From Anaerotruncus sp. (GTDB lineage Bacteria; Bacillota; Clostridia; Oscillospirales; Ruminococcaceae), in assembly GCA_021770005.1 (NCBI GenBank), contig JAETRV010000017.1, positions 1 through 51,587 of the forward strand: a DNA stretch of 51,587 bases, written 5' to 3'. How positions within the stretch are numbered: position 1 is the stretch's first letter; every line of letters starts with the position of its first letter. Positions 1 through 51,587 of this stretch are shown here, piece by piece. A program made the translations under genes and the position numbers. The notes beneath the pieces were generated by a model. The model had not been told where the DNA came from. It made no database searches and saw nothing but the letters and a program-made list of their open reading frames with translations.

Positions 1-310
1 CCCGAAGCGCGGCATCCGCCGCGACGCCCCTGCGGGCTGTCTTACGGGTTAGGGGGCAGCGCCCCCTCCCCGTAGGCCCCACCCCGGCAAGACTGAGGCG
101 GTTCGATCCGTTTCTCTACCCAGCTCGCCGAGGGAGTTCTCACAAGAGGGGGGCACTGCCGCCCCTCTTGTGGGGCGCATCCTGCCCGAGCGTCGCGCTT
201 ATGCGCGCTTCGGCGCAGCCGAGCAGCGAGGGCGTTGTTTTGGTCGGGAACCCAAAACAACATGCGTCCAAGAGCCCCCGCCGCCGCGCGCACGCGGCAA
301 AAAGCACCCT
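1..310. repeat. GC-rich intergenic repeat, partial copies
   Basis: No gene is supported here. Bases about 24-90 are the reverse complement of part of the large repeat seen at 5959-6160 and 28826-29024 (shared words include GACGCCCCTGCGGGCTGTC and the run around GTTAGGGGGCAGCGCCCCC). Bases 145-310 hold further hairpins such as GAGGGGGGCACTGCCGCCCCTC. The region lies downstream of spoIIP on the minus strand. Short ORFs here run through palindromes and have no coding signature. Confidence 0.75.
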
Positions 311-332
311 GCAAAAGAGTCTGGACAGAGTC

Positions 333-1619
333 TCACGCCGATTCCATATTGGCATTGAGCAGCTTGGCGAGCGAGTTGCCAACCAGCTCTGCGGAGTAGA
401 TGCTTTCCTCCAAGGTATTGGCATTCGAGCCGATCTCGAGTAGGAGCGACCCGGGGGTCAGATCCATGTTATATTTGCGGTAACAGAAAAAAATCGGGCG
501 GGTGAGCTGGGGGTAATCCTGCTCGATCGCATCCTGAAGGGAGGCCGCAAACCGCAGATTCTGCCGCCACTCGGGGACACCCATCGTACCATCCTCGCAG
601 CCGGTGATAATCATGAGCTGGGCGGCTTTCCTGCCGTCGATCTCGACCACCGGCTTGACGATCAGGTCCGATTCCCGCTGGATTGCGTCCCGATGCACAT
701 CCAGCGCGATCTTGATGGTTGGGTATTTTTCCAGATAGGATTTGATCGTTTCGGCACTGCGCTCATAGGAACCGTTGTAGGAGGGGTAGTCATGCTGGGT
801 GGTGTCATGCACAACCCCGATTCCTGCATCAGACAATACCCGTTCCAACACGTTGCCGATCGCTACCATATTGTTGTGGTTGTCGGTATCCCGCCAGGTA
901 TTCCGGGTGTCATAGATATCACTGTCGTACGGCTCGTAGCTTTCGGTTGCGTGGGTGTGGAAGATGAGCACCTGTGGCGCATCCGTCTGCTCAAGGGTGA
1001 GATTCATCCCCTGCTCCATGATCCCGACGATCTCGTCGTCCGGTTCATCGGTATAGTTGCGCAGCTTGCCCGCGCCATACCGCAGAAGGTTTTTTGCCGT
1101 ACCGGACATATTCTCCTGCAAAAGCGTCCCACGGTATTCCTCGGGGATTTCAGGCGGAGGGTCTTTTGCGGGCGAAGGGTCGGTGACCACCGGCTCCTGT
1201 TCCTCCGGAGGCTGGGCGGGAGCGGGCTGGCTCGAGGCGGGCGGAGGCTCCAAATCAGGGTTTTCCTCCTCCGGCCAGTCGGAGAGATACGGCCCGACCT
1301 CGGACTCGTTCCCCTGTGTCCGGTATTCCTGATCCAGCCTGTCCCGAAAACGGGATTCCAAAAGCTCGATCGAGCCTTCCGGCATATTGACCATCGCGGA
1401 GAGCAGGGCGGCTTGTTCGGGCAGCAAACTCAGATCAAGGGGGGAGACCCGAACCGCTACCAGCGAGAGCGGGATCACAAAAATTGCGGTCATGACCACC
1501 GGGAGATACCGCCGGCGGATACGTCCAGATCGTTTCAGCTTGACCGCCTCCCCACAATAAAGTTCAAAAATCAGATTCCCTATCATCTTATGCGGGATGG
1601 GGCGGAAATTATGCTGCAT
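333..1619 (-). CDS. spoIIP: Stage II sporulation protein P (SpoIIP)
   Basis: SpoIIP is a membrane-anchored peptidoglycan amidase/endopeptidase that works with SpoIID and SpoIIM during septal thinning and forespore engulfment. A single N-terminal membrane segment (about residues 39-58) follows a basic stretch. A proline/glutamate-rich linker (about 115-160) leads to the catalytic domain with the HTHATE motif (221-226), which carries zinc-ligand-type residues. The start is uncertain: the long frame opens at an ATG with no good ribosome binding site, whereas GGGGAGG sits 8 nt before a CTG at 1538 that would begin LKRSGR just before the membrane helix. The gene lies downstream of gpr on the same strand, the gpr-spoIIP order known from Bacillus. 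Confidence 0.93.
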   Translation of the reverse strand: MQHNFRPIPHKMIGNLIFELYCGEAVKLKRSGRIRRRYLPVVMTAIFVIPLSLVAVRVSPLDLSLLPEQAALLSAMVNMPEGSIELLESRFRDRLDQEYRTQGNESEVGPYLSDWPEEENPDLEPPPASSQPAPAQPPEEQEPVVTDPSPAKDPPPEIPEEYRGTLLQENMSGTAKNLLRYGAGKLRNYTDEPDDEIVGIMEQGMNLTLEQTDAPQVLIFHTHATESYEPYDSDIYDTRNTWRDTDNHNNMVAIGNVLERVLSDAGIGVVHDTTQHDYPSYNGSYERSAETIKSYLEKYPTIKIALDVHRDAIQRESDLIVKPVVEIDGRKAAQLMIITGCEDGTMGVPEWRQNLRFAASLQDAIEQDYPQLTRPIFFCYRKYNMDLTPGSLLLEIGSNANTLEESIYSAELVGNSLAKLLNANMESA

Positions 1620-1650
1620 CCTCGGCGCTTCGCCGCGGCGGGGCGCGCCC

Positions 1651-2523
1651 CTAGGAGACCAGGTAGCTGATATCCTCGAGCGAAAGTTGGGGCTGCAATG
1701 CGGCGTTGAGAGCGAGCGAAAGATGCTTGGCGCCCCGCTCGATGATGGCGTCGATGTCGCGCGGGGTGACCATCATGGCGCGCGCCTCCCCGGGGAGGCG
1801 GGATTCGTCCTCACATCCGAGCAGGCCGCAGGCGAGGGTTCCCCCATCAACGACGGTAGGGATGCCCAGAGAAAGGACCGACGTCCCGAGCGACTGCCGG
1901 GAAAGTTCCTTGCGGGCGTTGAGCACCCCCGATCCGGGGGAGATCCCGCTGTCCGAAAGCTGAATGGTGCGCCCGAGCCGTTCCAGGGAACCGGCAGCCA
2001 GCGCGTCGACCGCTACCACCGCCGCCGGGGATAGGTCGCGGACGATCGAGTGGATGATTTCGCCGGTTTCGATGCCGGTCTGACCAAGCACTCCAGGGGC
2101 GATTGCCGCGACCGGCCGCAGCCCCGAGAGTCCGGTCTGTTCGGCGAGCTGGGCCGGGATATGCCGGGTGGCGAGCACCTGACGGACGGTCAGAGGCCCG
2201 AGTGCGTCGGGTGTGATCTGCACATTCCCCAGCCCGACCACCAGAACGGTCCCTTCGGGCGGCAGCATCCGGCGCAGTTCCCCAGCGAGCAGATGGGTGA
2301 CCTCGTCGGCGGGATCGACCGAACCACCGATCGGAGGCATCCCAACGGTGACATACCGCCCGACCGGCTTGCCGAGCTGCCGCGCGGCCTCCTGAGTGGT
2401 GATCTCGACCGCTGTAACCTTCACCCCGTCCTGTTCCCGCTCGGTGCAGGAAACGCCCTCGGGTAGGCGGTCCCAGAACGGCGAAGCCGATTCGACCGCG
2501 AGATCGGTTCTGAAAAGATGCAT
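1651..2523 (-). CDS. gpr: Germination protease GPR
   Basis: GPR is the aspartic-type spore protease (family A25) that degrades small acid-soluble spore proteins at germination. It is made as a zymogen and loses a short N-terminal propeptide. The protein starts MHLFRTDLAVE, resembling family propeptide and maturation regions, and carries VGLGNVQITPDALGP and VAVDALAAGSLERLGRTIQ, blocks typical of GPR. The second in-frame ATG is chosen because GGGGG lies 7 nt upstream of it; the first ATG, 6 nt earlier, touches that site. About 290 aa, slightly shorter than Bacillus GPR. spoIIP follows downstream, so a sporulation-specific two-gene transcript is likely. No clear sigma-G promoter was identified. 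Confidence 0.93.
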   Translation of the reverse strand: MHLFRTDLAVESASPFWDRLPEGVSCTEREQDGVKVTAVEITTQEAARQLGKPVGRYVTVGMPPIGGSVDPADEVTHLLAGELRRMLPPEGTVLVVGLGNVQITPDALGPLTVRQVLATRHIPAQLAEQTGLSGLRPVAAIAPGVLGQTGIETGEIIHSIVRDLSPAAVVAVDALAAGSLERLGRTIQLSDSGISPGSGVLNARKELSRQSLGTSVLSLGIPTVVDGGTLACGLLGCEDESRLPGEARAMMVTPRDIDAIIERGAKHLSLALNAALQPQLSLEDISYLVS

Positions 2524-2559
2524 ACGCATTCCCCCAAACTGTTAAATTTCTGTGTTCGG

Positions 2560-2588
2560 TTGTAAAACCGGGAGGGTTGGTGTATATT
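2560..2588 (+). promoter_or_regulatory. Sigma-A promoter for small membrane protein and alr
   Basis: TTGTAA (2560-2565), a 17-bp spacer, then TATATT (2583-2588). An overlapping TATAAT (2588-2593) is an alternative -10. It lies between divergent gpr and the small ORF at 2639. Confidence 0.55.
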
Positions 2589-2638
2589 ATAATCGAAACA
2601 CTTGAAAGGGAAACCACAAACAAAGGATTGGGGACAAG

Positions 2639-2803
2639 ATGGCAAAACGAAAACTGGGATTGAAACTGCTTGTTGCCGGTACACTGATATTGTTGGTCGC
2701 ACTTCTGCTTTTATTCAATACCAACTCGATCTGGGCGCTGGTGACGCTTGGGGCATCCGTTTTAATCAACGCCGTCGGGCTAACGATGGTGATTGCGAAA
2801 TAA
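2639..2803 (+). CDS. Small two-helix membrane protein, unknown function
   Basis: A 54-residue protein starting MAKRKLGLKL and ending VGLTMVIAK. It is almost entirely two hydrophobic helices (about residues 9-26 and 32-51) joined by a short polar turn, with a basic N-terminus predicted to stay in the cytoplasm. AAAGGATTGGGG precedes the ATG. A sigma-A-like promoter lies just upstream, and the stop is followed after 14 nt by alr, so the two are probably cotranscribed. I do not recognise the family. Reality rests on promoter, spacing and hydrophobic pattern. Confidence 0.6.
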   Translation: MAKRKLGLKLLVAGTLILLVALLLLFNTNSIWALVTLGASVLINAVGLTMVIAK

Positions 2804-2817
2804 AGGAGATTCTTCCG

Positions 2818-4011
2818 ATGGATTATCTACATCGCACATGGGCGGAGATCGATTTGGACTGTATCCGCCACAACTTCCAGGAGCTGAAGAAGCGGCTTTC
2901 GGGGGACTGCCTGACGATGGCGGTCGTCAAGGCGGATGCCTACGGCCACGGGGACGGGTTTGTATCCCGCACATTGCAGGCGGAAGGCGCGGACTGGTTT
3001 GGCGTTTCCAATATCAATGAAGCGATCTCCCTGCGCCGTCAGGAGGTGAAAAAGCCGATCCTGATCCTGGGGTTCACTCCGCCCGAACTGACCGGGGAGC
3101 TAGACCGGCTGAGCCTTTCCCAGACGGTCTATTCGCTTGACTACGCGAAAGCCCTTTCGGAAGCTGCCGCGCGGCAGGGGATACAGGTGGACTGCCACAT
3201 CAAGGTAGATACCGGTATGTCGCGGATCGGGTTTTACGCCCAACGGGGGCAGACTGTGCAGGCCGCGGAGGAGATTGCGCAGGCGTGTGCCCTCCCGGGC
3301 CTTTGCTGCACCGGCATCTTTACCCATTTTGCCTGTGCGGATGAGTACAACCCGGATAGCACCGCCTATACCGAGGGGCAGTTCCGGGCCTTTCAGGAGA
3401 CGCTTGCACTTCTGGAAGCGAAGGGGCTCCGCTTTGCGCTCCGGCACTGCTGCAACAGCGCGGGGGCGCTTGCCTATCCGCAGATGCATCTGGACATGGT
3501 GCGGCTCGGGGTGGTGCTCTACGGGCTGAATCCGTCCGCAGAGTGCGCAGGGATGGCGGACCTGCATCCGGCGATGTCGCTCTATACGACGGTCACAATG
3601 GTGAAGGAGCTGGAACAAGGGGTCGCGGTCAGCTATGGCAGGCGGTACGCGGCAGGCGAAGGGGGGCGGCAGATCGCTTCCATCGCGGTCGGATACGCGG
3701 ATGGATACCGCCGCAGCTTCACCAACCGGGGCCGGGTGCTGCTCCACGGAAGGTACGCCCAGGTGACCGGTTCGGTCTGCATGGATCAGATGATGGTCGA
3801 TGTGACCGGAATCCCAAAGGTACAGCCGGGCGACCGGGTGACGCTGCTCGGTACGGACGGGGAAAACCAGATTACGCTGGATGATTTTGCGGCGGTGAAC
3901 GGGACGATCAACTACGAGGAGTGCTGCCTGATTGGGCGGCGGGTCCCGCGGGTCTACATAGAGGGCGGCAGGGAGACCGCGGTGGTGGATTATGTGATCG
4001 CACCCCTGTAG
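2818..4011 (+). CDS. alr: Alanine racemase
   Basis: PLP-dependent racemase interconverting L- and D-alanine for peptidoglycan. The cofactor lysine is in AVVKADAYGHG (K38). The second catalytic base is the tyrosine in VSYGRRY (Y273). The DTGMSRIGF and GYADGYRRS blocks of the family are present. At 397 aa it has full family length, an N-terminal TIM barrel followed by a beta domain. The start at MDYLHRTWAEI is set by AAAGGAG 8 nt upstream; the frame is open further upstream but that overlaps the small membrane protein. murD follows after a repeat. Confidence 0.96.
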   Translation: MDYLHRTWAEIDLDCIRHNFQELKKRLSGDCLTMAVVKADAYGHGDGFVSRTLQAEGADWFGVSNINEAISLRRQEVKKPILILGFTPPELTGELDRLSLSQTVYSLDYAKALSEAAARQGIQVDCHIKVDTGMSRIGFYAQRGQTVQAAEEIAQACALPGLCCTGIFTHFACADEYNPDSTAYTEGQFRAFQETLALLEAKGLRFALRHCCNSAGALAYPQMHLDMVRLGVVLYGLNPSAECAGMADLHPAMSLYTTVTMVKELEQGVAVSYGRRYAAGEGGRQIASIAVGYADGYRRSFTNRGRVLLHGRYAQVTGSVCMDQMMVDVTGIPKVQPGDRVTLLGTDGENQITLDDFAAVNGTINYEECCLIGRRVPRVYIEGGRETAVVDYVIAPL

Positions 4012-4335
4012 CCCTCTGTGAGAGCCTGTCTAGTATCTAAAGTTTTACGCGATTTTTTTGCTCCGGCCCAAGAGCCGATGCTTCGCGTCGGTTGGCCTAT
4101 GCACGCCGCTGCGGCGGCAGTCAAAAAATCGCGGTTTCCACTGCGAGCGCAGCGAAGCGTTTCGAGCGCAACCCGCCAAAGGCGGGCACTTAGCGCGAGA
4201 TAAGGCAGGGCCTTTGGCCGCGCTTCGCAAAGCGCGGAACACTTTATCCTGAGGAGCGTATTTTTGGAGTGAATTGCCGTCCTTCGGGCGGCAAGAGGGG
4301 GCTTTTTACAAGGAAAAAAGCCCCCCTGATGGAAA
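4012..4335 (-). repeat. Modular palindromic repeat, minus orientation
   Basis: The alr-murD gap (345 bp) is filled by this element. Read on the minus strand it starts with a hairpin GGGGGCTTTTTT/AAAAAGCCCCC (4295-4330), then TTGCCGCC/GGACGGCAA, then GCGCTTTGCGAAGCGC. It ends with a GCGATTTTTTG/CAAAAAAATCGC stem (arms at 4122-4132 and 4049-4060) whose loop contains further hairpins. The outer flank GTAAAACTTT matches copies at 5776, 28790 and 34830. Confidence 0.85.
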
Positions 4336-4357
4336 AAGAAAATTTGGAGGCATGAAT

Positions 4358-5749
4358 ATGGACAGCAGGGTCAAACACTTTTTGGAAGAGATCAAAGGCA
4401 AGCGGGTGACAGTGATCGGGATTGGTGTGAGCCATTCGGACCTGATCTTCCGTCTGAACGACTGGGGCGCAAAGGTCACCGCCTGTGATAAACGCACCCG
4501 GGAGCAGGTAGGGCAGGCGCTTTGCAGCAATTTTGAAGCGCAGGGGATCACCCTGCACCTCGGCCCCGACTATCTGGAAGGGATCGACGCAGACATTGTC
4601 CTGCGCACCCCGGGCATGAAGTTCCACCTTCCGGTGCTGGAAGAACTGCGCAAAAACGGCGTTGCGGTGACCAGCGAGATGGAACTGTTTTTCGACCTTT
4701 GCCCCTGCCGGACCATCGCGGTGACCGGCAGCGACGGCAAGACCACCAGCACCACCCTGATTTCCGAGATCCTGAAAGAGGCGGGATACCGGGTGCATCT
4801 GGGCGGCAACATCGGGCGCGCGTTGCTGCCGGACATTGAGGATGTGCGGGAGAATGATTTTGCGGTGGTGGAGCTCTCGAGCTTCCAGTTGATCTCGATG
4901 CGGCGCAGCCCCGACATCGCGGTCATCACCAACATCACCCCCAACCATCTGGATATGCATAAGGATATGCAGGAATACGTGGACGCGAAGAAGAATATCT
5001 TCCAGCACCAGGGGGCGTTTTCCCGGACGGTGCTGGGCGTAGACAACGATCTCGCCGCGTCGTTCGTGGGGCAGACACGGGGGCAGACGTTCGAGTTTTC
5101 GACCGAGCACCCGGTGCGGTCGGGCGCATACCTCGGTGAGGACGGCGTCCTCTATATGTCGGTCAACGGGGAAGCACAGAAGGTCATCCACGCGAGCGAT
5201 ATCCGCATCCCAGGACGGCACAACATCAAAAACTATCTCGGTGCGATCTGTGCGGTCTGGGGCTATGTGGACCGCGAGGCGATCTACAACGTCGCAACCG
5301 AGTTTGCAGGCGTGGAGCACCGGATCGAGCTGGTGCGGGAGCTGGACGGCGTGAAGTGGTACAACGACTCGATTGCGACCACCCCGACCCGTACCATGGC
5401 GGGGCTGGCAGCGTTTGACCAACGGCTGATCCTTCTGGCGGGTGGCTACGACAAGAAGATTCCGTTTGAACCGCTCGCCCCCAAACTGGCGGAAAAGGTC
5501 AAGCTGCTGATCCTCACCGGTACCACTGCCGACAAGATCGAAGCGGCAGTCAAAGCCTGTGACGGTTACGACCCTGCCCAACTCACCATCCTGAGGGCAA
5601 AGGATTTGGAGGAAGCGGTGCGGATTGCGCGGGAGAAAGCCCAAGCCGGGGACATCGTATCGCTCTCGCCCGCCTGCGCAAGCTACGACGCGTTCCCCAA
5701 TTTCGAGGTGCGCGGACGGTACTATAAGGAGCTGGTGAACGCACTTTGA
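4358..5749 (+). CDS. murD: UDP-N-acetylmuramoylalanine--D-glutamate ligase
   Basis: Cytoplasmic Mur ligase that adds D-glutamate to UDP-MurNAc-L-Ala using ATP. The N-terminal Rossmann-like region has VIGIGVSHSDL. The ATP-binding loop is TGSDGKTTS (residues 123-131). The central domain contains ITNITPNHLDMH, and the C-terminal domain contains YNDSIATTPTRTMAGL and LSPACASYDAFPNFEVRG, all MurD signatures. About 463 aa, normal length. The second ATG (MDSRVKHF) is chosen because GGAGG lies 7 nt upstream; the ATG at 4352 is only 1 nt from it. Most of the upstream gap is repeat sequence, so the promoter is not obvious. Confidence 0.96.
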   Translation: MDSRVKHFLEEIKGKRVTVIGIGVSHSDLIFRLNDWGAKVTACDKRTREQVGQALCSNFEAQGITLHLGPDYLEGIDADIVLRTPGMKFHLPVLEELRKNGVAVTSEMELFFDLCPCRTIAVTGSDGKTTSTTLISEILKEAGYRVHLGGNIGRALLPDIEDVRENDFAVVELSSFQLISMRRSPDIAVITNITPNHLDMHKDMQEYVDAKKNIFQHQGAFSRTVLGVDNDLAASFVGQTRGQTFEFSTEHPVRSGAYLGEDGVLYMSVNGEAQKVIHASDIRIPGRHNIKNYLGAICAVWGYVDREAIYNVATEFAGVEHRIELVRELDGVKWYNDSIATTPTRTMAGLAAFDQRLILLAGGYDKKIPFEPLAPKLAEKVKLLILTGTTADKIEAAVKACDGYDPAQLTILRAKDLEEAVRIAREKAQAGDIVSLSPACASYDAFPNFEVRGRYYKELVNAL

Positions 5750-5775
5750 GGATGGGTTTTCCTCGGTGTTGAAAG

Positions 5776-6280
5776 GGGGCTTTTTCACTTGCAAAAAGCC
5801 CTCTCTTGTCGCTTCGCGGCAATTCACCCGAAAAATGCGCTTCTCAGCGGGACGCGCCGCGCGCCCAGGCAGGTGTTCCGCCGCGTGCGCGCGGCGGCGA
5901 GGGCTCTGCCCCTCGACCCCGCGATTATCTGAAAAAAATCGAGTAACACTTTTGGGTTAAGGAAAAAAGCCGGCCCCAGCTTGCCGGGGTGGGGCTTACG
6001 GGGAGGGGGCGCTGCCCCCTAACCCGTAAGACAGCCCGCAGGGGCGTCGCGCGAAGCGCGCTTCGGGCCGCAAGGTCCGAGAAGCCCCGAGGAGGGCGCT
6101 CTGCGCCCAGACGTTTGGTCTGGGGCCAAACGTCCTGCTGTCCCTTGACCCCGCGATTTTTTACTCCGGCCTAAGAGCCGATCTATGCGCTAAGAGCCGC
6201 CTTCGGCGGTTGCGCTCCGAAACGCTCGCTGCGGCTCGCAGTGCGGCGGCAGTGAAAAAATCGAGTAAAACTTTTGATTT
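5776..6280 (+). repeat. Composite modular repeat between murD and the peptidase operon
   Basis: This fills the 544-bp gap. It opens with GGGGGCTTTTT/AAAAAGCCC (5776-5800), then TTGTCGC/GCGGCAA, a GCGCGC-rich stem, GGGCTCTGCCCC and a GATTATCTGAAAAAAATC stem. The ~200-bp GC-rich cassette follows (5959-6160). Last comes a second stem GCGATTTTTTAC...GTGAAAAAATCG (arms near 6153 and 6252) with hairpins nested in its loop, ending CGAGTAAAACTTTTG immediately before the next gene. Confidence 0.85.
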
Positions 6281-6293
6281 GGAGATACGACAG

Positions 6294-7325
6294 ATGACAA
6301 CATCAGAACTGATTTTAACGCTCGCGGGTGCGCATGGGGTGGCTGGGGCCGAAGGGGAAGCCGCTGGGATTGCCCGCAGGCTTCTTTCCGCATGTGGACC
6401 TTGTGAACAAACCCCGCTTGGCAGCCTGATCTGCCGGGTATGCACCGCGCCGGAGGACAGGCCCCATATCCTGTTTGTGGCGCATATGGATGAGATCGGC
6501 ATGGTGGTGACCCACATCGACGGCAACGGATTCCTGCGGGTAGGCAACTGCGGCGGCGTTGACCGCGCGACCCTGCCCGCGGCACAGGTGCAGGTACACA
6601 CCAAAGACGGGATTCTGGATGGGGTGGTATGCACCATCCCACCCCATCTGAATCCGGACGAGTCGAAAATCCCGAAGATGGAGGAATTCATCATCGACGT
6701 TGGGCTGGATGCGGAAGCCGCGCGGGCGCGGATACAGCTTGGGGACCGTGCTTCGGTGCGGTCGGAGGGATGCGAGCTGCTCAACCGGCGGGTGACCTCC
6801 AAATCTCTGGATGACCGGAGCGGCTGTGCGGCGGTTATTCTCGCGGCGCGCCGCCTGGCGGACTGTGCTCCGCTGGGCTGTTCGGTTTCGGTGGTGCTCT
6901 CGACCCTTGAGGAGGTCGGCGGACAGGGGGCAAAGACCGCGGCCGCGGCGCTGCACCCGACCCACGCCATCGCAGTGGACGTGTCTTTCGGCTATACGCC
7001 CGACACCCCGAAGCATAAATGCGGGGAACTGGGGAAAGGCCCGATGATCGGGATCGCCCCGGTGTTGGATAACCGGATGTTTGAGGACCTGAAGCGCGCG
7101 GCCAAACAGCATGAAATTCCATTTCAGGTCGAGGTGATGGGCGGGGAGACCGGCACCGACGCAGACGCGGTTGCGATAGCGGGAAACGGCGTGCGCACCG
7201 GGATGGTTTCGATCCCGCTCCGGTATATGCATACGCCGGTGGAGGTGGTTGCGGCGGCGGATGTGGAGCTGACCGCCGACCTGCTTGCCGCTTATGTAAT
7301 GGATACGTTTGGAGGGAATGGCTGA
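6294..7325 (+). CDS. M42 family metallopeptidase (first copy)
   Basis: Predicted cytoplasmic di-metal aminopeptidase of family M42 (glutamyl aminopeptidase/FrvX-like). Metal-site motifs are visible: AHMDEIG (His64), SLDDRSGC, STLEEVGGQGA, a VDVSF aspartate and the late RYMHTPVEV histidine. About 343 aa, usual length. The start is the ATG 9 nt after GGAG at 6281; the longer upstream frame is encoded by repeat sequence. Its stop overlaps the ATG of a second M42 gene by one base, so the two are translationally coupled and may form a mixed complex (inference). Confidence 0.9.
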   Translation: MTTSELILTLAGAHGVAGAEGEAAGIARRLLSACGPCEQTPLGSLICRVCTAPEDRPHILFVAHMDEIGMVVTHIDGNGFLRVGNCGGVDRATLPAAQVQVHTKDGILDGVVCTIPPHLNPDESKIPKMEEFIIDVGLDAEAARARIQLGDRASVRSEGCELLNRRVTSKSLDDRSGCAAVILAARRLADCAPLGCSVSVVLSTLEEVGGQGAKTAAAALHPTHAIAVDVSFGYTPDTPKHKCGELGKGPMIGIAPVLDNRMFEDLKRAAKQHEIPFQVEVMGGETGTDADAVAIAGNGVRTGMVSIPLRYMHTPVEVVAAADVELTADLLAAYVMDTFGGNG

Positions 7326-8338
7326 TGGAGTATCAAACATTGAAAACCCTCTGCGGGCTTCCGGGGGTATCCGGGGCGGAGGAACCGGTCCGATATGAGA
7401 TTCTTAAACAGATCGAGGGGCATTGCATCTACCGGGTCGACCCGCTGGGCAACATCCTCGCGTTCAAAAAGGGGCGTCGGGAGCCAGCGCAGCCGATGCT
7501 TTTTTCGGCGCATATGGACGAGGTCGGGCTGATCGTGACCTATATTGAGGAGAGCGGGCTTGTGCGGTTTGCGCCGGTAGGCGGCATCGACCGCCGGGTC
7601 CTGCCGGGAAAAGCGGTGAAAATTGGAGGCATACCGGGCGTGATCGGTTCCAAAGCGGTGCACCTGAAATCCGCAGAGGAAAAGGACAAGGCCCCGGCAT
7701 TGGATGCGCTTTATATTGACATCGGGGCTTGCAGCCGGGAGGAAGCGGAGGAGAAGGTCGCACTAGGGGACCGGGCGGTCTTCTGCGCCCATGATTGCGA
7801 GATGGGGGATGGCTTTCTGCGGGCACGCGCACTTGACGACCGTCTGGGGTGTGCCCTGTTGATCGAGATGCTCCACGGGGAGCTGGAATACGACGCGCAT
7901 TTTGCATTTACAGTGCAGGAGGAGACCGGCGCCACCGGAGCCAAGACAGCCGCGGCGCAGATTGGTGCTAAGATTGGGATTGCGGTGGAGACAACCACCG
8001 CCTGTGACCTTCCGGAGGTCCCGCCGGAAAAGACGGTCTGCGCGCTGAAAAAGGGGCCGGTCCTTTCGTTCATGGATCGGGGGACGGTCTACGACCTTGC
8101 GCTCTACCGGCAGGCGCTTGAAACCGCACAGGAGCAGGGGATTCCCTGCCAGCCTAAAGCGGGGATTTATGGTGGCAACGAGTCCCGTTCGGTGCAGGCT
8201 GCCGGAAACGGGGCGCGGGTACTGGCAGTGTCGGTCCCCTGCCGGTATCTGCACACGCCGTCCTGTGTTGCGCACCGGTCGGACGTGGAGCATACACTCG
8301 CACTGCTACAGGCGCTGAATGGCGCCTTTGGCGGATGA
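7325..8338 (+). CDS. M42 family metallopeptidase (second copy)
   Basis: A paralogue of the preceding gene, with the M42 set AHMDEVG (His63), RALDDRLGC, VQEETGATGAKTA, an AVETTTA aspartate replaced by glutamate-type context, and YLHTPSCV near the end. 337 aa. The EETGATG proton-acceptor region is closer to the family consensus than in the upstream copy. It starts at ATG 7325, overlapping the previous stop, and its own TGA overlaps the next ATG (ATGA). Likely role is peptide degradation in the cytoplasm; the substrate cannot be told from sequence. Confidence 0.9.
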   Translation: MEYQTLKTLCGLPGVSGAEEPVRYEILKQIEGHCIYRVDPLGNILAFKKGRREPAQPMLFSAHMDEVGLIVTYIEESGLVRFAPVGGIDRRVLPGKAVKIGGIPGVIGSKAVHLKSAEEKDKAPALDALYIDIGACSREEAEEKVALGDRAVFCAHDCEMGDGFLRARALDDRLGCALLIEMLHGELEYDAHFAFTVQEETGATGAKTAAAQIGAKIGIAVETTTACDLPEVPPEKTVCALKKGPVLSFMDRGTVYDLALYRQALETAQEQGIPCQPKAGIYGGNESRSVQAAGNGARVLAVSVPCRYLHTPSCVAHRSDVEHTLALLQALNGAFGG

Positions 8339-9126
8339 TCCGGTTTGTCACCCCGGAATGGGAGAGCGAACTGATAAAGAATTGTGGACAATTTGGAATA
8401 TTCGACTGCAAAATATACTCACAGTATCAAACTTATGGTGCACAGAGTGGGGTTGTTGACTTCTGGCTTGTGCAGGACGCACAGGGACATACAATAGGTT
8501 TGCTTTCTCGGCTGGAAGGGCGGTTCACTGCCGCTGCCAAGGGGCAGGTGGATACCGAGGAACTATCCTGGTTTTTGCAGCGAGCGGGGAGCCGGTCGGT
8601 GGAGGGGGAACAACCGTTGATCGTGCGGCTGTTTCCGGACAGGGAGCAGATTTCTGCGCCAATCCTGCGGCAGGACCGCCCGCCGGATTTGCAGGCTTCT
8701 GCTGACCGGCGGATTATCGAGGCGGAACGGTTGTCCGATGTGTTCGACCTGCTCTGTAAATCCGACCCGCAGTTCGCGAACCAGGCGGACTACACCGCCT
8801 GGCTGGCCGAGGCTTCGCATAAGGTACGGCACCGGCTGGCGCATATTTTTATACTTAAAATCAATCATTTGATAGTTTCTACTGCGAGTATCATATTTCT
8901 TTCGCCCAGACGTGCGATATTGGCAGGGGTGGCAACCCACCCCGCCCAGCGCGGGCGGGGATATGGGCGGATGGCAGTCGAACACGCCTGCCGGTACGCA
9001 CACCAACAGGGACAGCAGCCGTGGGTGTTCGCGGCAAACGACGGGTTGGAAGCGTTTTATACGGGATGTGGTTTTTCGCCCGCTGGACGTTGGGCGAGAA
9101 TGGAATGGGAAGGGGACAAAGGATGA
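8335..9126 (+). CDS. GNAT family N-acetyltransferase
   Basis: A 263-aa protein with a divergent N-terminal half and a GNAT fold at the C-terminus. The acetyl-CoA-binding loop reads ATHPAQRGRGYGRMAVEH (RGxGYG type), followed by NDGLEAFYTGCGFSPAGRW, a typical GNAT ending. The acceptor is unknown. It overlaps the upstream peptidase by ATGA and the downstream gene by ATGA, so it is part of the same coupled operon. GC content is slightly lower around 8850-8900 than in its neighbours. Confidence 0.85.
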   Translation: MIRFVTPEWESELIKNCGQFGIFDCKIYSQYQTYGAQSGVVDFWLVQDAQGHTIGLLSRLEGRFTAAAKGQVDTEELSWFLQRAGSRSVEGEQPLIVRLFPDREQISAPILRQDRPPDLQASADRRIIEAERLSDVFDLLCKSDPQFANQADYTAWLAEASHKVRHRLAHIFILKINHLIVSTASIIFLSPRRAILAGVATHPAQRGRGYGRMAVEHACRYAHQQGQQPWVFAANDGLEAFYTGCGFSPAGRWARMEWEGDKG

Positions 9127-10394
9127 TCGGGCATTTTTTTGAGGTGAGCCAATCCATACAGGAGCAGGCGGAACGGGCGTTGAAGCGGTGTTCCGGGGTA
9201 TTCGCGCAGATTGAGGAGATCAGCGAATACAACGCAACAAAGGTGCTTGCAGCGTTTGGGCATCAGCATGTGAGCGAAAGCCATTTTGCAGGTACCACCG
9301 GCTACGGATACGGGGACCGCGGACGGGAAACACTTGACGCGGTGGTGGCAGAAATCTTTGGCGCCGAGGATGCGCTGATCCGGCACAACTTTGTGTCAGG
9401 CACCCATGCAATCACCACTGCGTTGTTCGGGGTGCTCCGCCCGGGGGACCGGATCGTCTCGCTGACCGGCCTGCCCTATGACACCCTGCAACCGGTGCTG
9501 GGGATCGTCGAGGGCGGAAGCGGCTCGCTCAAGGAATTTGGGGTCGTGTATGAGCAGCTCGACCTGCTTGCGGACGGTTCGCCCGATTACGACGGGATTG
9601 CGCAGGCGGTTTCCAGGGCAAAGGTCGCCTATTTGCAGCGTTCACGCGGCTACTCGCTGCGGGAATCGCTTTCGATTGCTCAGATCGAGCGAATCTGTAC
9701 CCTAGTGCGGCAGGCCAATCCGGACGCGATCATTATGGTGGACAACTGCTATGGGGAGTTTGTCGAGAAGCGGGAACCGACCCAGGTGGGTGCGGATTTA
9801 ATCATTGGTTCTTTGATTAAGAACCCAGGCGGCGGGATTGCAAAAACCGGCGGGTACATCGCCGGTCGGGCCGACTTGATCGAGCAGTGCGCCTGCCGGC
9901 TGACTGCGCCGGGCGTGGGAAAAGAGGTTGGCTGTACATTGGGGGAGAGCCGCGGGATGTTTATGGGGCTGTTTTTCGCGCCTACGGTGGTCGAATCGGC
10001 GGTCAAGACGGCGGTGTTTGCCTCTGCACTCTTTGAGCAGTTGGGCTTTCCGGTGTATCCCCGGTTTGACCAGCCGCGCGCTGACATCATCCAGGCGGTG
10101 GAACTTGGGTCTGTCAAGCGGCTGACAGCGTTTTGTGTTGGGGTGCAAAGGGGCGCCCCTGTCGATGGATTTGTCACCCCCGAACCGTGGGACATGCCAG
10201 GATATGATAGCCAGGTGATTATGGCGGCGGGGGCGTTTACGATGGGCGCGTCGATCGAGCTCTCTGCGGACGGCCCCATGCGGGAGCCTTACGCCGCATG
10301 GATGCAGGGCGGCATCACATGGCCGAGCGGCAAAGCTGGGGTGATCCTGGCAGCGCAGTCGTTGTATGAGGCAGGGGAACTGCCGGAGAGATAA
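9123..10394 (+). CDS. Methionine gamma-lyase family protein (aluminium-resistance-type)
   Basis: PLP-dependent Cys/Met-metabolism-type fold of the family historically called aluminium resistance protein (Pfam Met_gamma_lyase). Evidence includes GHQHVSESHFAGTTGYGYGD near the N-terminus, the IMVDNCYGEF block and the cofactor-lysine region SLIKNPGGGIAKTGGY. About 423 aa, full length. The true enzymatic reaction of this family is not firmly established. The start is ATG 9123, overlapping the GNAT stop. A strong terminator follows directly, so this is the last gene of the operon. Confidence 0.9.
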   Translation: MIGHFFEVSQSIQEQAERALKRCSGVFAQIEEISEYNATKVLAAFGHQHVSESHFAGTTGYGYGDRGRETLDAVVAEIFGAEDALIRHNFVSGTHAITTALFGVLRPGDRIVSLTGLPYDTLQPVLGIVEGGSGSLKEFGVVYEQLDLLADGSPDYDGIAQAVSRAKVAYLQRSRGYSLRESLSIAQIERICTLVRQANPDAIIMVDNCYGEFVEKREPTQVGADLIIGSLIKNPGGGIAKTGGYIAGRADLIEQCACRLTAPGVGKEVGCTLGESRGMFMGLFFAPTVVESAVKTAVFASALFEQLGFPVYPRFDQPRADIIQAVELGSVKRLTAFCVGVQRGAPVDGFVTPEPWDMPGYDSQVIMAAGAFTMGASIELSADGPMREPYAAWMQGGITWPSGKAGVILAAQSLYEAGELPER

Positions 10395-10443
10395 AAAGAG
10401 GGTCAGCAACGGCGTCCTCCGTTGCTGGCCCTCTTTTATTTTT
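10395..10443 (+). terminator. Rho-independent terminator of the peptidase operon
   Basis: Stem AAAGAGGGTCAGCAACGG / CCGTTGCTGGCCCTCTTTT with a short loop and a T-rich tail, directly after the stop of the preceding gene. Confidence 0.9.
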
Positions 10444-10569
10444 GCCGTAATCAAAAGTTTGACCACCGTTGCCCCTGCCTGAAAGCCTATTCAAAATTGA
10501 AAGCTTTCCGCAGCTTTTCTCGAAAAATGCGAAACCCCGCCGTCCGCGGCGCAGTGGCCTCGAAGAGGT

Positions 10570-11349
10570 TCAGGAGATCACAACACTCTCGATGAGGATG
10601 TCTTCAGTGGGGGCATTTTCCTCCGAGCGAGGGGCATTTGCAATCTTTTCGACCACATCCATCCCCTCCACCACTTGGCCAAACACGGTATCCTTAAAAT
10701 CATAATTAGGGATGCCTCCATATTTGACATAGCGGTTGATGACCTTCTCAGGGAATCCCCCGGCCATCATCTCTTGGAGCAGCTCATCGGGAATCATCGT
10801 GTTCTGGATAATGTAAAATTTGCTGTCGTTGGTGTCACGCAGTCCCCGATTATCCATCGCGAGCGCACCGTTGAAGTGCCAGAGGTTGAGACTGTATTCA
10901 TCCGCAAACCGGGAACCAAAACTGCTCTCTCCGCCATCCCCGGTCCCCTGCGGGTCCCCTGCCGCTGCCCGAACCCCCGGAAGGACCTCGTAAAACTTGG
11001 TATGATTGTAATACCCTTTCTCCGCAAGCGCGATAAAGTTTTCGACTGCCTTAGGGGCCTCCTTCTCGTAAAGAACGGCCTTGATCTCTCCAAGGGAGGT
11101 TTTGATGGTGGCATATTTGGCATCCCCGTCCGCACCGCGAAACTGGATCAGATCAATGGAAGATTCGTCAATCTTATTATTATGAATCTCGATTTCCTGT
11201 GGAGTGACAGGCATCGGCCCCTCCACCATGGGGGTCGGGTTGGAAGAAGCCTGACTGCTTTCCACCGGTGCAGGCTTCGCTGTTCCACAAGCGGACAGAC
11301 AAAGCAAAGCGGACAGCGCCGCACATAAAATAGCTGTTATCTTTCTCAT
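10570..11349 (-). CDS. Lipoprotein peptidyl-prolyl isomerase, cyclophilin type
   Basis: Exported cyclophilin-fold prolyl isomerase. A lipoprotein signal peptide ends in the lipobox LSAC (cysteine near residue 21), followed by a Ser/Pro linker, then the cyclophilin domain with KAVENFIALAEKGYY, GDPQGTG, HFNGALAMDNRGL and FGQVVEGMDVVEKI. About 259 aa from the ATG that begins MRKITAILC; GGAGG lies 10 nt upstream. The canonical FxxQGGD catalytic segment reads RAAAGDPQGTGDGGES, so some active-site residues differ. It probably assists folding outside the membrane. A long leader with a possible structured RNA lies upstream on the same strand. Confidence 0.88.
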   Translation of the reverse strand: MRKITAILCAALSALLCLSACGTAKPAPVESSQASSNPTPMVEGPMPVTPQEIEIHNNKIDESSIDLIQFRGADGDAKYATIKTSLGEIKAVLYEKEAPKAVENFIALAEKGYYNHTKFYEVLPGVRAAAGDPQGTGDGGESSFGSRFADEYSLNLWHFNGALAMDNRGLRDTNDSKFYIIQNTMIPDELLQEMMAGGFPEKVINRYVKYGGIPNYDFKDTVFGQVVEGMDVVEKIANAPRSEENAPTEDILIESVVIS

Positions 11350-11540
11350 CGGGTAGTTACCTCCATAATTAACCACTGGGGCAGGCATCGCCCCGCTTCC
11401 GTTGCGATGGCCAATGATACCAAACCGCTCCGTGATTGTGGTATCATAGCCGTTCCATGGCCATTATAGCATAACAGCAAGCCTTAGTCCACAGAATTGC
11501 TAAAATTCCAAACGTCTCCCTGAGATTGCCGGTAAACTGA

Positions 11541-11582
11541 AACGCCGCCGGTTGTCACCGACGGCGTTGTATTTTATTTTTT
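11541..11582. terminator. Hairpin, probably bidirectional terminator
   Basis: Stem AACGCCGCCGGT / ACCGACGGCGTT (one mismatch, 4-nt loop). It has a good T tract on the plus strand and a weaker TTTCAGTTT on the minus strand. It sits at the 3' end of the structured transcript proposed at 11541-12004. Confidence 0.65.
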
Positions 11583-12004
11583 AGAAGCTAGCACATGGGA
11601 ACTTACCATTGCCGCACTCCCAACAGAAAAACCATCCTGCTTTTGCGGCATTCCCTTTCTCAAAGATGTGGGATCTATCTGCAAGTAACATCAAATCGTA
11701 CCGGCCGCTGTTACCTATACGGCAAGAATTTTTATCCGTCTTGTTGAGATAGAAGTTCCTTTCTCTGACTGCTTCGGGACTCTGCGCCTCTTCCAGACGA
11801 TTTCTCCAGCTACGCGATAGATTCGCTCATTTCAGAGCTTGGTTACTACGATTGCAACCGGCCTGCCCGCTTGCCAAACAGCAACCTTTACGCTCTATTT
11901 TTCATCCCAGATGAAAGCCGGATCTTTGGCGCACAGTCCCAATGTCTTGCTGCGGGACTGTTTTGCTCATCGTACATCGGAACCACCGCCTTTCTTTTTT
12001 CTAT
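11541..12004 (-). ncRNA. Candidate structured RNA of unknown family
   Basis: About 460 nt without a convincing gene, bounded by a minus-strand promoter (12011-12039) and a hairpin terminator. Read on the minus strand it contains many local stems: ACAGTCCC/GGGACTGT (8 bp), GGTTGC/GTAACC, GCTC/GAGC, GCGA/TCGC, AGGTAACA/TGTTACTT (8 bp), AGAT/ATCT, and GGGAA+TGCCGCA pairing with TGCGGCA+TTCCC around a smaller hairpin. I checked it against remembered features of RNase P RNA, tmRNA, SRP RNA and common riboswitches and saw no match. A decayed gene is the main alternative: the minus frame ending at 11581 reads FFCWECGNGKFPCASF. Confidence 0.5.
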
Positions 12005-12010
12005 GGCTCT

Positions 12011-12039
12011 ATTATAGCGCAGATTCATGACAAAATCAA
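12011..12039 (-). promoter_or_regulatory. Sigma-A promoter for the candidate structured RNA / cyclophilin leader
   Basis: On the minus strand: TTGATT (12039-12034), 17-bp spacer, TATAAT (12016-12011). Confidence 0.65.
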
Positions 12040-12098
12040 TGGCAATTATCAACAATTATTGAGAAATTATATGTAAAATATATATATAAGAATCATTG

Positions 12099-12127
12099 TT
12101 GACATTTTGCAAAAGATAGATTATTAT
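12099..12127 (+). promoter_or_regulatory. Sigma-A promoter for the DUF1292 gene
   Basis: TTGACA (12099-12104), 17-bp spacer, TATTAT (12122-12127), about 80 nt before the start codon. The region is AT-rich and divergent from the promoter at 12011-12039. Confidence 0.8.
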
Positions 12128-12206
12128 GTGTAATGTAGATTACGGAAAGAATTTACTGGAGGCGCAGCACTGAAAAACAGGCATAAGCCGCCGCAAAAGG
12201 AGAATC

Positions 12207-12518
12207 ATGTATATGGCGGACAATGAATATGGGCCAGACCTGCTGACGCTTGTGGATGACGAAGGCCAGGAGCACGAATTTGAGATCGTCGATTCGCTCG
12301 AACACAATGGCGAACAATATGTCGCATTGGTGGCCAACTATGACGATCCGGACGAATCGCTTCAGGATGACGGCGAGCTGGTGATCCTCAAGTCGGTGAT
12401 GGATGCTGGTGAAGAGTTCCTCGAAGCGCTGGAAGATGAAGCTGAGTTTGATGAGATCGCCGCGATCTTTATGGAGCGGCTGGAAGACCTGTTTGACTTC
12501 ACGGAAGAGGACGAATAA
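12207..12518 (+). CDS. DUF1292 family protein (YrzB-like)
   Basis: A 103-aa very acidic protein resembling the DUF1292 family common in Firmicutes, with the block TLVDDEGQEHEFEIVDSLEHNGEQYVAL split over beta-strand-like repeats, then an Asp/Glu-rich C-terminus ending TEEDE. The function of the family is unknown. AAAAGGAG precedes two possible starts (ATG 12207 and ATG 12213). In other Firmicutes the gene lies near alaS/ruvX; here it is instead followed by a likely 6S RNA. Confidence 0.85.
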   Translation: MYMADNEYGPDLLTLVDDEGQEHEFEIVDSLEHNGEQYVALVANYDDPDESLQDDGELVILKSVMDAGEEFLEALEDEAEFDEIAAIFMERLEDLFDFTEEDE

Positions 12519-12521
12519 GCT
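12493..12521 (+). promoter_or_regulatory. Possible promoter of the 6S-like RNA
   Basis: TTGACT (12493-12498), 17-bp spacer, TAAGCT (12516-12521), overlapping the end of the DUF1292 gene. A start about 7 nt downstream would fall at the 5' arm of the RNA. The -10 match is weak. Confidence 0.4.
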
Positions 12522-12528
12522 GACAAAA

Positions 12529-12728
12529 ATTCCTGCTGTATGCGACAGCCTTGCCTAAAATACTCCGATAACTGTATCTAGGGAGTTTCGATTCGGTGTA
12601 GGATTGCAGACCTCCCCCCTTGGGGATGAAGGGAGCATGAGGCCGCCGAGAGAGCGTACCCACTCTGTCATACGACGGGGTTTACAGCCGGCAGGGCATC
12701 GGTACAGCGGGGATTTTGTATTTTTTAG
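12529..12728 (+). ncRNA. ssrS: 6S RNA (probable)
   Basis: About 195 nt with the layout expected of clostridial 6S RNA. A closing stem pairs CCTGCTGTA (12532-12540) with TACAGCGGG near 12703-12711. An inner stem pairs GCCTTGCC (12548-12555) with GGCAGGGC (about 12690-12697). A large central bubble follows, then a distal arm with GACCTCCC...GAAGGGAGCATGAGG. The 3' end runs into a T-rich tail (12714-12726). 6S RNA binds sigma-A RNA polymerase and mimics an open promoter. The identification is from structure and remembered clostridial sequences, not from a model search. Confidence 0.72.
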
Positions 12729-12829
12729 CAGAAAATAGTGTTGGGTCCGCTCTGCTTCCCTAGATGCCTAAAATATGAACTAGGCTTTTAGCCAGGAAAC
12801 AGGTTTTCAAAGCGGAAAGGGGGAGGCGG

Positions 12830-14002
12830 ATGTTGTTTTCATCATGGCAGGACCGCTACCGGAAACGGTGGGAGCGGTTCTATATTTATGTCCGCACGAC
12901 CCAGTGCTCGGTGGCGGAGTGCCGGGAGGATGCTGTTTTTTTCACGGCGCCGCCGGTGCGGGACCTGCTCGACCTTTGCGAACAACGCCCCGCTCTCGCC
13001 AACCGGCTGATAGCGGATTTGGGGGCGCATCTTGCGGAGCTGGACCCGTTCCGCGCCTGTCTGTGCGGCCTGCTGATCGGCCGGTACGGGGAGCAGGGCG
13101 CGTCCTCCTCCGATGCGGACCGCGCACTGGTGGACCGGTTCTTGGATACACTGAAAGCCTGCCTGCAAGCCGTTGAGCTGATCTGTGAGCGGCGCAGCAT
13201 CTCTCCGGAAATACTGCTCGACAGGCCGGAAGCTTTCCCGGCCAACCTTTCCGCCCTTTTTGCAACCGACCCGGAACCGGCCAAGGCGGCATTCGGGATG
13301 GGTGCGCTGGCAACTGGTCTGCTTTCCCGGCTTGCGGCGAGCCGTCCGCTGCGCGACCGTCTCCAGCAGGAAAAACAGGTCATCCCATTTTGTGAAGGGT
13401 TTGGGGTGCTGTTCGATCCCGTATTTGACTGGTTGCCGGGTCTGCTCCGGATGGCGGAGGAAGGGACAGTCCTTCTGCTCTCACTTGAACAAAAGGTGGG
13501 GGCGGAGGTTGCATTCCAACAGGTGGACAGCAACTTCCTGCTCTTTACCCTTTTGCAGAACCTACTTTATCGTGAAGGGCTGCTCGAGCGGTTCGGCGCG
13601 CCCAAGTTCGTCTATGATCCCGCGCTTGATAAATGCTCCCGGCATCTGCCGCTTTCGGGCAAAGAGCGTCTCCCCGACCCGTTGGAGGACAATGCCGGCT
13701 TCGACTATTACGCTCCGTTCGCCCCGGGCACAGATGGAAAATATGACATCCTGCACCTCATATGGGGGGAGGGCAGCCCCAGTGGACTTCCCCAGCTGGA
13801 CGGCAAAACGGTGCTTCTGCTCGCGCCGCTCACCCTGTCGCGCCGTTGGGGGGAGGAGTTCTTGCTTGGAAGTCATCCGCGGCTTCGTCCTGCCATCACG
13901 CTTACCCGTCTGCTGGATGATGAGGAAGCCGCTTTCTGGATAGCACGTATCCGGTCTTTGAATCCCCCAAAAGACCGGAACATCGATCGGTATTTCAAAT
14001 AG
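12830..14002 (+). CDS. Hypothetical protein, 390 aa
   Basis: I do not recognise the family. It is a soluble, mostly helical, leucine-rich protein with no signal peptide and no clear membrane segment. The N-terminus MLFSSWQDRYRKRWERFY is aromatic and basic. Middle helices (residues about 40-190) are followed by a mixed C-terminal part containing FDYYAPFAPGTDGKYDILHLIWGE and ending PPKDRNIDRYFK. A good GGGGGAGG site lies just before the ATG. Base composition matches the flanks, and a palindromic hairpin follows the stop. It stands alone between the 6S-like RNA and a convergent symporter gene, so context gives no function. Confidence 0.75.
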   Translation: MLFSSWQDRYRKRWERFYIYVRTTQCSVAECREDAVFFTAPPVRDLLDLCEQRPALANRLIADLGAHLAELDPFRACLCGLLIGRYGEQGASSSDADRALVDRFLDTLKACLQAVELICERRSISPEILLDRPEAFPANLSALFATDPEPAKAAFGMGALATGLLSRLAASRPLRDRLQQEKQVIPFCEGFGVLFDPVFDWLPGLLRMAEEGTVLLLSLEQKVGAEVAFQQVDSNFLLFTLLQNLLYREGLLERFGAPKFVYDPALDKCSRHLPLSGKERLPDPLEDNAGFDYYAPFAPGTDGKYDILHLIWGEGSPSGLPQLDGKTVLLLAPLTLSRRWGEEFLLGSHPRLRPAITLTRLLDDEEAAFWIARIRSLNPPKDRNIDRYFK

Positions 14003-14043
14003 GAAGCAGTTGGAATCAAAACGATGATCCCAACTGCTTCCTA
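14000..14043. terminator. Hairpin between convergent genes
   Basis: TAGGAAGCAGTTGG / CCAACTGCTTCCTA with an additional inner ATC/GAT pairing. It overlaps the stop codon of the upstream gene and lies 48 bp from the end of the convergent symporter gene. The T tail is weak, so termination is probable but not certain. Confidence 0.6.
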
Positions 14044-14090
14044 TTGCAATATCAAAACATTTACCTGTTTTTTAAACAACCTAGGCAGGG

Positions 14091-15611
14091 CTATTCAGAG
14101 ACCTGATTGAGCATATGCTTATGCGGTGCAGAGACGGTCACATCGTAACAGGAGAATGCAGAGTCGAGATGCTCCTTGGAGAGCTTGGGGGTGACAAGGC
14201 TGACGAGCGGGGCGACAAACAGGGACGCCACGATCGAGATGGCGCCGGCGGTGGTGGGCGCAGTAAACGGCGCGAAGAGGTTCCAGAGATTGATGCCAAT
14301 GCCGGTGACAAAGCATGCCCAGACCCCCGCGGCAGTCGCGCCCTTCCAGAACAGGCCATAGGCGAACGGACCAAGGAACGACCCGGCGAGCGCACCCCAA
14401 GAGAGGGACATCAGGGTGGTGATGAGGCTGTTTGGATTGAGGGCGAGCACAACCGAAAGCGCCACAAAGAAGATACAAAGCGCGCGGATCCAGACGAGTT
14501 GACGCTTGTGGTCCATCTCCTTGAAGAACAGCCCTTTTAGAAAATCGAGGGTAAAGGTAGAGCTGGAAGTGATAACCAGCGAAGAAAGGGTGGACATCGA
14601 AGCTGAGAGCACGAGGATCATAACCACACCGATCAGCAGGTCGGGCAGGCAGGAGCCGAGCATCTCAGGGACAATATTATCAAAGACCGGCTTGCCGCTC
14701 TCAGGTACCTGATAGTAAAGCCGTCCGAACGCACCCATGAAGTAGCTGCCACCCGCGATGACAAGGGCAAAAAAGGTGGAGATAATGGTTCCGGCCTTGA
14801 TGGATTTTTCATTTTTGATCGTATAGAATTTGTGTACCATCTGGGGCAGACCGAGGGTACCGAGGCTGGTCAGCACAACCACCCCAAGCAAACCGATTGG
14901 GTCGGGGCCGAAGAACGAGACAAGCGCGCCGTTCAGTTCAGGGGCGGTCTCACTCGGAATCTGCGAAAGCTGGGCAAGCGCCGCAGAGAAGCCGCCGCGC
15001 CCGTTCAGGATCGAGACCACAACCATCGAGATGCCCACCAGCATGACGATCCCTTGGACAAGATCGTTGAGCGCAGCCGCCATGTATCCGCCGGCGACCA
15101 CATAGATGCCGGTCAGAACCGCGATACCGATCACACACCATTTGAAGTCTAGGCCGAATGCCATCGCGAAGAGCCCGGAAAGCCCTTTGTAGACCGATGC
15201 GGAATAGGGCACGAGGAACACAAAGATCAGCACCGACGAGACGGTCTTGAGCGGTTCACAGCAGTAGCGTTTGGCAAAAAAGTCGGGCATGGTGGCGGAT
15301 TCAAGATGCTTGGTCATAACCCGGGTGCGCCGCCCGAGCAGCACCCAGGCGAGCAGGCTGCCGATCAGCGCGTTGCCAATCCCGATCCAGGTGGCGGCAA
15401 CGCCAAAATTCCAGCCGAACTGGCCCGCATAGCCGACAAATACGACCGAAGAAAAGTAAGAGGTACCATAGGCGAATGCGGTGACCCATGGGCCGACATT
15501 GCGTCCGCCGAGCACGAAGTCCCCAACGCTGGCGGCGTTTTTGCGGCAGTAGAGGCCGATAAAGATGGTCACGGCGAAGAACAGCAGGATCATCAGGATT
15601 TTTTCAAACAT
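14091..15611 (-). CDS. Sodium:solute symporter (SSS family), probable tyrosine transporter
   Basis: Polytopic membrane carrier of the sodium/solute symporter family (PutP/PanF-like). 506 aa with about 13 hydrophobic segments. Family blocks include SVGDFVLGGRNVGPWVTAFAYG near the N-terminus, an AGGYMAAALNDLVQG segment and LSSLVITSSSTFTLDF with Ser/Thr sodium-site residues. The start MFEKILMILLFF is set by AAGGAGG about 8 nt upstream; the longer frame runs back into the T-box terminator. The upstream leader is a T-box with a UAC (Tyr) specifier, so the gene should be induced when charged tRNA-Tyr is scarce, which suggests tyrosine or a precursor as cargo (inference). Confidence 0.9.
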   Translation of the reverse strand: MFEKILMILLFFAVTIFIGLYCRKNAASVGDFVLGGRNVGPWVTAFAYGTSYFSSVVFVGYAGQFGWNFGVAATWIGIGNALIGSLLAWVLLGRRTRVMTKHLESATMPDFFAKRYCCEPLKTVSSVLIFVFLVPYSASVYKGLSGLFAMAFGLDFKWCVIGIAVLTGIYVVAGGYMAAALNDLVQGIVMLVGISMVVVSILNGRGGFSAALAQLSQIPSETAPELNGALVSFFGPDPIGLLGVVVLTSLGTLGLPQMVHKFYTIKNEKSIKAGTIISTFFALVIAGGSYFMGAFGRLYYQVPESGKPVFDNIVPEMLGSCLPDLLIGVVMILVLSASMSTLSSLVITSSSTFTLDFLKGLFFKEMDHKRQLVWIRALCIFFVALSVVLALNPNSLITTLMSLSWGALAGSFLGPFAYGLFWKGATAAGVWACFVTGIGINLWNLFAPFTAPTTAGAISIVASLFVAPLVSLVTPKLSKEHLDSAFSCYDVTVSAPHKHMLNQVSE

Positions 15612-15640
15612 AAGGGATGCCTCCTTTTGGTTGGGAGGGC

Positions 15641-15920
15641 AAAAAACAACCGCCCCCCGGAAATTGGTTCCAGAGGACGGGGAAACCCGTGTTACCACCT
15701 CGGTTCACGGCAGCTTCACAGCCTGCCGCCTCAGCGAGTACGCGCGAAAAGGCGGATACTCCGGCGCTTTAACGGGCGCATCCCGTCACAGCCTACTGAG
15801 GGTGGACCCCGTTCGGTGTGCGGCTACCAAAGTGTATTCAGACCTGCCCGCCTGCCGCGCCTCTCATCTCCCGGCTGCTTTCTGTGGGGCGGAAGAGGTC
15901 CTACTTTTCTCTGGTCACTG
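15641..15920 (-). promoter_or_regulatory. T-box riboswitch, tyrosine specificity
   Basis: Minus-strand leader of the symporter. Stem I includes AGAGAAAAGTAGGACC and ends with the specifier region GAATACACTTTGGTAGC; the specifier codon is UAC (15836-15834). The T-box itself is GAGGTGGTAACACGGG, whose UGGU bulge would pair with the ACCA end of a tRNA having A73, as tRNA-Tyr does. The terminator stem CCGTCCTCTGGAA/TTCCGGGGGGCGG is followed by a T tract at about 15650-15641. Uncharged tRNA would stabilise the antiterminator. Confidence 0.9.
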
Positions 15921-15946
15921 CTTTTGGAGTTTAAAGGGATGATGTT

Positions 15947-15975
15947 ATTTTAACAGATAAAAGCGATAAAGTCAA
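15947..15975 (-). promoter_or_regulatory. Sigma-A promoter of the T-box leader
   Basis: On the minus strand: TTGACT (15975-15970), 17-bp spacer, TAAAAT (15952-15947), about 27 nt before the first T-box helix. Confidence 0.8.
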
Positions 15976-16094
15976 GGCTTTTTTGTCTGCCCCTGTTTGG
16001 TTGTTTTCCAACTGTATTGACGCTCCCACTCCCGCTTAACTTGCTGTTTGAGGCCGTATCCAAACGGCGGGGATTCTCATCATTTTTTACTCCG

Positions 16095-16325
16095 CTCCCA
16101 TGCGAAAAATCCGTCTGTTTCTCTATTTTCAAACAAGCCCTAAACCAAAAGTTTCGCCAGCCTTTGCTCCGGCCCAAGAGCCGCCTTCGGCGGTTGGCCT
16201 CTGCACGCCGATCTACGCGCTAAGTGCCGCCTTCGGCGGTTGCGCTCCGAAACGCTCGCTGCGGCTCGCAGTGCGGGGGCAGTCAAAGGCTGCGGGGTCG
16301 AGGGGCAAAGCCCCCGCAGCAGGGG
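16095..16325. repeat. MITE half-copy plus modular palindromic repeat
   Basis: Bases 16100-16141 match the right end of the element at 25830-25992 (GCGAAAAATCCGTC, then TTTCTCTATTTTCAAACAAG). They are followed by a modular repeat: flank AAAAGTTTCG, stem CAGCCTTTG (16158-16166) / CAAAGGCTG (16284-16292), nested hairpins such as GCCGCCTTCGGCGG, then GCGGGGTCGAGGGGC. The repeat runs into the 3' end of the superoxide dismutase gene. Confidence 0.8.
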
Positions 16326-16936
16326 AGGAAGTTTTCCTCCGCGAACTCCCAGTCGACCAGCTGCCACCAGCCGTCCAGATAAGCTTCTCGCCGGTTTTGG
16401 TAACCCAGATAATAGGCATGTTCCCAGACATCGGCGCAGAGGACCGGCCGCAACCCGCGGGAGAGGGGCGTCTCTTGATTAGGGGTGGAAAGGACGCAGA
16501 TTCCTCCATCCGGACAGACGGCAAGCCAGGCCCAGCCCGACCCGAACTGGCTGAGGGCGGTCTGGGTAAAGACATCGCGGAACCGCTCAAACGACCCATA
16601 ACACCGGTCGATCGCCTGCGCCAACCGCCCAATCGGGGCGGCCGATTTTGGGCATCCGGTCATACCGTCAAAATAAAGCTCATGGGAATAGACGCCGCCT
16701 GCATTCCGGCAGACCGCCGTACGAATCGGTGCAGGGATCATGCCGGGATAGAGCAGGAACTGTTCCAGCGTGCGGCAGTGAAGCTGCGGGCAGTTTTCGA
16801 GGGCTTTGTTGAGATTTTTCACGTAGGCTGCTTGGTGCCTGTCATGGTGGATCGTGACCGTCTCCGGGTCCAGATAGGGGACAAGGGCGTCACAGGTATA
16901 GGGCAGCGGCGCAAGCGAAAACGGATAATGATTCAT
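16283..16936 (-). CDS. Iron/manganese superoxide dismutase, C-terminus altered by a repeat
   Basis: Fe/Mn-type superoxide dismutase of 217 aa. Metal ligands are visible in TIHHDRHQAAYVKNLN (first His), VYSHELYFDGM (second His) and DVWEHAYYLGYQN (Asp and third His); QFGSGWAWLAV is also conserved. Oddities: the usual NHxxFW reads SHELYF, there are more cysteines than usual, and after WWQLVDWEFAEENF the last residues (PCCGGFAPRPRSL) are encoded by intergenic repeat sequence. The start lies 7 nt after the stop of the upstream amidase gene, so the two form an operon. The protein may be functional with an added tail. Confidence 0.85.
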   Translation of the reverse strand: MNHYPFSLAPLPYTCDALVPYLDPETVTIHHDRHQAAYVKNLNKALENCPQLHCRTLEQFLLYPGMIPAPIRTAVCRNAGGVYSHELYFDGMTGCPKSAAPIGRLAQAIDRCYGSFERFRDVFTQTALSQFGSGWAWLAVCPDGGICVLSTPNQETPLSRGLRPVLCADVWEHAYYLGYQNRREAYLDGWWQLVDWEFAEENFLPCCGGFAPRPRSL

Positions 16937-16943
16937 CGTGCGC

Positions 16944-17690
16944 CTACCTTTCCACCAGCTTGATATAGCGGCTGTCCGCATAGCCAACATTGCCGTAATA
17001 GTTGACGACATACCAGCCCTGCCACTCCCCAAGGACAGTGATGGGGTTTTCATCCCATGCGCGGGCAATCACCCGGGAAAGGGTGCTGGGGCGGGAGCGG
17101 ATATTCAGCCATCCGCTCTGCACATCAACTACCCCGCGGTAGGCGGGCTGCGCGGGCACGAACGGGATGCCGAAATATTCGGTCAGCGAGAGGACGACGT
17201 TCTGTGCGATCTTGGGAATATTGGTGCGGATCCAGTCGGCATCCTCCGGATTGTCGTGGTAGGCGAACTCAATCAGGACAGCCGGCGCGCGGGTTTTGGT
17301 CACCTCGCCCAGACGGGTCGTGGTCAGGGCCCGAACCTGGTCGGGAATGGGATAGATATCCCGCAGATTGTCTGCGATGATCTCTGCTGCGCGTTTCCCC
17401 TGCATGCTCATCGGCGCATAATAAACTTCGGTACCGCGCCGCTGGCCCGCTTCATCCTCGGGAGCGGCATTGGAGTGCAGCGCGAGATGCAGGTCGTAGT
17501 TGCCCTGATTCGACTGGACAATCGAGCTGGCCGCAGTCATATCCGGCGTGTTCCGGACATACCGGATTCCGCTGGAATTGAGGAACGGAACCATTGCATC
17601 AGCGATTAGGTTCATGTAATACTCTTCGTTTCCCCCGTTGACATAGGGGTTCCATTCTTGTGTGCTGGGGCTTAAGTAGATGAGTGGCAT
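16944..17690 (-). CDS. N-acetylmuramoyl-L-alanine amidase with SH3 domain
   Basis: Amidase_3-type zinc amidase that cleaves the MurNAc-L-Ala bond, followed by a bacterial SH3 domain. 248 aa from the ATG at MPLIYLSPSTQE, with GGAGGG just upstream. Zinc and catalytic residues are suggested by the glutamate after GGNEE, the LALHSNA histidine and VLIEFAYHDNPEDA. The SH3b repeat starts near WLNIRSRPS and ends YIKLVER. No signal peptide is seen, so release may occur on lysis, by holin, or in the mother cell during sporulation (inference). It is the first gene of a pair with superoxide dismutase. Confidence 0.85.
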   Translation of the reverse strand: MPLIYLSPSTQEWNPYVNGGNEEYYMNLIADAMVPFLNSSGIRYVRNTPDMTAASSIVQSNQGNYDLHLALHSNAAPEDEAGQRRGTEVYYAPMSMQGKRAAEIIADNLRDIYPIPDQVRALTTTRLGEVTKTRAPAVLIEFAYHDNPEDADWIRTNIPKIAQNVVLSLTEYFGIPFVPAQPAYRGVVDVQSGWLNIRSRPSTLSRVIARAWDENPITVLGEWQGWYVVNYYGNVGYADSRYIKLVER

Positions 17691-17764
17691 AGGTGATCCC
17701 TCCTGTATGTTCCGGGCTTGCTTGAAACGAGGGAAAGCGCCATTTTCAAACATTCCCTGCTGTT

Positions 17765-17900
17765 TCAACCTATGCGAAACCGGAGGAATCGGTGCGCTCC
17801 GCAGCGAAGCGTCTCGGAGCGCACCCGAAGAAGGCGGTTCTTAGCGCGGAGATTCGGGTTCCCCGTCCAGCAGCTTGTCGATAGGATCGACAAGCTGAAT
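17765..17900. repeat. Repeat fragment and perfect inverted repeat
   Basis: 17790-17850 contains words of the modular repeat (GGTGCGCTCCG, GAAGCGTCTCGGAGCGCACC, TTAGCGCGGAG). 17871-17897 is a perfect 12-bp inverted repeat, CAGCTTGTCGAT / ATCGACAAGCTG with a 3-nt spacer, just downstream of the ABC ATPase on the minus strand. There is no T tail. Confidence 0.6.
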
Positions 17901-17905
17901 AGGTT

Positions 17906-18595
17906 CTAAGCGGGGAAAAGGTAGCGGTCCTCCGCGACTGTTCCATCAACAATTCGGATCAGATGCTGTGCAGTTTGGGCAATCCGGTCGTCATGTGTGA
18001 TGAGGATGACCGTCCGCCCTTCCGCGTGCAGTGCCCGCAGGATTCCCATGACCTCCGCGCCTGAACCGGAATCGAGGTTCCCGGTGGGCTCGTCGGCGAG
18101 CAGGATCGGCGGACGCGCGGCGATAGCGCGGGCAATCGCGACCCGCTGCTGTTGTCCGCCCGAAAGCTGACCGGGACGATGGCGGAGCCGGTTGCCGATG
18201 CCCACCTGTTCCAGAGCCGAACGGGCGAGTTCCCGCCGCTGCCGTGTCGGGATACCCCGGTAGATCAGGGGAAGCTCGACATTTTCGAGGGCATTCAGGC
18301 TGGGAATCAGATTAAAGCCCTGGAAGATGAACCCGATCCGGCGGTTGCGGATCCGGGCGAGGGCGGTTTCCGGGATGTGGGCGACATCTTCCCCGTCCAG
18401 CAGGTATTCCCCACTGTCGGGCAGGTCGAGACAGCCAAGCATGTTCATCAGGGTGGATTTCCCTGATCCAGACTGCCCAACGATCGTAACAAATTCGCCC
18501 GCTTCGACACGGAGTGAGACACCGCCGAGCGCATGGACCTCTTCGGCCCCGGTACGGTAGATTTTAGACAAATTTCGAATATCGACCAAAGGCAT
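17906..18595 (-). CDS. ABC transporter ATP-binding protein (MacB/LolD type)
   Basis: ATPase subunit of an exporter-type ABC system. 229 aa. Walker A is GQSGSGKST, the Q-loop is in [18 protein letters not shown], the signature is [15 protein letters not shown], Walker B is [12 protein letters not shown] and the H-loop is ITHDD. These match the MacB/LolD/FtsE-like group. The second ATG ([11 protein letters not shown]) is used because GGAGGG lies 6 nt upstream; the first touches that site. No permease gene adjoins it: amidase and superoxide dismutase lie downstream, a glycosidase upstream. The membrane partner must be elsewhere or lost. Confidence 0.9.
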
Positions 18596-18622
18596 AGACA
18601 TCCCTCCACAGCTAGTTTGTGC

Positions 18623-18661
18623 AGAAAAACCGGCGGCATTCCATACAGAATGCCGCCGGTT
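18623..18661 (-). terminator. Terminator after the GH13 glycosidase gene
   Basis: Stem AACCGGCGGCATTC / GAATGCCGCCGGTT with a 6-nt loop, followed on the minus strand by TTTTTC. Confidence 0.85.
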
Positions 18662-18698
18662 ACCATATAGGATGCGAATTCAGTTATGAAAGGCCCAT

Positions 18699-20609
18699 TC
18701 AGCCCGTTGATTGCATCAACAAGCTGCCGGACGTGGAATCCGGGTCACAGGATTCGCTCACGAGGATCACATACCCGTAAGGGACGAGCAGGTTGCCGTC
18801 CAAGCCGCCGAACAACACCCGCGTGGAACGCTCGAACTCACCCGGCAGCGGGATCGAAACCGGACGGTGGGTACGGTTGACCGCGACATAAAACGTGTTG
18901 TCCCCGCAGTCGCGGACAAACGAAACTGCGTCCTGCGTAAAAGAGACGGCCCGGTAGCCGCCGGACGAAAGCGCCGGATATTCGGTCCGGATTTTCCCCA
19001 GCGTACGGAAGGTCTCGATCAACTCCTTATCCTCCTGCCCCCAAGGATAACAGGTACGGTTGAACGGGTCCTTATAGCCGTATAACCCGGCTTCATCCCC
19101 GTAGTAAAGGCAGGGGATGCCCGGCAGCATATACTGGATCACCGAAGCGAGCCGGAACAGTTTTTTACCGAGGTCATACTGCCACTCGTTCAGGGTGTTG
19201 TTGTGCCCCTGCCAGATCCGGTCGTTGCGCCCGGTCGGCTCCCCGCCGAGCACAGTGATTGCCCGTTCGACGTCATGGGTGGAAAGCGAGGTCATCAGCA
19301 CGTCGAGCACCGGTTTGGGGTAGTGTTCGAGGATGCTCAGGATCGTGTGGTGGAGGTGGTTGCTGTCGCCGTTGCGGATATAATTGAGGATTGCATCCCG
19401 GAACGGGTAGTTCATAACCGAATCCAGCTGCCGCCCGAGCAGATACCGCCGCCGCACGCCATAGGCCGATTTGTTGCTTGCGTCCTCCCAGACCTCCCCG
19501 ATCACCGCTGCATTCGGATCAAAGCCCTTGATGCTGGCGCAGATTTTATCGAGGAACTCATCCGGGAGCTCATCCGCGACATCCAGACGGTAACCGGAAA
19601 TGCCCATCCTGAGCCACCGGCGCAGAACGCCGTTCTCCCCGCAGATAAACTCGCTGTAGGAAGGGTCGCGCTCATTGAGGTTTGGCAGCGTCTCGAACCC
19701 CCACCAGGAGTTGTACTGGGGCCACTGGGTAAACTCATACCAGCTGCGGTAGGGGCTGTTGTAGTCGTTGTACGCGCCGCCGTCCCCATAGCGGCGGTTG
19801 CGGTTGAAGTAGATGCTGTCGCTGCCGGTGTGGTTGAACACGCCATCGATGATAACCGCAATCCCCATCTTTTTGGCTTCGGCGCAGAGGGTTTGCAGGT
19901 CCTCCTCATTGCCGAGCAGCGGGTCGATCTTTTCAAAATCGGCGGTGTTGTACCGGTGGTTGGAGTGGGCCTCAAAGATTGGGTTGAGGTAAAGGCAGGT
20001 CACGCCCAGCGACCGCAGATAGGGTAGCTTCTCGGTGATCCCCGCGAGGTCGCCGCCAAAATAGTCCGAGTTGGTGACCTCCCCATTCTGATTGGGAAGA
20101 TATTCAGGTAGCTCATACCAGTTCTGATGCAGCCACCGGTCAGAGGGGACGTTCTGCTTCTCCTTGCCGGATTTGTAGAACCGGTCGGGGAAGATCTGGT
20201 ACATCACCCCGGATTTCAGGAAATCAGGGGTTTTGAGGTTCTGGTCGTAGACGGTGAGCTGCCACATGTCGTCCCCATGCAGGGCGAGACGCCCAAACCC
20301 ATCCGGGTCCCGGATGATCCGCGCCTGCCCGTTCATCCCGGAGACTTCAAACCGGTAGAAATAGAGCTGCGGCTCCGGGGACTTGAAATCACAGCGGTAG
20401 GTGTTGACCACCCCGTCGCTTCCTGAGAAGACCATCGGGACCCGCTCAGGGCAATCCCACTGGTCCGCCTTGAACATCAGCAGGCAGGGGGAGTGCAGCT
20501 GGGCGGAGATAGGCAGAAAAACGCGGAAGGTGATCGTCTCGTCGGTCGGGACCGCTCCAAACGGGGTTTTGCATCTGAGGTCTCGGCTATCAAACATGGA
20601 TGGAAGCAA
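18699..20609 (-). CDS. GH13 alpha-glycosidase (neopullulanase-like)
   Basis: Alpha-amylase-family hydrolase acting on alpha-glucans, 636 aa, no signal peptide, so cytoplasmic. An N-terminal beta-sandwich (residues about 1-125) precedes the barrel. Conserved regions: DGVFNHTG (I), GYRLDVADE with the nucleophile Asp (II), IGEVWED with the acid Glu (III) and STHDVER (IV). The start is TTG, supported by AAAGGAG 8 nt upstream; the first ATG in frame is too far from that site. It lies 87 bp downstream of glycogen phosphorylase, separated by a GC hairpin, and the two probably degrade glycogen or maltodextrin together. Confidence 0.92.
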   Translation of the reverse strand: MLPSMFDSRDLRCKTPFGAVPTDETITFRVFLPISAQLHSPCLLMFKADQWDCPERVPMVFSGSDGVVNTYRCDFKSPEPQLYFYRFEVSGMNGQARIIRDPDGFGRLALHGDDMWQLTVYDQNLKTPDFLKSGVMYQIFPDRFYKSGKEKQNVPSDRWLHQNWYELPEYLPNQNGEVTNSDYFGGDLAGITEKLPYLRSLGVTCLYLNPIFEAHSNHRYNTADFEKIDPLLGNEEDLQTLCAEAKKMGIAVIIDGVFNHTGSDSIYFNRNRRYGDGGAYNDYNSPYRSWYEFTQWPQYNSWWGFETLPNLNERDPSYSEFICGENGVLRRWLRMGISGYRLDVADELPDEFLDKICASIKGFDPNAAVIGEVWEDASNKSAYGVRRRYLLGRQLDSVMNYPFRDAILNYIRNGDSNHLHHTILSILEHYPKPVLDVLMTSLSTHDVERAITVLGGEPTGRNDRIWQGHNNTLNEWQYDLGKKLFRLASVIQYMLPGIPCLYYGDEAGLYGYKDPFNRTCYPWGQEDKELIETFRTLGKIRTEYPALSSGGYRAVSFTQDAVSFVRDCGDNTFYVAVNRTHRPVSIPLPGEFERSTRVLFGGLDGNLLVPYGYVILVSESCDPDSTSGSLLMQSTG

Positions 20610-20664
20610 ATCATCAGCTCCTTTGTAGAGAAAGCGCCCACCCGGGAGGGAGGGCGTGTGGAAA

Positions 20665-20690
20665 CCGGCGGCGGGATTGCCCGCCGCCGG
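20665..20690 (-). other. GC-rich hairpin between glgP and the glycosidase
   Basis: CCGGCGGCGGG / CCCGCCGCCGG with a 4-nt loop, between two same-strand genes. It lacks a T tract on the minus strand and could be an attenuator or mRNA-stability element. Confidence 0.5.
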
Positions 20691-20696
20691 ACATTT

Positions 20697-23096
20697 TTAC
20701 AGATGCCAGATTTCACGCATATAGTCCTGAATCGCGCGGTCGGCACAGAAGAACCCGGAATTCGCAATATTGTAAAGCGACATCCGCTGCCATGCCTGGG
20801 TGTCGGTATAGATCGCTGCGGCGCGCTCCTGCATATTGCGGTAGGAATCGAAGTCGGCCAGTACCATATAGGGGTCGTCATACCGCAGGGAGTTTGCAAT
20901 ATTGGGGAACTGCTGCCCGCTGAACCCGGTTGTGAGCATATCGATTGCCCGGCGGATATCATAGTTATTCTGGTAATAGATGTTCGGATTATACCCGTTC
21001 TGTTTCATGCGGGACGCTTCCGACGGGGTCAGGCCAAAGATCAGGATATTATCCTTGCCCACACAGTCGCCAATTTCGACGTTTGCACCGTCAAGGGTGC
21101 CGAGGGTGATCGCGCCGTTGAGCATCAGCTTCATGTTGCCGGTGCCGCTCGCTTCGGTGCCTGCCAGCGAGATCTGCTCCGAGATCTCAGATGCGGGCAT
21201 CAGCAGCTCTGAAATGGTGACGCAGTAGTTCTCCAGGAACACGATCCGCAGCTTGTCGCGCACCGCCGGGTCTGCCTCGATGACATCGCGAAGGGTGCAG
21301 ATAAACTTGATGATCTGTTTGGCCAGGAAGTAGCCCGGGGCAGCCTTGGCGCCGAAAATATAGGTTCTGGGGACGAAATCGGCGTTCGGATGGTCCTTCA
21401 GCCAGAGGTACTGATGGAGGATATGCAGCGCATTGAGGTGCTGCCGCTTGTATTCGTGCAGCCGCTTGACCTGCACGTCAAAGATCGAATCGGTATTCAG
21501 GGTGATGCCGGTGGTGTCGAGCACATACTTGGCCAGCCGCTGCTTGTTTTCGAGCTTGATGGCGGCGAGCTTCTCGAGCACCGATTTGTCGGAGGCGTAT
21601 TGCTCGAACTTCTTGAGTTGGGACATATCATGCAGCCAATCCCTGCCGATCGTCTCATAGAGCAGGTTGGTCAGGCCGGGGTTGGACTGGTAGAGCCACC
21701 GGCGGGAGGAGATGCCGTTGGTGACGTTTTTGAATTTGTAGGGGGTGAGCTGGTAGTAGTCGTGGAATACGCTATCCTTGATGATCTGCGAATGCAGCTT
21801 GGATACGCCGTTGACGCTGTGAGACGCGATTACCGACAGGTTGGCCATCCGCACCTGGAAATCATAGATGATACGCATCCGGTCGATATCGTATTGGTCA
21901 TAGGATTTCTGATGCAGGTCCTCGCAGAACCGGCGGTCGATCTCGCAGACAATCTGGTAAATTCTGGGGAGCAGGTTGCGGAAGATGTCCTCGTTCCATT
22001 TCTCGAGCGCCTCAGGCATGACCGTATGGTTGGTGTAGGCAAAGGTGCGGGTGACAACGTCCCACGCCTCATCCCAGCTGAACCCGCAGTCATCGAGCAG
22101 CACCCGCATCAGCTCGGGGACTGCAAGCGCGGGATGGGTGTCGTTGATCTGGATGGCATTTTTTGCGCCCAGATTGTCGAGGGTGCCGTAAAGGGTGATA
22201 TGACGGCGGATGATGTCCGAAATCGAAGCCGCCACCAGGAAATACTGCTGTTTCAGGCGGAGCATCTTGCCTTCCATATGGTTATCGTTCGGGTAGAGCA
22301 CCTTGGAGATCGCCTCGGCCGCAGAAGCCGCACCCATCGCATTGATATAGTCGCCGCGGTTGAACGATTCCATGTCAAAGCCCGGGCTTTGGGCTTTCCA
22401 GAGGCGCAGAATCGCCACGCCCTCGCCCTGGAAGCCGGGGACGTACATGTCATACGGGACCGCATAGATCGTTTGGTAGTCCACATGGTTGATCGTGTGG
22501 TGGCCGTCCTGCCAGCCCTCCTCGATCCGCCCGCCGAAATGCACCGGGACCGTCCGGTCGGGCTTGCTGGTCAGCCAGACCGAGCCGCCCGGGAGCCAGT
22601 AATCCGGGGTTTCGGTCTGCCAGCCGTCGATGATCCGCTGCTTGAAGATGCCAAATTCGTAGAGGATTGAGTAGCCCATTGCGGAGAGGTTCTGGGTGGC
22701 CATCGCGTCGAGGTAGCAGGCCGCCAGGCGTCCCAGGCCGCCGTTGCCGAGGCCGGCGTCCGGCTCCAGCTCGAACATCTGCTCAATGTCTACATCCAGT
22801 TCCTTGAGGGCTTCAGCCATCTCGTCCTGGATGCCGAGGTTATAAAGGCTGTTTTTGAGCGAGCGCCCCATCAGGAACTCCATGCTCATATAGTAGACTT
22901 TTTTGGTGGCAACTGAGTTGGCGTGCGCATTGAATACCTTATACCGTTCGGTGAGAATCCGGCGGATCACCCGGCAGACCGCTTCATAATAAGCGTCATC
23001 GGACGCAAGCTCCGGTTCGATAAGCATCTCGTTCTTGATTGTGTCGAGAATCAGCTTTTTCAGAGTGGAAGCGCTGTACTGGTCTTTCGTTTCCAT
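20697..23096 (-). CDS. glgP: Glycogen/maltodextrin phosphorylase
   Basis: PLP-dependent phosphorylase releasing glucose-1-phosphate from alpha-1,4-glucans. 799 aa, full GT35 length. Markers: GLGNGGLGRLAACYLDAMAT near residue 115, VKRLHEYKRQHLN, and the cofactor-lysine segment EASGTGNMKLMLNGAIT near the C-terminal third. GGAGG lies 8 nt before the ATG at 23096. A good minus-strand promoter is at 23155-23183. It is the first gene of an operon with the GH13 enzyme. Confidence 0.96.
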   Translation of the reverse strand: METKDQYSASTLKKLILDTIKNEMLIEPELASDDAYYEAVCRVIRRILTERYKVFNAHANSVATKKVYYMSMEFLMGRSLKNSLYNLGIQDEMAEALKELDVDIEQMFELEPDAGLGNGGLGRLAACYLDAMATQNLSAMGYSILYEFGIFKQRIIDGWQTETPDYWLPGGSVWLTSKPDRTVPVHFGGRIEEGWQDGHHTINHVDYQTIYAVPYDMYVPGFQGEGVAILRLWKAQSPGFDMESFNRGDYINAMGAASAAEAISKVLYPNDNHMEGKMLRLKQQYFLVAASISDIIRRHITLYGTLDNLGAKNAIQINDTHPALAVPELMRVLLDDCGFSWDEAWDVVTRTFAYTNHTVMPEALEKWNEDIFRNLLPRIYQIVCEIDRRFCEDLHQKSYDQYDIDRMRIIYDFQVRMANLSVIASHSVNGVSKLHSQIIKDSVFHDYYQLTPYKFKNVTNGISSRRWLYQSNPGLTNLLYETIGRDWLHDMSQLKKFEQYASDKSVLEKLAAIKLENKQRLAKYVLDTTGITLNTDSIFDVQVKRLHEYKRQHLNALHILHQYLWLKDHPNADFVPRTYIFGAKAAPGYFLAKQIIKFICTLRDVIEADPAVRDKLRIVFLENYCVTISELLMPASEISEQISLAGTEASGTGNMKLMLNGAITLGTLDGANVEIGDCVGKDNILIFGLTPSEASRMKQNGYNPNIYYQNNYDIRRAIDMLTTGFSGQQFPNIANSLRYDDPYMVLADFDSYRNMQERAAAIYTDTQAWQRMSLYNIANSGFFCADRAIQDYMREIWHL

Positions 23097-23154
23097 TTTC
23101 GTAGCCTCCTGTCAATTCGAGGGTTTCTTTTGCACAAAATCAGGCAATAGATAT

Positions 23155-23183
23155 ATTATACTGCAAAAATGCAAAGCTTGCAA
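23155..23183 (-). promoter_or_regulatory. Sigma-A promoter of glgP
   Basis: On the minus strand: TTGCAA (23183-23178), 17-bp spacer, TATAAT (23160-23155). Confidence 0.75.
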
Positions 23184-23380
23184 GTATCGTTCTGGTAAAA
23201 AACGGCTATTTCCGCGGATTTGTGGGTCGTTTTTTCTGAGGCCATCCACAAAGAAAGATGAAAATTTTAAGAAGCCCTCTTTTTTCATGCAGAAAAATGT
23301 ATTATAATGGGGGAAAAGGGGGAGGAGCGCGCAAGCTCCGGTGAGCACAGGGTAAAAAGAGCAATGGAGGAACAAACAGG

Positions 23381-23746
23381 ATGAATGGGATCAACAGCGT
23401 AAAAATCACCGTCAACGGGGTGCATTACACAATCAATACCGTAGAGCCAGAGGAGTATGTGCAGAAGCTGGCGGATGAGCTGAACGGCGCGGTCAGCGAG
23501 ATACGCGATAAGAACAGCACGATCTCGTTCAATGACATCATGGTGCTCTGCGCGATCAACTATATCGACGCCTACAAGCGCAGCGAGGAGAACGCCGACC
23601 GGATGCGCACCCAGATTTCCGAATATCTCGAGGACGCGGCCAAGGCGCGGATCGAGCTGGACGAGGTCAAGCGGGAGAACGCGCATCTGCGCCGCCAGCT
23701 CAGCGGCAAGGAGACCAAGGGCCAGATCAAGGACCTGAACGCATGA
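23381..23746 (+). CDS. zapA: Cell division protein ZapA
   Basis: Small FtsZ-associated protein that promotes Z-ring bundling. 121 aa: an N-terminal beta region (VKITVNGVHYTINTVEPEEYVQ residues about 7-28), then a long helix and coiled coil (about 70-115, with LDEVKRENAHLRRQL). The RBS is ATGGAGGAACAAACAGG upstream of the ATG. A TATAAT at 23303-23308 may be its -10, but the -35 is poor. Its stop overlaps the next ATG (ATGA), giving the zapA-U32 pair common in Clostridia. Confidence 0.9.
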   Translation: MNGINSVKITVNGVHYTINTVEPEEYVQKLADELNGAVSEIRDKNSTISFNDIMVLCAINYIDAYKRSEENADRMRTQISEYLEDAAKARIELDEVKRENAHLRRQLSGKETKGQIKDLNA

Positions 23747-25821
23747 GCCGGATCGAGATCCTCGCCCCGGCGGGGAGTCCGGAGAGCCTGCGCGCGGCAG
23801 CAGCCTGTGGCGCGGACGCGGTCTATCTGGGGATCGACGTGCTCAACGCCCGGCGCAATGCGGCCAACTTTACCCGGGAGACCCTTGCGGAAACGGTCCG
23901 ATACTGCCACATCCGAGGTCTGAAGGTCTATCTAACGCTGAATATCCTCCTGCTGGAACAGGAGCTGCCCACCTTGGCAGAGGTTGCCCGCACCGCCTGT
24001 GAAGCCGGTGTGGACGCGGCGATCGTTCAGGACTTGGGTGTAGCCGCGTTTTTGCGGCGCTGCTGCCCCGGGCTGCGGCTCAACGCATCCACCCAGATGG
24101 CAGTCCACAACCCGGAGGGCGCCCGGCGGCTGGAACAGCTGGGGTTTTCACGGGTGGTGCTCGCCCGCGAATGCTCCCAGCAGGAGATCGAGAAGATCGT
24201 CCGCGCCACCCCTTTGGAGGTCGAGGTATTTATCCACGGGGCGCTCTGTATGTGCGTTTCGGGGCAGTGCTACCTCTCCTCGGTGCTGGGACAGCGCAGC
24301 GGCAACCGCGGGCTCTGTGCCCAGCCCTGCCGCCTCGGGTTCGAGACCCGCGCATCCAGCCACGCGCTTTCGCTCAAGGATATGAGCCTGATCAGCCGGA
24401 TCGGCGAATTGCAGGCGATGGGGGTACATTCGGTCAAGATTGAGGGGCGGATGAAACGCCCAGAGTATGTCGCGGCAGCGGTCACCGCCTGCCGGGATGC
24501 GCTCGAAGGGCGGCCGGTTGATCTCGAGGGATTGCAATCGGTATTTTCCAGAAGCGGATTTACGGATGATTATTACACGGGCGAGCGAACCCTCGATATG
24601 TTTGGCATCCGGGGCAAGGAGGACGTGACCGCCGCGGCCGGTGTGCTCGGGCGGCTCGAGAACCTCTACACCGATCCCCGCAAGCAGGTGCAGAAGGTGG
24701 GGATTGCGTTTGACTTCACCATGCAGGCAGGGGAGTCCTCGGCCCTTTCGGTGTCCGACTGCGACGGGAATACCGTCCGCGTGGAGGGGGAACCCCCACA
24801 GGCAGCCCTCAATAAGCCGACCAGCCCCGAGCGGGCGGAGGCCAGCCTGTCTAAAACGGGCGGCACCCCTTACCGGGTGGAGCGGATCGCCTGCTCGATT
24901 GGGTCAGGGTTGATGCTGCCCGCTGCCGCAGTCAATGCGCTCCGCCGGGAGGCGCTCTCCCGCCTGGACGAACTGCGCGGCCGGGCGAGGATGATCCCGT
25001 TTGACCCATCGGGCATCAGGACGCCCCCCCTTCCGGAGGCCCCGATCCCCGATACTCCGGTCCTGCGCCTCCGGCTCAACCGGAAGGAACAGCTTTCGGA
25101 GCCACTTTGGCGAAAGGCTGGGCTGGTCACTCTGCCGGTGCCCGAGTTGGTCGCGCTGTTCCGGACGGGGCAGGTGCCGGAGGAACTGGTGGACAGGCTC
25201 TGTGCTGGGCTGCCGCATATCCTCTTTGAGGGGCAGGACACACTCTGTAGTCAGCTGGTTGAGCTGCGGGAATACGGGGTGGGCCATGCCGGGGTAGGCA
25301 ATCTGGGAAGCCTGGAGATCGCATCCGGATATGGGTTCACCCTGCATGGGGAGGCGTTCTTCAACGCCACCAATTCGGAGGCGGTCGCCGCGTTCGCCCG
25401 GATGGGGCTTGCCGATTTGGAGCTTTCGTTCGAGCTGAGCCTTGACGCGGCCAAACGGCTGCGGCATCCGGTTCCGCTGGGGCTGACCGCCTATGGAAGA
25501 TTGCCGCTGATGACCGTCCGAAACTGCCCGGTGCGGGTTTCCGCTGGATGCAGACGGTGCGGGGAGGGTGAAAATTACATCACCGACCGCAAGGGAAACC
25601 GTTTGTATACCTCCTGTGCCTACGGGATGACCGAGCTTTACAATCCGGTGCCGCTTTACATGGGCGACCGGATGGACGAGCTGCGCGGGCTGGGGTTTTA
25701 TACCCTCCGGTTCACCACCGAGGACGCAGCAGAATGTCTGCGGGTGCTCGAGGGATACCGCACCGGAGCGGCTTATACCGGGAAGTTTACCCGGGGCCTG
25801 CTCTACAAGACCATTTTATAG
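23743..25821 (+). CDS. U32 family peptidase / RlhA-like protein
   Basis: 692-aa protein of peptidase family U32 with a C-terminal DUF3656-type region. The N-terminal barrel carries ILAPAGSPESLRAAAACGADAVYLG. The cysteine motif appears as VFIHGALCMCVSGQCYLSS followed by NRGLCAQPCR. A second cysteine group near the C-terminus (CPVRVSAGCRRCGEG) is typical of the longer members. Some relatives are needed for 23S rRNA hydroxylation rather than proteolysis, so the activity is open. It is coupled to zapA through ATGA. Confidence 0.9.
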   Translation: MSRIEILAPAGSPESLRAAAACGADAVYLGIDVLNARRNAANFTRETLAETVRYCHIRGLKVYLTLNILLLEQELPTLAEVARTACEAGVDAAIVQDLGVAAFLRRCCPGLRLNASTQMAVHNPEGARRLEQLGFSRVVLARECSQQEIEKIVRATPLEVEVFIHGALCMCVSGQCYLSSVLGQRSGNRGLCAQPCRLGFETRASSHALSLKDMSLISRIGELQAMGVHSVKIEGRMKRPEYVAAAVTACRDALEGRPVDLEGLQSVFSRSGFTDDYYTGERTLDMFGIRGKEDVTAAAGVLGRLENLYTDPRKQVQKVGIAFDFTMQAGESSALSVSDCDGNTVRVEGEPPQAALNKPTSPERAEASLSKTGGTPYRVERIACSIGSGLMLPAAAVNALRREALSRLDELRGRARMIPFDPSGIRTPPLPEAPIPDTPVLRLRLNRKEQLSEPLWRKAGLVTLPVPELVALFRTGQVPEELVDRLCAGLPHILFEGQDTLCSQLVELREYGVGHAGVGNLGSLEIASGYGFTLHGEAFFNATNSEAVAAFARMGLADLELSFELSLDAAKRLRHPVPLGLTAYGRLPLMTVRNCPVRVSAGCRRCGEGENYITDRKGNRLYTSCAYGMTELYNPVPLYMGDRMDELRGLGFYTLRFTTEDAAECLRVLEGYRTGAAYTGKFTRGLLYKTIL

Positions 25822-25829
25822 GGGACACT

Positions 25830-25992
25830 AGGGGCTATTTGAAAAATCGAAACGACCGTCTTTTTCTACAAGAAACGGCATCTGCTGCGTCAAAAATGCT
25901 CGGAATACACAAAGTATTCCTGCGCTTTTCTCCTTGCAGCTGCTCATCTCTTGCGAAAAATCCGTCCATTTCTCTATTTTCAAACAAGCCCT
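25830..25992. repeat. MITE-like element with imperfect terminal inverted repeats
   Basis: 163 bp between the U32 gene and dut. Left end AGGGGCTATTTGAAAAATCG; the right end, reverse-complemented, reads AGGGCTTGTTTGAAAATAG. An internal GGAATAC/GTATTCC hairpin is present. A short deletion version is at 30747-30803 and a right half at 16100-16141. No transposase lies inside. Confidence 0.75.
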
Positions 25993-26033
25993 ACACGAAT
26001 GGATTTGAACAGAATTGAAGGAGACAGAAAAAA

Positions 26034-26483
26034 GTGATGCACTATCCAGGGAATCTAAAACTGGTACGCCTGCGGCCCACGTCGCGGCTTCCATCGCCGG
26101 CGACCGAGGGAAGCGCAGGCTACGACCTATATGCCGACCTCGACACACCCGCGGTGATCCATCCCGGACAGACGGTAGCCATCCCGACCGGACTTTCGAT
26201 GCAGATCGAACCCGGGTTTGCGGGGTTTGTGTTTGCCCGGAGCGGGCTGGGGGTGCGGCATGGGATCGTGCCCGCCAACTGTGTTGGGGTGATCGACAGC
26301 GACTACCGCGGAGAGGTCCTTGTCGCACTGTACAACCATGCGGAACAGTCGTTTACCGTCCAGCCGGGCGACCGGATGGCGCAGCTGGTGCTGCTGCCGG
26401 TTGCGCTTCCGGCGGTGGAGGAATGCCGGGCGCTGGAAGAGAGCGCCCGCGGCAGCGGTGGGTTCGGCTCCACCGGAAGATGA
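26034..26483 (+). CDS. dut: dUTP diphosphatase
   Basis: Homotrimeric dUTPase that hydrolyses dUTP to dUMP and PPi. All five family motifs are present in order: GYDLYADLD, ARSGLGVRHG, GVIDSDYRGEV, GDRMAQLVLLP and the C-terminal RGSGGFGSTGR. About 149 aa. GGAG at 26020 favours the GTG start at 26034 (10 nt); ATG 26037 directly follows and is the alternative. DUF4321 and maf follow closely, suggesting one transcript with nucleotide-house-cleaning functions. Confidence 0.95.
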   Translation: MMHYPGNLKLVRLRPTSRLPSPATEGSAGYDLYADLDTPAVIHPGQTVAIPTGLSMQIEPGFAGFVFARSGLGVRHGIVPANCVGVIDSDYRGEVLVALYNHAEQSFTVQPGDRMAQLVLLPVALPAVEECRALEESARGSGGFGSTGR

Positions 26484-26502
26484 ACAGAGGGGGCGTTTGA
26501 AA

Positions 26503-26796
26503 TTGAGAAAGATGCTTCTGTTTGGGTTTTATCTTGTGGCAGCGGTGGTGGTAGGCGCACTGCTGGCTGCGGCTGCAACACAGGTGCCGGCGCTGGCGTG
26601 GCTTGCGTTCGGCAAAAGCATCGGGCTTTCGGTCGAAAACCCGATGGTGATCGACCTTTCGGTCATTAAGATCGCGTTTGGATTTGAGGTCGGGATTACG
26701 GTGGCACATCTGCTCTGCCTGATTGCTGCCTTTTTCGGCTATAGATATACGGTCAAGGCGATGGGGTGGGTTCAGCATGAAGACAATGAGCAATAG
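26503..26796 (+). CDS. DUF4321 family membrane protein
   Basis: 97-aa protein with two hydrophobic segments (about residues 4-26 and 62-85) and the block VIDLSVIKIAFGFEVGIT resembling the conserved core of DUF4321. In Clostridia this family often precedes maf, as here. The TTG start is chosen because AGAGGGGG lies 9 nt upstream; an ATG three codons later is too far from that site. It overlaps the maf start by 20 nt. Function unknown. Confidence 0.75.
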   Translation: MRKMLLFGFYLVAAVVVGALLAAAATQVPALAWLAFGKSIGLSVENPMVIDLSVIKIAFGFEVGITVAHLLCLIAAFFGYRYTVKAMGWVQHEDNEQ

Positions 26797-27352
26797 ACGG
26801 ATTATACTCGCTTCCCAGTCCCCCCGCCGCAAAGAGTTGATGGGCCTGCTGTTCCCACAGTTTGAGGTGCGGGTCCCGGACGTGGATGAAACCCGGCCCG
26901 AAGGGGCTTCGCTGGGGCGGGCGGTTGAGCTGCTCGCCCTGCGCAAGGGGCAGGCGGTTGCCCAGGTTGAGCCGGATGCGCTGGTCATTGCGGCGGATAC
27001 CCTCGTTACGCTGGACTCGCTGGTCTTGGGAAAGCCGTCCGGCAGGGAGGATGCGGCAAGGATGCTCCGCCTGCTTTCAGGGCGGGTACATCAGGTCTAT
27101 ACCGGGGTTGCACTGCTCGAAGGGGCGCGGGTCAAGCGGTTCCATTGCGTCACCGACGTGGAGTTTTCCCCGCTCACCGAGGAGGAAATCCGCTGGTATC
27201 TTTCGACCGGGGAGCCGTTCGATAAGGCGGGCGCTTATGGCATTCAGGGATACGGCGCGCGGTTTATCCGGGGAATCCGGGAGGACTTTTTCAACGTTAT
27301 GGGATTGCCGGTCAACGAGTTATACCGCCAAATTATGCAATTTACCAAATAA
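26777..27352 (+). CDS. maf: Maf-family nucleotide pyrophosphatase
   Basis: House-cleaning pyrophosphatase that hydrolyses non-canonical nucleotides and is linked to septum control. 191 aa. Motifs: ILASQSPRRKELM at the N-terminus, DVDETRPEG, VIAADTLVTLD and GKPSGREDAARML, and the late FDKAGAYGIQGYGA. The start is ATG 26777 with GGGGTGGG upstream, overlapping the DUF4321 gene; ATG 26786 is also possible. It stands before mreB, a common order. Confidence 0.94.
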   Translation: MKTMSNRRIILASQSPRRKELMGLLFPQFEVRVPDVDETRPEGASLGRAVELLALRKGQAVAQVEPDALVIAADTLVTLDSLVLGKPSGREDAARMLRLLSGRVHQVYTGVALLEGARVKRFHCVTDVEFSPLTEEEIRWYLSTGEPFDKAGAYGIQGYGARFIRGIREDFFNVMGLPVNELYRQIMQFTK

Positions 27353-27390
27353 AAATGGTCGAAACTTCGGGAATATTAACATTTCACCGG

Positions 27391-27419
27391 TTGTTCTATC
27401 GCGCGGGAAAAGGTATAAT
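27391..27419 (+). promoter_or_regulatory. Sigma-A promoter of mreB
   Basis: TTGTTC (27391-27396), 17-bp spacer, TATAAT (27414-27419), about 275 nt before the mreB start. Confidence 0.75.
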
Positions 27420-27425
27420 ATCTGC

Positions 27426-27693
27426 ATGGCAGACAGGGCGGACGGGTTCTGCCCAGCGAATGGCTGCACCGAGACAAATTGAGGCTGTGTTTTGAGATAT
27501 GGCCCATGCGCTTGGAAAGACGTTGTGTTTTTTGGGGCGGCGGGCACAGGCGGAAAGCGGCCTGTCGATTAAGAAATCCGGAGCAGGGCCGCTGCAAGCG
27601 GTTGCCTGCGGCGGGGCTGCCGCAGGCTTGGGCGGGACCGGAGCGGTTCTTCCCAACTGGCTTGGTGATAAGAATTAAAAGGGGATTGGAGCG
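27426..27693 (+). other. Long structured leader of mreB
   Basis: The 341-bp maf-mreB gap holds the promoter and a ~270-nt leader with two strong pairings: GCGGCCTG (about 27557) with CAGGGCCGC (about 27586), and the hairpin GCCTGCGGC/GCCGCAGGC near 27605-27630. No known riboswitch is recognised. An 18-codon ORF at 27426 starts at the expected transcription start and lacks a ribosome binding site. Confidence 0.4.
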
Positions 27694-28719
27694 ATGTTTG
27701 GTTTGTTTACAAAGGATATTGGAATCGACCTGGGGACAGCGAATACCCTGGTTTTCCGGAAAGGCAAAGGGATTATCATGCGGGAGCCGTCGGTTGTGGC
27801 GGTGGATACCCGTACGGATACCGTCCGTTATGTTGGCCAGGAGGCCAAAGAGGTCATTGGACGTACGCCCGGCAGCATTGTCGCGGTGCGCCCGCTCAAG
27901 GACGGTGTCATCGCTGACTTCGATATCACCGCCTCCATGCTCCAGATTTTTATCAAGCGGGTGTTCAACAATTCGATCTTTGCCCGCCCGCGGGTGATTA
28001 TCTGCATCCCCTCCGGGGTCACCGAGGTCGAACGGCGGGCGGTGCGTGAAGCGGCGTTCAAGGCCGGCGCGAAGCACGTCTGGATTATCGAGGAGCCGAT
28101 GGCTGCGGCGATTGGGGCGGGGCTTCCGGTTGCCGAGGCGAGCGGGAGCATGGTCGTTGATATCGGCGGCGGCACCAGCGAAGTCGCGGTGATCTCGCTG
28201 GGCGGCATCGTTGCGGCCCGTTCGGTCCGCATCGGCGGCGACGCGCTCGATTCCGCCATCATCCAGTATGTCAAGCGCAAGTACAACCTGCTGATCGGTG
28301 AGCGTACGGCCGAGGACATCAAAGTGCAGATCGGCTCGGCATTCCCGTTTGAGGGGGAGGCGAGCATGAACATCAAGGGGCGTGACCTGGGGGATGGCCT
28401 GCCCAAGAACATCATGATTACCTCGGAGGAAATCCGGGAGGCGCTTGCAGACCCGCTGGCGCTCGTGATGGAGGCGATTCGGATCACCCTCGAGCGCACT
28501 CCGCCTGAGCTTTCGGCGGACATCATCGACCATGGCATTACCCTGACTGGCGGCGGCGCTCTGCTGCGCGGCCTGGACAAGCTGATCGAGAAAGAGACCG
28601 GGATGCCGGTCTATATCGGTGAGGACCCGCTCGATTGTGTAGCCAAGGGTACCGGCAAGGTGCTTGAAAGCATTGAGCAGCTCCATGAGCTGCTTTCGGA
28701 GGGTTCCCCGAACTATTGA
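27694..28719 (+). CDS. mreB: Rod shape-determining protein MreB
   Basis: Bacterial actin that organises lateral wall synthesis. 341 aa. The ATPase phosphate-1 loop is [14 protein letters not shown], phosphate-2 is [18 protein letters not shown], and the adenosine loop is [27 protein letters not shown] is the ribosome binding site. It heads the shape cluster mreB-mreC-mreD-pbp2, but 660 bp of repeats separate it from mreC, so transcription or mRNA stability may differ across that gap. Confidence 0.97.
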
Positions 28720-28754
28720 GAGTGGGGGAAGGGGCCGTCTTGTTGCTGGTTGCT

Positions 28755-29360
28755 GGGGCAAGCAGCGGGGGCTCCGCCCCTCGACCCCGCGATTTTTTGA
28801 AAAAATCGAGTAAAACTTTCGGTTTAAGGAAAAAAGCCGCTCCCAGCTTGCCGGGGTGGGGCCTACGGGGAGGGGGCGCTGCCCCCTAACCCGTAAGACA
28901 GCCCGCAGGGGCGTCGCGCGAAGCGCGCTTCGGGCCGCAGGCCCGAGAAGCCCCGAGGAGGGCGCTCTGCGCCCAGACGTTTGGTCTGGGGCCAAACGTC
29001 CTGCTGTCCCTTGACCCTGCGATTTTTTACTCCGGCCTAAGAGCCGACGCTGCGCGTCAGTTGACCTATGTACGCCGCGGCGGCAGTGAAAAAAATCGAG
29101 TAAAACTTTTTGGGTTAAGGAAAAAAGTCGGCCCCAGCTTGCCGGGGTGGGGCCTACGGGGAGGGGGCGCTGCCCCCTAACCCGTAAGACAGCCCGCAGG
29201 GGCGTCGCGCGAAGCGCGCTTCGGGCCGTAGGCCCGAGAAGCCCCGAGGAGGGCGCTCTGCGCCCAGACGTTTGGTCTGGGGCCAAACGTCCTGCTGTCC
29301 CTTGACCCTGCAATTTTTCGAGAAAATAGGCTCTAAAAGCTGCTCCCTTCGGCAGTAGAA
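28755..29360 (+). repeat. Modular repeat block with two near-identical 200-bp cassettes
   Basis: This fills the 663-bp mreB-mreC gap. It starts with GGGGGCTCCGCCCC and the stem CGATTTTTT/AAAAAATCG (28790-28809). Cassette 1 (28826-29024) follows, then a loop module flanked by GATTTTTTAC/GTGAAAAAAATC (29020-29098), then cassette 2 (29117-29315). The cassettes are almost identical to each other and to 5959-6160, with a period of 291 bp. No ORF is supported. Confidence 0.9.
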
Positions 29361-29382
29361 AATCGGGGAAAGGTTCGTCGTT

Positions 29383-30237
29383 TTGGAAGATTTCTTTAAG
29401 AGTATCAGATTTAAAATATTGCTCGGCGTGCTGATCCTGTTGGTATTTTTTATGCTGCGGGCCGCATGGACGGGCGGCGTTGCGCCGGTTCTCCCGCAGG
29501 TGGCGGGGGTGGTCGTTACGCCGCTGCAAAGGGTATCCTCCTCGATTTCCAGGATAGCGGGGGATTATTTTGTGCGCTATATTGAAGCGTGGCAGACCGC
29601 CGAGGAGAACGAACGGCTGCAAACCGAGGTCAATGAGCTGCGCCAGCAGTTGGTCGAACTCGAGAACTACCGCGAGGAGAATGAAAATCTGAAAGGATTC
29701 CTCGAGATCAAAGAGCGCAACCCGGATTTTGAGTTTGAGCCTGCTTCGGTCACTGCCCGCGACCCAAACGACCGGTTCTACTCATTCACAATCGATAAGG
29801 GGACGCTTGACGGCGTTTCCCCAAACGACACCGTCCTCACCGCCGCTGGGCTGGTCGGGCGGGTCAAAGAGGTGGGGCTGAACTGGGCCAAGGTGCTGAC
29901 CATCCTTGACCCATCGGTCAACGTGGGCGCTTACGATAACCGTACCCGCGATACCGGCATCGTGACCGGCGCGGTTGACCTTGCGGGGCTGGGCAGATGT
30001 AAGCTGGCCTACCTCCAGCGGGAGAGCGGCGCAAATGCGGGGGACCTTGTGGTCACAAGCGGGGGGAGCATCTTCCCACAGGACATCGTAATCGGCAGGA
30101 TTGCCGAGATCGCCTACGAAAAGGGGGAAATTTCCCTTTTCGCGGTCATCGAACCGGCGGCTGATATCCGTTCGCTCACCAGCGTCATGGTCATCAAATC
30201 GTTCGCCGGGCAGGAGGTCCCCGCTGATGACGAATAA
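29383..30237 (+). CDS. mreC: Cell shape protein MreC
   Basis: Membrane-anchored periplasm-facing scaffold linking MreB to the elongation enzymes. 284 aa: one N-terminal membrane helix (about residues 10-28), a coiled coil (about 65-105), then the beta-rich domain with DGVSPNDTVLTAAGLVGRVKEV and GDLVVTSGGSIFPQDIVIG. It starts at TTG (LEDFFKSIRFK) with GGGGAAAGG 9 nt upstream; the repeat block ends just before. It overlaps mreD by 11 nt. Confidence 0.94.
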   Translation: MEDFFKSIRFKILLGVLILLVFFMLRAAWTGGVAPVLPQVAGVVVTPLQRVSSSISRIAGDYFVRYIEAWQTAEENERLQTEVNELRQQLVELENYREENENLKGFLEIKERNPDFEFEPASVTARDPNDRFYSFTIDKGTLDGVSPNDTVLTAAGLVGRVKEVGLNWAKVLTILDPSVNVGAYDNRTRDTGIVTGAVDLAGLGRCKLAYLQRESGANAGDLVVTSGGSIFPQDIVIGRIAEIAYEKGEISLFAVIEPAADIRSLTSVMVIKSFAGQEVPADDE

Positions 30238-30748
30238 AAAGCCGATCTATGCCGCAAAATACTGTTCGTATATTGTGTTTATCATCATCCTTTTTGTATT
30301 GCAGACGACCCCAGGATTTTTGACCGTCATGGACGTGAAGCCCAATTTTGTTATCCCCGCAGCGGTCTGTATCGCTATGCGGGAAGGGGAGTTCCTTGGG
30401 GGCCTTTATGGGGCATTTGTCGGGATTCTTTGTGACCTTGGAGGGTTCAACCTCTTTGGATTGAACGCAATTCTATTGCTGATTGCAGGGGTGGCATGCG
30501 GCCTGCTTACGATCTATCTGCTCCGGCCCGGGCTGTTCAATTTCCTCATGCTGCTTGCCGCAGTGCTGCTCACACGCAGCCTGCTCGACTATCTACTCAA
30601 CTTCCTGATGTGGGGATACGAAAACGTTTGGATGGTGTTGGCCTATCGGATTTTGCCTGGTGTCGCCTATTCGTTGGTGGCCGCACCGCTGGTTTATTTG
30701 TTTTATGAGAGGCTCTACCGCTTTTTCCAACAAAAGCTAGAAGGTTAG
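30227..30748 (+). CDS. mreD: Rod shape-determining protein MreD
   Basis: Polytopic partner of MreC and PBP2. 173 aa with five or six hydrophobic helices starting at KYCSYIVFIIILFVLQTTPGF, and the typical MreD segment EGEFLGGLYGAFVGILCDL. The start is the ATG 8 nt after GGAGG, inside the end of mreC; the longer frame is a shadow of mreC. The TAG stop overlaps the first bases of a MITE-like repeat. Confidence 0.92.
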   Translation: MTNKKPIYAAKYCSYIVFIIILFVLQTTPGFLTVMDVKPNFVIPAAVCIAMREGEFLGGLYGAFVGILCDLGGFNLFGLNAILLLIAGVACGLLTIYLLRPGLFNFLMLLAAVLLTRSLLDYLLNFLMWGYENVWMVLAYRILPGVAYSLVAAPLVYLFYERLYRFFQQKLEG

Positions 30749-30803
30749 GATTTGTTTGAAAATAGAGGAAAAGACAGAGATTTTGAATTTTCAAACAGCC
30801 CCT
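30747..30803. repeat. Short MITE-like inverted repeat at the mreD stop
   Basis: 57 bp: AGGATTTGTTTGAAAATAG at the left and the inverted ATTTTCAAACAGCCCCT at the right, almost one long hairpin. It is the internally deleted version of 25830-25992 and shares two bases with the mreD stop codon. Confidence 0.75.
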
Positions 30804-30868
30804 AGCGCGGGGTCTACAGAGGGGGGCGCTGCCCGATTGCCCCCGCTGCCGGAAGAAAGGAGTTGCCC

Positions 30869-32986
30869 ATGCACCTGAAAGCGCCCGCCGTACGCCTTGC
30901 CATTCTCGGCGCGGCGGTTGTCCTGGTTTTGCTGCTCTATTCCCTGCGGCTGATGCAGATGCAGGTGGTTGAGGGGGAGATGTATGCCCAGATGATCGAC
31001 GAGGGGTGGTCCTCCACCCAGACGATCAAGGCGGCGCGTGGGGAGATCATCGACCGCAACGGGCGTCCGCTCGCCATGAACACGATCGGGCGGGACGTGG
31101 TGATCGACCGCGCGTTCCTCGTCCCGGGCAGTACCAACGAGGTGGTGCTCAAGCTGATCCGGATCATGGAGGAGGCGGACGAGGGCTGGATCGATAACCT
31201 GCCGCTGACCCGTCAGCCGCCGTTCCGTTTCTATGAGGGGGAAAGTTATGCATCTGCAATCTCAAGCCTCAAACGTGCCCTTGGGCTGAACGAAAACGCG
31301 ACCCCGGATGACGTGGTTTACTGGCTGAAAGACCGGTATGATTTGGAATCGTACGGGAGCGAGGAGAACCCGATTCCCTATACCGATGAGGAGTTCCGCA
31401 AGATTGCAGGGGTGCGGTACGAGATGGAGCGGACCAACTTCAACTATAACAACCCCTATACGTTTGCGACCAATATCAAGATCGAGACGGTCCCCAAGAT
31501 CAAGGAGCGCAGTTTTGACATCCCCGGAGTCGATGTTAAGGAGAGCACGATCCGCCAATATGTCAGCGGTGACGTTGCGCCGCATATTATCGGGCAGATT
31601 GGTAAAATCTATAAAGAACAGTGGGACGAGGCGATCAAGGACGGCGCCGAGCTGGTCAACGGCGTGACCTATGCCGAGATCGACGGGCGCAAGTACGCGA
31701 TGAACGACGTGATTGGCAACTCGGGTGCGGAGCAGGCGTTTGAATATTACCTCAAGGGGGAGGACGGCGAGCGCCAGGTCCTGCTCAACGCACAGAACCA
31801 GGTGGTGGATGTGGTTGACACCAAGGAGGCGGTGCCGGGCAATACAGTGGTGCTGACGATCGATTCCCAGCTTCAGAAGGTCGCGCAGGATTCACTCGAG
31901 CGCAAGATTCTCTCGATGCAGGCGGACCTAATCACCTATCCAGAGGGCGAAGGCCATGAGGCGGACGCGGGCGCGGTTGCGGTGATCGATGTCAAGACCG
32001 GCGAACCGCTCGTGCTGGCAAGCTACCCCTCCTACAACCTGCAAAATTTTCAAAAAGACTATACCGCGTTGGCGCAGTCCAAGCCGCCCCGTCTGCTCAA
32101 TCGTGCGCTCGACGGGCAATATACCCCCGGCTCGATCTTCAAACCGGTGATTGCGCTCGCCGGACTGAATGAGGAGGTCATTTCCCCGTCCAGCGAAGTT
32201 TATTGCGGGCAGATTTACACCCGTTTCCGGGACTACCAGCCCCGCTGCCTCGACCTGCATGGGCATATCAATGTGATCGACGCGCTGCGGTGGTCTTGCA
32301 ATATCTTTTTCTACGATACCGGCTGGGAGCTGGGGATCGAGAAGATCGTCGAATACGCCAACCTGCTTGGCCTTGGGTTACCAACTGGAATAGAATTGCA
32401 AGAATATACCGGCCGTATTTCATCTCCGGAGTTGAAAGCCCAGATTCATCAGCTGGGCGACCGGGAATGGCAGCCGGGCGACGTGCTTCAGACCTCGATC
32501 GGGCAGATGGATACCCTGCTCTCTCCCCTTCAGCTTGCCAACTATGCGGCAACCCTCGCGAACAACGGCAAACGGATGGAGGTTTCGATTTTAAAATCGG
32601 TGCGGTCCTATACGTTTGACGAGGTGATCTATGAGCACGAGCCGAAGGTGGCCGAGACGATCGAAGCGGACGCCGCGTTCGCAACCATCCGGGAAGGGAT
32701 GGTTGCGGCTTCCCGGATCGGTACCGCGCGGAGCATCTTTGGAGAGGGCCTTTACGAGCTCACGGTGGCCTCTAAAACCGGTACGCCGGAGACCGCCGCA
32801 TATCCCAACTCGACCTTCATCGCCTATGCCCCCGCTGACGATCCGGAGATTGCGGTCTGTGTGATTATCGAAAAGGGATGGCATGGCTACACCGGTGCGC
32901 CGGTCGCAAAAGATATTTTCGATGCTTATTTTTCGACCAAAGGGATCTCGTCGGATGAGGTGAACTACGTGCGGCTGCTGCCGTAA
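30869..32986 (+). CDS. mrdA: Penicillin-binding protein 2 (elongasome transpeptidase)
   Basis: Class B PBP that cross-links peptidoglycan during elongation. 705 aa. One N-terminal membrane helix (about residues 8-28), the dimerisation/pedestal region, then the transpeptidase domain with the nucleophile SIFK (S422-K425), SCN (S476) and KTG (K636). AAAGGAG lies 6 nt before the ATG, so this start is preferred to the TTG two codons upstream. Last of the mre-linked wall genes; minD follows after a short repeat. Confidence 0.95.
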   Translation: MHLKAPAVRLAILGAAVVLVLLLYSLRLMQMQVVEGEMYAQMIDEGWSSTQTIKAARGEIIDRNGRPLAMNTIGRDVVIDRAFLVPGSTNEVVLKLIRIMEEADEGWIDNLPLTRQPPFRFYEGESYASAISSLKRALGLNENATPDDVVYWLKDRYDLESYGSEENPIPYTDEEFRKIAGVRYEMERTNFNYNNPYTFATNIKIETVPKIKERSFDIPGVDVKESTIRQYVSGDVAPHIIGQIGKIYKEQWDEAIKDGAELVNGVTYAEIDGRKYAMNDVIGNSGAEQAFEYYLKGEDGERQVLLNAQNQVVDVVDTKEAVPGNTVVLTIDSQLQKVAQDSLERKILSMQADLITYPEGEGHEADAGAVAVIDVKTGEPLVLASYPSYNLQNFQKDYTALAQSKPPRLLNRALDGQYTPGSIFKPVIALAGLNEEVISPSSEVYCGQIYTRFRDYQPRCLDLHGHINVIDALRWSCNIFFYDTGWELGIEKIVEYANLLGLGLPTGIELQEYTGRISSPELKAQIHQLGDREWQPGDVLQTSIGQMDTLLSPLQLANYAATLANNGKRMEVSILKSVRSYTFDEVIYEHEPKVAETIEADAAFATIREGMVAASRIGTARSIFGEGLYELTVASKTGTPETAAYPNSTFIAYAPADDPEIAVCVIIEKGWHGYTGAPVAKDIFDAYFSTKGISSDEVNYVRLLP

Positions 32987-33000
32987 CGACATCAAAAGCT

Positions 33001-33075
33001 TTACGCAATTTTTCGGGTGAATTGCCGCCAAAGGCGGCAAGAGGGAGCTTTTTGCAAGAGAAAAAGCCCCTGTGG
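33001..33075 (-). repeat. Modular repeat fragment
   Basis: Minus orientation: GGGGCTTTTTC/GCAAAAAGCTCCC hairpin, TTGCCGCCTTTGGCGGCAATTCACCCGAAAAA shortened stem, ending TTGCGTAAAGCTTTTGA at 33001. It matches the left part of the copy at 34700. Confidence 0.75.
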
Positions 33076-33126
33076 AAGATATGAAGGTTGGAAGGGATAG
33101 GTCAAAGCTGGAAGGAGGGACGCCGG

Positions 33127-33849
33127 ATGGCAGAAGTAATCCTGATTACGTCCGGAAAAGGCGGGGTCGGCAAATCGGTGGTCTGCGGCTGCCTGGGTGC
33201 GGCGCTGGCCTCGCTCGAGAAGCAGGTGCTGCTGCTTGAGGCGTCCCGGCGTTCGCTGGATGTGTTGTTCGGGGTGTCGGAGCAGGTGGTCTTTGACCTC
33301 TCGGACGCGGCGGGTGGCCGGTGCAGTCTGGATGACGCTTTGATTCAGCTGGGCGAGACCGGCCGCCTGCAACTGATCTGTGCCCCAGTGGGCGGGGCGG
33401 AGCCGTTTGAACCGGCGGTTTGCAGTGAGCTGATCGCCGCGCTGGACGCACATTTCGATTTTGTGCTGATCGACGTCGATGGGACCCGTCCGAAGGAGCT
33501 TTCCGCCTATGCCCAGCCAGCGGACCGCGCGGTGATCGTCTCGACCCCGGATCAGGTTAGCGTCCGGGATGGGAGAACCGTTTCCGACCTGCTCGACCGG
33601 TGCGGGCTGGAGGACATCCGGCTATGCGTCAACCAGCTCACGGCGGATTTTGTCCGGCAGCGCCCGGTGCCCGATCTCGACTGGATGATCGACCGGGTTT
33701 GTGCCCAGCTGATCGCGGTGGTGCCATATGACAAAACACTGGCGCAGATAGCGATAACCCCCACATTTTTGTCTAATACGTCTAAAAATGTGTTTTATAA
33801 TTTTGCACAGAGAATCCTCGGCAACTATATTGATTTGTTGATTCAGTAG
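33127..33849 (+). CDS. minD: MinD/ParA-type ATPase (MinD-like)
   Basis: P-loop ATPase of the MinD/ParA/Mrp group, 240 aa, with the deviant Walker A GKGGVGKS (residues 10-17). Position after mreBCD-pbp2 and before mgsA suggests MinD, which controls septum placement. It is divergent: the usual Walker B region IDxPAGIE reads [12 protein letters not shown], and the C-terminus [20 protein letters not shown] replaces the usual short amphipathic membrane anchor, although it could form an amphipathic helix. minC and minE are absent beside it. GGAGG lies 8 nt before the ATG. A ParA-like role other than Min is possible. Confidence 0.8.
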
Positions 33850-33859
33850 ATGCTATAAT
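33830..33859 (+). promoter_or_regulatory. Sigma-A promoter of mgsA
   Basis: TTGATT (33830-33835), 18-bp spacer, TATAAT (33854-33859), overlapping the end of the minD-like gene. Confidence 0.6.
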
Positions 33860-33946
33860 AAATTTGATACTACAGTAAAGTTGGCGTTTTGTCCAATTTT
33901 GCTGTCTCTGCACTGTACCAAAACCGGAAGAGGAGGTAATTCGCAA

Positions 33947-34357
33947 ATGAACATTGCCCTGATCGCACATGATTCAAAAAAAGAACTGATGGTACAGTTC
34001 TGCATCGCTTATTGCGGCGTGTTCAGCAGGCACAGCATCTGCGCGACCGGCACCACTGGGAAGCTGGTCGGGGATGCGACAGGTCTGGAGGTGTTCCGGT
34101 TCCTCTCAGGCCGGCAGGGTGGGGACCAGCAGATCGCGTCCCGGATCTCCTGCAATGAAATCGACCTGCTGCTCTATTTTCGTGATCCGATCCGCTCCAA
34201 CCCAGGAGAACCGGACGAAGCCGGACTGCTCAGACTCTGCGACGTACACAATATCCCTGTCGCAACCAACATCGCAACCGCGGAAGCGCTGATCCATGCG
34301 CTCGAGCGCGGAGACCTCGATTGGCGTAACATCGTCAACCCCAGCAAGCGGTATTAG
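33947..34357 (+). CDS. mgsA: Methylglyoxal synthase
   Basis: Converts dihydroxyacetone phosphate to methylglyoxal and phosphate, a glycolytic bypass under phosphate limitation. 136 aa. Motifs: LIAHDSKK (H8), ATGTTGKL (phosphate binding), [13 protein letters not shown] with the catalytic Asp60, YFRDPI and [20 protein letters not shown] lies 10 nt before the ATG, and a promoter is seen upstream. It is the usual neighbour of the mre-min cluster in Clostridia. Confidence 0.95.
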
Positions 34358-34399
34358 GGCCAGCGAAAATTGCGGCCCTGCCGGCAAAAATTCCAGACA

Positions 34400-34652
34400 G
34401 AAAAAGGCGTTCAAACAGGAAGAGTACCCGAGGGAGGGCGGACAGAGAGTGCGCGCATGGCTGAGACGCGCATACGCCGGACGTCCCCGGGGAAGGACAC
34501 CCGTCCAGCCCGCCGCAGAACGGCGCGTATCCCTGCGTTAAAGGGTCCGAAAGGGCCATTCCGGACCGGTATGGCCAAACAAGGGTGGCACCACGTGGAA
34601 ACTCCTCGTCCCTGTATACAGCATTTGCTGTGTCTGAGACGGGGATTTTTTA
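34400..34652 (+). promoter_or_regulatory. T-box riboswitch of hisS-aspS, aspartate-type
   Basis: Stem I begins near AGGAAGAGTACCCG. The specifier region GAAGGACACCCGTCCAGC aligns with the tyrosine T-box of this window and gives GAC (34496-34498, Asp); CAC (His) overlaps it at 34498-34500. The T-box AGGGTGGCACCACG (34582-34595) has a UGGC bulge that would pair with GCCA, fitting tRNA-Asp (G73) rather than tRNA-His (C73). The terminator TCCTCGTC/GACGGGGA with an inner ACAGC/GCTGT hairpin ends in six T at 34646-34651. Confidence 0.9.
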
Positions 34653-34669
34653 TGCGGCGGATGCCGCGA

Positions 34670-34870
34670 TTTCGGCCTAAGAGCCTATTCAGGATCTTTT
34701 GCAAGGGGCTTTTTCTCTTGCAAAAAGCCCCCTCTTGCCGCCTTTGGCGGCAATTCACCCGAAAAAGCGCTCCTCAGGATAAAGTGTTCCGCGCTTTGCG
34801 AAGCGCGGCCAAAGGCCCTGCCTTTGGAAACCGCGATTTTTTGAAAAAAATCGAGTAAAACTTTTGGCTT
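34670..34870 (+). repeat. Modular palindromic repeat between T-box and hisS
   Basis: Hairpins in order: GGGGCTTTTT/AAAAAGCCCC, GCCGCC/GGCGGC, CGCGCTTTGCGAAGCGCG, GGCCAAAGGCC, then CGATTTTTT/AAAAAATCG, followed by GAGTAAAACTTTTGG. This is the simplest full-length copy, with an empty loop in the last stem. It separates the T-box terminator from hisS. Confidence 0.85.
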
Positions 34871-34905
34871 TTTGACTTTTCAGTCCATAAGGAGGATTTT
34901 AAAAC

Positions 34906-36213
34906 ATGGCAATCATCACAAATGCGCCGCGTGGGACACAGGATGTCCTGCCGTCGCAGAGCTACAAATGGCAGTATATCGAACAGACCGCGTTGGATAT
35001 TGCGCGTCTACATGGGTTCCGGGAGATCCGGTTCCCGGTATTCGAGCACACCGAGCTGTTCAACCGGTCGGTGGGGGACACCACCGACGTGGTACAGAAG
35101 GAGATGTATACTTTCGAGGACAAGGGGGGCCGCTCGATCACCCTGCGCCCCGAAGGGACTGCAGGCGCGATGCGTGCGATTCTTCAAAACGGTCTGCTCA
35201 ACGATGCGCTCCCGCTCAAGGCGAGCTACCTCATCAGCTGTTTCCGCTATGAGAAGCCGCAGGCGGGCCGTCTGCGGGAGTTCCACCAGTTCGGGGTCGA
35301 GATGGCGGGAGCGGGTTCCTACGCCGCGGACGCACAGGTGATTGCGCTGGCAAAGGCGATTTTCGATGCGTTGGGGATCGAGGGGCTTGCGCTCGAGCTG
35401 AATTCGATCGGCTGTCCGACCTGCCGCGCCGAATACCACAAAGCGCTGCGGGAATATTTCGCCGCGCACCGGGACCAGCTTTGCGATACCTGCAAGGGCC
35501 GTCTCGAGAAAAACCCGATGCGGATTCTCGACTGCAAAAACCCCGCCTGTGCCGAGATTGCAAAGGGCGCGCCGGTGGTGCTCGACTATATCTGTGACGA
35601 TTGCCGCGCCCATTTCGAGGGGCTGAAATCCAACCTCGACGCGATGGGAATTGCTTACACCGTCAATCCGACGATCGTACGCGGACTGGACTACTATACC
35701 CGCACCGTCTTTGAATTTGTTACAACCGGGATTGGTGCACAGGGCACCGTCTGCGGTGGCGGCCGGTACGACGGGCTGATCGAACTGCTGGGCGGGCAGC
35801 CCACCCCGTCGGTCGGCTTCGCAATGGGCCTGGAACGGCTGCTCTTGGTCATGGAGCAGCAGGGCTGCGGCTTTGCACCCGAGCAGAAATGCACCATGTA
35901 TATCGGCAGCATCGGTGCCGCCGCGCAGCAGAAAGCCGCCGGCTTGACTGCGGCCCTCCGGGAGGAAGGGTTTTATGTCGAATGCGACGCAGTCGGGCGG
36001 TCGGTGAAAGCCCAGATGAAATATGCGGACAAGCTTGGCGCAAAATTCAGCTGCATCCTCGGGGACAACGAGATCGAAGCGGGAAAGGTGCGGGTCAAGC
36101 GGATGGATAAGGGGGAGATTACCGAGGTTGCCCTCGACCGGGAAGCACTGGTACAATATATCTACCACAATACAATCGACGAAATAGTGGAATACGATCA
36201 GGAAACAAAGTAA
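34906..36213 (+). CDS. hisS: Histidine--tRNA ligase
   Basis: Class II aminoacyl-tRNA synthetase charging tRNA-His. 435 aa. Motif 1 is around NAPRGTQDVLP, motif 2 is FRYEKPQAGRLREFHQFGVE, the HisA box is RGLDYYTRTVFEF, and motif 3 is GFAMGLERLLLV. A C-terminal anticodon domain follows. AAGGAGG lies 9 nt before the ATG. aspS starts 13 nt after the stop, giving the hisS-aspS operon known from Firmicutes, here under a T-box. Confidence 0.97.
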   Translation: MAIITNAPRGTQDVLPSQSYKWQYIEQTALDIARLHGFREIRFPVFEHTELFNRSVGDTTDVVQKEMYTFEDKGGRSITLRPEGTAGAMRAILQNGLLNDALPLKASYLISCFRYEKPQAGRLREFHQFGVEMAGAGSYAADAQVIALAKAIFDALGIEGLALELNSIGCPTCRAEYHKALREYFAAHRDQLCDTCKGRLEKNPMRILDCKNPACAEIAKGAPVVLDYICDDCRAHFEGLKSNLDAMGIAYTVNPTIVRGLDYYTRTVFEFVTTGIGAQGTVCGGGRYDGLIELLGGQPTPSVGFAMGLERLLLVMEQQGCGFAPEQKCTMYIGSIGAAAQQKAAGLTAALREEGFYVECDAVGRSVKAQMKYADKLGAKFSCILGDNEIEAGKVRVKRMDKGEITEVALDREALVQYIYHNTIDEIVEYDQETK

Positions 36214-36226
36214 GGAGATATACAAA

Positions 36227-38008
36227 ATGGATACAATGCAAGGACTGAAACGGACCAAATACTGCGGAGAATTCACGGTGGACGACATCGGCAAAGAGGC
36301 GGTTGTTTGCGGATGGGTGCAGAAGGTGCACGACAAGGGGATGCTGGTTTTCATCGACTTGCGTGACCGCACCGGCATCCTACAGCTGGCGTTTGACGAC
36401 CAGACCGACCCGGAGCTGCGCGCCAAGGCGCAGACCCCGCGTGCGGAATTTGTGCTGATGGCAAAAGGCATCATCCGGCGGCGGGAATCGGTCAACAAAA
36501 AGATTCCCACCGGCGAAATCGAGCTTTATGTCGAGGACTTGCGGATTCTCGGCAGGAGCGCAACCCCGCCGTTCGAGATTACCGAGACCACCAAGGTCAA
36601 CGAGGAGCTGCGGCTAAAATACCGGTACCTCGATCTGCGGCGCGGTGAGATGCAGCGTACGATGCAGATGCGGCATAAGATTGTCAAGCTGGCGCGCGAC
36701 TACTACGACGAAAACGGGTTCCTCGAGATCGAGACCCCGATCCTGATTAAGTCCACCCCCGAGGGCGCGCGGGACTATCTCGTCCCTTCCCGGGTACAGC
36801 CCGGCTCGTTCTATGCGCTCCCCCAGTCCCCTCAGCAGTATAAGCAGCTTCTGATGCTTTCGGGTTATGACCGGTATATGCAGGTTGCGCGGTGCTTCCG
36901 CGACGAGGACCTCCGCGCCGACCGTCAGCCGGAGTTCACCCAGATTGACGTAGAGATGTCGTTCGTGGATGAGGACGATGTGATGACGGTCAACGAAGGG
37001 TTCATGAAGCGGGTGTTCCAGGAGGCGCTCGGGGTGGAGGTGCAGACCCCCTTCCTGCGGATGCCCTATCAGGAAGCGATGGACCGGTTCGGTTCGGACA
37101 AGCCGGATACCCGGTTCGGGCTGGAGCTGGTCGATCTCTCCGACCTGCTGCAAAACTGCGGGTTCAAGGTGTTCGCGGGCGCGCTCGGGACGGGCAGCGT
37201 CCGGGCGATCAATGTCAAGGGCGGCGCGGACAAGCTCACCCGCAAGGAGATCGACAAGCTGGTCGAGTTCGTCAAGACCTACCGCGCCAAGGGGCTGGCC
37301 TATACCCGCTTGACCGCCGAATCGGAGACCTCCTCCTATGAAAAGTTCCTGAGCGAGGAGGAAAAACAGGCGATCCGGATGCGGATGGACGCGCAGACCG
37401 GCGACGTGCTGTTGATTGTCGCCGACCCGGACAACCAGACGGTCTACGACAGCCTGGGCGCGCTGCGGTGTGAGGTTGCGGAGCGGCTGGGCCTGATCGA
37501 GAAAGGGGTATTCCACTTCCTCTGGGTGACCGACTTCCCGCTCTTCGAATACAGCGAGGAAGAGAACCGCTATGTTGCCAAGCACCACCCGTTCACCCAT
37601 CCCGCCTTCGCCGACCTCGACAAGCTCGAGAGTGACCCAGGCGCCTGCAAGGCGCGGGCATATGACATGGTGCTGAATGGTTGTGAAGTGGGCGGCGGCT
37701 CGATCCGAATCAACGACCCGGATTTACAGGCGCGGATGTTCCGCGCGCTCGGCCTGGACGACGCAACCGTACAGGAACGGTTTGGGTTCCTGATTGAGGC
37801 GTTCCAGTATGGCGCGCCGCCCCACGGCGGCATGGCGTACGGGCTGGACCGGCTGGTCATGCTGATGCTCGAAAAGGATTCGATCCGGGATGTCATCGCG
37901 TTCCCGAAGGTGCAGAACGCCAGCGAGCTGATGACCATGTGCCCGACACCGGTCGACCAGAAGAGCCTGGACGAGCTTTCCATCTGCGTGACCAAGAAAG
38001 AGAAATGA
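36227..38008 (+). CDS. aspS: Aspartate--tRNA ligase
   Basis: Class IIb synthetase, 593 aa with the bacterial GAD insertion. An N-terminal OB-fold anticodon domain (VCGWVQKVHDKGMLVFIDLRDRTG) is followed by the catalytic motifs EGARDYLVPSR, FRDEDLRADRQPEFTQIDVEMSF, and the final GMAYGLDRLVMLM. The RBS TAAGGAG overlaps the hisS stop. Its own stop overlaps the methyltransferase start by ATGA, so all three genes are cotranscribed. Whether it also charges tRNA-Asn cannot be decided here. Confidence 0.97.
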   Translation: MDTMQGLKRTKYCGEFTVDDIGKEAVVCGWVQKVHDKGMLVFIDLRDRTGILQLAFDDQTDPELRAKAQTPRAEFVLMAKGIIRRRESVNKKIPTGEIELYVEDLRILGRSATPPFEITETTKVNEELRLKYRYLDLRRGEMQRTMQMRHKIVKLARDYYDENGFLEIETPILIKSTPEGARDYLVPSRVQPGSFYALPQSPQQYKQLLMLSGYDRYMQVARCFRDEDLRADRQPEFTQIDVEMSFVDEDDVMTVNEGFMKRVFQEALGVEVQTPFLRMPYQEAMDRFGSDKPDTRFGLELVDLSDLLQNCGFKVFAGALGTGSVRAINVKGGADKLTRKEIDKLVEFVKTYRAKGLAYTRLTAESETSSYEKFLSEEEKQAIRMRMDAQTGDVLLIVADPDNQTVYDSLGALRCEVAERLGLIEKGVFHFLWVTDFPLFEYSEEENRYVAKHHPFTHPAFADLDKLESDPGACKARAYDMVLNGCEVGGGSIRINDPDLQARMFRALGLDDATVQERFGFLIEAFQYGAPPHGGMAYGLDRLVMLMLEKDSIRDVIAFPKVQNASELMTMCPTPVDQKSLDELSICVTKKEK

Positions 38009-39228
38009 AGCAGACAAGGGCATTTGCAGCGGCCACTGTGACCGCAAAGGCAGAACGCAGCATCGAAAACGGCCATCCGTGGGTGTATGACACCGAGGTG
38101 GTCTCGGTGGAGCGCGGGATTGAAAACGGCGGGCTGGTCGATGTTGTCAGCGCCAAAGGGAAGTACCTGGGCACTGGGTTTCTTAGTGAGCGGTCGAAAA
38201 TCCGCATCCGGCTGGTTTCCCGCAATGCGAACGACCGGTTTGACCGCGCGTTCTGGGAACGCCGCCTGCGCCATGCGTGGGAATACCGGAAAACCGTCAT
38301 GGGCGGAGACCTGGGCTGCTGTCGGCTCATCTTTGGCGAAGCGGATTTTTTCCCCGGCCTGACGGTTGACCGGTTCTCGGATGTGCTGGTCACCCAAACC
38401 CTGTCGCTCGGAATCGAGCGGCTTAAGGAAACCCTCTTCCCGCTGCTGCTCGAGATTCTGCGGGAGGACGGGCAGACGATCCGCGGCATCTACGAACGAA
38501 ATGACGTGGCGATTCGGGAGCTGGAAGGGCTGGAACAGGGCAAGGGCTGGTTCCGGCCCCCGGACGGCGTTTCCACCACCCGCACCGAAATTGTGGAAAA
38601 CGGGATCGCTTATGCGGTGGATTTTGAGAACGGGCAGAAAACCGGCTTTTTCCTCGACCAGAAGTATAACCGGCAAGCGGTCGCACGAATTGCCAAGGGC
38701 AAACGGGTGCTCGACTGCTTCACCCATACCGGTTCATTCGCGCTCAATGCGGCGCAGGGCGGGGCCGCGTTCGTCCGGGCGGTAGACGTGTCGGAGAGTG
38801 CGGTCGCGCTCGCAGAGGAGAACGCCCGGCGTAACGGGTTGGAAGGACAGATGGCTTTCACCGCCGCGAATGTGTTCGACCTGCTGCCCGCACTTGCGTC
38901 CGACCCCGGGGAACGGTATGATTTTATCATCCTTGACCCACCCGCGTTCACCAAATCCCGCCGGACGGTGGACGGCGCATCTCGCGGCTACAAGGAAATC
39001 AATCTGCGCGCCATGAAGCTGCTCCCGCGTGGCGGCTATCTCGCAACCTGCTCCTGTTCCCACTTTATGACCGAAGAGCTGTTTTTGAAGATGCTCGGAG
39101 CGGCGGCGCGGGATGCCTGTGTCAGCCTGCGGCAGATCGAGGCGCGCCAGCAGTCGCCCGACCACCCGATCCTGTGGAACGTCCCCGAAACAAACTACCT
39201 GAAATTTTATCTGTTCCAGGTGGTGTGA
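38005..39228 (+). CDS. Class I SAM-dependent rRNA methyltransferase (RlmI/YwbD-like)
   Basis: 23S rRNA m5C-type methyltransferase family. 407 aa. An N-terminal PUA domain (residues about 8-75) is followed by a linker with DFENGQKTGFFLDQKYNR and a Rossmann MTase: SAM loop LDCFTHTGSFALNAA, acidic DVSESAVALAEENARRN, and catalytic motif ILDPPAFTKS. The start ATG 38005 overlaps the aspS TGA. The longer upstream frame is a shadow of aspS. Confidence 0.9.
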   Translation: MKQTRAFAAATVTAKAERSIENGHPWVYDTEVVSVERGIENGGLVDVVSAKGKYLGTGFLSERSKIRIRLVSRNANDRFDRAFWERRLRHAWEYRKTVMGGDLGCCRLIFGEADFFPGLTVDRFSDVLVTQTLSLGIERLKETLFPLLLEILREDGQTIRGIYERNDVAIRELEGLEQGKGWFRPPDGVSTTRTEIVENGIAYAVDFENGQKTGFFLDQKYNRQAVARIAKGKRVLDCFTHTGSFALNAAQGGAAFVRAVDVSESAVALAEENARRNGLEGQMAFTAANVFDLLPALASDPGERYDFIILDPPAFTKSRRTVDGASRGYKEINLRAMKLLPRGGYLATCSCSHFMTEELFLKMLGAAARDACVSLRQIEARQQSPDHPILWNVPETNYLKFYLFQVV

Positions 39229-39244
39229 ACCGGTTCGCCCTATC

Positions 39245-39315
39245 GCAGACCAAAAGTTTCGTCCACCTTTACAAAGGTGGCGGGGGCGAGGGGCAGCGCC
39301 CCCGCCGCTACGGCT
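39245..39315 (-). repeat. Modular repeat end module
   Basis: Flank AAAAGTTTCG, stem CCACCTTT/AAAGGTGG (39263-39280), then GGGGGCGAGGGGCAGCGCCCCC. The same module with a different stem sequence is at 28770-28830 and 16150-16320. The rest of the 272-bp gap before rplM contains only the rplM promoter region. Confidence 0.75.
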
Positions 39316-39417
39316 TCAAAAATGTGATTTGCATCCGGAGCATTCAGGCGCATTTGGGAGAAAAAGCGTGAAAATCGAAGCGGTTGATTTGTAAATTAAA
39401 TTTTTGACAAAAAGGGG

Positions 39418-39446
39418 TTGACAGGCAGGCTTTGGCGGGGTATAAT
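39418..39446 (+). promoter_or_regulatory. Strong sigma-A promoter of rplM-rpsI
   Basis: Perfect consensus: TTGACA (39418-39423), 17-bp spacer, TATAAT (39441-39446), about 55 nt before the rplM start. Confidence 0.93.
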
Positions 39447-39500
39447 ACGAAAGTCGTCTAATGGATTTAGATAGTATTGAATGATTTTGGAGGAAACGGT

Positions 39501-39929
39501 ATGTCTACTACAATGCCTAAAGTAGCTGAAATTACCCGTAAGTGGTATATTCTCGATGCTGCTGACAAGCCGCTGGGACGTACGGCAGCCACTGCCGCAA
39601 TGATCCTGCGCGGAAAACATAAACCCGAGTTTGCGCCTCACTGCGACTGCGGCGACCATGTGGTGATCGTCAACGTTGAAAAAGCGGTGCTCACCGGCAA
39701 AAAGCTCGATCAGAAAAAATACTACCACCACAGTGGTTGGGTCGGCGGCCTGAAAGAGGTCAAATACAGCACCCTGATGAAGGAGAAGCCTGAAAAGGCA
39801 ATGCTCCTCGCAGTCAAAGGGATGCTGCCCGATACCGTGATCGGACGCAAAGCGCTCACCAGATGCCGGGTCTTCCAGGGCGCCGAGCACAAGCATGCCG
39901 CGCAGCAGCCGCAGGCATGGGAACTGTAA
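39501..39929 (+). CDS. rplM: 50S ribosomal protein L13
   Basis: Large-subunit protein L13, 142 aa, starting MSTTMPKVAEITRKWYILDA, then GRTAATAAMILRGKHKPEF and GDHVVIVNVEKAVLTGKKLDQK. TTGGAGG lies 7 nt upstream; an upstream in-frame ATG is rejected because it precedes that site. rpsI follows 17 nt later, the universal L13-S9 pair. Confidence 0.98.
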   Translation: MSTTMPKVAEITRKWYILDAADKPLGRTAATAAMILRGKHKPEFAPHCDCGDHVVIVNVEKAVLTGKKLDQKKYYHHSGWVGGLKEVKYSTLMKEKPEKAMLLAVKGMLPDTVIGRKALTRCRVFQGAEHKHAAQQPQAWEL

Positions 39930-39946
39930 GGAAAGGGGTATTTTAA

Positions 39947-40345
39947 ATGTACGAGTCTAAGCCTTATTTCTATGGCACCGGCAGAAGAAAACAGTCGGTT
40001 TCCCGTGTGCGCCTGTATCCCGGTACTGGTGCAATCACCATCAATGGCCGTGACATTGACGATTATTTCGGCCTCGAGACCCTGAAATTGATCGTTCGTC
40101 AGCCCCTCAACCTCACCGATACGATCGGCAAGTTCGATGTTGTCTGCACCGTTGCAGGCGGCGGTGTTTCGGGTCAGGCGGGTGCAATCCGCCATGGTAT
40201 CTCCCGCGCCCTGCTTCAGAACGGCGAAGAGATGCGCCCCATCCTCAAAAAAGCCGGTTTCCTCACCCGCGATCCTCGTATGAAAGAGCGTAAGAAATAC
40301 GGACTCAAAGCGGCCCGTCGTGCGCCTCAGTTCTCCAAACGCTGA
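39947..40345 (+). CDS. rpsI: 30S ribosomal protein S9
   Basis: Small-subunit protein S9, 132 aa. [21 protein letters not shown] near the N-terminus, [20 protein letters not shown], and the basic tail [18 protein letters not shown] that reaches the P-site. AAGGAAAGGGG is the ribosome binding site. A GC-rich hairpin follows the stop. Confidence 0.98.
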
Positions 40346-40351
40346 TTTTTC

Positions 40352-40385
40352 AAAAGCCCCCGAAACAAGGCGTTCGGGGGCTTTC
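40352..40385 (+). terminator. Terminator hairpin after rpsI
   Basis: AAAGCCCCCGAA / TTCGGGGGCTTT with an 8-nt loop, directly after rpsI. The trailing T tract is only three bases. Confidence 0.65.
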
Positions 40386-40450
40386 CAAGTCATCAGAAAG
40401 GCGCCGGTGGTGCTTTGGATATGGCTCGGTGGCGGAAGAACATATGATTC

Positions 40451-40590
40451 CAAAACCGCACGACGTGCGGTTTTGTGGCGCATTGCGCCACAAAAAGGAT
40501 GCTGACCGGAGATGCAGGTTCCCTTTTCCCGGCTCGCCGGGAGATCCTTTCAGGGGGCATGCCCCCTGGCTCTGACGTATCGTCAGAGCC
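40451..40590. repeat. Cluster of five strong hairpins
   Basis: Five palindromes in 140 bp: CAAAACCGCACG/CGTGCGGTTTTG (40451-40475), TTTTGTGGCGCA/TGCGCCACAAAA (40471-40495), TCCCGG/CCGGGA (40527-40542), CAGGGGGCATGCCCCCTG (40551-40568) and GGCTCTGACG/CGTCAGAGCC (40568-40590). It lies just upstream of the LytTR regulator gene. Confidence 0.8.
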
Positions 40591-40628
40591 AATGCGTCTT
40601 GAACAGAAAGAGAAGGAGGGGAGGATAG

Positions 40629-41348
40629 ATGTACCGTATTGCCATCGGGGATGATGACCCGGTATTTTTGGAAGAAATGGAATCGCTCGTATCCTCCTGT
40701 ATGGACGGCGAAGGGTTGACGAGGGAGAAAGATTATGTGATTGACTGTTATTCCACGGCGCCGTCTTTACAGGAAGCGTTAAGCGTAGATGGGGACCGTT
40801 GCCAGCTCTGTCTTTTGGATGTGGAGTTTGGCGGGGACAACGGCTTGCAACTGGCGGCTTCCCTCCGGGAGCAGACAGCGGATTTCAGCCTGATCTATAT
40901 CACCAGCCACCGGGACTATGTGTTCCAGAGCTTTGACACCCGCCCCCTCCATTATCTGCTCAAGCCTGTTGACAAAGAAAAGCTCGCAGAACTCATCCGG
41001 GAGGATTACCGCCGCCGGTATCTGGATGCAAAGCTCTACCTCAAAACCGGCGGCCGGCATATGGCGGTCGCCTATCAGGATATTTACGCGGTGGAGGCCG
41101 CGCAGCACCGTGTGTTTCTCCATCTGCGGGAAGGCACAGTGGAATGGGGTGGCTCGCTCTCCGCGCTGGCTCCGGAGCTGCCGGGCCCTTGCTTCTGCCG
41201 GTGCCATAACAGTTATTTTGTGAATTTTAACCATATGACCGAGATGGTGCGCTATGAGGCGCGGCTGGAAAACGGCGAGGTAATCCCTGTAAGCAAACGG
41301 TTTTACAAGTCCGCGATCGAGCAGTTTATCGCTTTTCTTAAAAATTGA
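40629..41348 (+). CDS. LytTR family response regulator
   Basis: 239-aa two-component regulator. The receiver domain (about residues 1-120) has acidic pocket DDD (8-10), phospho-acceptor Asp64 in CLLDVEFGGDNGLQLA, and a lysine in LHYLLKPVDK. The LytTR DNA-binding domain (about 135-239) has AVEAAQHRVFLHL, FCRCHNSYFVNFNHM and VIPVSKRFYKSAIEQF. AgrA/VirR-like regulators of this type act at direct repeats upstream of peptide-signal or virulence-type genes. The probable partner kinase is the next gene, on the opposite strand and convergent. GGAGGGGAG precedes the ATG. Confidence 0.93.
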   Translation: MYRIAIGDDDPVFLEEMESLVSSCMDGEGLTREKDYVIDCYSTAPSLQEALSVDGDRCQLCLLDVEFGGDNGLQLAASLREQTADFSLIYITSHRDYVFQSFDTRPLHYLLKPVDKEKLAELIREDYRRRYLDAKLYLKTGGRHMAVAYQDIYAVEAAQHRVFLHLREGTVEWGGSLSALAPELPGPCFCRCHNSYFVNFNHMTEMVRYEARLENGEVIPVSKRFYKSAIEQFIAFLKN

Positions 41349-41383
41349 CCGCCTTCTTTCTAACGGAAAGAAGGCGGTTTTTT
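41348..41383. terminator. Bidirectional terminator between regulator and kinase
   Basis: ACCGCCTTCTTTC / GAAAGAAGGCGGT, loop 5 nt, with six T after it on the plus strand. It sits between convergent genes. Confidence 0.88.
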
Positions 41384-41412
41384 AAAATCTGTTTGCTGCT
41401 TTGCAAGCTTTT

Positions 41413-42726
41413 TTATTTTGGCATCAGCAGGGCGGTGCGAGCCACAAAAACACCGTCCTGCGCTTCGATTTGCAGCTCGCTCTGATACCGATGGGCGATA
41501 CCCTCCATAATTTTCAGGCCGTACCCATGTCCCGCGCCCTTGTGAGAGAGGAACCGACCGCTGTCTTTGTCCGGCTTCGGGGTGGAAACACAGGCATTTA
41601 GGCCCTCCATAAACAGATATTTCCCCCGGACGTGCATGGTAATCTCTACCCAGCGCGGCTGCTCCAATGGGATCAGAGAGGCAGCGTCTAGCGCATTGTC
41701 CAATAGGTTCATCAGAAAGGCGGCAATATCCTCGTCCGGGAAGGGCAGCACATCCGGAATGTTGATGTGAAGACCAAGTCTTATCCCAGCCTCCTTGGCC
41801 CGCCCGGCGCCTTGGGACAGGATCGCATTGACAATGGGGTGGTTGGCGATCTTCAACGGTACGATCTCCCGAGTTTGCTGGGTGAGGCGCGCAAGATATT
41901 CGTCCAGTTTTTTGTAGTCCCCTCGCTGGCCCAAGGCTTGCAGGATGCCCAGATTACCCAGGATGTCATGACGGGCCTGTGCCAACGCCGCGCTGCTTTC
42001 CTGTAGGATGCGCAGGTTCTCCCATGCGAGCCGGCTGCGGGTTTCCACCAGCTCCAACTCGGTCTGGGCCTGCGCTTCGGTCATCTGCCGCCAGAGGGAA
42101 CGGAGCACCGTCAGATAGGTCAACGGCATGAGGATCAATACCAGGATGATGCGGGCAAGCCCTTCGGCATCGGGCATAGGCTTCCCTACTGGCACAGAGG
42201 TAAACATGATGAGGAGGTAATAGGTTGCACCGATGGCGGCAAACAGCCACCAGCCTTTGGTCAGCTTACGCTGAAGCTGAAGATAAGGCTGCCGCAGATA
42301 CCGCCAGAATAGGAACTCCACAGCGGGGAAAGCAATCAGCCGGGAGATCAACAGCACCACATAGGTATCCCCTGCCATCCGGTCGAGGAAGTTTGTGATC
42401 TGCAAAATCCAAAAGCAGAGGGTATCTGATAGACAGAACAGGAAGAAAAAACGCCCGTCGCGATACTTTGAAAGCAGGAAAAACAACAGTAGGGTCGGAA
42501 TGGTGCAGGTGAAAAAGGCGGAACGCATGATGATGCCAGCTCCCTGCCAGAACATAATCAGCACGTTTATCACCAGAAGTGTCCCGCCCCCAACGAGCCC
42601 GGCGGCTAGCGTTACCGACCAGGAGAAACGCGCCTCGAACAGCAGTAGGAGAAACGCGATGATATGAAACATAGACCAAAGAAAGGAAATATCCCGCAGT
42701 ATCGTCACATGCTGCACCCCCTTCAT
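41413..42726 (-). CDS. AgrC-like sensor histidine kinase (GHKL, HPK10 type)
   Basis: 437-aa membrane kinase. About six hydrophobic segments span residues 10-205. A helix leads to the phospho-acceptor in ARHDILGNLGILQALGQRGD (H253), then the N-box FLMNLLDNALDAA (337-349) and a G-box near GHGYGLKIMEGI. This layout matches peptide-sensing AgrC/ComD-type kinases that pair with LytTR regulators. Its promoter (42751-42780) is divergent from that of the small-protein operon starting at 42904, and it converges on the regulator gene. The ligand is unknown. Confidence 0.9.
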   Translation of the reverse strand: MKGVQHVTILRDISFLWSMFHIIAFLLLLFEARFSWSVTLAAGLVGGGTLLVINVLIMFWQGAGIIMRSAFFTCTIPTLLLFFLLSKYRDGRFFFLFCLSDTLCFWILQITNFLDRMAGDTYVVLLISRLIAFPAVEFLFWRYLRQPYLQLQRKLTKGWWLFAAIGATYYLLIMFTSVPVGKPMPDAEGLARIILVLILMPLTYLTVLRSLWRQMTEAQAQTELELVETRSRLAWENLRILQESSAALAQARHDILGNLGILQALGQRGDYKKLDEYLARLTQQTREIVPLKIANHPIVNAILSQGAGRAKEAGIRLGLHINIPDVLPFPDEDIAAFLMNLLDNALDAASLIPLEQPRWVEITMHVRGKYLFMEGLNACVSTPKPDKDSGRFLSHKGAGHGYGLKIMEGIAHRYQSELQIEAQDGVFVARTALLMPK

Positions 42727-42750
42727 TTCTTAATGTATTGTCCTTCCCAT

Positions 42751-42780
42751 AGTTTACCCGGAAGGGGGAGGGGCTGTCAA
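42751..42780 (-). promoter_or_regulatory. Sigma-A promoter of the kinase gene
   Basis: On the minus strand: TTGACA (42780-42775), 18-bp spacer, TAAACT (42756-42751). Confidence 0.75.
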
Positions 42781-42787
42781 GGCGGGG

Positions 42788-42812
42788 GGATTTCCATTTG
42801 GTCGGATTTTCC
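42788..42812. promoter_or_regulatory. Direct repeats between divergent promoters
   Basis: GGATTTCC (42788-42795) and GGATTTTCC (42804-42812), 16 bp apart start to start, with CCAGTTAGG just after. They lie between the two divergent -35 boxes, a position suited to a regulator operator. The match to published LytTR site patterns is partial. Confidence 0.35.
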
Positions 42813-42832
42813 GCCCAGTTAGGAAAAGGGCC

Positions 42833-42862
42833 TTGTCCACCGGTTCTTTTTTCTGCTAGAGT
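42833..42862 (+). promoter_or_regulatory. Possible promoter of the small-protein operon
   Basis: TTGTCC (42833-42838), 18-bp spacer, TAGAGT (42857-42862), about 42 nt before the ATG at 42904. The -10 is imperfect, as expected for an activator-dependent promoter. Confidence 0.45.
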
Positions 42863-42903
42863 AAATATGCGGACATCAAAAATAAGCGGGGAGGGGAGCT
42901 ATT

Positions 42904-43053
42904 ATGGACGCATGCAGGCAGAAAAATACCCGCAGAAATAGGCTGCCTATCCGAATAACCGCTGGCAGAGCGGTCTGGGATGGGGGCCAATTGGGGTGTT
43001 TCGATCCCATCTTGTCAGGCTGGCATGGCGCCGAAAAGGAGGCGGCAACGTGA
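42904..43053 (+). CDS. 49-residue peptide, unknown function
   Basis: Starts MDACRQKNTRRNRL and ends GAEKEAAT. The N-terminal half is basic, the C-terminal part contains LGCFDPILSGWHG followed by an acidic tail. That order loosely recalls AgrD-type precursors (basic helix, cysteine-containing signal, acidic tail), but no AgrB processing protease is present, so this is only a suggestion. A strong GGGGAGGGGAG site lies 5 nt before the ATG. Its stop overlaps the GTG start of the next gene (GTGA), so the two are translationally coupled. It is divergent from the AgrC-like kinase. Confidence 0.5.
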   Translation: MDACRQKNTRRNRLPIRITAGRAVWDGGQLGCFDPILSGWHGAEKEAAT

Positions 43054-43280
43054 GAAGGGAGAGGAAGTGGATCACAACGGTGGAGCTGGCCATCGTTGTT
43101 TTGGCGACAATCGCCATCTTTGTGTGGGGAAAACGGGCCACTCTGGTTGAACGGGGATATGCAGCCTATGGCGGGGAGTATTCGCTCCTTCTGCTTCCGG
43201 TCCTCTACTATATCTGGAAACAGGTGTGGTTTGACTGGATTACGGAACTCCGTTACCTGTGGCAGGACAGGAAGATATGA
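43050..43280 (+). CDS. Small membrane protein, 76 aa
   Basis: GTG start with AAAGGAGG 7 nt upstream, overlapping the stop of the 49-residue peptide gene. MRRERKWITTVELAI opens a first hydrophobic helix (about residues 9-26); a second lies around YSLLLLPVLYYIWKQVWF (about 43-60). The C-terminus is charged (LRYLWQDRKI). Family not recognised. Together with the preceding peptide it forms a two-gene operon divergent from the sensor kinase, so it may be an output or immunity/export component of that system (inference). Confidence 0.6.
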   Translation: MRRERKWITTVELAIVVLATIAIFVWGKRATLVERGYAAYGGEYSLLLLPVLYYIWKQVWFDWITELRYLWQDRKI

Positions 43281-43361
43281 AACAAAAAAGAGGGTCGGGC
43301 GCGGCACAGGTTGCCGTATAAAACCGCAGGCCCCAAAGCAACTGGTTCATGGGTGCTAAAA

Positions 43362-43787
43362 ATGGAAGAAAAGAGAACAGAAAAATTGTGGACAATATCG
43401 GACGCGCTATGGGAAGAAGTCAGGACGTACATCCCGGAAAGGCGGCGGGACCCGAACCGGCAGTACAGGAATGCACCCGGACAGGGGCGGCCCGGTCTGC
43501 CAGCAAGGCAGGTTTTGGAGGGGATATTCCATGTGATGCGGACAGGGTGCCGCTGGAAAGCGGTTCCCCGGGAATACGGATGCGGCAGCAGTATTCACCG
43601 GTATTTTCAGGAATGGCTGGAAGCGGGCCTTTTCGACCGGATCTGGGATTTGGGTGTGGGGAAATACGATGAGCTGGAGGGCGTCAGCTGGGAATGGCAA
43701 ACTGTGGACGGCAGCCGGATGAAAACGCCGCTAGAACAGGAGATCATAGGACGCAGTCCAGCCAGACATAGTAAAACCAATCATTAA
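43362..43787 (+). pseudogene. IS5-family transposase, N-terminal fragment
   Basis: 141 codons. The N-terminal helix-turn-helix-like DUF4096 region is intact: WTISDALWEEVRTYIPE, GRPGLPARQVLEGIFHVMRTGCRWKAVP, then IHRYFQEWLEAGLFDRIW. The first DDE aspartate region WQTVDGSRMKTPLEQEIIGR follows, after which the frame ends SPARHSKTNH. The remaining 120 or more residues with the other catalytic acids are absent; the next gene begins in the opposite direction 110 bp later. No clear terminal inverted repeats were found. This is a relic of an insertion. Confidence 0.85.
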
Positions 43788-43844
43788 GCGCTTATGAAAA
43801 ACCGCTGTTTTAGAAATCTGTATCCATAAGCGGAACCATCCGGG

Positions 43845-43887
43845 AACAAAAACTGCCGGGAAGGTGGCAATGACACTTTTCCGGCAG
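43845..43887 (-). terminator. Terminator of the 156-aa membrane protein gene
   Basis: CTGCCGGAAAA / TTCCCGGCAG stem on the minus strand followed by GTTTTTG. Confidence 0.7.
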
Positions 43888-43898
43888 CGAGAGGAAGA

Positions 43899-44366
43899 TC
43901 AACAGGGGTCGATTGCGAGACAGGCGAGCAGGCCATATGCCTGAAATGCGAAGGTGCAGCAATAGCCGCCAACATGTTCAACCAGCCAGACGAACGTTCC
44001 AAACGAGAATGGGCGGCTATAGGCGAGCGGCTTTGGAAGCAGGCGCGCCGGCCCGACAAAGTTGGCGACCAGCCCCAGATAACAATAGGCGGCGATTGCC
44101 AGCACCAACAGCAGGATCATCCGCAGGGCGGTTGGGCGCGGCGGAAACCGCAGTCCGCAGAAAAGCCGGGCGAACAGGAGCAGGGCAAGGGTCCCGCAGA
44201 CGACAGACAACGGGAAAAAATAGAACTTGAAGTATTCTTTCAGCGCGACCGGTTCGGTGGGCAGTGGGTCCAACCGAAGGTAGGCGAGGAAAAAGAAAAC
44301 CGGGATAAACGCAAACAGAAAGAACAGGCAGAACCGGGCCTGTGACCAAAGCGGTTTTGTTTTCAT
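43899..44366 (-). CDS. Hypothetical membrane protein, about 156 aa
   Basis: Four predicted membrane helices: FCLFFLFAFIPVFFFLAYL, FFPLSVVCGTLALLLFARLF, MILLLVLAIAAYCYLGLVANF, and a last one around FAFQAYGLLACLAI. The N-terminus MKTKPLWSQAR is basic. An ATG four codons upstream is possible; the chosen one has GAGGGGG immediately before it. Not recognised. It is separated from the frameshifted secreted gene by 22 bp on the same strand. Confidence 0.65.
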   Translation of the reverse strand: MKTKPLWSQARFCLFFLFAFIPVFFFLAYLRLDPLPTEPVALKEYFKFYFFPLSVVCGTLALLLFARLFCGLRFPPRPTALRMILLLVLAIAAYCYLGLVANFVGPARLLPKPLAYSRPFSFGTFVWLVEHVGGYCCTFAFQAYGLLACLAIDPC

Positions 44367-44388
44367 AATCCCCCTCATGGTAGTTCAT

Positions 44389-44966
44389 CTAAAAGTGATG
44401 GTTGAAAGTACATTTTACAGTTTCAGTCGTAGTATGAGAAGAATCCTTATAGTAGATTAAGTTAACCGTATAATCTACACCTTTCACAAAAGACCCAATA
44501 TCTCTTGCAACGGCAACCCAATTAGAAGGGACAGCATTTTGGCTCCCCCATGTAACGGAACTGTAAGATTTTTTTTGATTCACCGAATCATATATATCCG
44601 GGGGTCCGGCATAGCCTATTTGATAGGCTATGGCTGAAGGGGTGCCTATACCTATAAGGTAGGTTGAACTGGGATTTCTATTTTTTTCAATTTTAAACCA
44701 ATTCATTTTTATTAGGTCGATGTCTCCTGAAGAAGAATGATAAACACTGGGGATATAACCGATAGAACTGGTAAGTGTAACATATTTTTTAGGATCTAGT
44801 ATTTGATCGGTCATTGTCAAACGAAGTTTGGCATTTTTTTAATTTGAGCTATGATTTGTTCATTTGCAATATCTAGAATATTAGGAGGCGATGCTAATAT
44901 AGGCTGGGATACAAATAAGGTGCACAAAATTGTTAGAACAAGCATAGATAATAGACGTTTGATCAT
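44389..44966 (-). pseudogene. Secreted protein gene with a frameshift in an A7 run
   Basis: The 5' part (from ATG 44966) encodes a signal peptide, MIKRLLSMLVLTILCTLF with an ILA-S cleavage region, and continues to AQIKKMPNFV before a stop. The 3' part, one frame away, encodes NAKLRLTMTDQILDPKKYV and about 130 further residues rich in Tyr, Ser, Asn and Thr, ending VKCTFNHHF. The frames join at seven A residues (minus strand, about 44832-44838); one extra A or a -1 slip restores a ~190-aa secreted protein. The gene is AT-rich compared with its flanks. Family not recognised. It may be a real mutation, phase variation, programmed slippage or a sequencing error. Confidence 0.7.
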
Positions 44967-45066
44967 TTCTTAAACCTTCGTTCCCTTTCATGTTAGGCAA
45001 TACGTATTATGCGCTTAAAACAATTATATATAGGTAACACCTCCTAATTTTGAATTTTGTTATTCA

Positions 45067-45095
45067 ATTGTATCATATAAAAGTAGCGATATCAA
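45067..45095 (-). promoter_or_regulatory. Sigma-A promoter of the secreted-protein gene
   Basis: On the minus strand: TTGATA (45095-45090), 17-bp spacer, TACAAT (45072-45067), about 100 nt upstream of the ATG in a very AT-rich stretch. Confidence 0.65.
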
Positions 45096-45168
45096 TAAAT
45101 TAATAATATATATTTTAAATTGAGGTCGATTTGTGCTATACTGGAAGTCAGCGAAAGGAGGCATCCAG

Positions 45169-45999
45169 ATGGCAAGACCGGCACTTCGGCGGGAAAACCC
45201 ATACCCGGAACAGATGCAGGCGCTCCGGATCGCCTGTGCGGATTGTTATGGCTACTGCTGTACCGCGCTCTGCTTTTTCAAGACCGATGGGTTCCCGCTG
45301 GACAAGCCCCCCGGAACCCCCTGCCGCAATCTACTGCCGGATTTCCGATGCAGGGTGCATGACCAGCTCTCCAAACGCGGGTGGAAAGGTTGCCGCGCGT
45401 ATGACTGTCTGGGCGCGGGACAGGCAGCGGCGCGGCTCTACGGCCAGGACTGGCGGGAAGCTCCTGCAACCGCGTCCGAGCAGTTTGAGGTCTTTTTGAC
45501 CCTCTGCCGGCTGCACCAGATCGGCTGGCATCTGTTGGAGGCGCTGCAACTGCTTCCGGCGGAACCGCTCTGGGCAGCATTGGAAGGGCAGCTTGTTGAG
45601 AACCAGCGGTTGGCCGGGCAGCCTGCCGGGGCGCTCGCCGGGATGGAATTATCGGCCCACTGCTCGGAGGTGAACCCGCTGTTGAAGCGGGCCGCCGCAC
45701 GAACCATGCAGGCCGCCGGGACAGGGAAACGGTGTGCCGACGGGGTCGGGAAACGGTTCCGGGGCCGTCTGGACGGGATGGATTTCAGCCTTGCGCCGCT
45801 GATCGCTGCCAGTTTTGCGGGGTGTACCCTTTACGGAGTCAATCTGCTGGGGGCGGACCTGCGGGATGCCGACCTCTCGGATGCCGATCTGAGGGGAGTG
45901 TTTTTTCTCACACAGGGGCAGCTCAACGCTGCCAAAGGGAACCGGAACACTCTACTTCCGCCAGGGCTTTCCCATCCGCCGCACTGGGAATCGAAATGA
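45169..45999 (+). CDS. Cysteine-rich protein with a pentapeptide-repeat region
   Basis: 276 aa. The N-terminal third is cysteine-rich (ACADCYGYCCTALCFF, then CRNLLPDFRCRVHDQL and GCRAYDCLGAGQ), suggesting a metal site. A helical middle follows, then a pentapeptide-repeat tract (about residues 205-250) with LLGADLRDADLSDADLRGV. AAAGGAGG lies 7 nt before ATG 45169, preferred over the upstream in-frame ATG. Similar proteins are called pentapeptide repeat-containing; the role is unknown. It stands beside an ArsC-like gene on the same strand. Confidence 0.85.
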   Translation: MARPALRRENPYPEQMQALRIACADCYGYCCTALCFFKTDGFPLDKPPGTPCRNLLPDFRCRVHDQLSKRGWKGCRAYDCLGAGQAAARLYGQDWREAPATASEQFEVFLTLCRLHQIGWHLLEALQLLPAEPLWAALEGQLVENQRLAGQPAGALAGMELSAHCSEVNPLLKRAAARTMQAAGTGKRCADGVGKRFRGRLDGMDFSLAPLIAASFAGCTLYGVNLLGADLRDADLSDADLRGVFFLTQGQLNAAKGNRNTLLPPGLSHPPHWESK

Positions 46000-46017
46000 G
46001 GTACAGGAGGAAACCAT

Positions 46018-46374
46018 ATGCAGGTTTTATTTTTATCCTATCCCAAATGCACCACCTGCCAGAAAGCAAAGCGCTGGCTGGATGAAAATGGAATTTCTTA
46101 TGAGGAGCGCCACATCAAAGAGCAAAGCCCGTCAGCCGGGGAGCTGCGGACATGGCACCAGCAGAGCGGGCTGCCGCTCAAAAAGTTTTTCAATACGAGC
46201 GGCTTGCTTTATAAAGAGCAAGGGTTGAAAGACAAACTCCCGCAGATGGACGAGGAAGCGCAGTACGCCCTGCTCGCCACCGACGGGATGCTGGTCAAGC
46301 GTCCGCTGGTGATCGGGGATGGGCTGGTATTGGTGGGGTTCAAACCCACGGAATGGGAGCAGCTCAAAAGGTGA
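46018..46374 (+). CDS. ArsC/Spx-family protein
   Basis: 118-aa thioredoxin-fold protein of the ArsC/Spx/YffB family. The N-terminal YPKCTTCQKAKRWLDENG has a CxxC active site, then ERHIKEQSPSAGELRTW and the late VKRPLVIGDGLVLVGFKPTEW. The pair of cysteines suggests a redox or arsenate-reductase-like role rather than RNA-polymerase binding (inference). AGGAGG precedes the ATG. Its TGA overlaps the GTG of the GIY-YIG gene. Confidence 0.92.
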   Translation: MQVLFLSYPKCTTCQKAKRWLDENGISYEERHIKEQSPSAGELRTWHQQSGLPLKKFFNTSGLLYKEQGLKDKLPQMDEEAQYALLATDGMLVKRPLVIGDGLVLVGFKPTEWEQLKR

Positions 46375-46613
46375 ACTGCTGGGTTTATATCTTGCAGTGC
46401 GCCGATGGAACCCTCTACACCGGTTGGACTTCCGATCTGCAAAAACGTCTCCGGATGCATAACAGCGGTACCGCTTCTAAGTATACCCGGTCGCGCCTGC
46501 CGGTGGAGATGGTGTATAGCGAGCCTTGCGCCGGACGTTCAGAGGCGCTTCGGCGGGAGGCGGCGATCAAGCGGTTGACCCGGATAGAAAAACTTATGCT
46601 AATCGGAAGGTAA
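46371..46613 (+). CDS. GIY-YIG nuclease-domain protein (YhbQ/YazA-like)
   Basis: 80 aa. The signature reads WVYILQCADGTLYTGWTSDLQKRLRMHNSG, that is VYI..TGW with the conserved Arg, and then RSEALRREAAIKRL with the catalytic Glu. The GTG start overlaps the previous TGA; the longer frame is a shadow. Members of this subgroup are small DNA nucleases; the role in the cell is uncertain. Confidence 0.92.
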   Translation: MNCWVYILQCADGTLYTGWTSDLQKRLRMHNSGTASKYTRSRLPVEMVYSEPCAGRSEALRREAAIKRLTRIEKLMLIGR

Positions 46614-46701
46614 AACCCTTAGGACCCGTATCATAGCTAAGGGACGCTGGATAGGCGGGGAAATGCAGAGAGCAGCTTATGTATTGCAGGGAAGGAAGCG
46701 C

Positions 46702-46740
46702 AAAAAGCAATCAGCAGTTTGGATGCTGACTGCTTTTTTG
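46702..46740 (+). terminator. Rho-independent terminator
   Basis: AGCAATCAGCA / TGCTGACTGCT (one mismatch) with a 7-nt loop and six T after it. Confidence 0.75.
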
Positions 46741-46849
46741 CATCATTTGGAGAATTTTTGTGGACAGGGCTTGATTTTTTTCCTGCCTGCGCTACAATGG
46801 AAAGACGGTGAGGGGACACTGACGCGTAATCAACAGATTGTTTTGAGGA

Positions 46850-47638
46850 ATGGAGCTGGAGATTGTGACAACACTACAGATGATCCTACTGGTCTGCCCG
46901 ATGATTTTTCTGGCGAGCTTTGTGGACAGTATCGCGGGCGGCGGCGGCCTCATCAGTCTGCCGGTTTATATGATGACCGGCCTGCCGGTCCACACCGCGT
47001 TTGGCTGCAACAAGTTTTCCGCCAGCATGGGCAGCATCATTTCGGCGGTCCGCTACCAGAGAAGCGGGAAAATCAAATGGAAGCCGGCGACGGTTTCAGC
47101 GGTCTGTTCGCTCTGCGGCGCGTTGATCGGCGCACAGATCAATCTGCGCATCGACCCGCTCTTTCTGAAAAAGATGGTTCTGGTGATTCTGCCGATCGCA
47201 GCGGTGGTGGTGCTGTTCGGCAACCATCATAAACAGAATATGCGCCTGCTGGAAGGGCGAAAACTCTATCTGAGCTGTGCGGCGGCGGGCCTGCTGATCG
47301 GGCTATACGACGGGATCATCGGCCCCGGAACCGGCACTTTCATGATCCTCGCATACACCTCGTTCATCGGGTACGACTATGTGACCGCAAGCGGCAACGC
47401 CAAGGTCGCAAACCTCGCCTCCAATCTGGCCAGTTTGATCGTCTATCTGCTGCATGGGAACGTCCTGTTGGCTCTCGCGCTCCCGGCGGGGATTTGCGGC
47501 ATCCTGGGCGGCTGGATTGGGAGCAGCCTTGCGATCAGCAAAGGGACCAGGTTCATCAAGGTGATCGTTGTGTTCGTGTTAATCGGGGTGTTCGGCAAGT
47601 TGATCTGGGACGTGGTTTCGGTTGCGGGGGTGGTTTGA
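46850..47638 (+). CDS. TauE/SafE (TSUP) family anion exporter
   Basis: 262-aa membrane protein with about eight helices. The two TSUP half-repeats show as FVDSIAGGGGLISLPVYMMTG and GLYDGIIGPGTGTFMILAY. Family members move sulfite or other sulfur oxyanions or organosulfonates. The start is uncertain: ATG 46850 is very close to GAGG, and GTG 46865 is a possible alternative. The stop is immediately followed by the ATG of an ArsC-like gene, so the two are coupled. Confidence 0.9.
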   Translation: MELEIVTTLQMILLVCPMIFLASFVDSIAGGGGLISLPVYMMTGLPVHTAFGCNKFSASMGSIISAVRYQRSGKIKWKPATVSAVCSLCGALIGAQINLRIDPLFLKKMVLVILPIAAVVVLFGNHHKQNMRLLEGRKLYLSCAAAGLLIGLYDGIIGPGTGTFMILAYTSFIGYDYVTASGNAKVANLASNLASLIVYLLHGNVLLALALPAGICGILGGWIGSSLAISKGTRFIKVIVVFVLIGVFGKLIWDVVSVAGVV

Positions 47639-47980
47639 ATGAATATCCAGATATTCGGGAAAGGCAAATGCTTCGACACCAAAAAGGCGGAGCGCTGGTT
47701 CAAGGAACGGCGGATCCCCTACCAGAAGATCGACCTTGAGCGGATCGGGATGAGCAAGGGGGAACTAGAGTCGGTCAAGCGTGCGGTCGGCGGGGTGAAG
47801 CCGCTGATAGACCCCAAGTCTAAGGATTATGACCGTTCCTATGTGGCCTATCTCGCTTCGGAGGAAAATATCTCGGACAAGCTGTTGGAATATCCGTGTC
47901 TGTTGAGGACGCCGGTCGTCCGGAACGGCAGACAGGCTACCGTGGGATACTGCCCGGACGTTTGGGAGACCTGGAAATAA
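47639..47980 (+). CDS. ArsC-like family protein
   Basis: 113 aa of the ArsC/Spx thioredoxin fold: IQIFGKGKCFDTKKAERWF at the N-terminus, RIPYQKIDLERIGMSKGEL, and LRTPVVRNGRQATVGYCPDVW. There is a single cysteine where the other copy has CxxC, so the chemistry differs. The start ATG abuts the stop of the TSUP gene, suggesting a shared role, possibly in sulfur or redox handling (inference). A small hairpin AGAGCCTGT/ACAGGCTCT follows at 47980-48002. Confidence 0.88.
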   Translation: MNIQIFGKGKCFDTKKAERWFKERRIPYQKIDLERIGMSKGELESVKRAVGGVKPLIDPKSKDYDRSYVAYLASEENISDKLLEYPCLLRTPVVRNGRQATVGYCPDVWETWK

Positions 47981-48081
47981 GAGCCTGTTTCAACAGGCTC
48001 TTAGCGCGGAGTAAAGGTAGCAGAGGCTTTGGTTTAGGGATTGGTTTGAAATAGAAAAACTTTGGATATGAGGTGGAGCAG

Positions 48082-49233
48082 ATGACCGAAAAAGAGTATT
48101 ACACCGACCCGTATCTACGGCGGTTCACCGCAACGGTCACCGGATGTGAGCCGGTGGGGGACGGTTGGCGGATTACCCTCGACCGGACCGCGTTTTACCC
48201 CGAGGGCGGCGGGCAGCCGGGGGACAGCGGTTGGATCGGCGGGGTGCGGGTGACCGATACCCATGAGAAGGGCGGGGAAGTGGTCCATACCGCCGCCGGA
48301 CCGCTCGAGCCGGGCCAGACTGTGGACGCCGAAATCGACTGGGACCGCCGGTTCTCTTTGATGCAGAACCATAGCGGGGAGCATATCGTATCGGGGATCA
48401 TCCATCGGATGTTCGGGCTGGAAAATGTGGGGTTTCATATGGGCAGCGACGCGGTGACGATCGACCTGAGCGGAGAACTGGACGCGGAGCAGCTTGCGCA
48501 GGTCGAGCGGGAAGCAAACCGCGCGGTTTGGGAGAACGCTGAAATCCAGATTGCTTACCCTTCCGCCGAAGCGCTGGCGCAGCTCGACTACCGAAGCAAG
48601 AAGGAGCTGACCGGCGCGGTGCGGATCGTCACCATCCCGGGGAGCGATGTCTGTGCCTGCTGTGGCACCCATGTCCGGCGCACCGGGGAGATCGGCGCGA
48701 TTAAGCTGCTGACCGCCCAGCGCAACAAAGGAGGCGTCCGGGTCTGGATGCTCTGCGGGGCGCGGGCGCTCGCCGACTATGCCGCGAAAAATACTGACCT
48801 CTACGCGATTTCCGGGCTGCTCTCAGCGAAAATCCACGAGACCGTCCCCGCAGTGGAACGGCTGCTCGCCGAAAATACCCAGCTGGAACAGCGGGCAGCG
48901 CAGCTGGAAAAACGGCTCTTCGCACTAAAAGCGGAGCGGTTCCAGGAGGGGAGCGCTCGGGCGATTGTGTTTGAGGAGGGATTGGATCATGCGGCGTTGC
49001 GGCGGTACTGCCAGGCGCTTTGCGCACGCGCGGAGCTTGCCGCGGTCTTTTCGCCGGACGGGCAGGGCGGTTGGCGGTATGTGCTCGGCAGCATGAAAAA
49101 AGACCCGCGTCCGCTGGGAAAATTGTTGAACCAGGCATTTTCCGGGCGCGGGGGCGGCAACCGGGAATTGGTGCAGGGCACCGTCTTGGGGGAAGCGTCC
49201 AAGATTGCCGCGTTTTGTGAATCGCTGAGCTGA
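48082..49233 (+). CDS. Alanyl-tRNA editing protein (AlaX type II, DHHA1 domain)
   Basis: 383-aa free-standing editing factor that hydrolyses mischarged Ser- or Gly-tRNA-Ala. The N-terminal part resembles AlaRS domain C-Ala/II (AFYPEGGGQPGDSGWIGG). The zinc site is QNHSGEHIV (HxxxH) and later VCACCGTHVRRTGEI (CxxxH). A coiled coil (about residues 255-290) precedes a DHHA1 domain with GRGGGNRELVQGT. ATG 48082 follows AGGTGGAG; a GTG three codons upstream is less likely. A terminator follows. Confidence 0.93.
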   Translation: MTEKEYYTDPYLRRFTATVTGCEPVGDGWRITLDRTAFYPEGGGQPGDSGWIGGVRVTDTHEKGGEVVHTAAGPLEPGQTVDAEIDWDRRFSLMQNHSGEHIVSGIIHRMFGLENVGFHMGSDAVTIDLSGELDAEQLAQVEREANRAVWENAEIQIAYPSAEALAQLDYRSKKELTGAVRIVTIPGSDVCACCGTHVRRTGEIGAIKLLTAQRNKGGVRVWMLCGARALADYAAKNTDLYAISGLLSAKIHETVPAVERLLAENTQLEQRAAQLEKRLFALKAERFQEGSARAIVFEEGLDHAALRRYCQALCARAELAAVFSPDGQGGWRYVLGSMKKDPRPLGKLLNQAFSGRGGGNRELVQGTVLGEASKIAAFCESLS

Positions 49234-49274
49234 AGTCTGGGGGCGGATACCCCGCACCCCAGTGCCCGAAAAGG

Positions 49275-49308
49275 AACAGCCGGACGGTTTTTACCGTCCG
49301 GCTGTTTT
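49275..49308 (+). terminator. Rho-independent terminator of alaX-like gene
   Basis: AACAGCCGGACGGT / ACCGTCCGGCTGTT with a 4-nt T loop. The arms are perfectly complementary, and it may also serve the convergent flagellin gene. Confidence 0.85.
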
Positions 49309-49346
49309 CTGCAAAATGTGTGATGGGAAAATAAGAACTGTTTGGA

Positions 49347-51053
49347 TTACTGGAGCAGCTGGAGCACGCTCTGGGGCTGCTGATTGGCCTGGGCCAGCAT
49401 CGCCTGGGCGGACTGGGTCAGAACATTGACCTTGGTGTACTCCATCATCATCTTGGCCATATCAGTGTCGCGGATACGGCTGTTGGCCGACTGAAGGTTC
49501 TCCGAAGCGGTGTCCAGGTTGTTGATGGTGTATTCCAGACGGTTCTGGGCAGCACCCAGTACTGCGCGCTGCTCGGAAACCTTGTCGATTGCAGAGCGGA
49601 TGGTATCGATTGCGCTAGCTGCGCCGTTAAGGGTAGAGATGTCCACATCGGCAACTCCAATACCAAGCGAGCTCATATTTTTGATGCTGATGCTGATCTT
49701 ATTAAAGCTGTCAGCAGTATCGCCGATCTGGAGGATTAGGCCGCGATTGCCGCCGGCAGTGCTCGAGCCGTTCGCAAGGCCGAGGGCGGAGGCAATGTCT
49801 TTCTCCCCGATATCCTTAAAGCTGAATTCGACCCCTTCGACATCGCCATTGTACTTGATGAGGAAGCCGCCATCGTCTGCTGCTTCAACAGTGAAATCGG
49901 CAGCTGTCAACTCGGTCAATCCAGATGCTTTATCAAAACCTTTACCTGTCAAACCAAGCTGCGTATTATATTGCGCAATCGCGCCTTGAATAGCTGTGTT
50001 GAGCGTTCCAACCGCAGCCGACATAGGACTTGCGGTTTGGCCGCTCGTCTTTTTAATGTCCGCTCCGAGCGAAACCACGACATCCTGACCATTGATAGTC
50101 ATCTGGAACGTGTCGCCGCTCTCCACAGTGCCGCCGTTGTACTCATTTCCAGCTTTGCTTTCGATTGCTTCACCCTTGGTAGAGCCGAACAGCACAGCGC
50201 CAAGTGTTTTCTCAATATTTGTGCTCTGATCGCATCCGGCGTATGAGAACTCCGAGGTAGAACCCTTGTTGGTGCTCTCAAAGGTAAAGTTGGTCCCGTC
50301 CCCGGTGATCTTAACGCTACCCTTCAAGCCCTGCGCCTGCATTTCATTGTTAAACAAATCTGTCAGTTTTTTTGCGACATCCTTTGACTGATCTGCGGTT
50401 AAAGCCGCACCAAATGCAGTGATGGAATCATACACGCCTTTCGCATCGCCCTTGGTCCAGTCAATCTCCAAGCTCTGTCCATCAATGATAAACAAATCTT
50501 TGGATGCCTGAGTTACAGCTGTCTTGAAATTGGCATTGATGGCAACATCTTTGGAAGCCGCCGAGAATTTGGAAACATCTGATGCACCATTGAAAACAAC
50601 ACCGTTTGCGCTTGCATTGCCGCCGCCCAGCGAACCATTCAGCAGTTTGATGCCGTTGAAATTGGTCGACTCAGAGATACGGTCAATTTCCTCCTGAAGT
50701 TTGTCAACCTCGAGCTGTAGCGACTCGCGGTTCAGTTCCGCATTGATGCCGTTGGCCGAACGGGTTGCCAGCTCAGTCATACGATTGAGCATGTTGTGAA
50801 CCTCGGTCAGCGCGCCTTCAGCGGTCTGTACGACCGAAATACCGTCCTGTGCGTTCAAAGAAGCGGTGTCCAGACCTTTGATCTGAGATTTCATCTTCTC
50901 CGAAATCGCCAGACCGGATGCGTCGTCGCCCGCGCGGTTGATCCGGTAACCGGAAGACAGCTTTTCCAGTGCCTTGGATACCTGCGAATTGTTCATGCCC
51001 AGCTGACGCTGAGAGTTGACCGCCATAATGTTGCTTCTTACTACCATTCCCAT
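49347..51053 (-). CDS. hag: Flagellin
   Basis: Filament subunit, 568 aa. The conserved N-terminal D0/D1 (MVVRSNIMAVNSQRQLG, then LSSGYRINRAGDDASGLAIS) and C-terminal D1/D0 (LGAAQNRLEYTINNLDTASENL, ending QSVLQLLQ) flank a large variable central region (about residues 140-470) that is Thr/Ser/Ala-rich and less GC-rich. This is longer than Bacillus Hag, with a surface-exposed insert. GGAGG lies 9 nt before the ATG. csrA lies upstream on the same strand; in Firmicutes CsrA represses hag translation, so the GGA-containing leader is a likely target (inference). No clear sigma-D promoter was found. Confidence 0.97.
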   Translation of the reverse strand: MGMVVRSNIMAVNSQRQLGMNNSQVSKALEKLSSGYRINRAGDDASGLAISEKMKSQIKGLDTASLNAQDGISVVQTAEGALTEVHNMLNRMTELATRSANGINAELNRESLQLEVDKLQEEIDRISESTNFNGIKLLNGSLGGGNASANGVVFNGASDVSKFSAASKDVAINANFKTAVTQASKDLFIIDGQSLEIDWTKGDAKGVYDSITAFGAALTADQSKDVAKKLTDLFNNEMQAQGLKGSVKITGDGTNFTFESTNKGSTSEFSYAGCDQSTNIEKTLGAVLFGSTKGEAIESKAGNEYNGGTVESGDTFQMTINGQDVVVSLGADIKKTSGQTASPMSAAVGTLNTAIQGAIAQYNTQLGLTGKGFDKASGLTELTAADFTVEAADDGGFLIKYNGDVEGVEFSFKDIGEKDIASALGLANGSSTAGGNRGLILQIGDTADSFNKISISIKNMSSLGIGVADVDISTLNGAASAIDTIRSAIDKVSEQRAVLGAAQNRLEYTINNLDTASENLQSANSRIRDTDMAKMMMEYTKVNVLTQSAQAMLAQANQQPQSVLQLLQ

Positions 51054-51184
51054 GGTGAAACCTCCTTAAAATTCTCCGGGCGTATCCATTCCGCCCGTTT
51101 TTTTATATGCTTCAAGCCTGCCCGCTCCGCGGCGGCGGACAGACCGAAAACCAATAAAAACTGCGCTTGGGTCTTTCTTGGTGG

Positions 51185-51385
51185 GGGTGGCAGGGGGCTT
51201 TTTCACTTGCAAAAAGCCCCCTCTCGTCACTGACTTGTGAGTCAGTGACGATTCACCCGAAAAATGCGCTTCTCAGGCGGGCGCGCCACGCGCCCAAGCA
51301 GGTGTTCCGCCGCGTGCGCGCGGCGGCGGGGGCTCTGCCCCTCGACCCCGCCACCTTTGAAAAGGTGGACGAAACTTTTAATTTG
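51185..51385 (+). repeat. Modular palindromic repeat between csrA and flagellin
   Basis: This occupies most of the 324-bp csrA-hag gap. It has the GGGGGCTTTTT/AAAAAGCCCCC hairpin, then GTCACTGACT/AGTCAGTGAC (in other copies this position is GCCGCC/GGCGGC), a GCGC-rich stem, GGGGCTCTGCCCC, and CCACCTTT/AAAGGTGG (51351-51368), followed by ACGAAACTTTTAATTTGG. Confidence 0.85.
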
Positions 51386-51587
51386 GGGCAGGGCGTTTAC
51401 GATGCGGCTGGCTGTAACGGCGGCGGTCGTTCTCGATTACCGCTGGGCGCGGGTGGGTGCGCTCGTAGACCTCCCCCCGCACAATCGGGATCTCCCTCGG
51501 CGCGTCAATCGCGAGTTTGATGTCCCCATTCAGCCGGATCACCCGCACGACCACCCGGTCGTCGATGACCACATATTCCCCGATATT
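51378..51587 (-). CDS. csrA: Carbon storage regulator CsrA, 5' end beyond the window
   Basis: 69 visible residues of the small RNA-binding protein, cut at the window edge before the usual MLVLSRK start. The visible part begins NIGEYVVIDDRVVVRVIRL, continues DIKLAIDAPREIPIVRGEVYE (the conserved beta-strand/loop with the binding Arg), and ends in a basic tail QPHRKRPAPN longer than in Bacillus. CsrA binds GGA motifs near ribosome binding sites; with the adjacent flagellin gene this fits the Hag-FliW-CsrA switch. The 3' end reaches the flanking repeat. Confidence 0.9.
   Translation of the reverse strand, partial: NIGEYVVIDDRVVVRVIRLNGDIKLAIDAPREIPIVRGEVYERTHPRPAVIENDRRRYSQPHRKRPAPN

Follow-up and report, generated by a model that had tools for sequence, protein, structure and literature searches.

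A modular multi-hairpin repeat with covarying stems in Anaerotruncus and other Clostridia

The hairpin module at 16157..16292 of an Anaerotruncus sp. contig (JAETRV010000017.1; the window, meaning the whole stretch of 51,587 nucleotides that was analysed) forms the head of a longer interspersed repeat, which is modular, non-coding and built of several hairpins. Its folded shape, rather than its exact letters, persists across more than 100 genomic copies. We consider it probable that this is a non-autonomous BOX/REP-like non-coding repeat of Clostridia whose folded strand is recognised in trans and whose stem types are moved as blocks by recombination. In this proposal each copy would be a string of hairpins that may stop after a hairpin and may take in other repeats. 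The propagating machinery or a host factor would recognise one strand, RNA or single-stranded DNA, in its folded form, so that loops and junctions would be conserved and stem letters would be free to drift in pairs. A few stem versions would be amplified per genome; recombination, inversion and exchange between copies would then shift whole hairpins among loci, so that both arms would seem to change at once. The repeat would be mobilised in trans and its upkeep would be selfish. As a high-copy repeat in several families of one class it would be a natural mutant set with more than a dozen stem versions and fixed loops, and these variants would be a ready test of whether recognition is based on shape, loop or sequence. 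The repeat also bears on the question of when covariation among copies in the same genome reflects RNA function and when it reflects block copying.

Architecture, copies in the window and spread

The element is laid out as a head followed by two hairpins, P1 with a T-rich loop and P2 with the loop RGN; longer copies add P3, whose loop is CGCA, and additional hairpins. The head takes the form AAAGTTT or AAAGCTT. Short copies end after P2, with unique sequence directly beyond. The P1 stems of the source genome fall into five discrete subfamilies (CCACC, CAGCC, CCGCC, CGATT and CAATT), as listed from 131 rows, some of which are chance matches that lack a hairpin. For P2, the same genome has at least two forms, GGGGC/GCCCC and CCAAAGGC/GCCTTTGG, and P1 types pair up with several P2 and P3 types across copies. 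The context AAA(C/T)C is favoured before AAAAGTTT (273 nonredundant heads in the fetched loci); it either belongs to the element or reflects a preference for certain targets. Features of the window are collected in Table 1.

Table 1. Parts of the studied copy and further copies of the repeat in the window
Feature	Position	Strand	Remark
Second repeat's end (TIR-B, ...CAAACAAGCCCTAA), just before the head	16102..16143	+	by eye
Head AAAAGTTTCG of the studied copy	16147..16156	+	
P1 5' arm CAGCCTTTG, subfamily T2	16158..16166	+	
Insert module D3 in the P1 loop, ~117 nt	16167..16283	+	
P1 3' arm CAAAGGCTG	16284..16292	+	
P2 module CGGGGTCGAGGGGC-AAA-GCCCCC	16293..16315	+	
T4 copy, loop insert, then variant right module CGGTTTCC	4038..4131	+	
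Copy with imperfect P1, P2 and P3	5876..5953	-	covariance model 89.9 bits
T4 copy, loop insert, right flank CGGGGTCAAGGGAC	6140..6275	-	
T4 copy without insert	28744..28820	-	covariance model 74.5 bits
T4 copy with insert, in tandem with the 28744-28820 copy	29006..29110	-	
Headless remnant (position of right flank)	29297-29310	-	
Damaged T5 head; first matching 3' arm belongs to a different type (T3)	32994..33037	+	
T4 copy, alternative P2 CCAAAGGC/GCCTTTGG, plus P3	34787..34865	-	covariance model 78.4 bits
T1 copy (CCACCTTT/AAAGGTGG)	39252..39340	+	covariance model 50.3 bits
T1 copy with P1, P2 and P3	51305..51379	-	covariance model 88.2 bits

The initial annotation had described the studied copy as one module with constant flanks that recurs at seven places in the window. 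The hairpin is real and is present at all seven, at a frequency far above chance by pattern counts against the reversed pattern, but in the studied copy the two P1 arms are parted by the loop insert. Loop inserts also occur in the copies at 4038 and 6154. The list of seven was correct as far as it went and missed the copies at 5876-5953, 29020-29110 and 32994-33037 (damaged head) and the remnant at 29297-29310. The flanks proved not to be constant: CGATTTTTT copies have the head AAAGTTTTAC and not AAAAGTTTCG, and the right module differs, being CGGTTTCC at 4038 and 34834 and CGGGGTCAAGGGAC at 6154. We looked for P3 after the P2 module of the studied copy and saw none in the sequence. Counting itself, the stretch 16157-16292 is matched 47 times in the genome, mostly in part.

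A superoxide dismutase reading frame (16283-17068, minus strand) has its listed stop at 16283-16285, inside the element; given this frame, the last residues of the protein would come from P2 and the P1 3' arm. The flagellin gene at 49347-51053 (minus strand) adjoins the copy at 51305-51379. Positions 28776-29310 are made up of tandem units of ~230-290 bp (copy, spacer module AGCAGGACGTTTGGCCCCAGACC..., copy), and similar tandem units, each repeating a locus-specific segment, were seen at G3 loci and at locus L111.

Exact matches to AAAAGTTT-N(11-41)-CGGGGTCGAGGGGC number 40 in the source genome (17 forward and 23 reverse; assembly of 2.93-Mb, 96.5% complete, 155 contigs) and those to the reversed pattern 0. 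When 2 mismatches are allowed, the right flank GCGGGGTCGAGGGGC is found at 188 places, compared to 26 for its reversed pattern. Copies were taken around 100 of these 188 places and some insert places, so that per-type counts are partial. A covariance model recovered at least 116 copies in the source genome and 113 in Anaerotruncus sp. G3. It detected copies in nine of the 11 sampled genomes of the genus, with numbers from 0 to >100, and in 13/245 genomes sampled from the class (with stricter filters and 19 scored candidates per genome). Within the family, 2/197 genomes contain the exact pattern. A scan of named genomes with fixed flanks and a free interior gave at least 96 stretches; among the matches listed (80), the titles are Clostridia, Ruminococcus, Oscillospiraceae, Anaerotruncus and the like. 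Viral contigs scanned with the pattern gave 0 matches. Many contigs in the named-genome scan end within ~100 nt of a copy, and the repeat seems to break metagenome assemblies. The 105 scan matches that were read, together with the source genome and G3, make a set of 168 copies with 52 distinct interiors; its 44 genome labels are an overcount, as 16 title-less loci were labelled singly.

Covariation of the stems and polarity of the loops

The outer P1 arms are perfectly complementary in 159/165 parsed copies (parsing failed for 3 of the 168 records, and five were unparsed in a further parsing step). Fifteen stem types were parsed, among which two pairs differ in arm length only. In an arm-swap test on 13 P1 stems, 5.0 of 5 pairs were kept by the native arms and 2.33 by exchanged arms, a result equalled by 0 of 100000 permutations. 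An alignment of 29 rows, chosen out of 34 (14 genome labels) with interiors limited to 24 nt, supports three helices with 99.3% of cells paired (82.4% when shuffled); sliding by 1-3 columns gives at most 53.9%. The rows absent from this set are L054, L061, L071, L073 and L122, of which L071 is mismatched near the P1 tip. Both sides changed in 11 of the 21 pairs, and the covariation score is 0.504, compared to 0.153 after shuffling. One measure ran the other way: further pair types number 23 in the alignment and 26.6 in the shuffled sets, as would be expected from shuffled arms, which create many odd pairs. RNAalifold returned the same three helices with two extra pairs. Parsimony on a FastTree tree of all 34 rows counted 28 joint-change branches against 6.2 +- 2.0 in a null that distributes changes by branch weight (5000 runs, highest value 14). 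Because the tree derives from the tested columns and the elements recombine, this count is a guide rather than a formal R-scape result.

The left arm of P2 was fixed by the search anchor, which places P2 outside the 29-row test. A separate P2 scan anchored on the inner GGC/GCC found 43/108 perfect stems, with 12.2 expected from re-dealt arms. P3, which was never used as an anchor, shows 19 distinct perfect inner stems, nine of them in the fetched loci of the source genome (some matches lie outside elements). Covariation tests over the collected copies, made without the stem as anchor, confirmed that both arms change while pairing is kept in P1, and they added P3 as a second covarying hairpin that the initial annotation had not named. 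Single mismatches in P3 are 7 G-T and 3 A-C (nonredundant, some outside elements). G-T is not clearly favoured, and the mismatch types therefore do not separate RNA from DNA. P5, P6 and the insert stems hardly exceeded re-dealt arms in a crude test, with 30, 68 and 21 perfect stems compared to 22.7, 58.0 and 19.3.

Compensatory change within one genome had been proposed from the window copies. The matched arms are there, but the five discrete subfamilies mean that few independent compensatory events took place inside the source genome; the strong covariation comes from cross-genome comparison. A head meets a 3' arm of its own type in 123/130 cases in the source genome (5 more with none) and in 85/89 cases in G3 (6 more with none). 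Some insert-bearing copies are chimeric, with unmatched arms of two subfamilies, and pairing is thus not needed at every locus.

The loops behave differently from the stems. The P3 loop reads CGCA in 76/83 perfect hairpins and its reverse complement TGCG in 0. Reversed P1 loops are single cases, for example CAATTTTT-CGAG instead of CTCG in 1/65. Since loop polarity is kept, the fold has a sense strand. The conservation of loop identity and polarity alongside drifting stems points to selection for the folded strand, which bears out that part of the earlier interpretation. If template switching or quasi-palindrome correction alone rewrote one arm from the other, with no selection for the fold, the scarcity of mismatched intermediates (6/165) and the occurrence of a few in-place loop reversals would be accounted for, and hairpins can be created and maintained by template switching according to the available part of PMC8794818. 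Such copying predicts, however, that loops and junctions drift or flip like stems, contrary to the P3 counts, and most of the distant copies share the order P1-P2-P3 and P3-like ends (20 loci, by eye). We regard copying alone as improbable. Pure palindrome correction as the whole story was rejected on the basis of loop polarity.

Turnover, block exchange and gene context

Aligned gene stretches of the source genome and G3 are mostly 85-92% identical, and copies of the repeat turn over fast between the two. For 41 heads of the source genome with orthologous G3 flanks, type and orientation are both retained in G3 at 6. The G3 site has any head in the same orientation in 18 cases and no head by the finder in 18; the finder allows one mismatch, and the 18 headless sites include L161, yet at its G3 site there is a T1 hairpin whose head has diverged. 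The G3 sequence used was fetched around G3's own copies.

Block exchange was observed at single loci. Between L100 (source genome) and L208 (G3) the local spacer is inverted along with its T1 hairpin; next to the conserved 3' flank stands a T5 stem in the source genome and a T1 stem in G3. At L161 and its G3 counterpart L190 the P1 types agree, while both arms of P2 and of P3 differ; the P1 loop is filled by an insert in L161 and empty at the G3 site (L011/L190). A copying process that rewrites both arms at once had been suggested as the alternative to selection. Within the source genome the joint change of both arms is due mainly to the existence of whole hairpins as subfamilies and to their exchange as blocks, which the orthologous G3 sites display, and not to many stepwise compensations. 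The first observation was real but incomplete, and its interpretation is partly supported, each of its two alternatives being right in part.

Head-to-head pairs within 200 nt are heterotypic in 13/13 cases (10 in the source genome, 3 in G3), each joining an AT-type and a GC-type head. The chance of a heterotypic pair is ~0.45, which gives 8e-5 for 12 independent pairs (one locus is shared). In the available part of Di Nocera et al. (PMC3733652), a heterodimer preference is described for many REP families without obvious explanation, and hairpin-nuclease protection is suggested; the present repeat bears on this puzzle of REP-like dimers that prefer unlike partners. A bolder reading, to which we give a small chance, is an analogue of SINEs in bacteria: the element would be copied via folded RNA or single-stranded DNA and known by its loop string, its stems would drift in pairs, and co-existing stem dialects would avoid like partners in head-to-head pairs.

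The stable hairpins would fit a cis-acting RNA (terminator, leader or attenuator) that is maintained for adjacent genes. The upstream gene lies on the strand of the element in 104/169 cases (source genome 72/109, G3 32/60; crude ORF calls), an excess that leaves room for a 3'-end role. The downstream gene lies on this strand in 77/169 cases, as at random. These counts use 169 of the 230 heads, as heads inside ORFs or without a gene on both sides were dropped; heads inside a called ORF number 14/135 in the source genome and 33/95 in G3 (crude ORF calls). P1 has no T-run right after it: on the head strand CGG or a near variant follows, and on the opposite strand TTTT lies ~7-8 nt past the stem. 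Rfam gave 0 matches in the window at the gathering threshold, and six matches in four loci with E up to 1, none over the element by position. The patchy presence and the few orthologous sites with type and orientation kept also speak against this reading. We hold a cis-acting RNA to be very unlikely, and a locus-specific regulatory RNA is unlikely. A regulatory RNA for the neighbouring genes was dropped on orientation and turnover.

Terminal repeats, mobilisers and known repeats

Some copies are bounded by a terminal inverted repeat (TIR). In the source genome GAGCCTGTTT (up to 2 mismatches, within ~30 nt upstream) precedes 29/88 AT-type heads and 1/47 GC-type heads. In G3 it precedes 3/53 AT-type and 5/42 GC-type heads, so the link of the TIR to AT-type heads does not hold there. 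TIR matches number 94 in the source genome (reversed pattern 1) and 15 in G3 (control 2). Of 32 listed TIR pairs, TIR-B and chance pairs included, a TAA or TTA duplication was seen by eye in six; for TIR-less copies no target-site duplication was shown. In a relative, an 847-bp element has similar ends and a stop-containing DDE_Tnp_1 match. A TIR pair was present at one of the 12 DDE_Tnp_1 loci scanned. The TIR elements are presumably IS5-like.

These data are what one would expect if the repeat were the interior of an ordinary MITE that an IS5-like transposase moves via the TIRs. Against it stand the near absence of the TIR at GC-type heads of the source genome and the 15 TIR matches of G3 beside its 113 copies. 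Twelve copies from outside the genus, viewed by eye, have no such TIR within 40 nt upstream. The one DDE_Tnp_1 match of the source genome contains stops. We think an ordinary MITE is a poor candidate, and a simple MITE for all copies was rejected, the TIR being on a subset only. As the hairpin string occurs without this TIR in other genera (by eye), the TIR form resembles a MITE that has captured the string.

We found neither an element-specific transposase nor any other dedicated mobiliser. No RAYT (Y1 transposase) was found in the source genome, in which a gene may be missed (96.5% complete, 155 contigs). The sole Y1 transposase match is a partial PF01797 at a contig edge (L097, G000:C73, contig start), which by eye we take to be an IS200-type TnpA.

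Several known systems resemble the repeat. BOX of Streptococcus pneumoniae, in the available part of PMC3049150, is likewise a modular, high-copy, small, interspersed repeat with predicted stem-loops, with repeats nested in one another and a varying number of modules. BOX differs in belonging to another host group and in its reported TIRs and target duplications, which here concern a subset only; the comparison is by description. The text of that paper contains neither compensat- nor covari-. The REP GTAG/CGTC families, as described in the available part of PMC3733652, share with the repeat the short palindromes, the subfamilies that differ in the stem and the head-to-head dimers; their preference for heterodimers in many families resembles the heterotypic pairs. 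Unlike REP, the present repeat has several different hairpins in fixed order per element, loop inserts and no RAYT found. The palindrome has no GTAG foot; before the stem stand CGT, CGC, ACT, GGT, GAT etc. (168 copies, 52 distinct interiors, by eye). Membership in the GTAG REP was ruled out, with neither tag nor RAYT. MITEs of IS5-like elements resemble the TIR-bounded subset of copies with its likely 3-bp duplication; the repeat differs in a hairpin string that is TIR-less in other genera and in a structure-conserved interior. Structured-RNA candidates of the human microbiome, obtained by comparative structure search, are palindromic like the repeat; the four examples in the available part of PMC8040213 are mostly or entirely from Bacteroidetes and were compared by description only. 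A limited search by title and abstract found no literature on such repeats in Clostridia, Faecalibacterium or Ruminococcaceae, and a search for the element sequence itself gave nothing relevant by title among the papers listed.

A second repeat family of 163 bp with the ends AGGGCTTGTTTGAAAATAG / TTTTTCAAACAGCCCCT was noted at six loci (L112, L148, L157, L179, L187 and L212). It abuts the head of the hairpin element in several loci.
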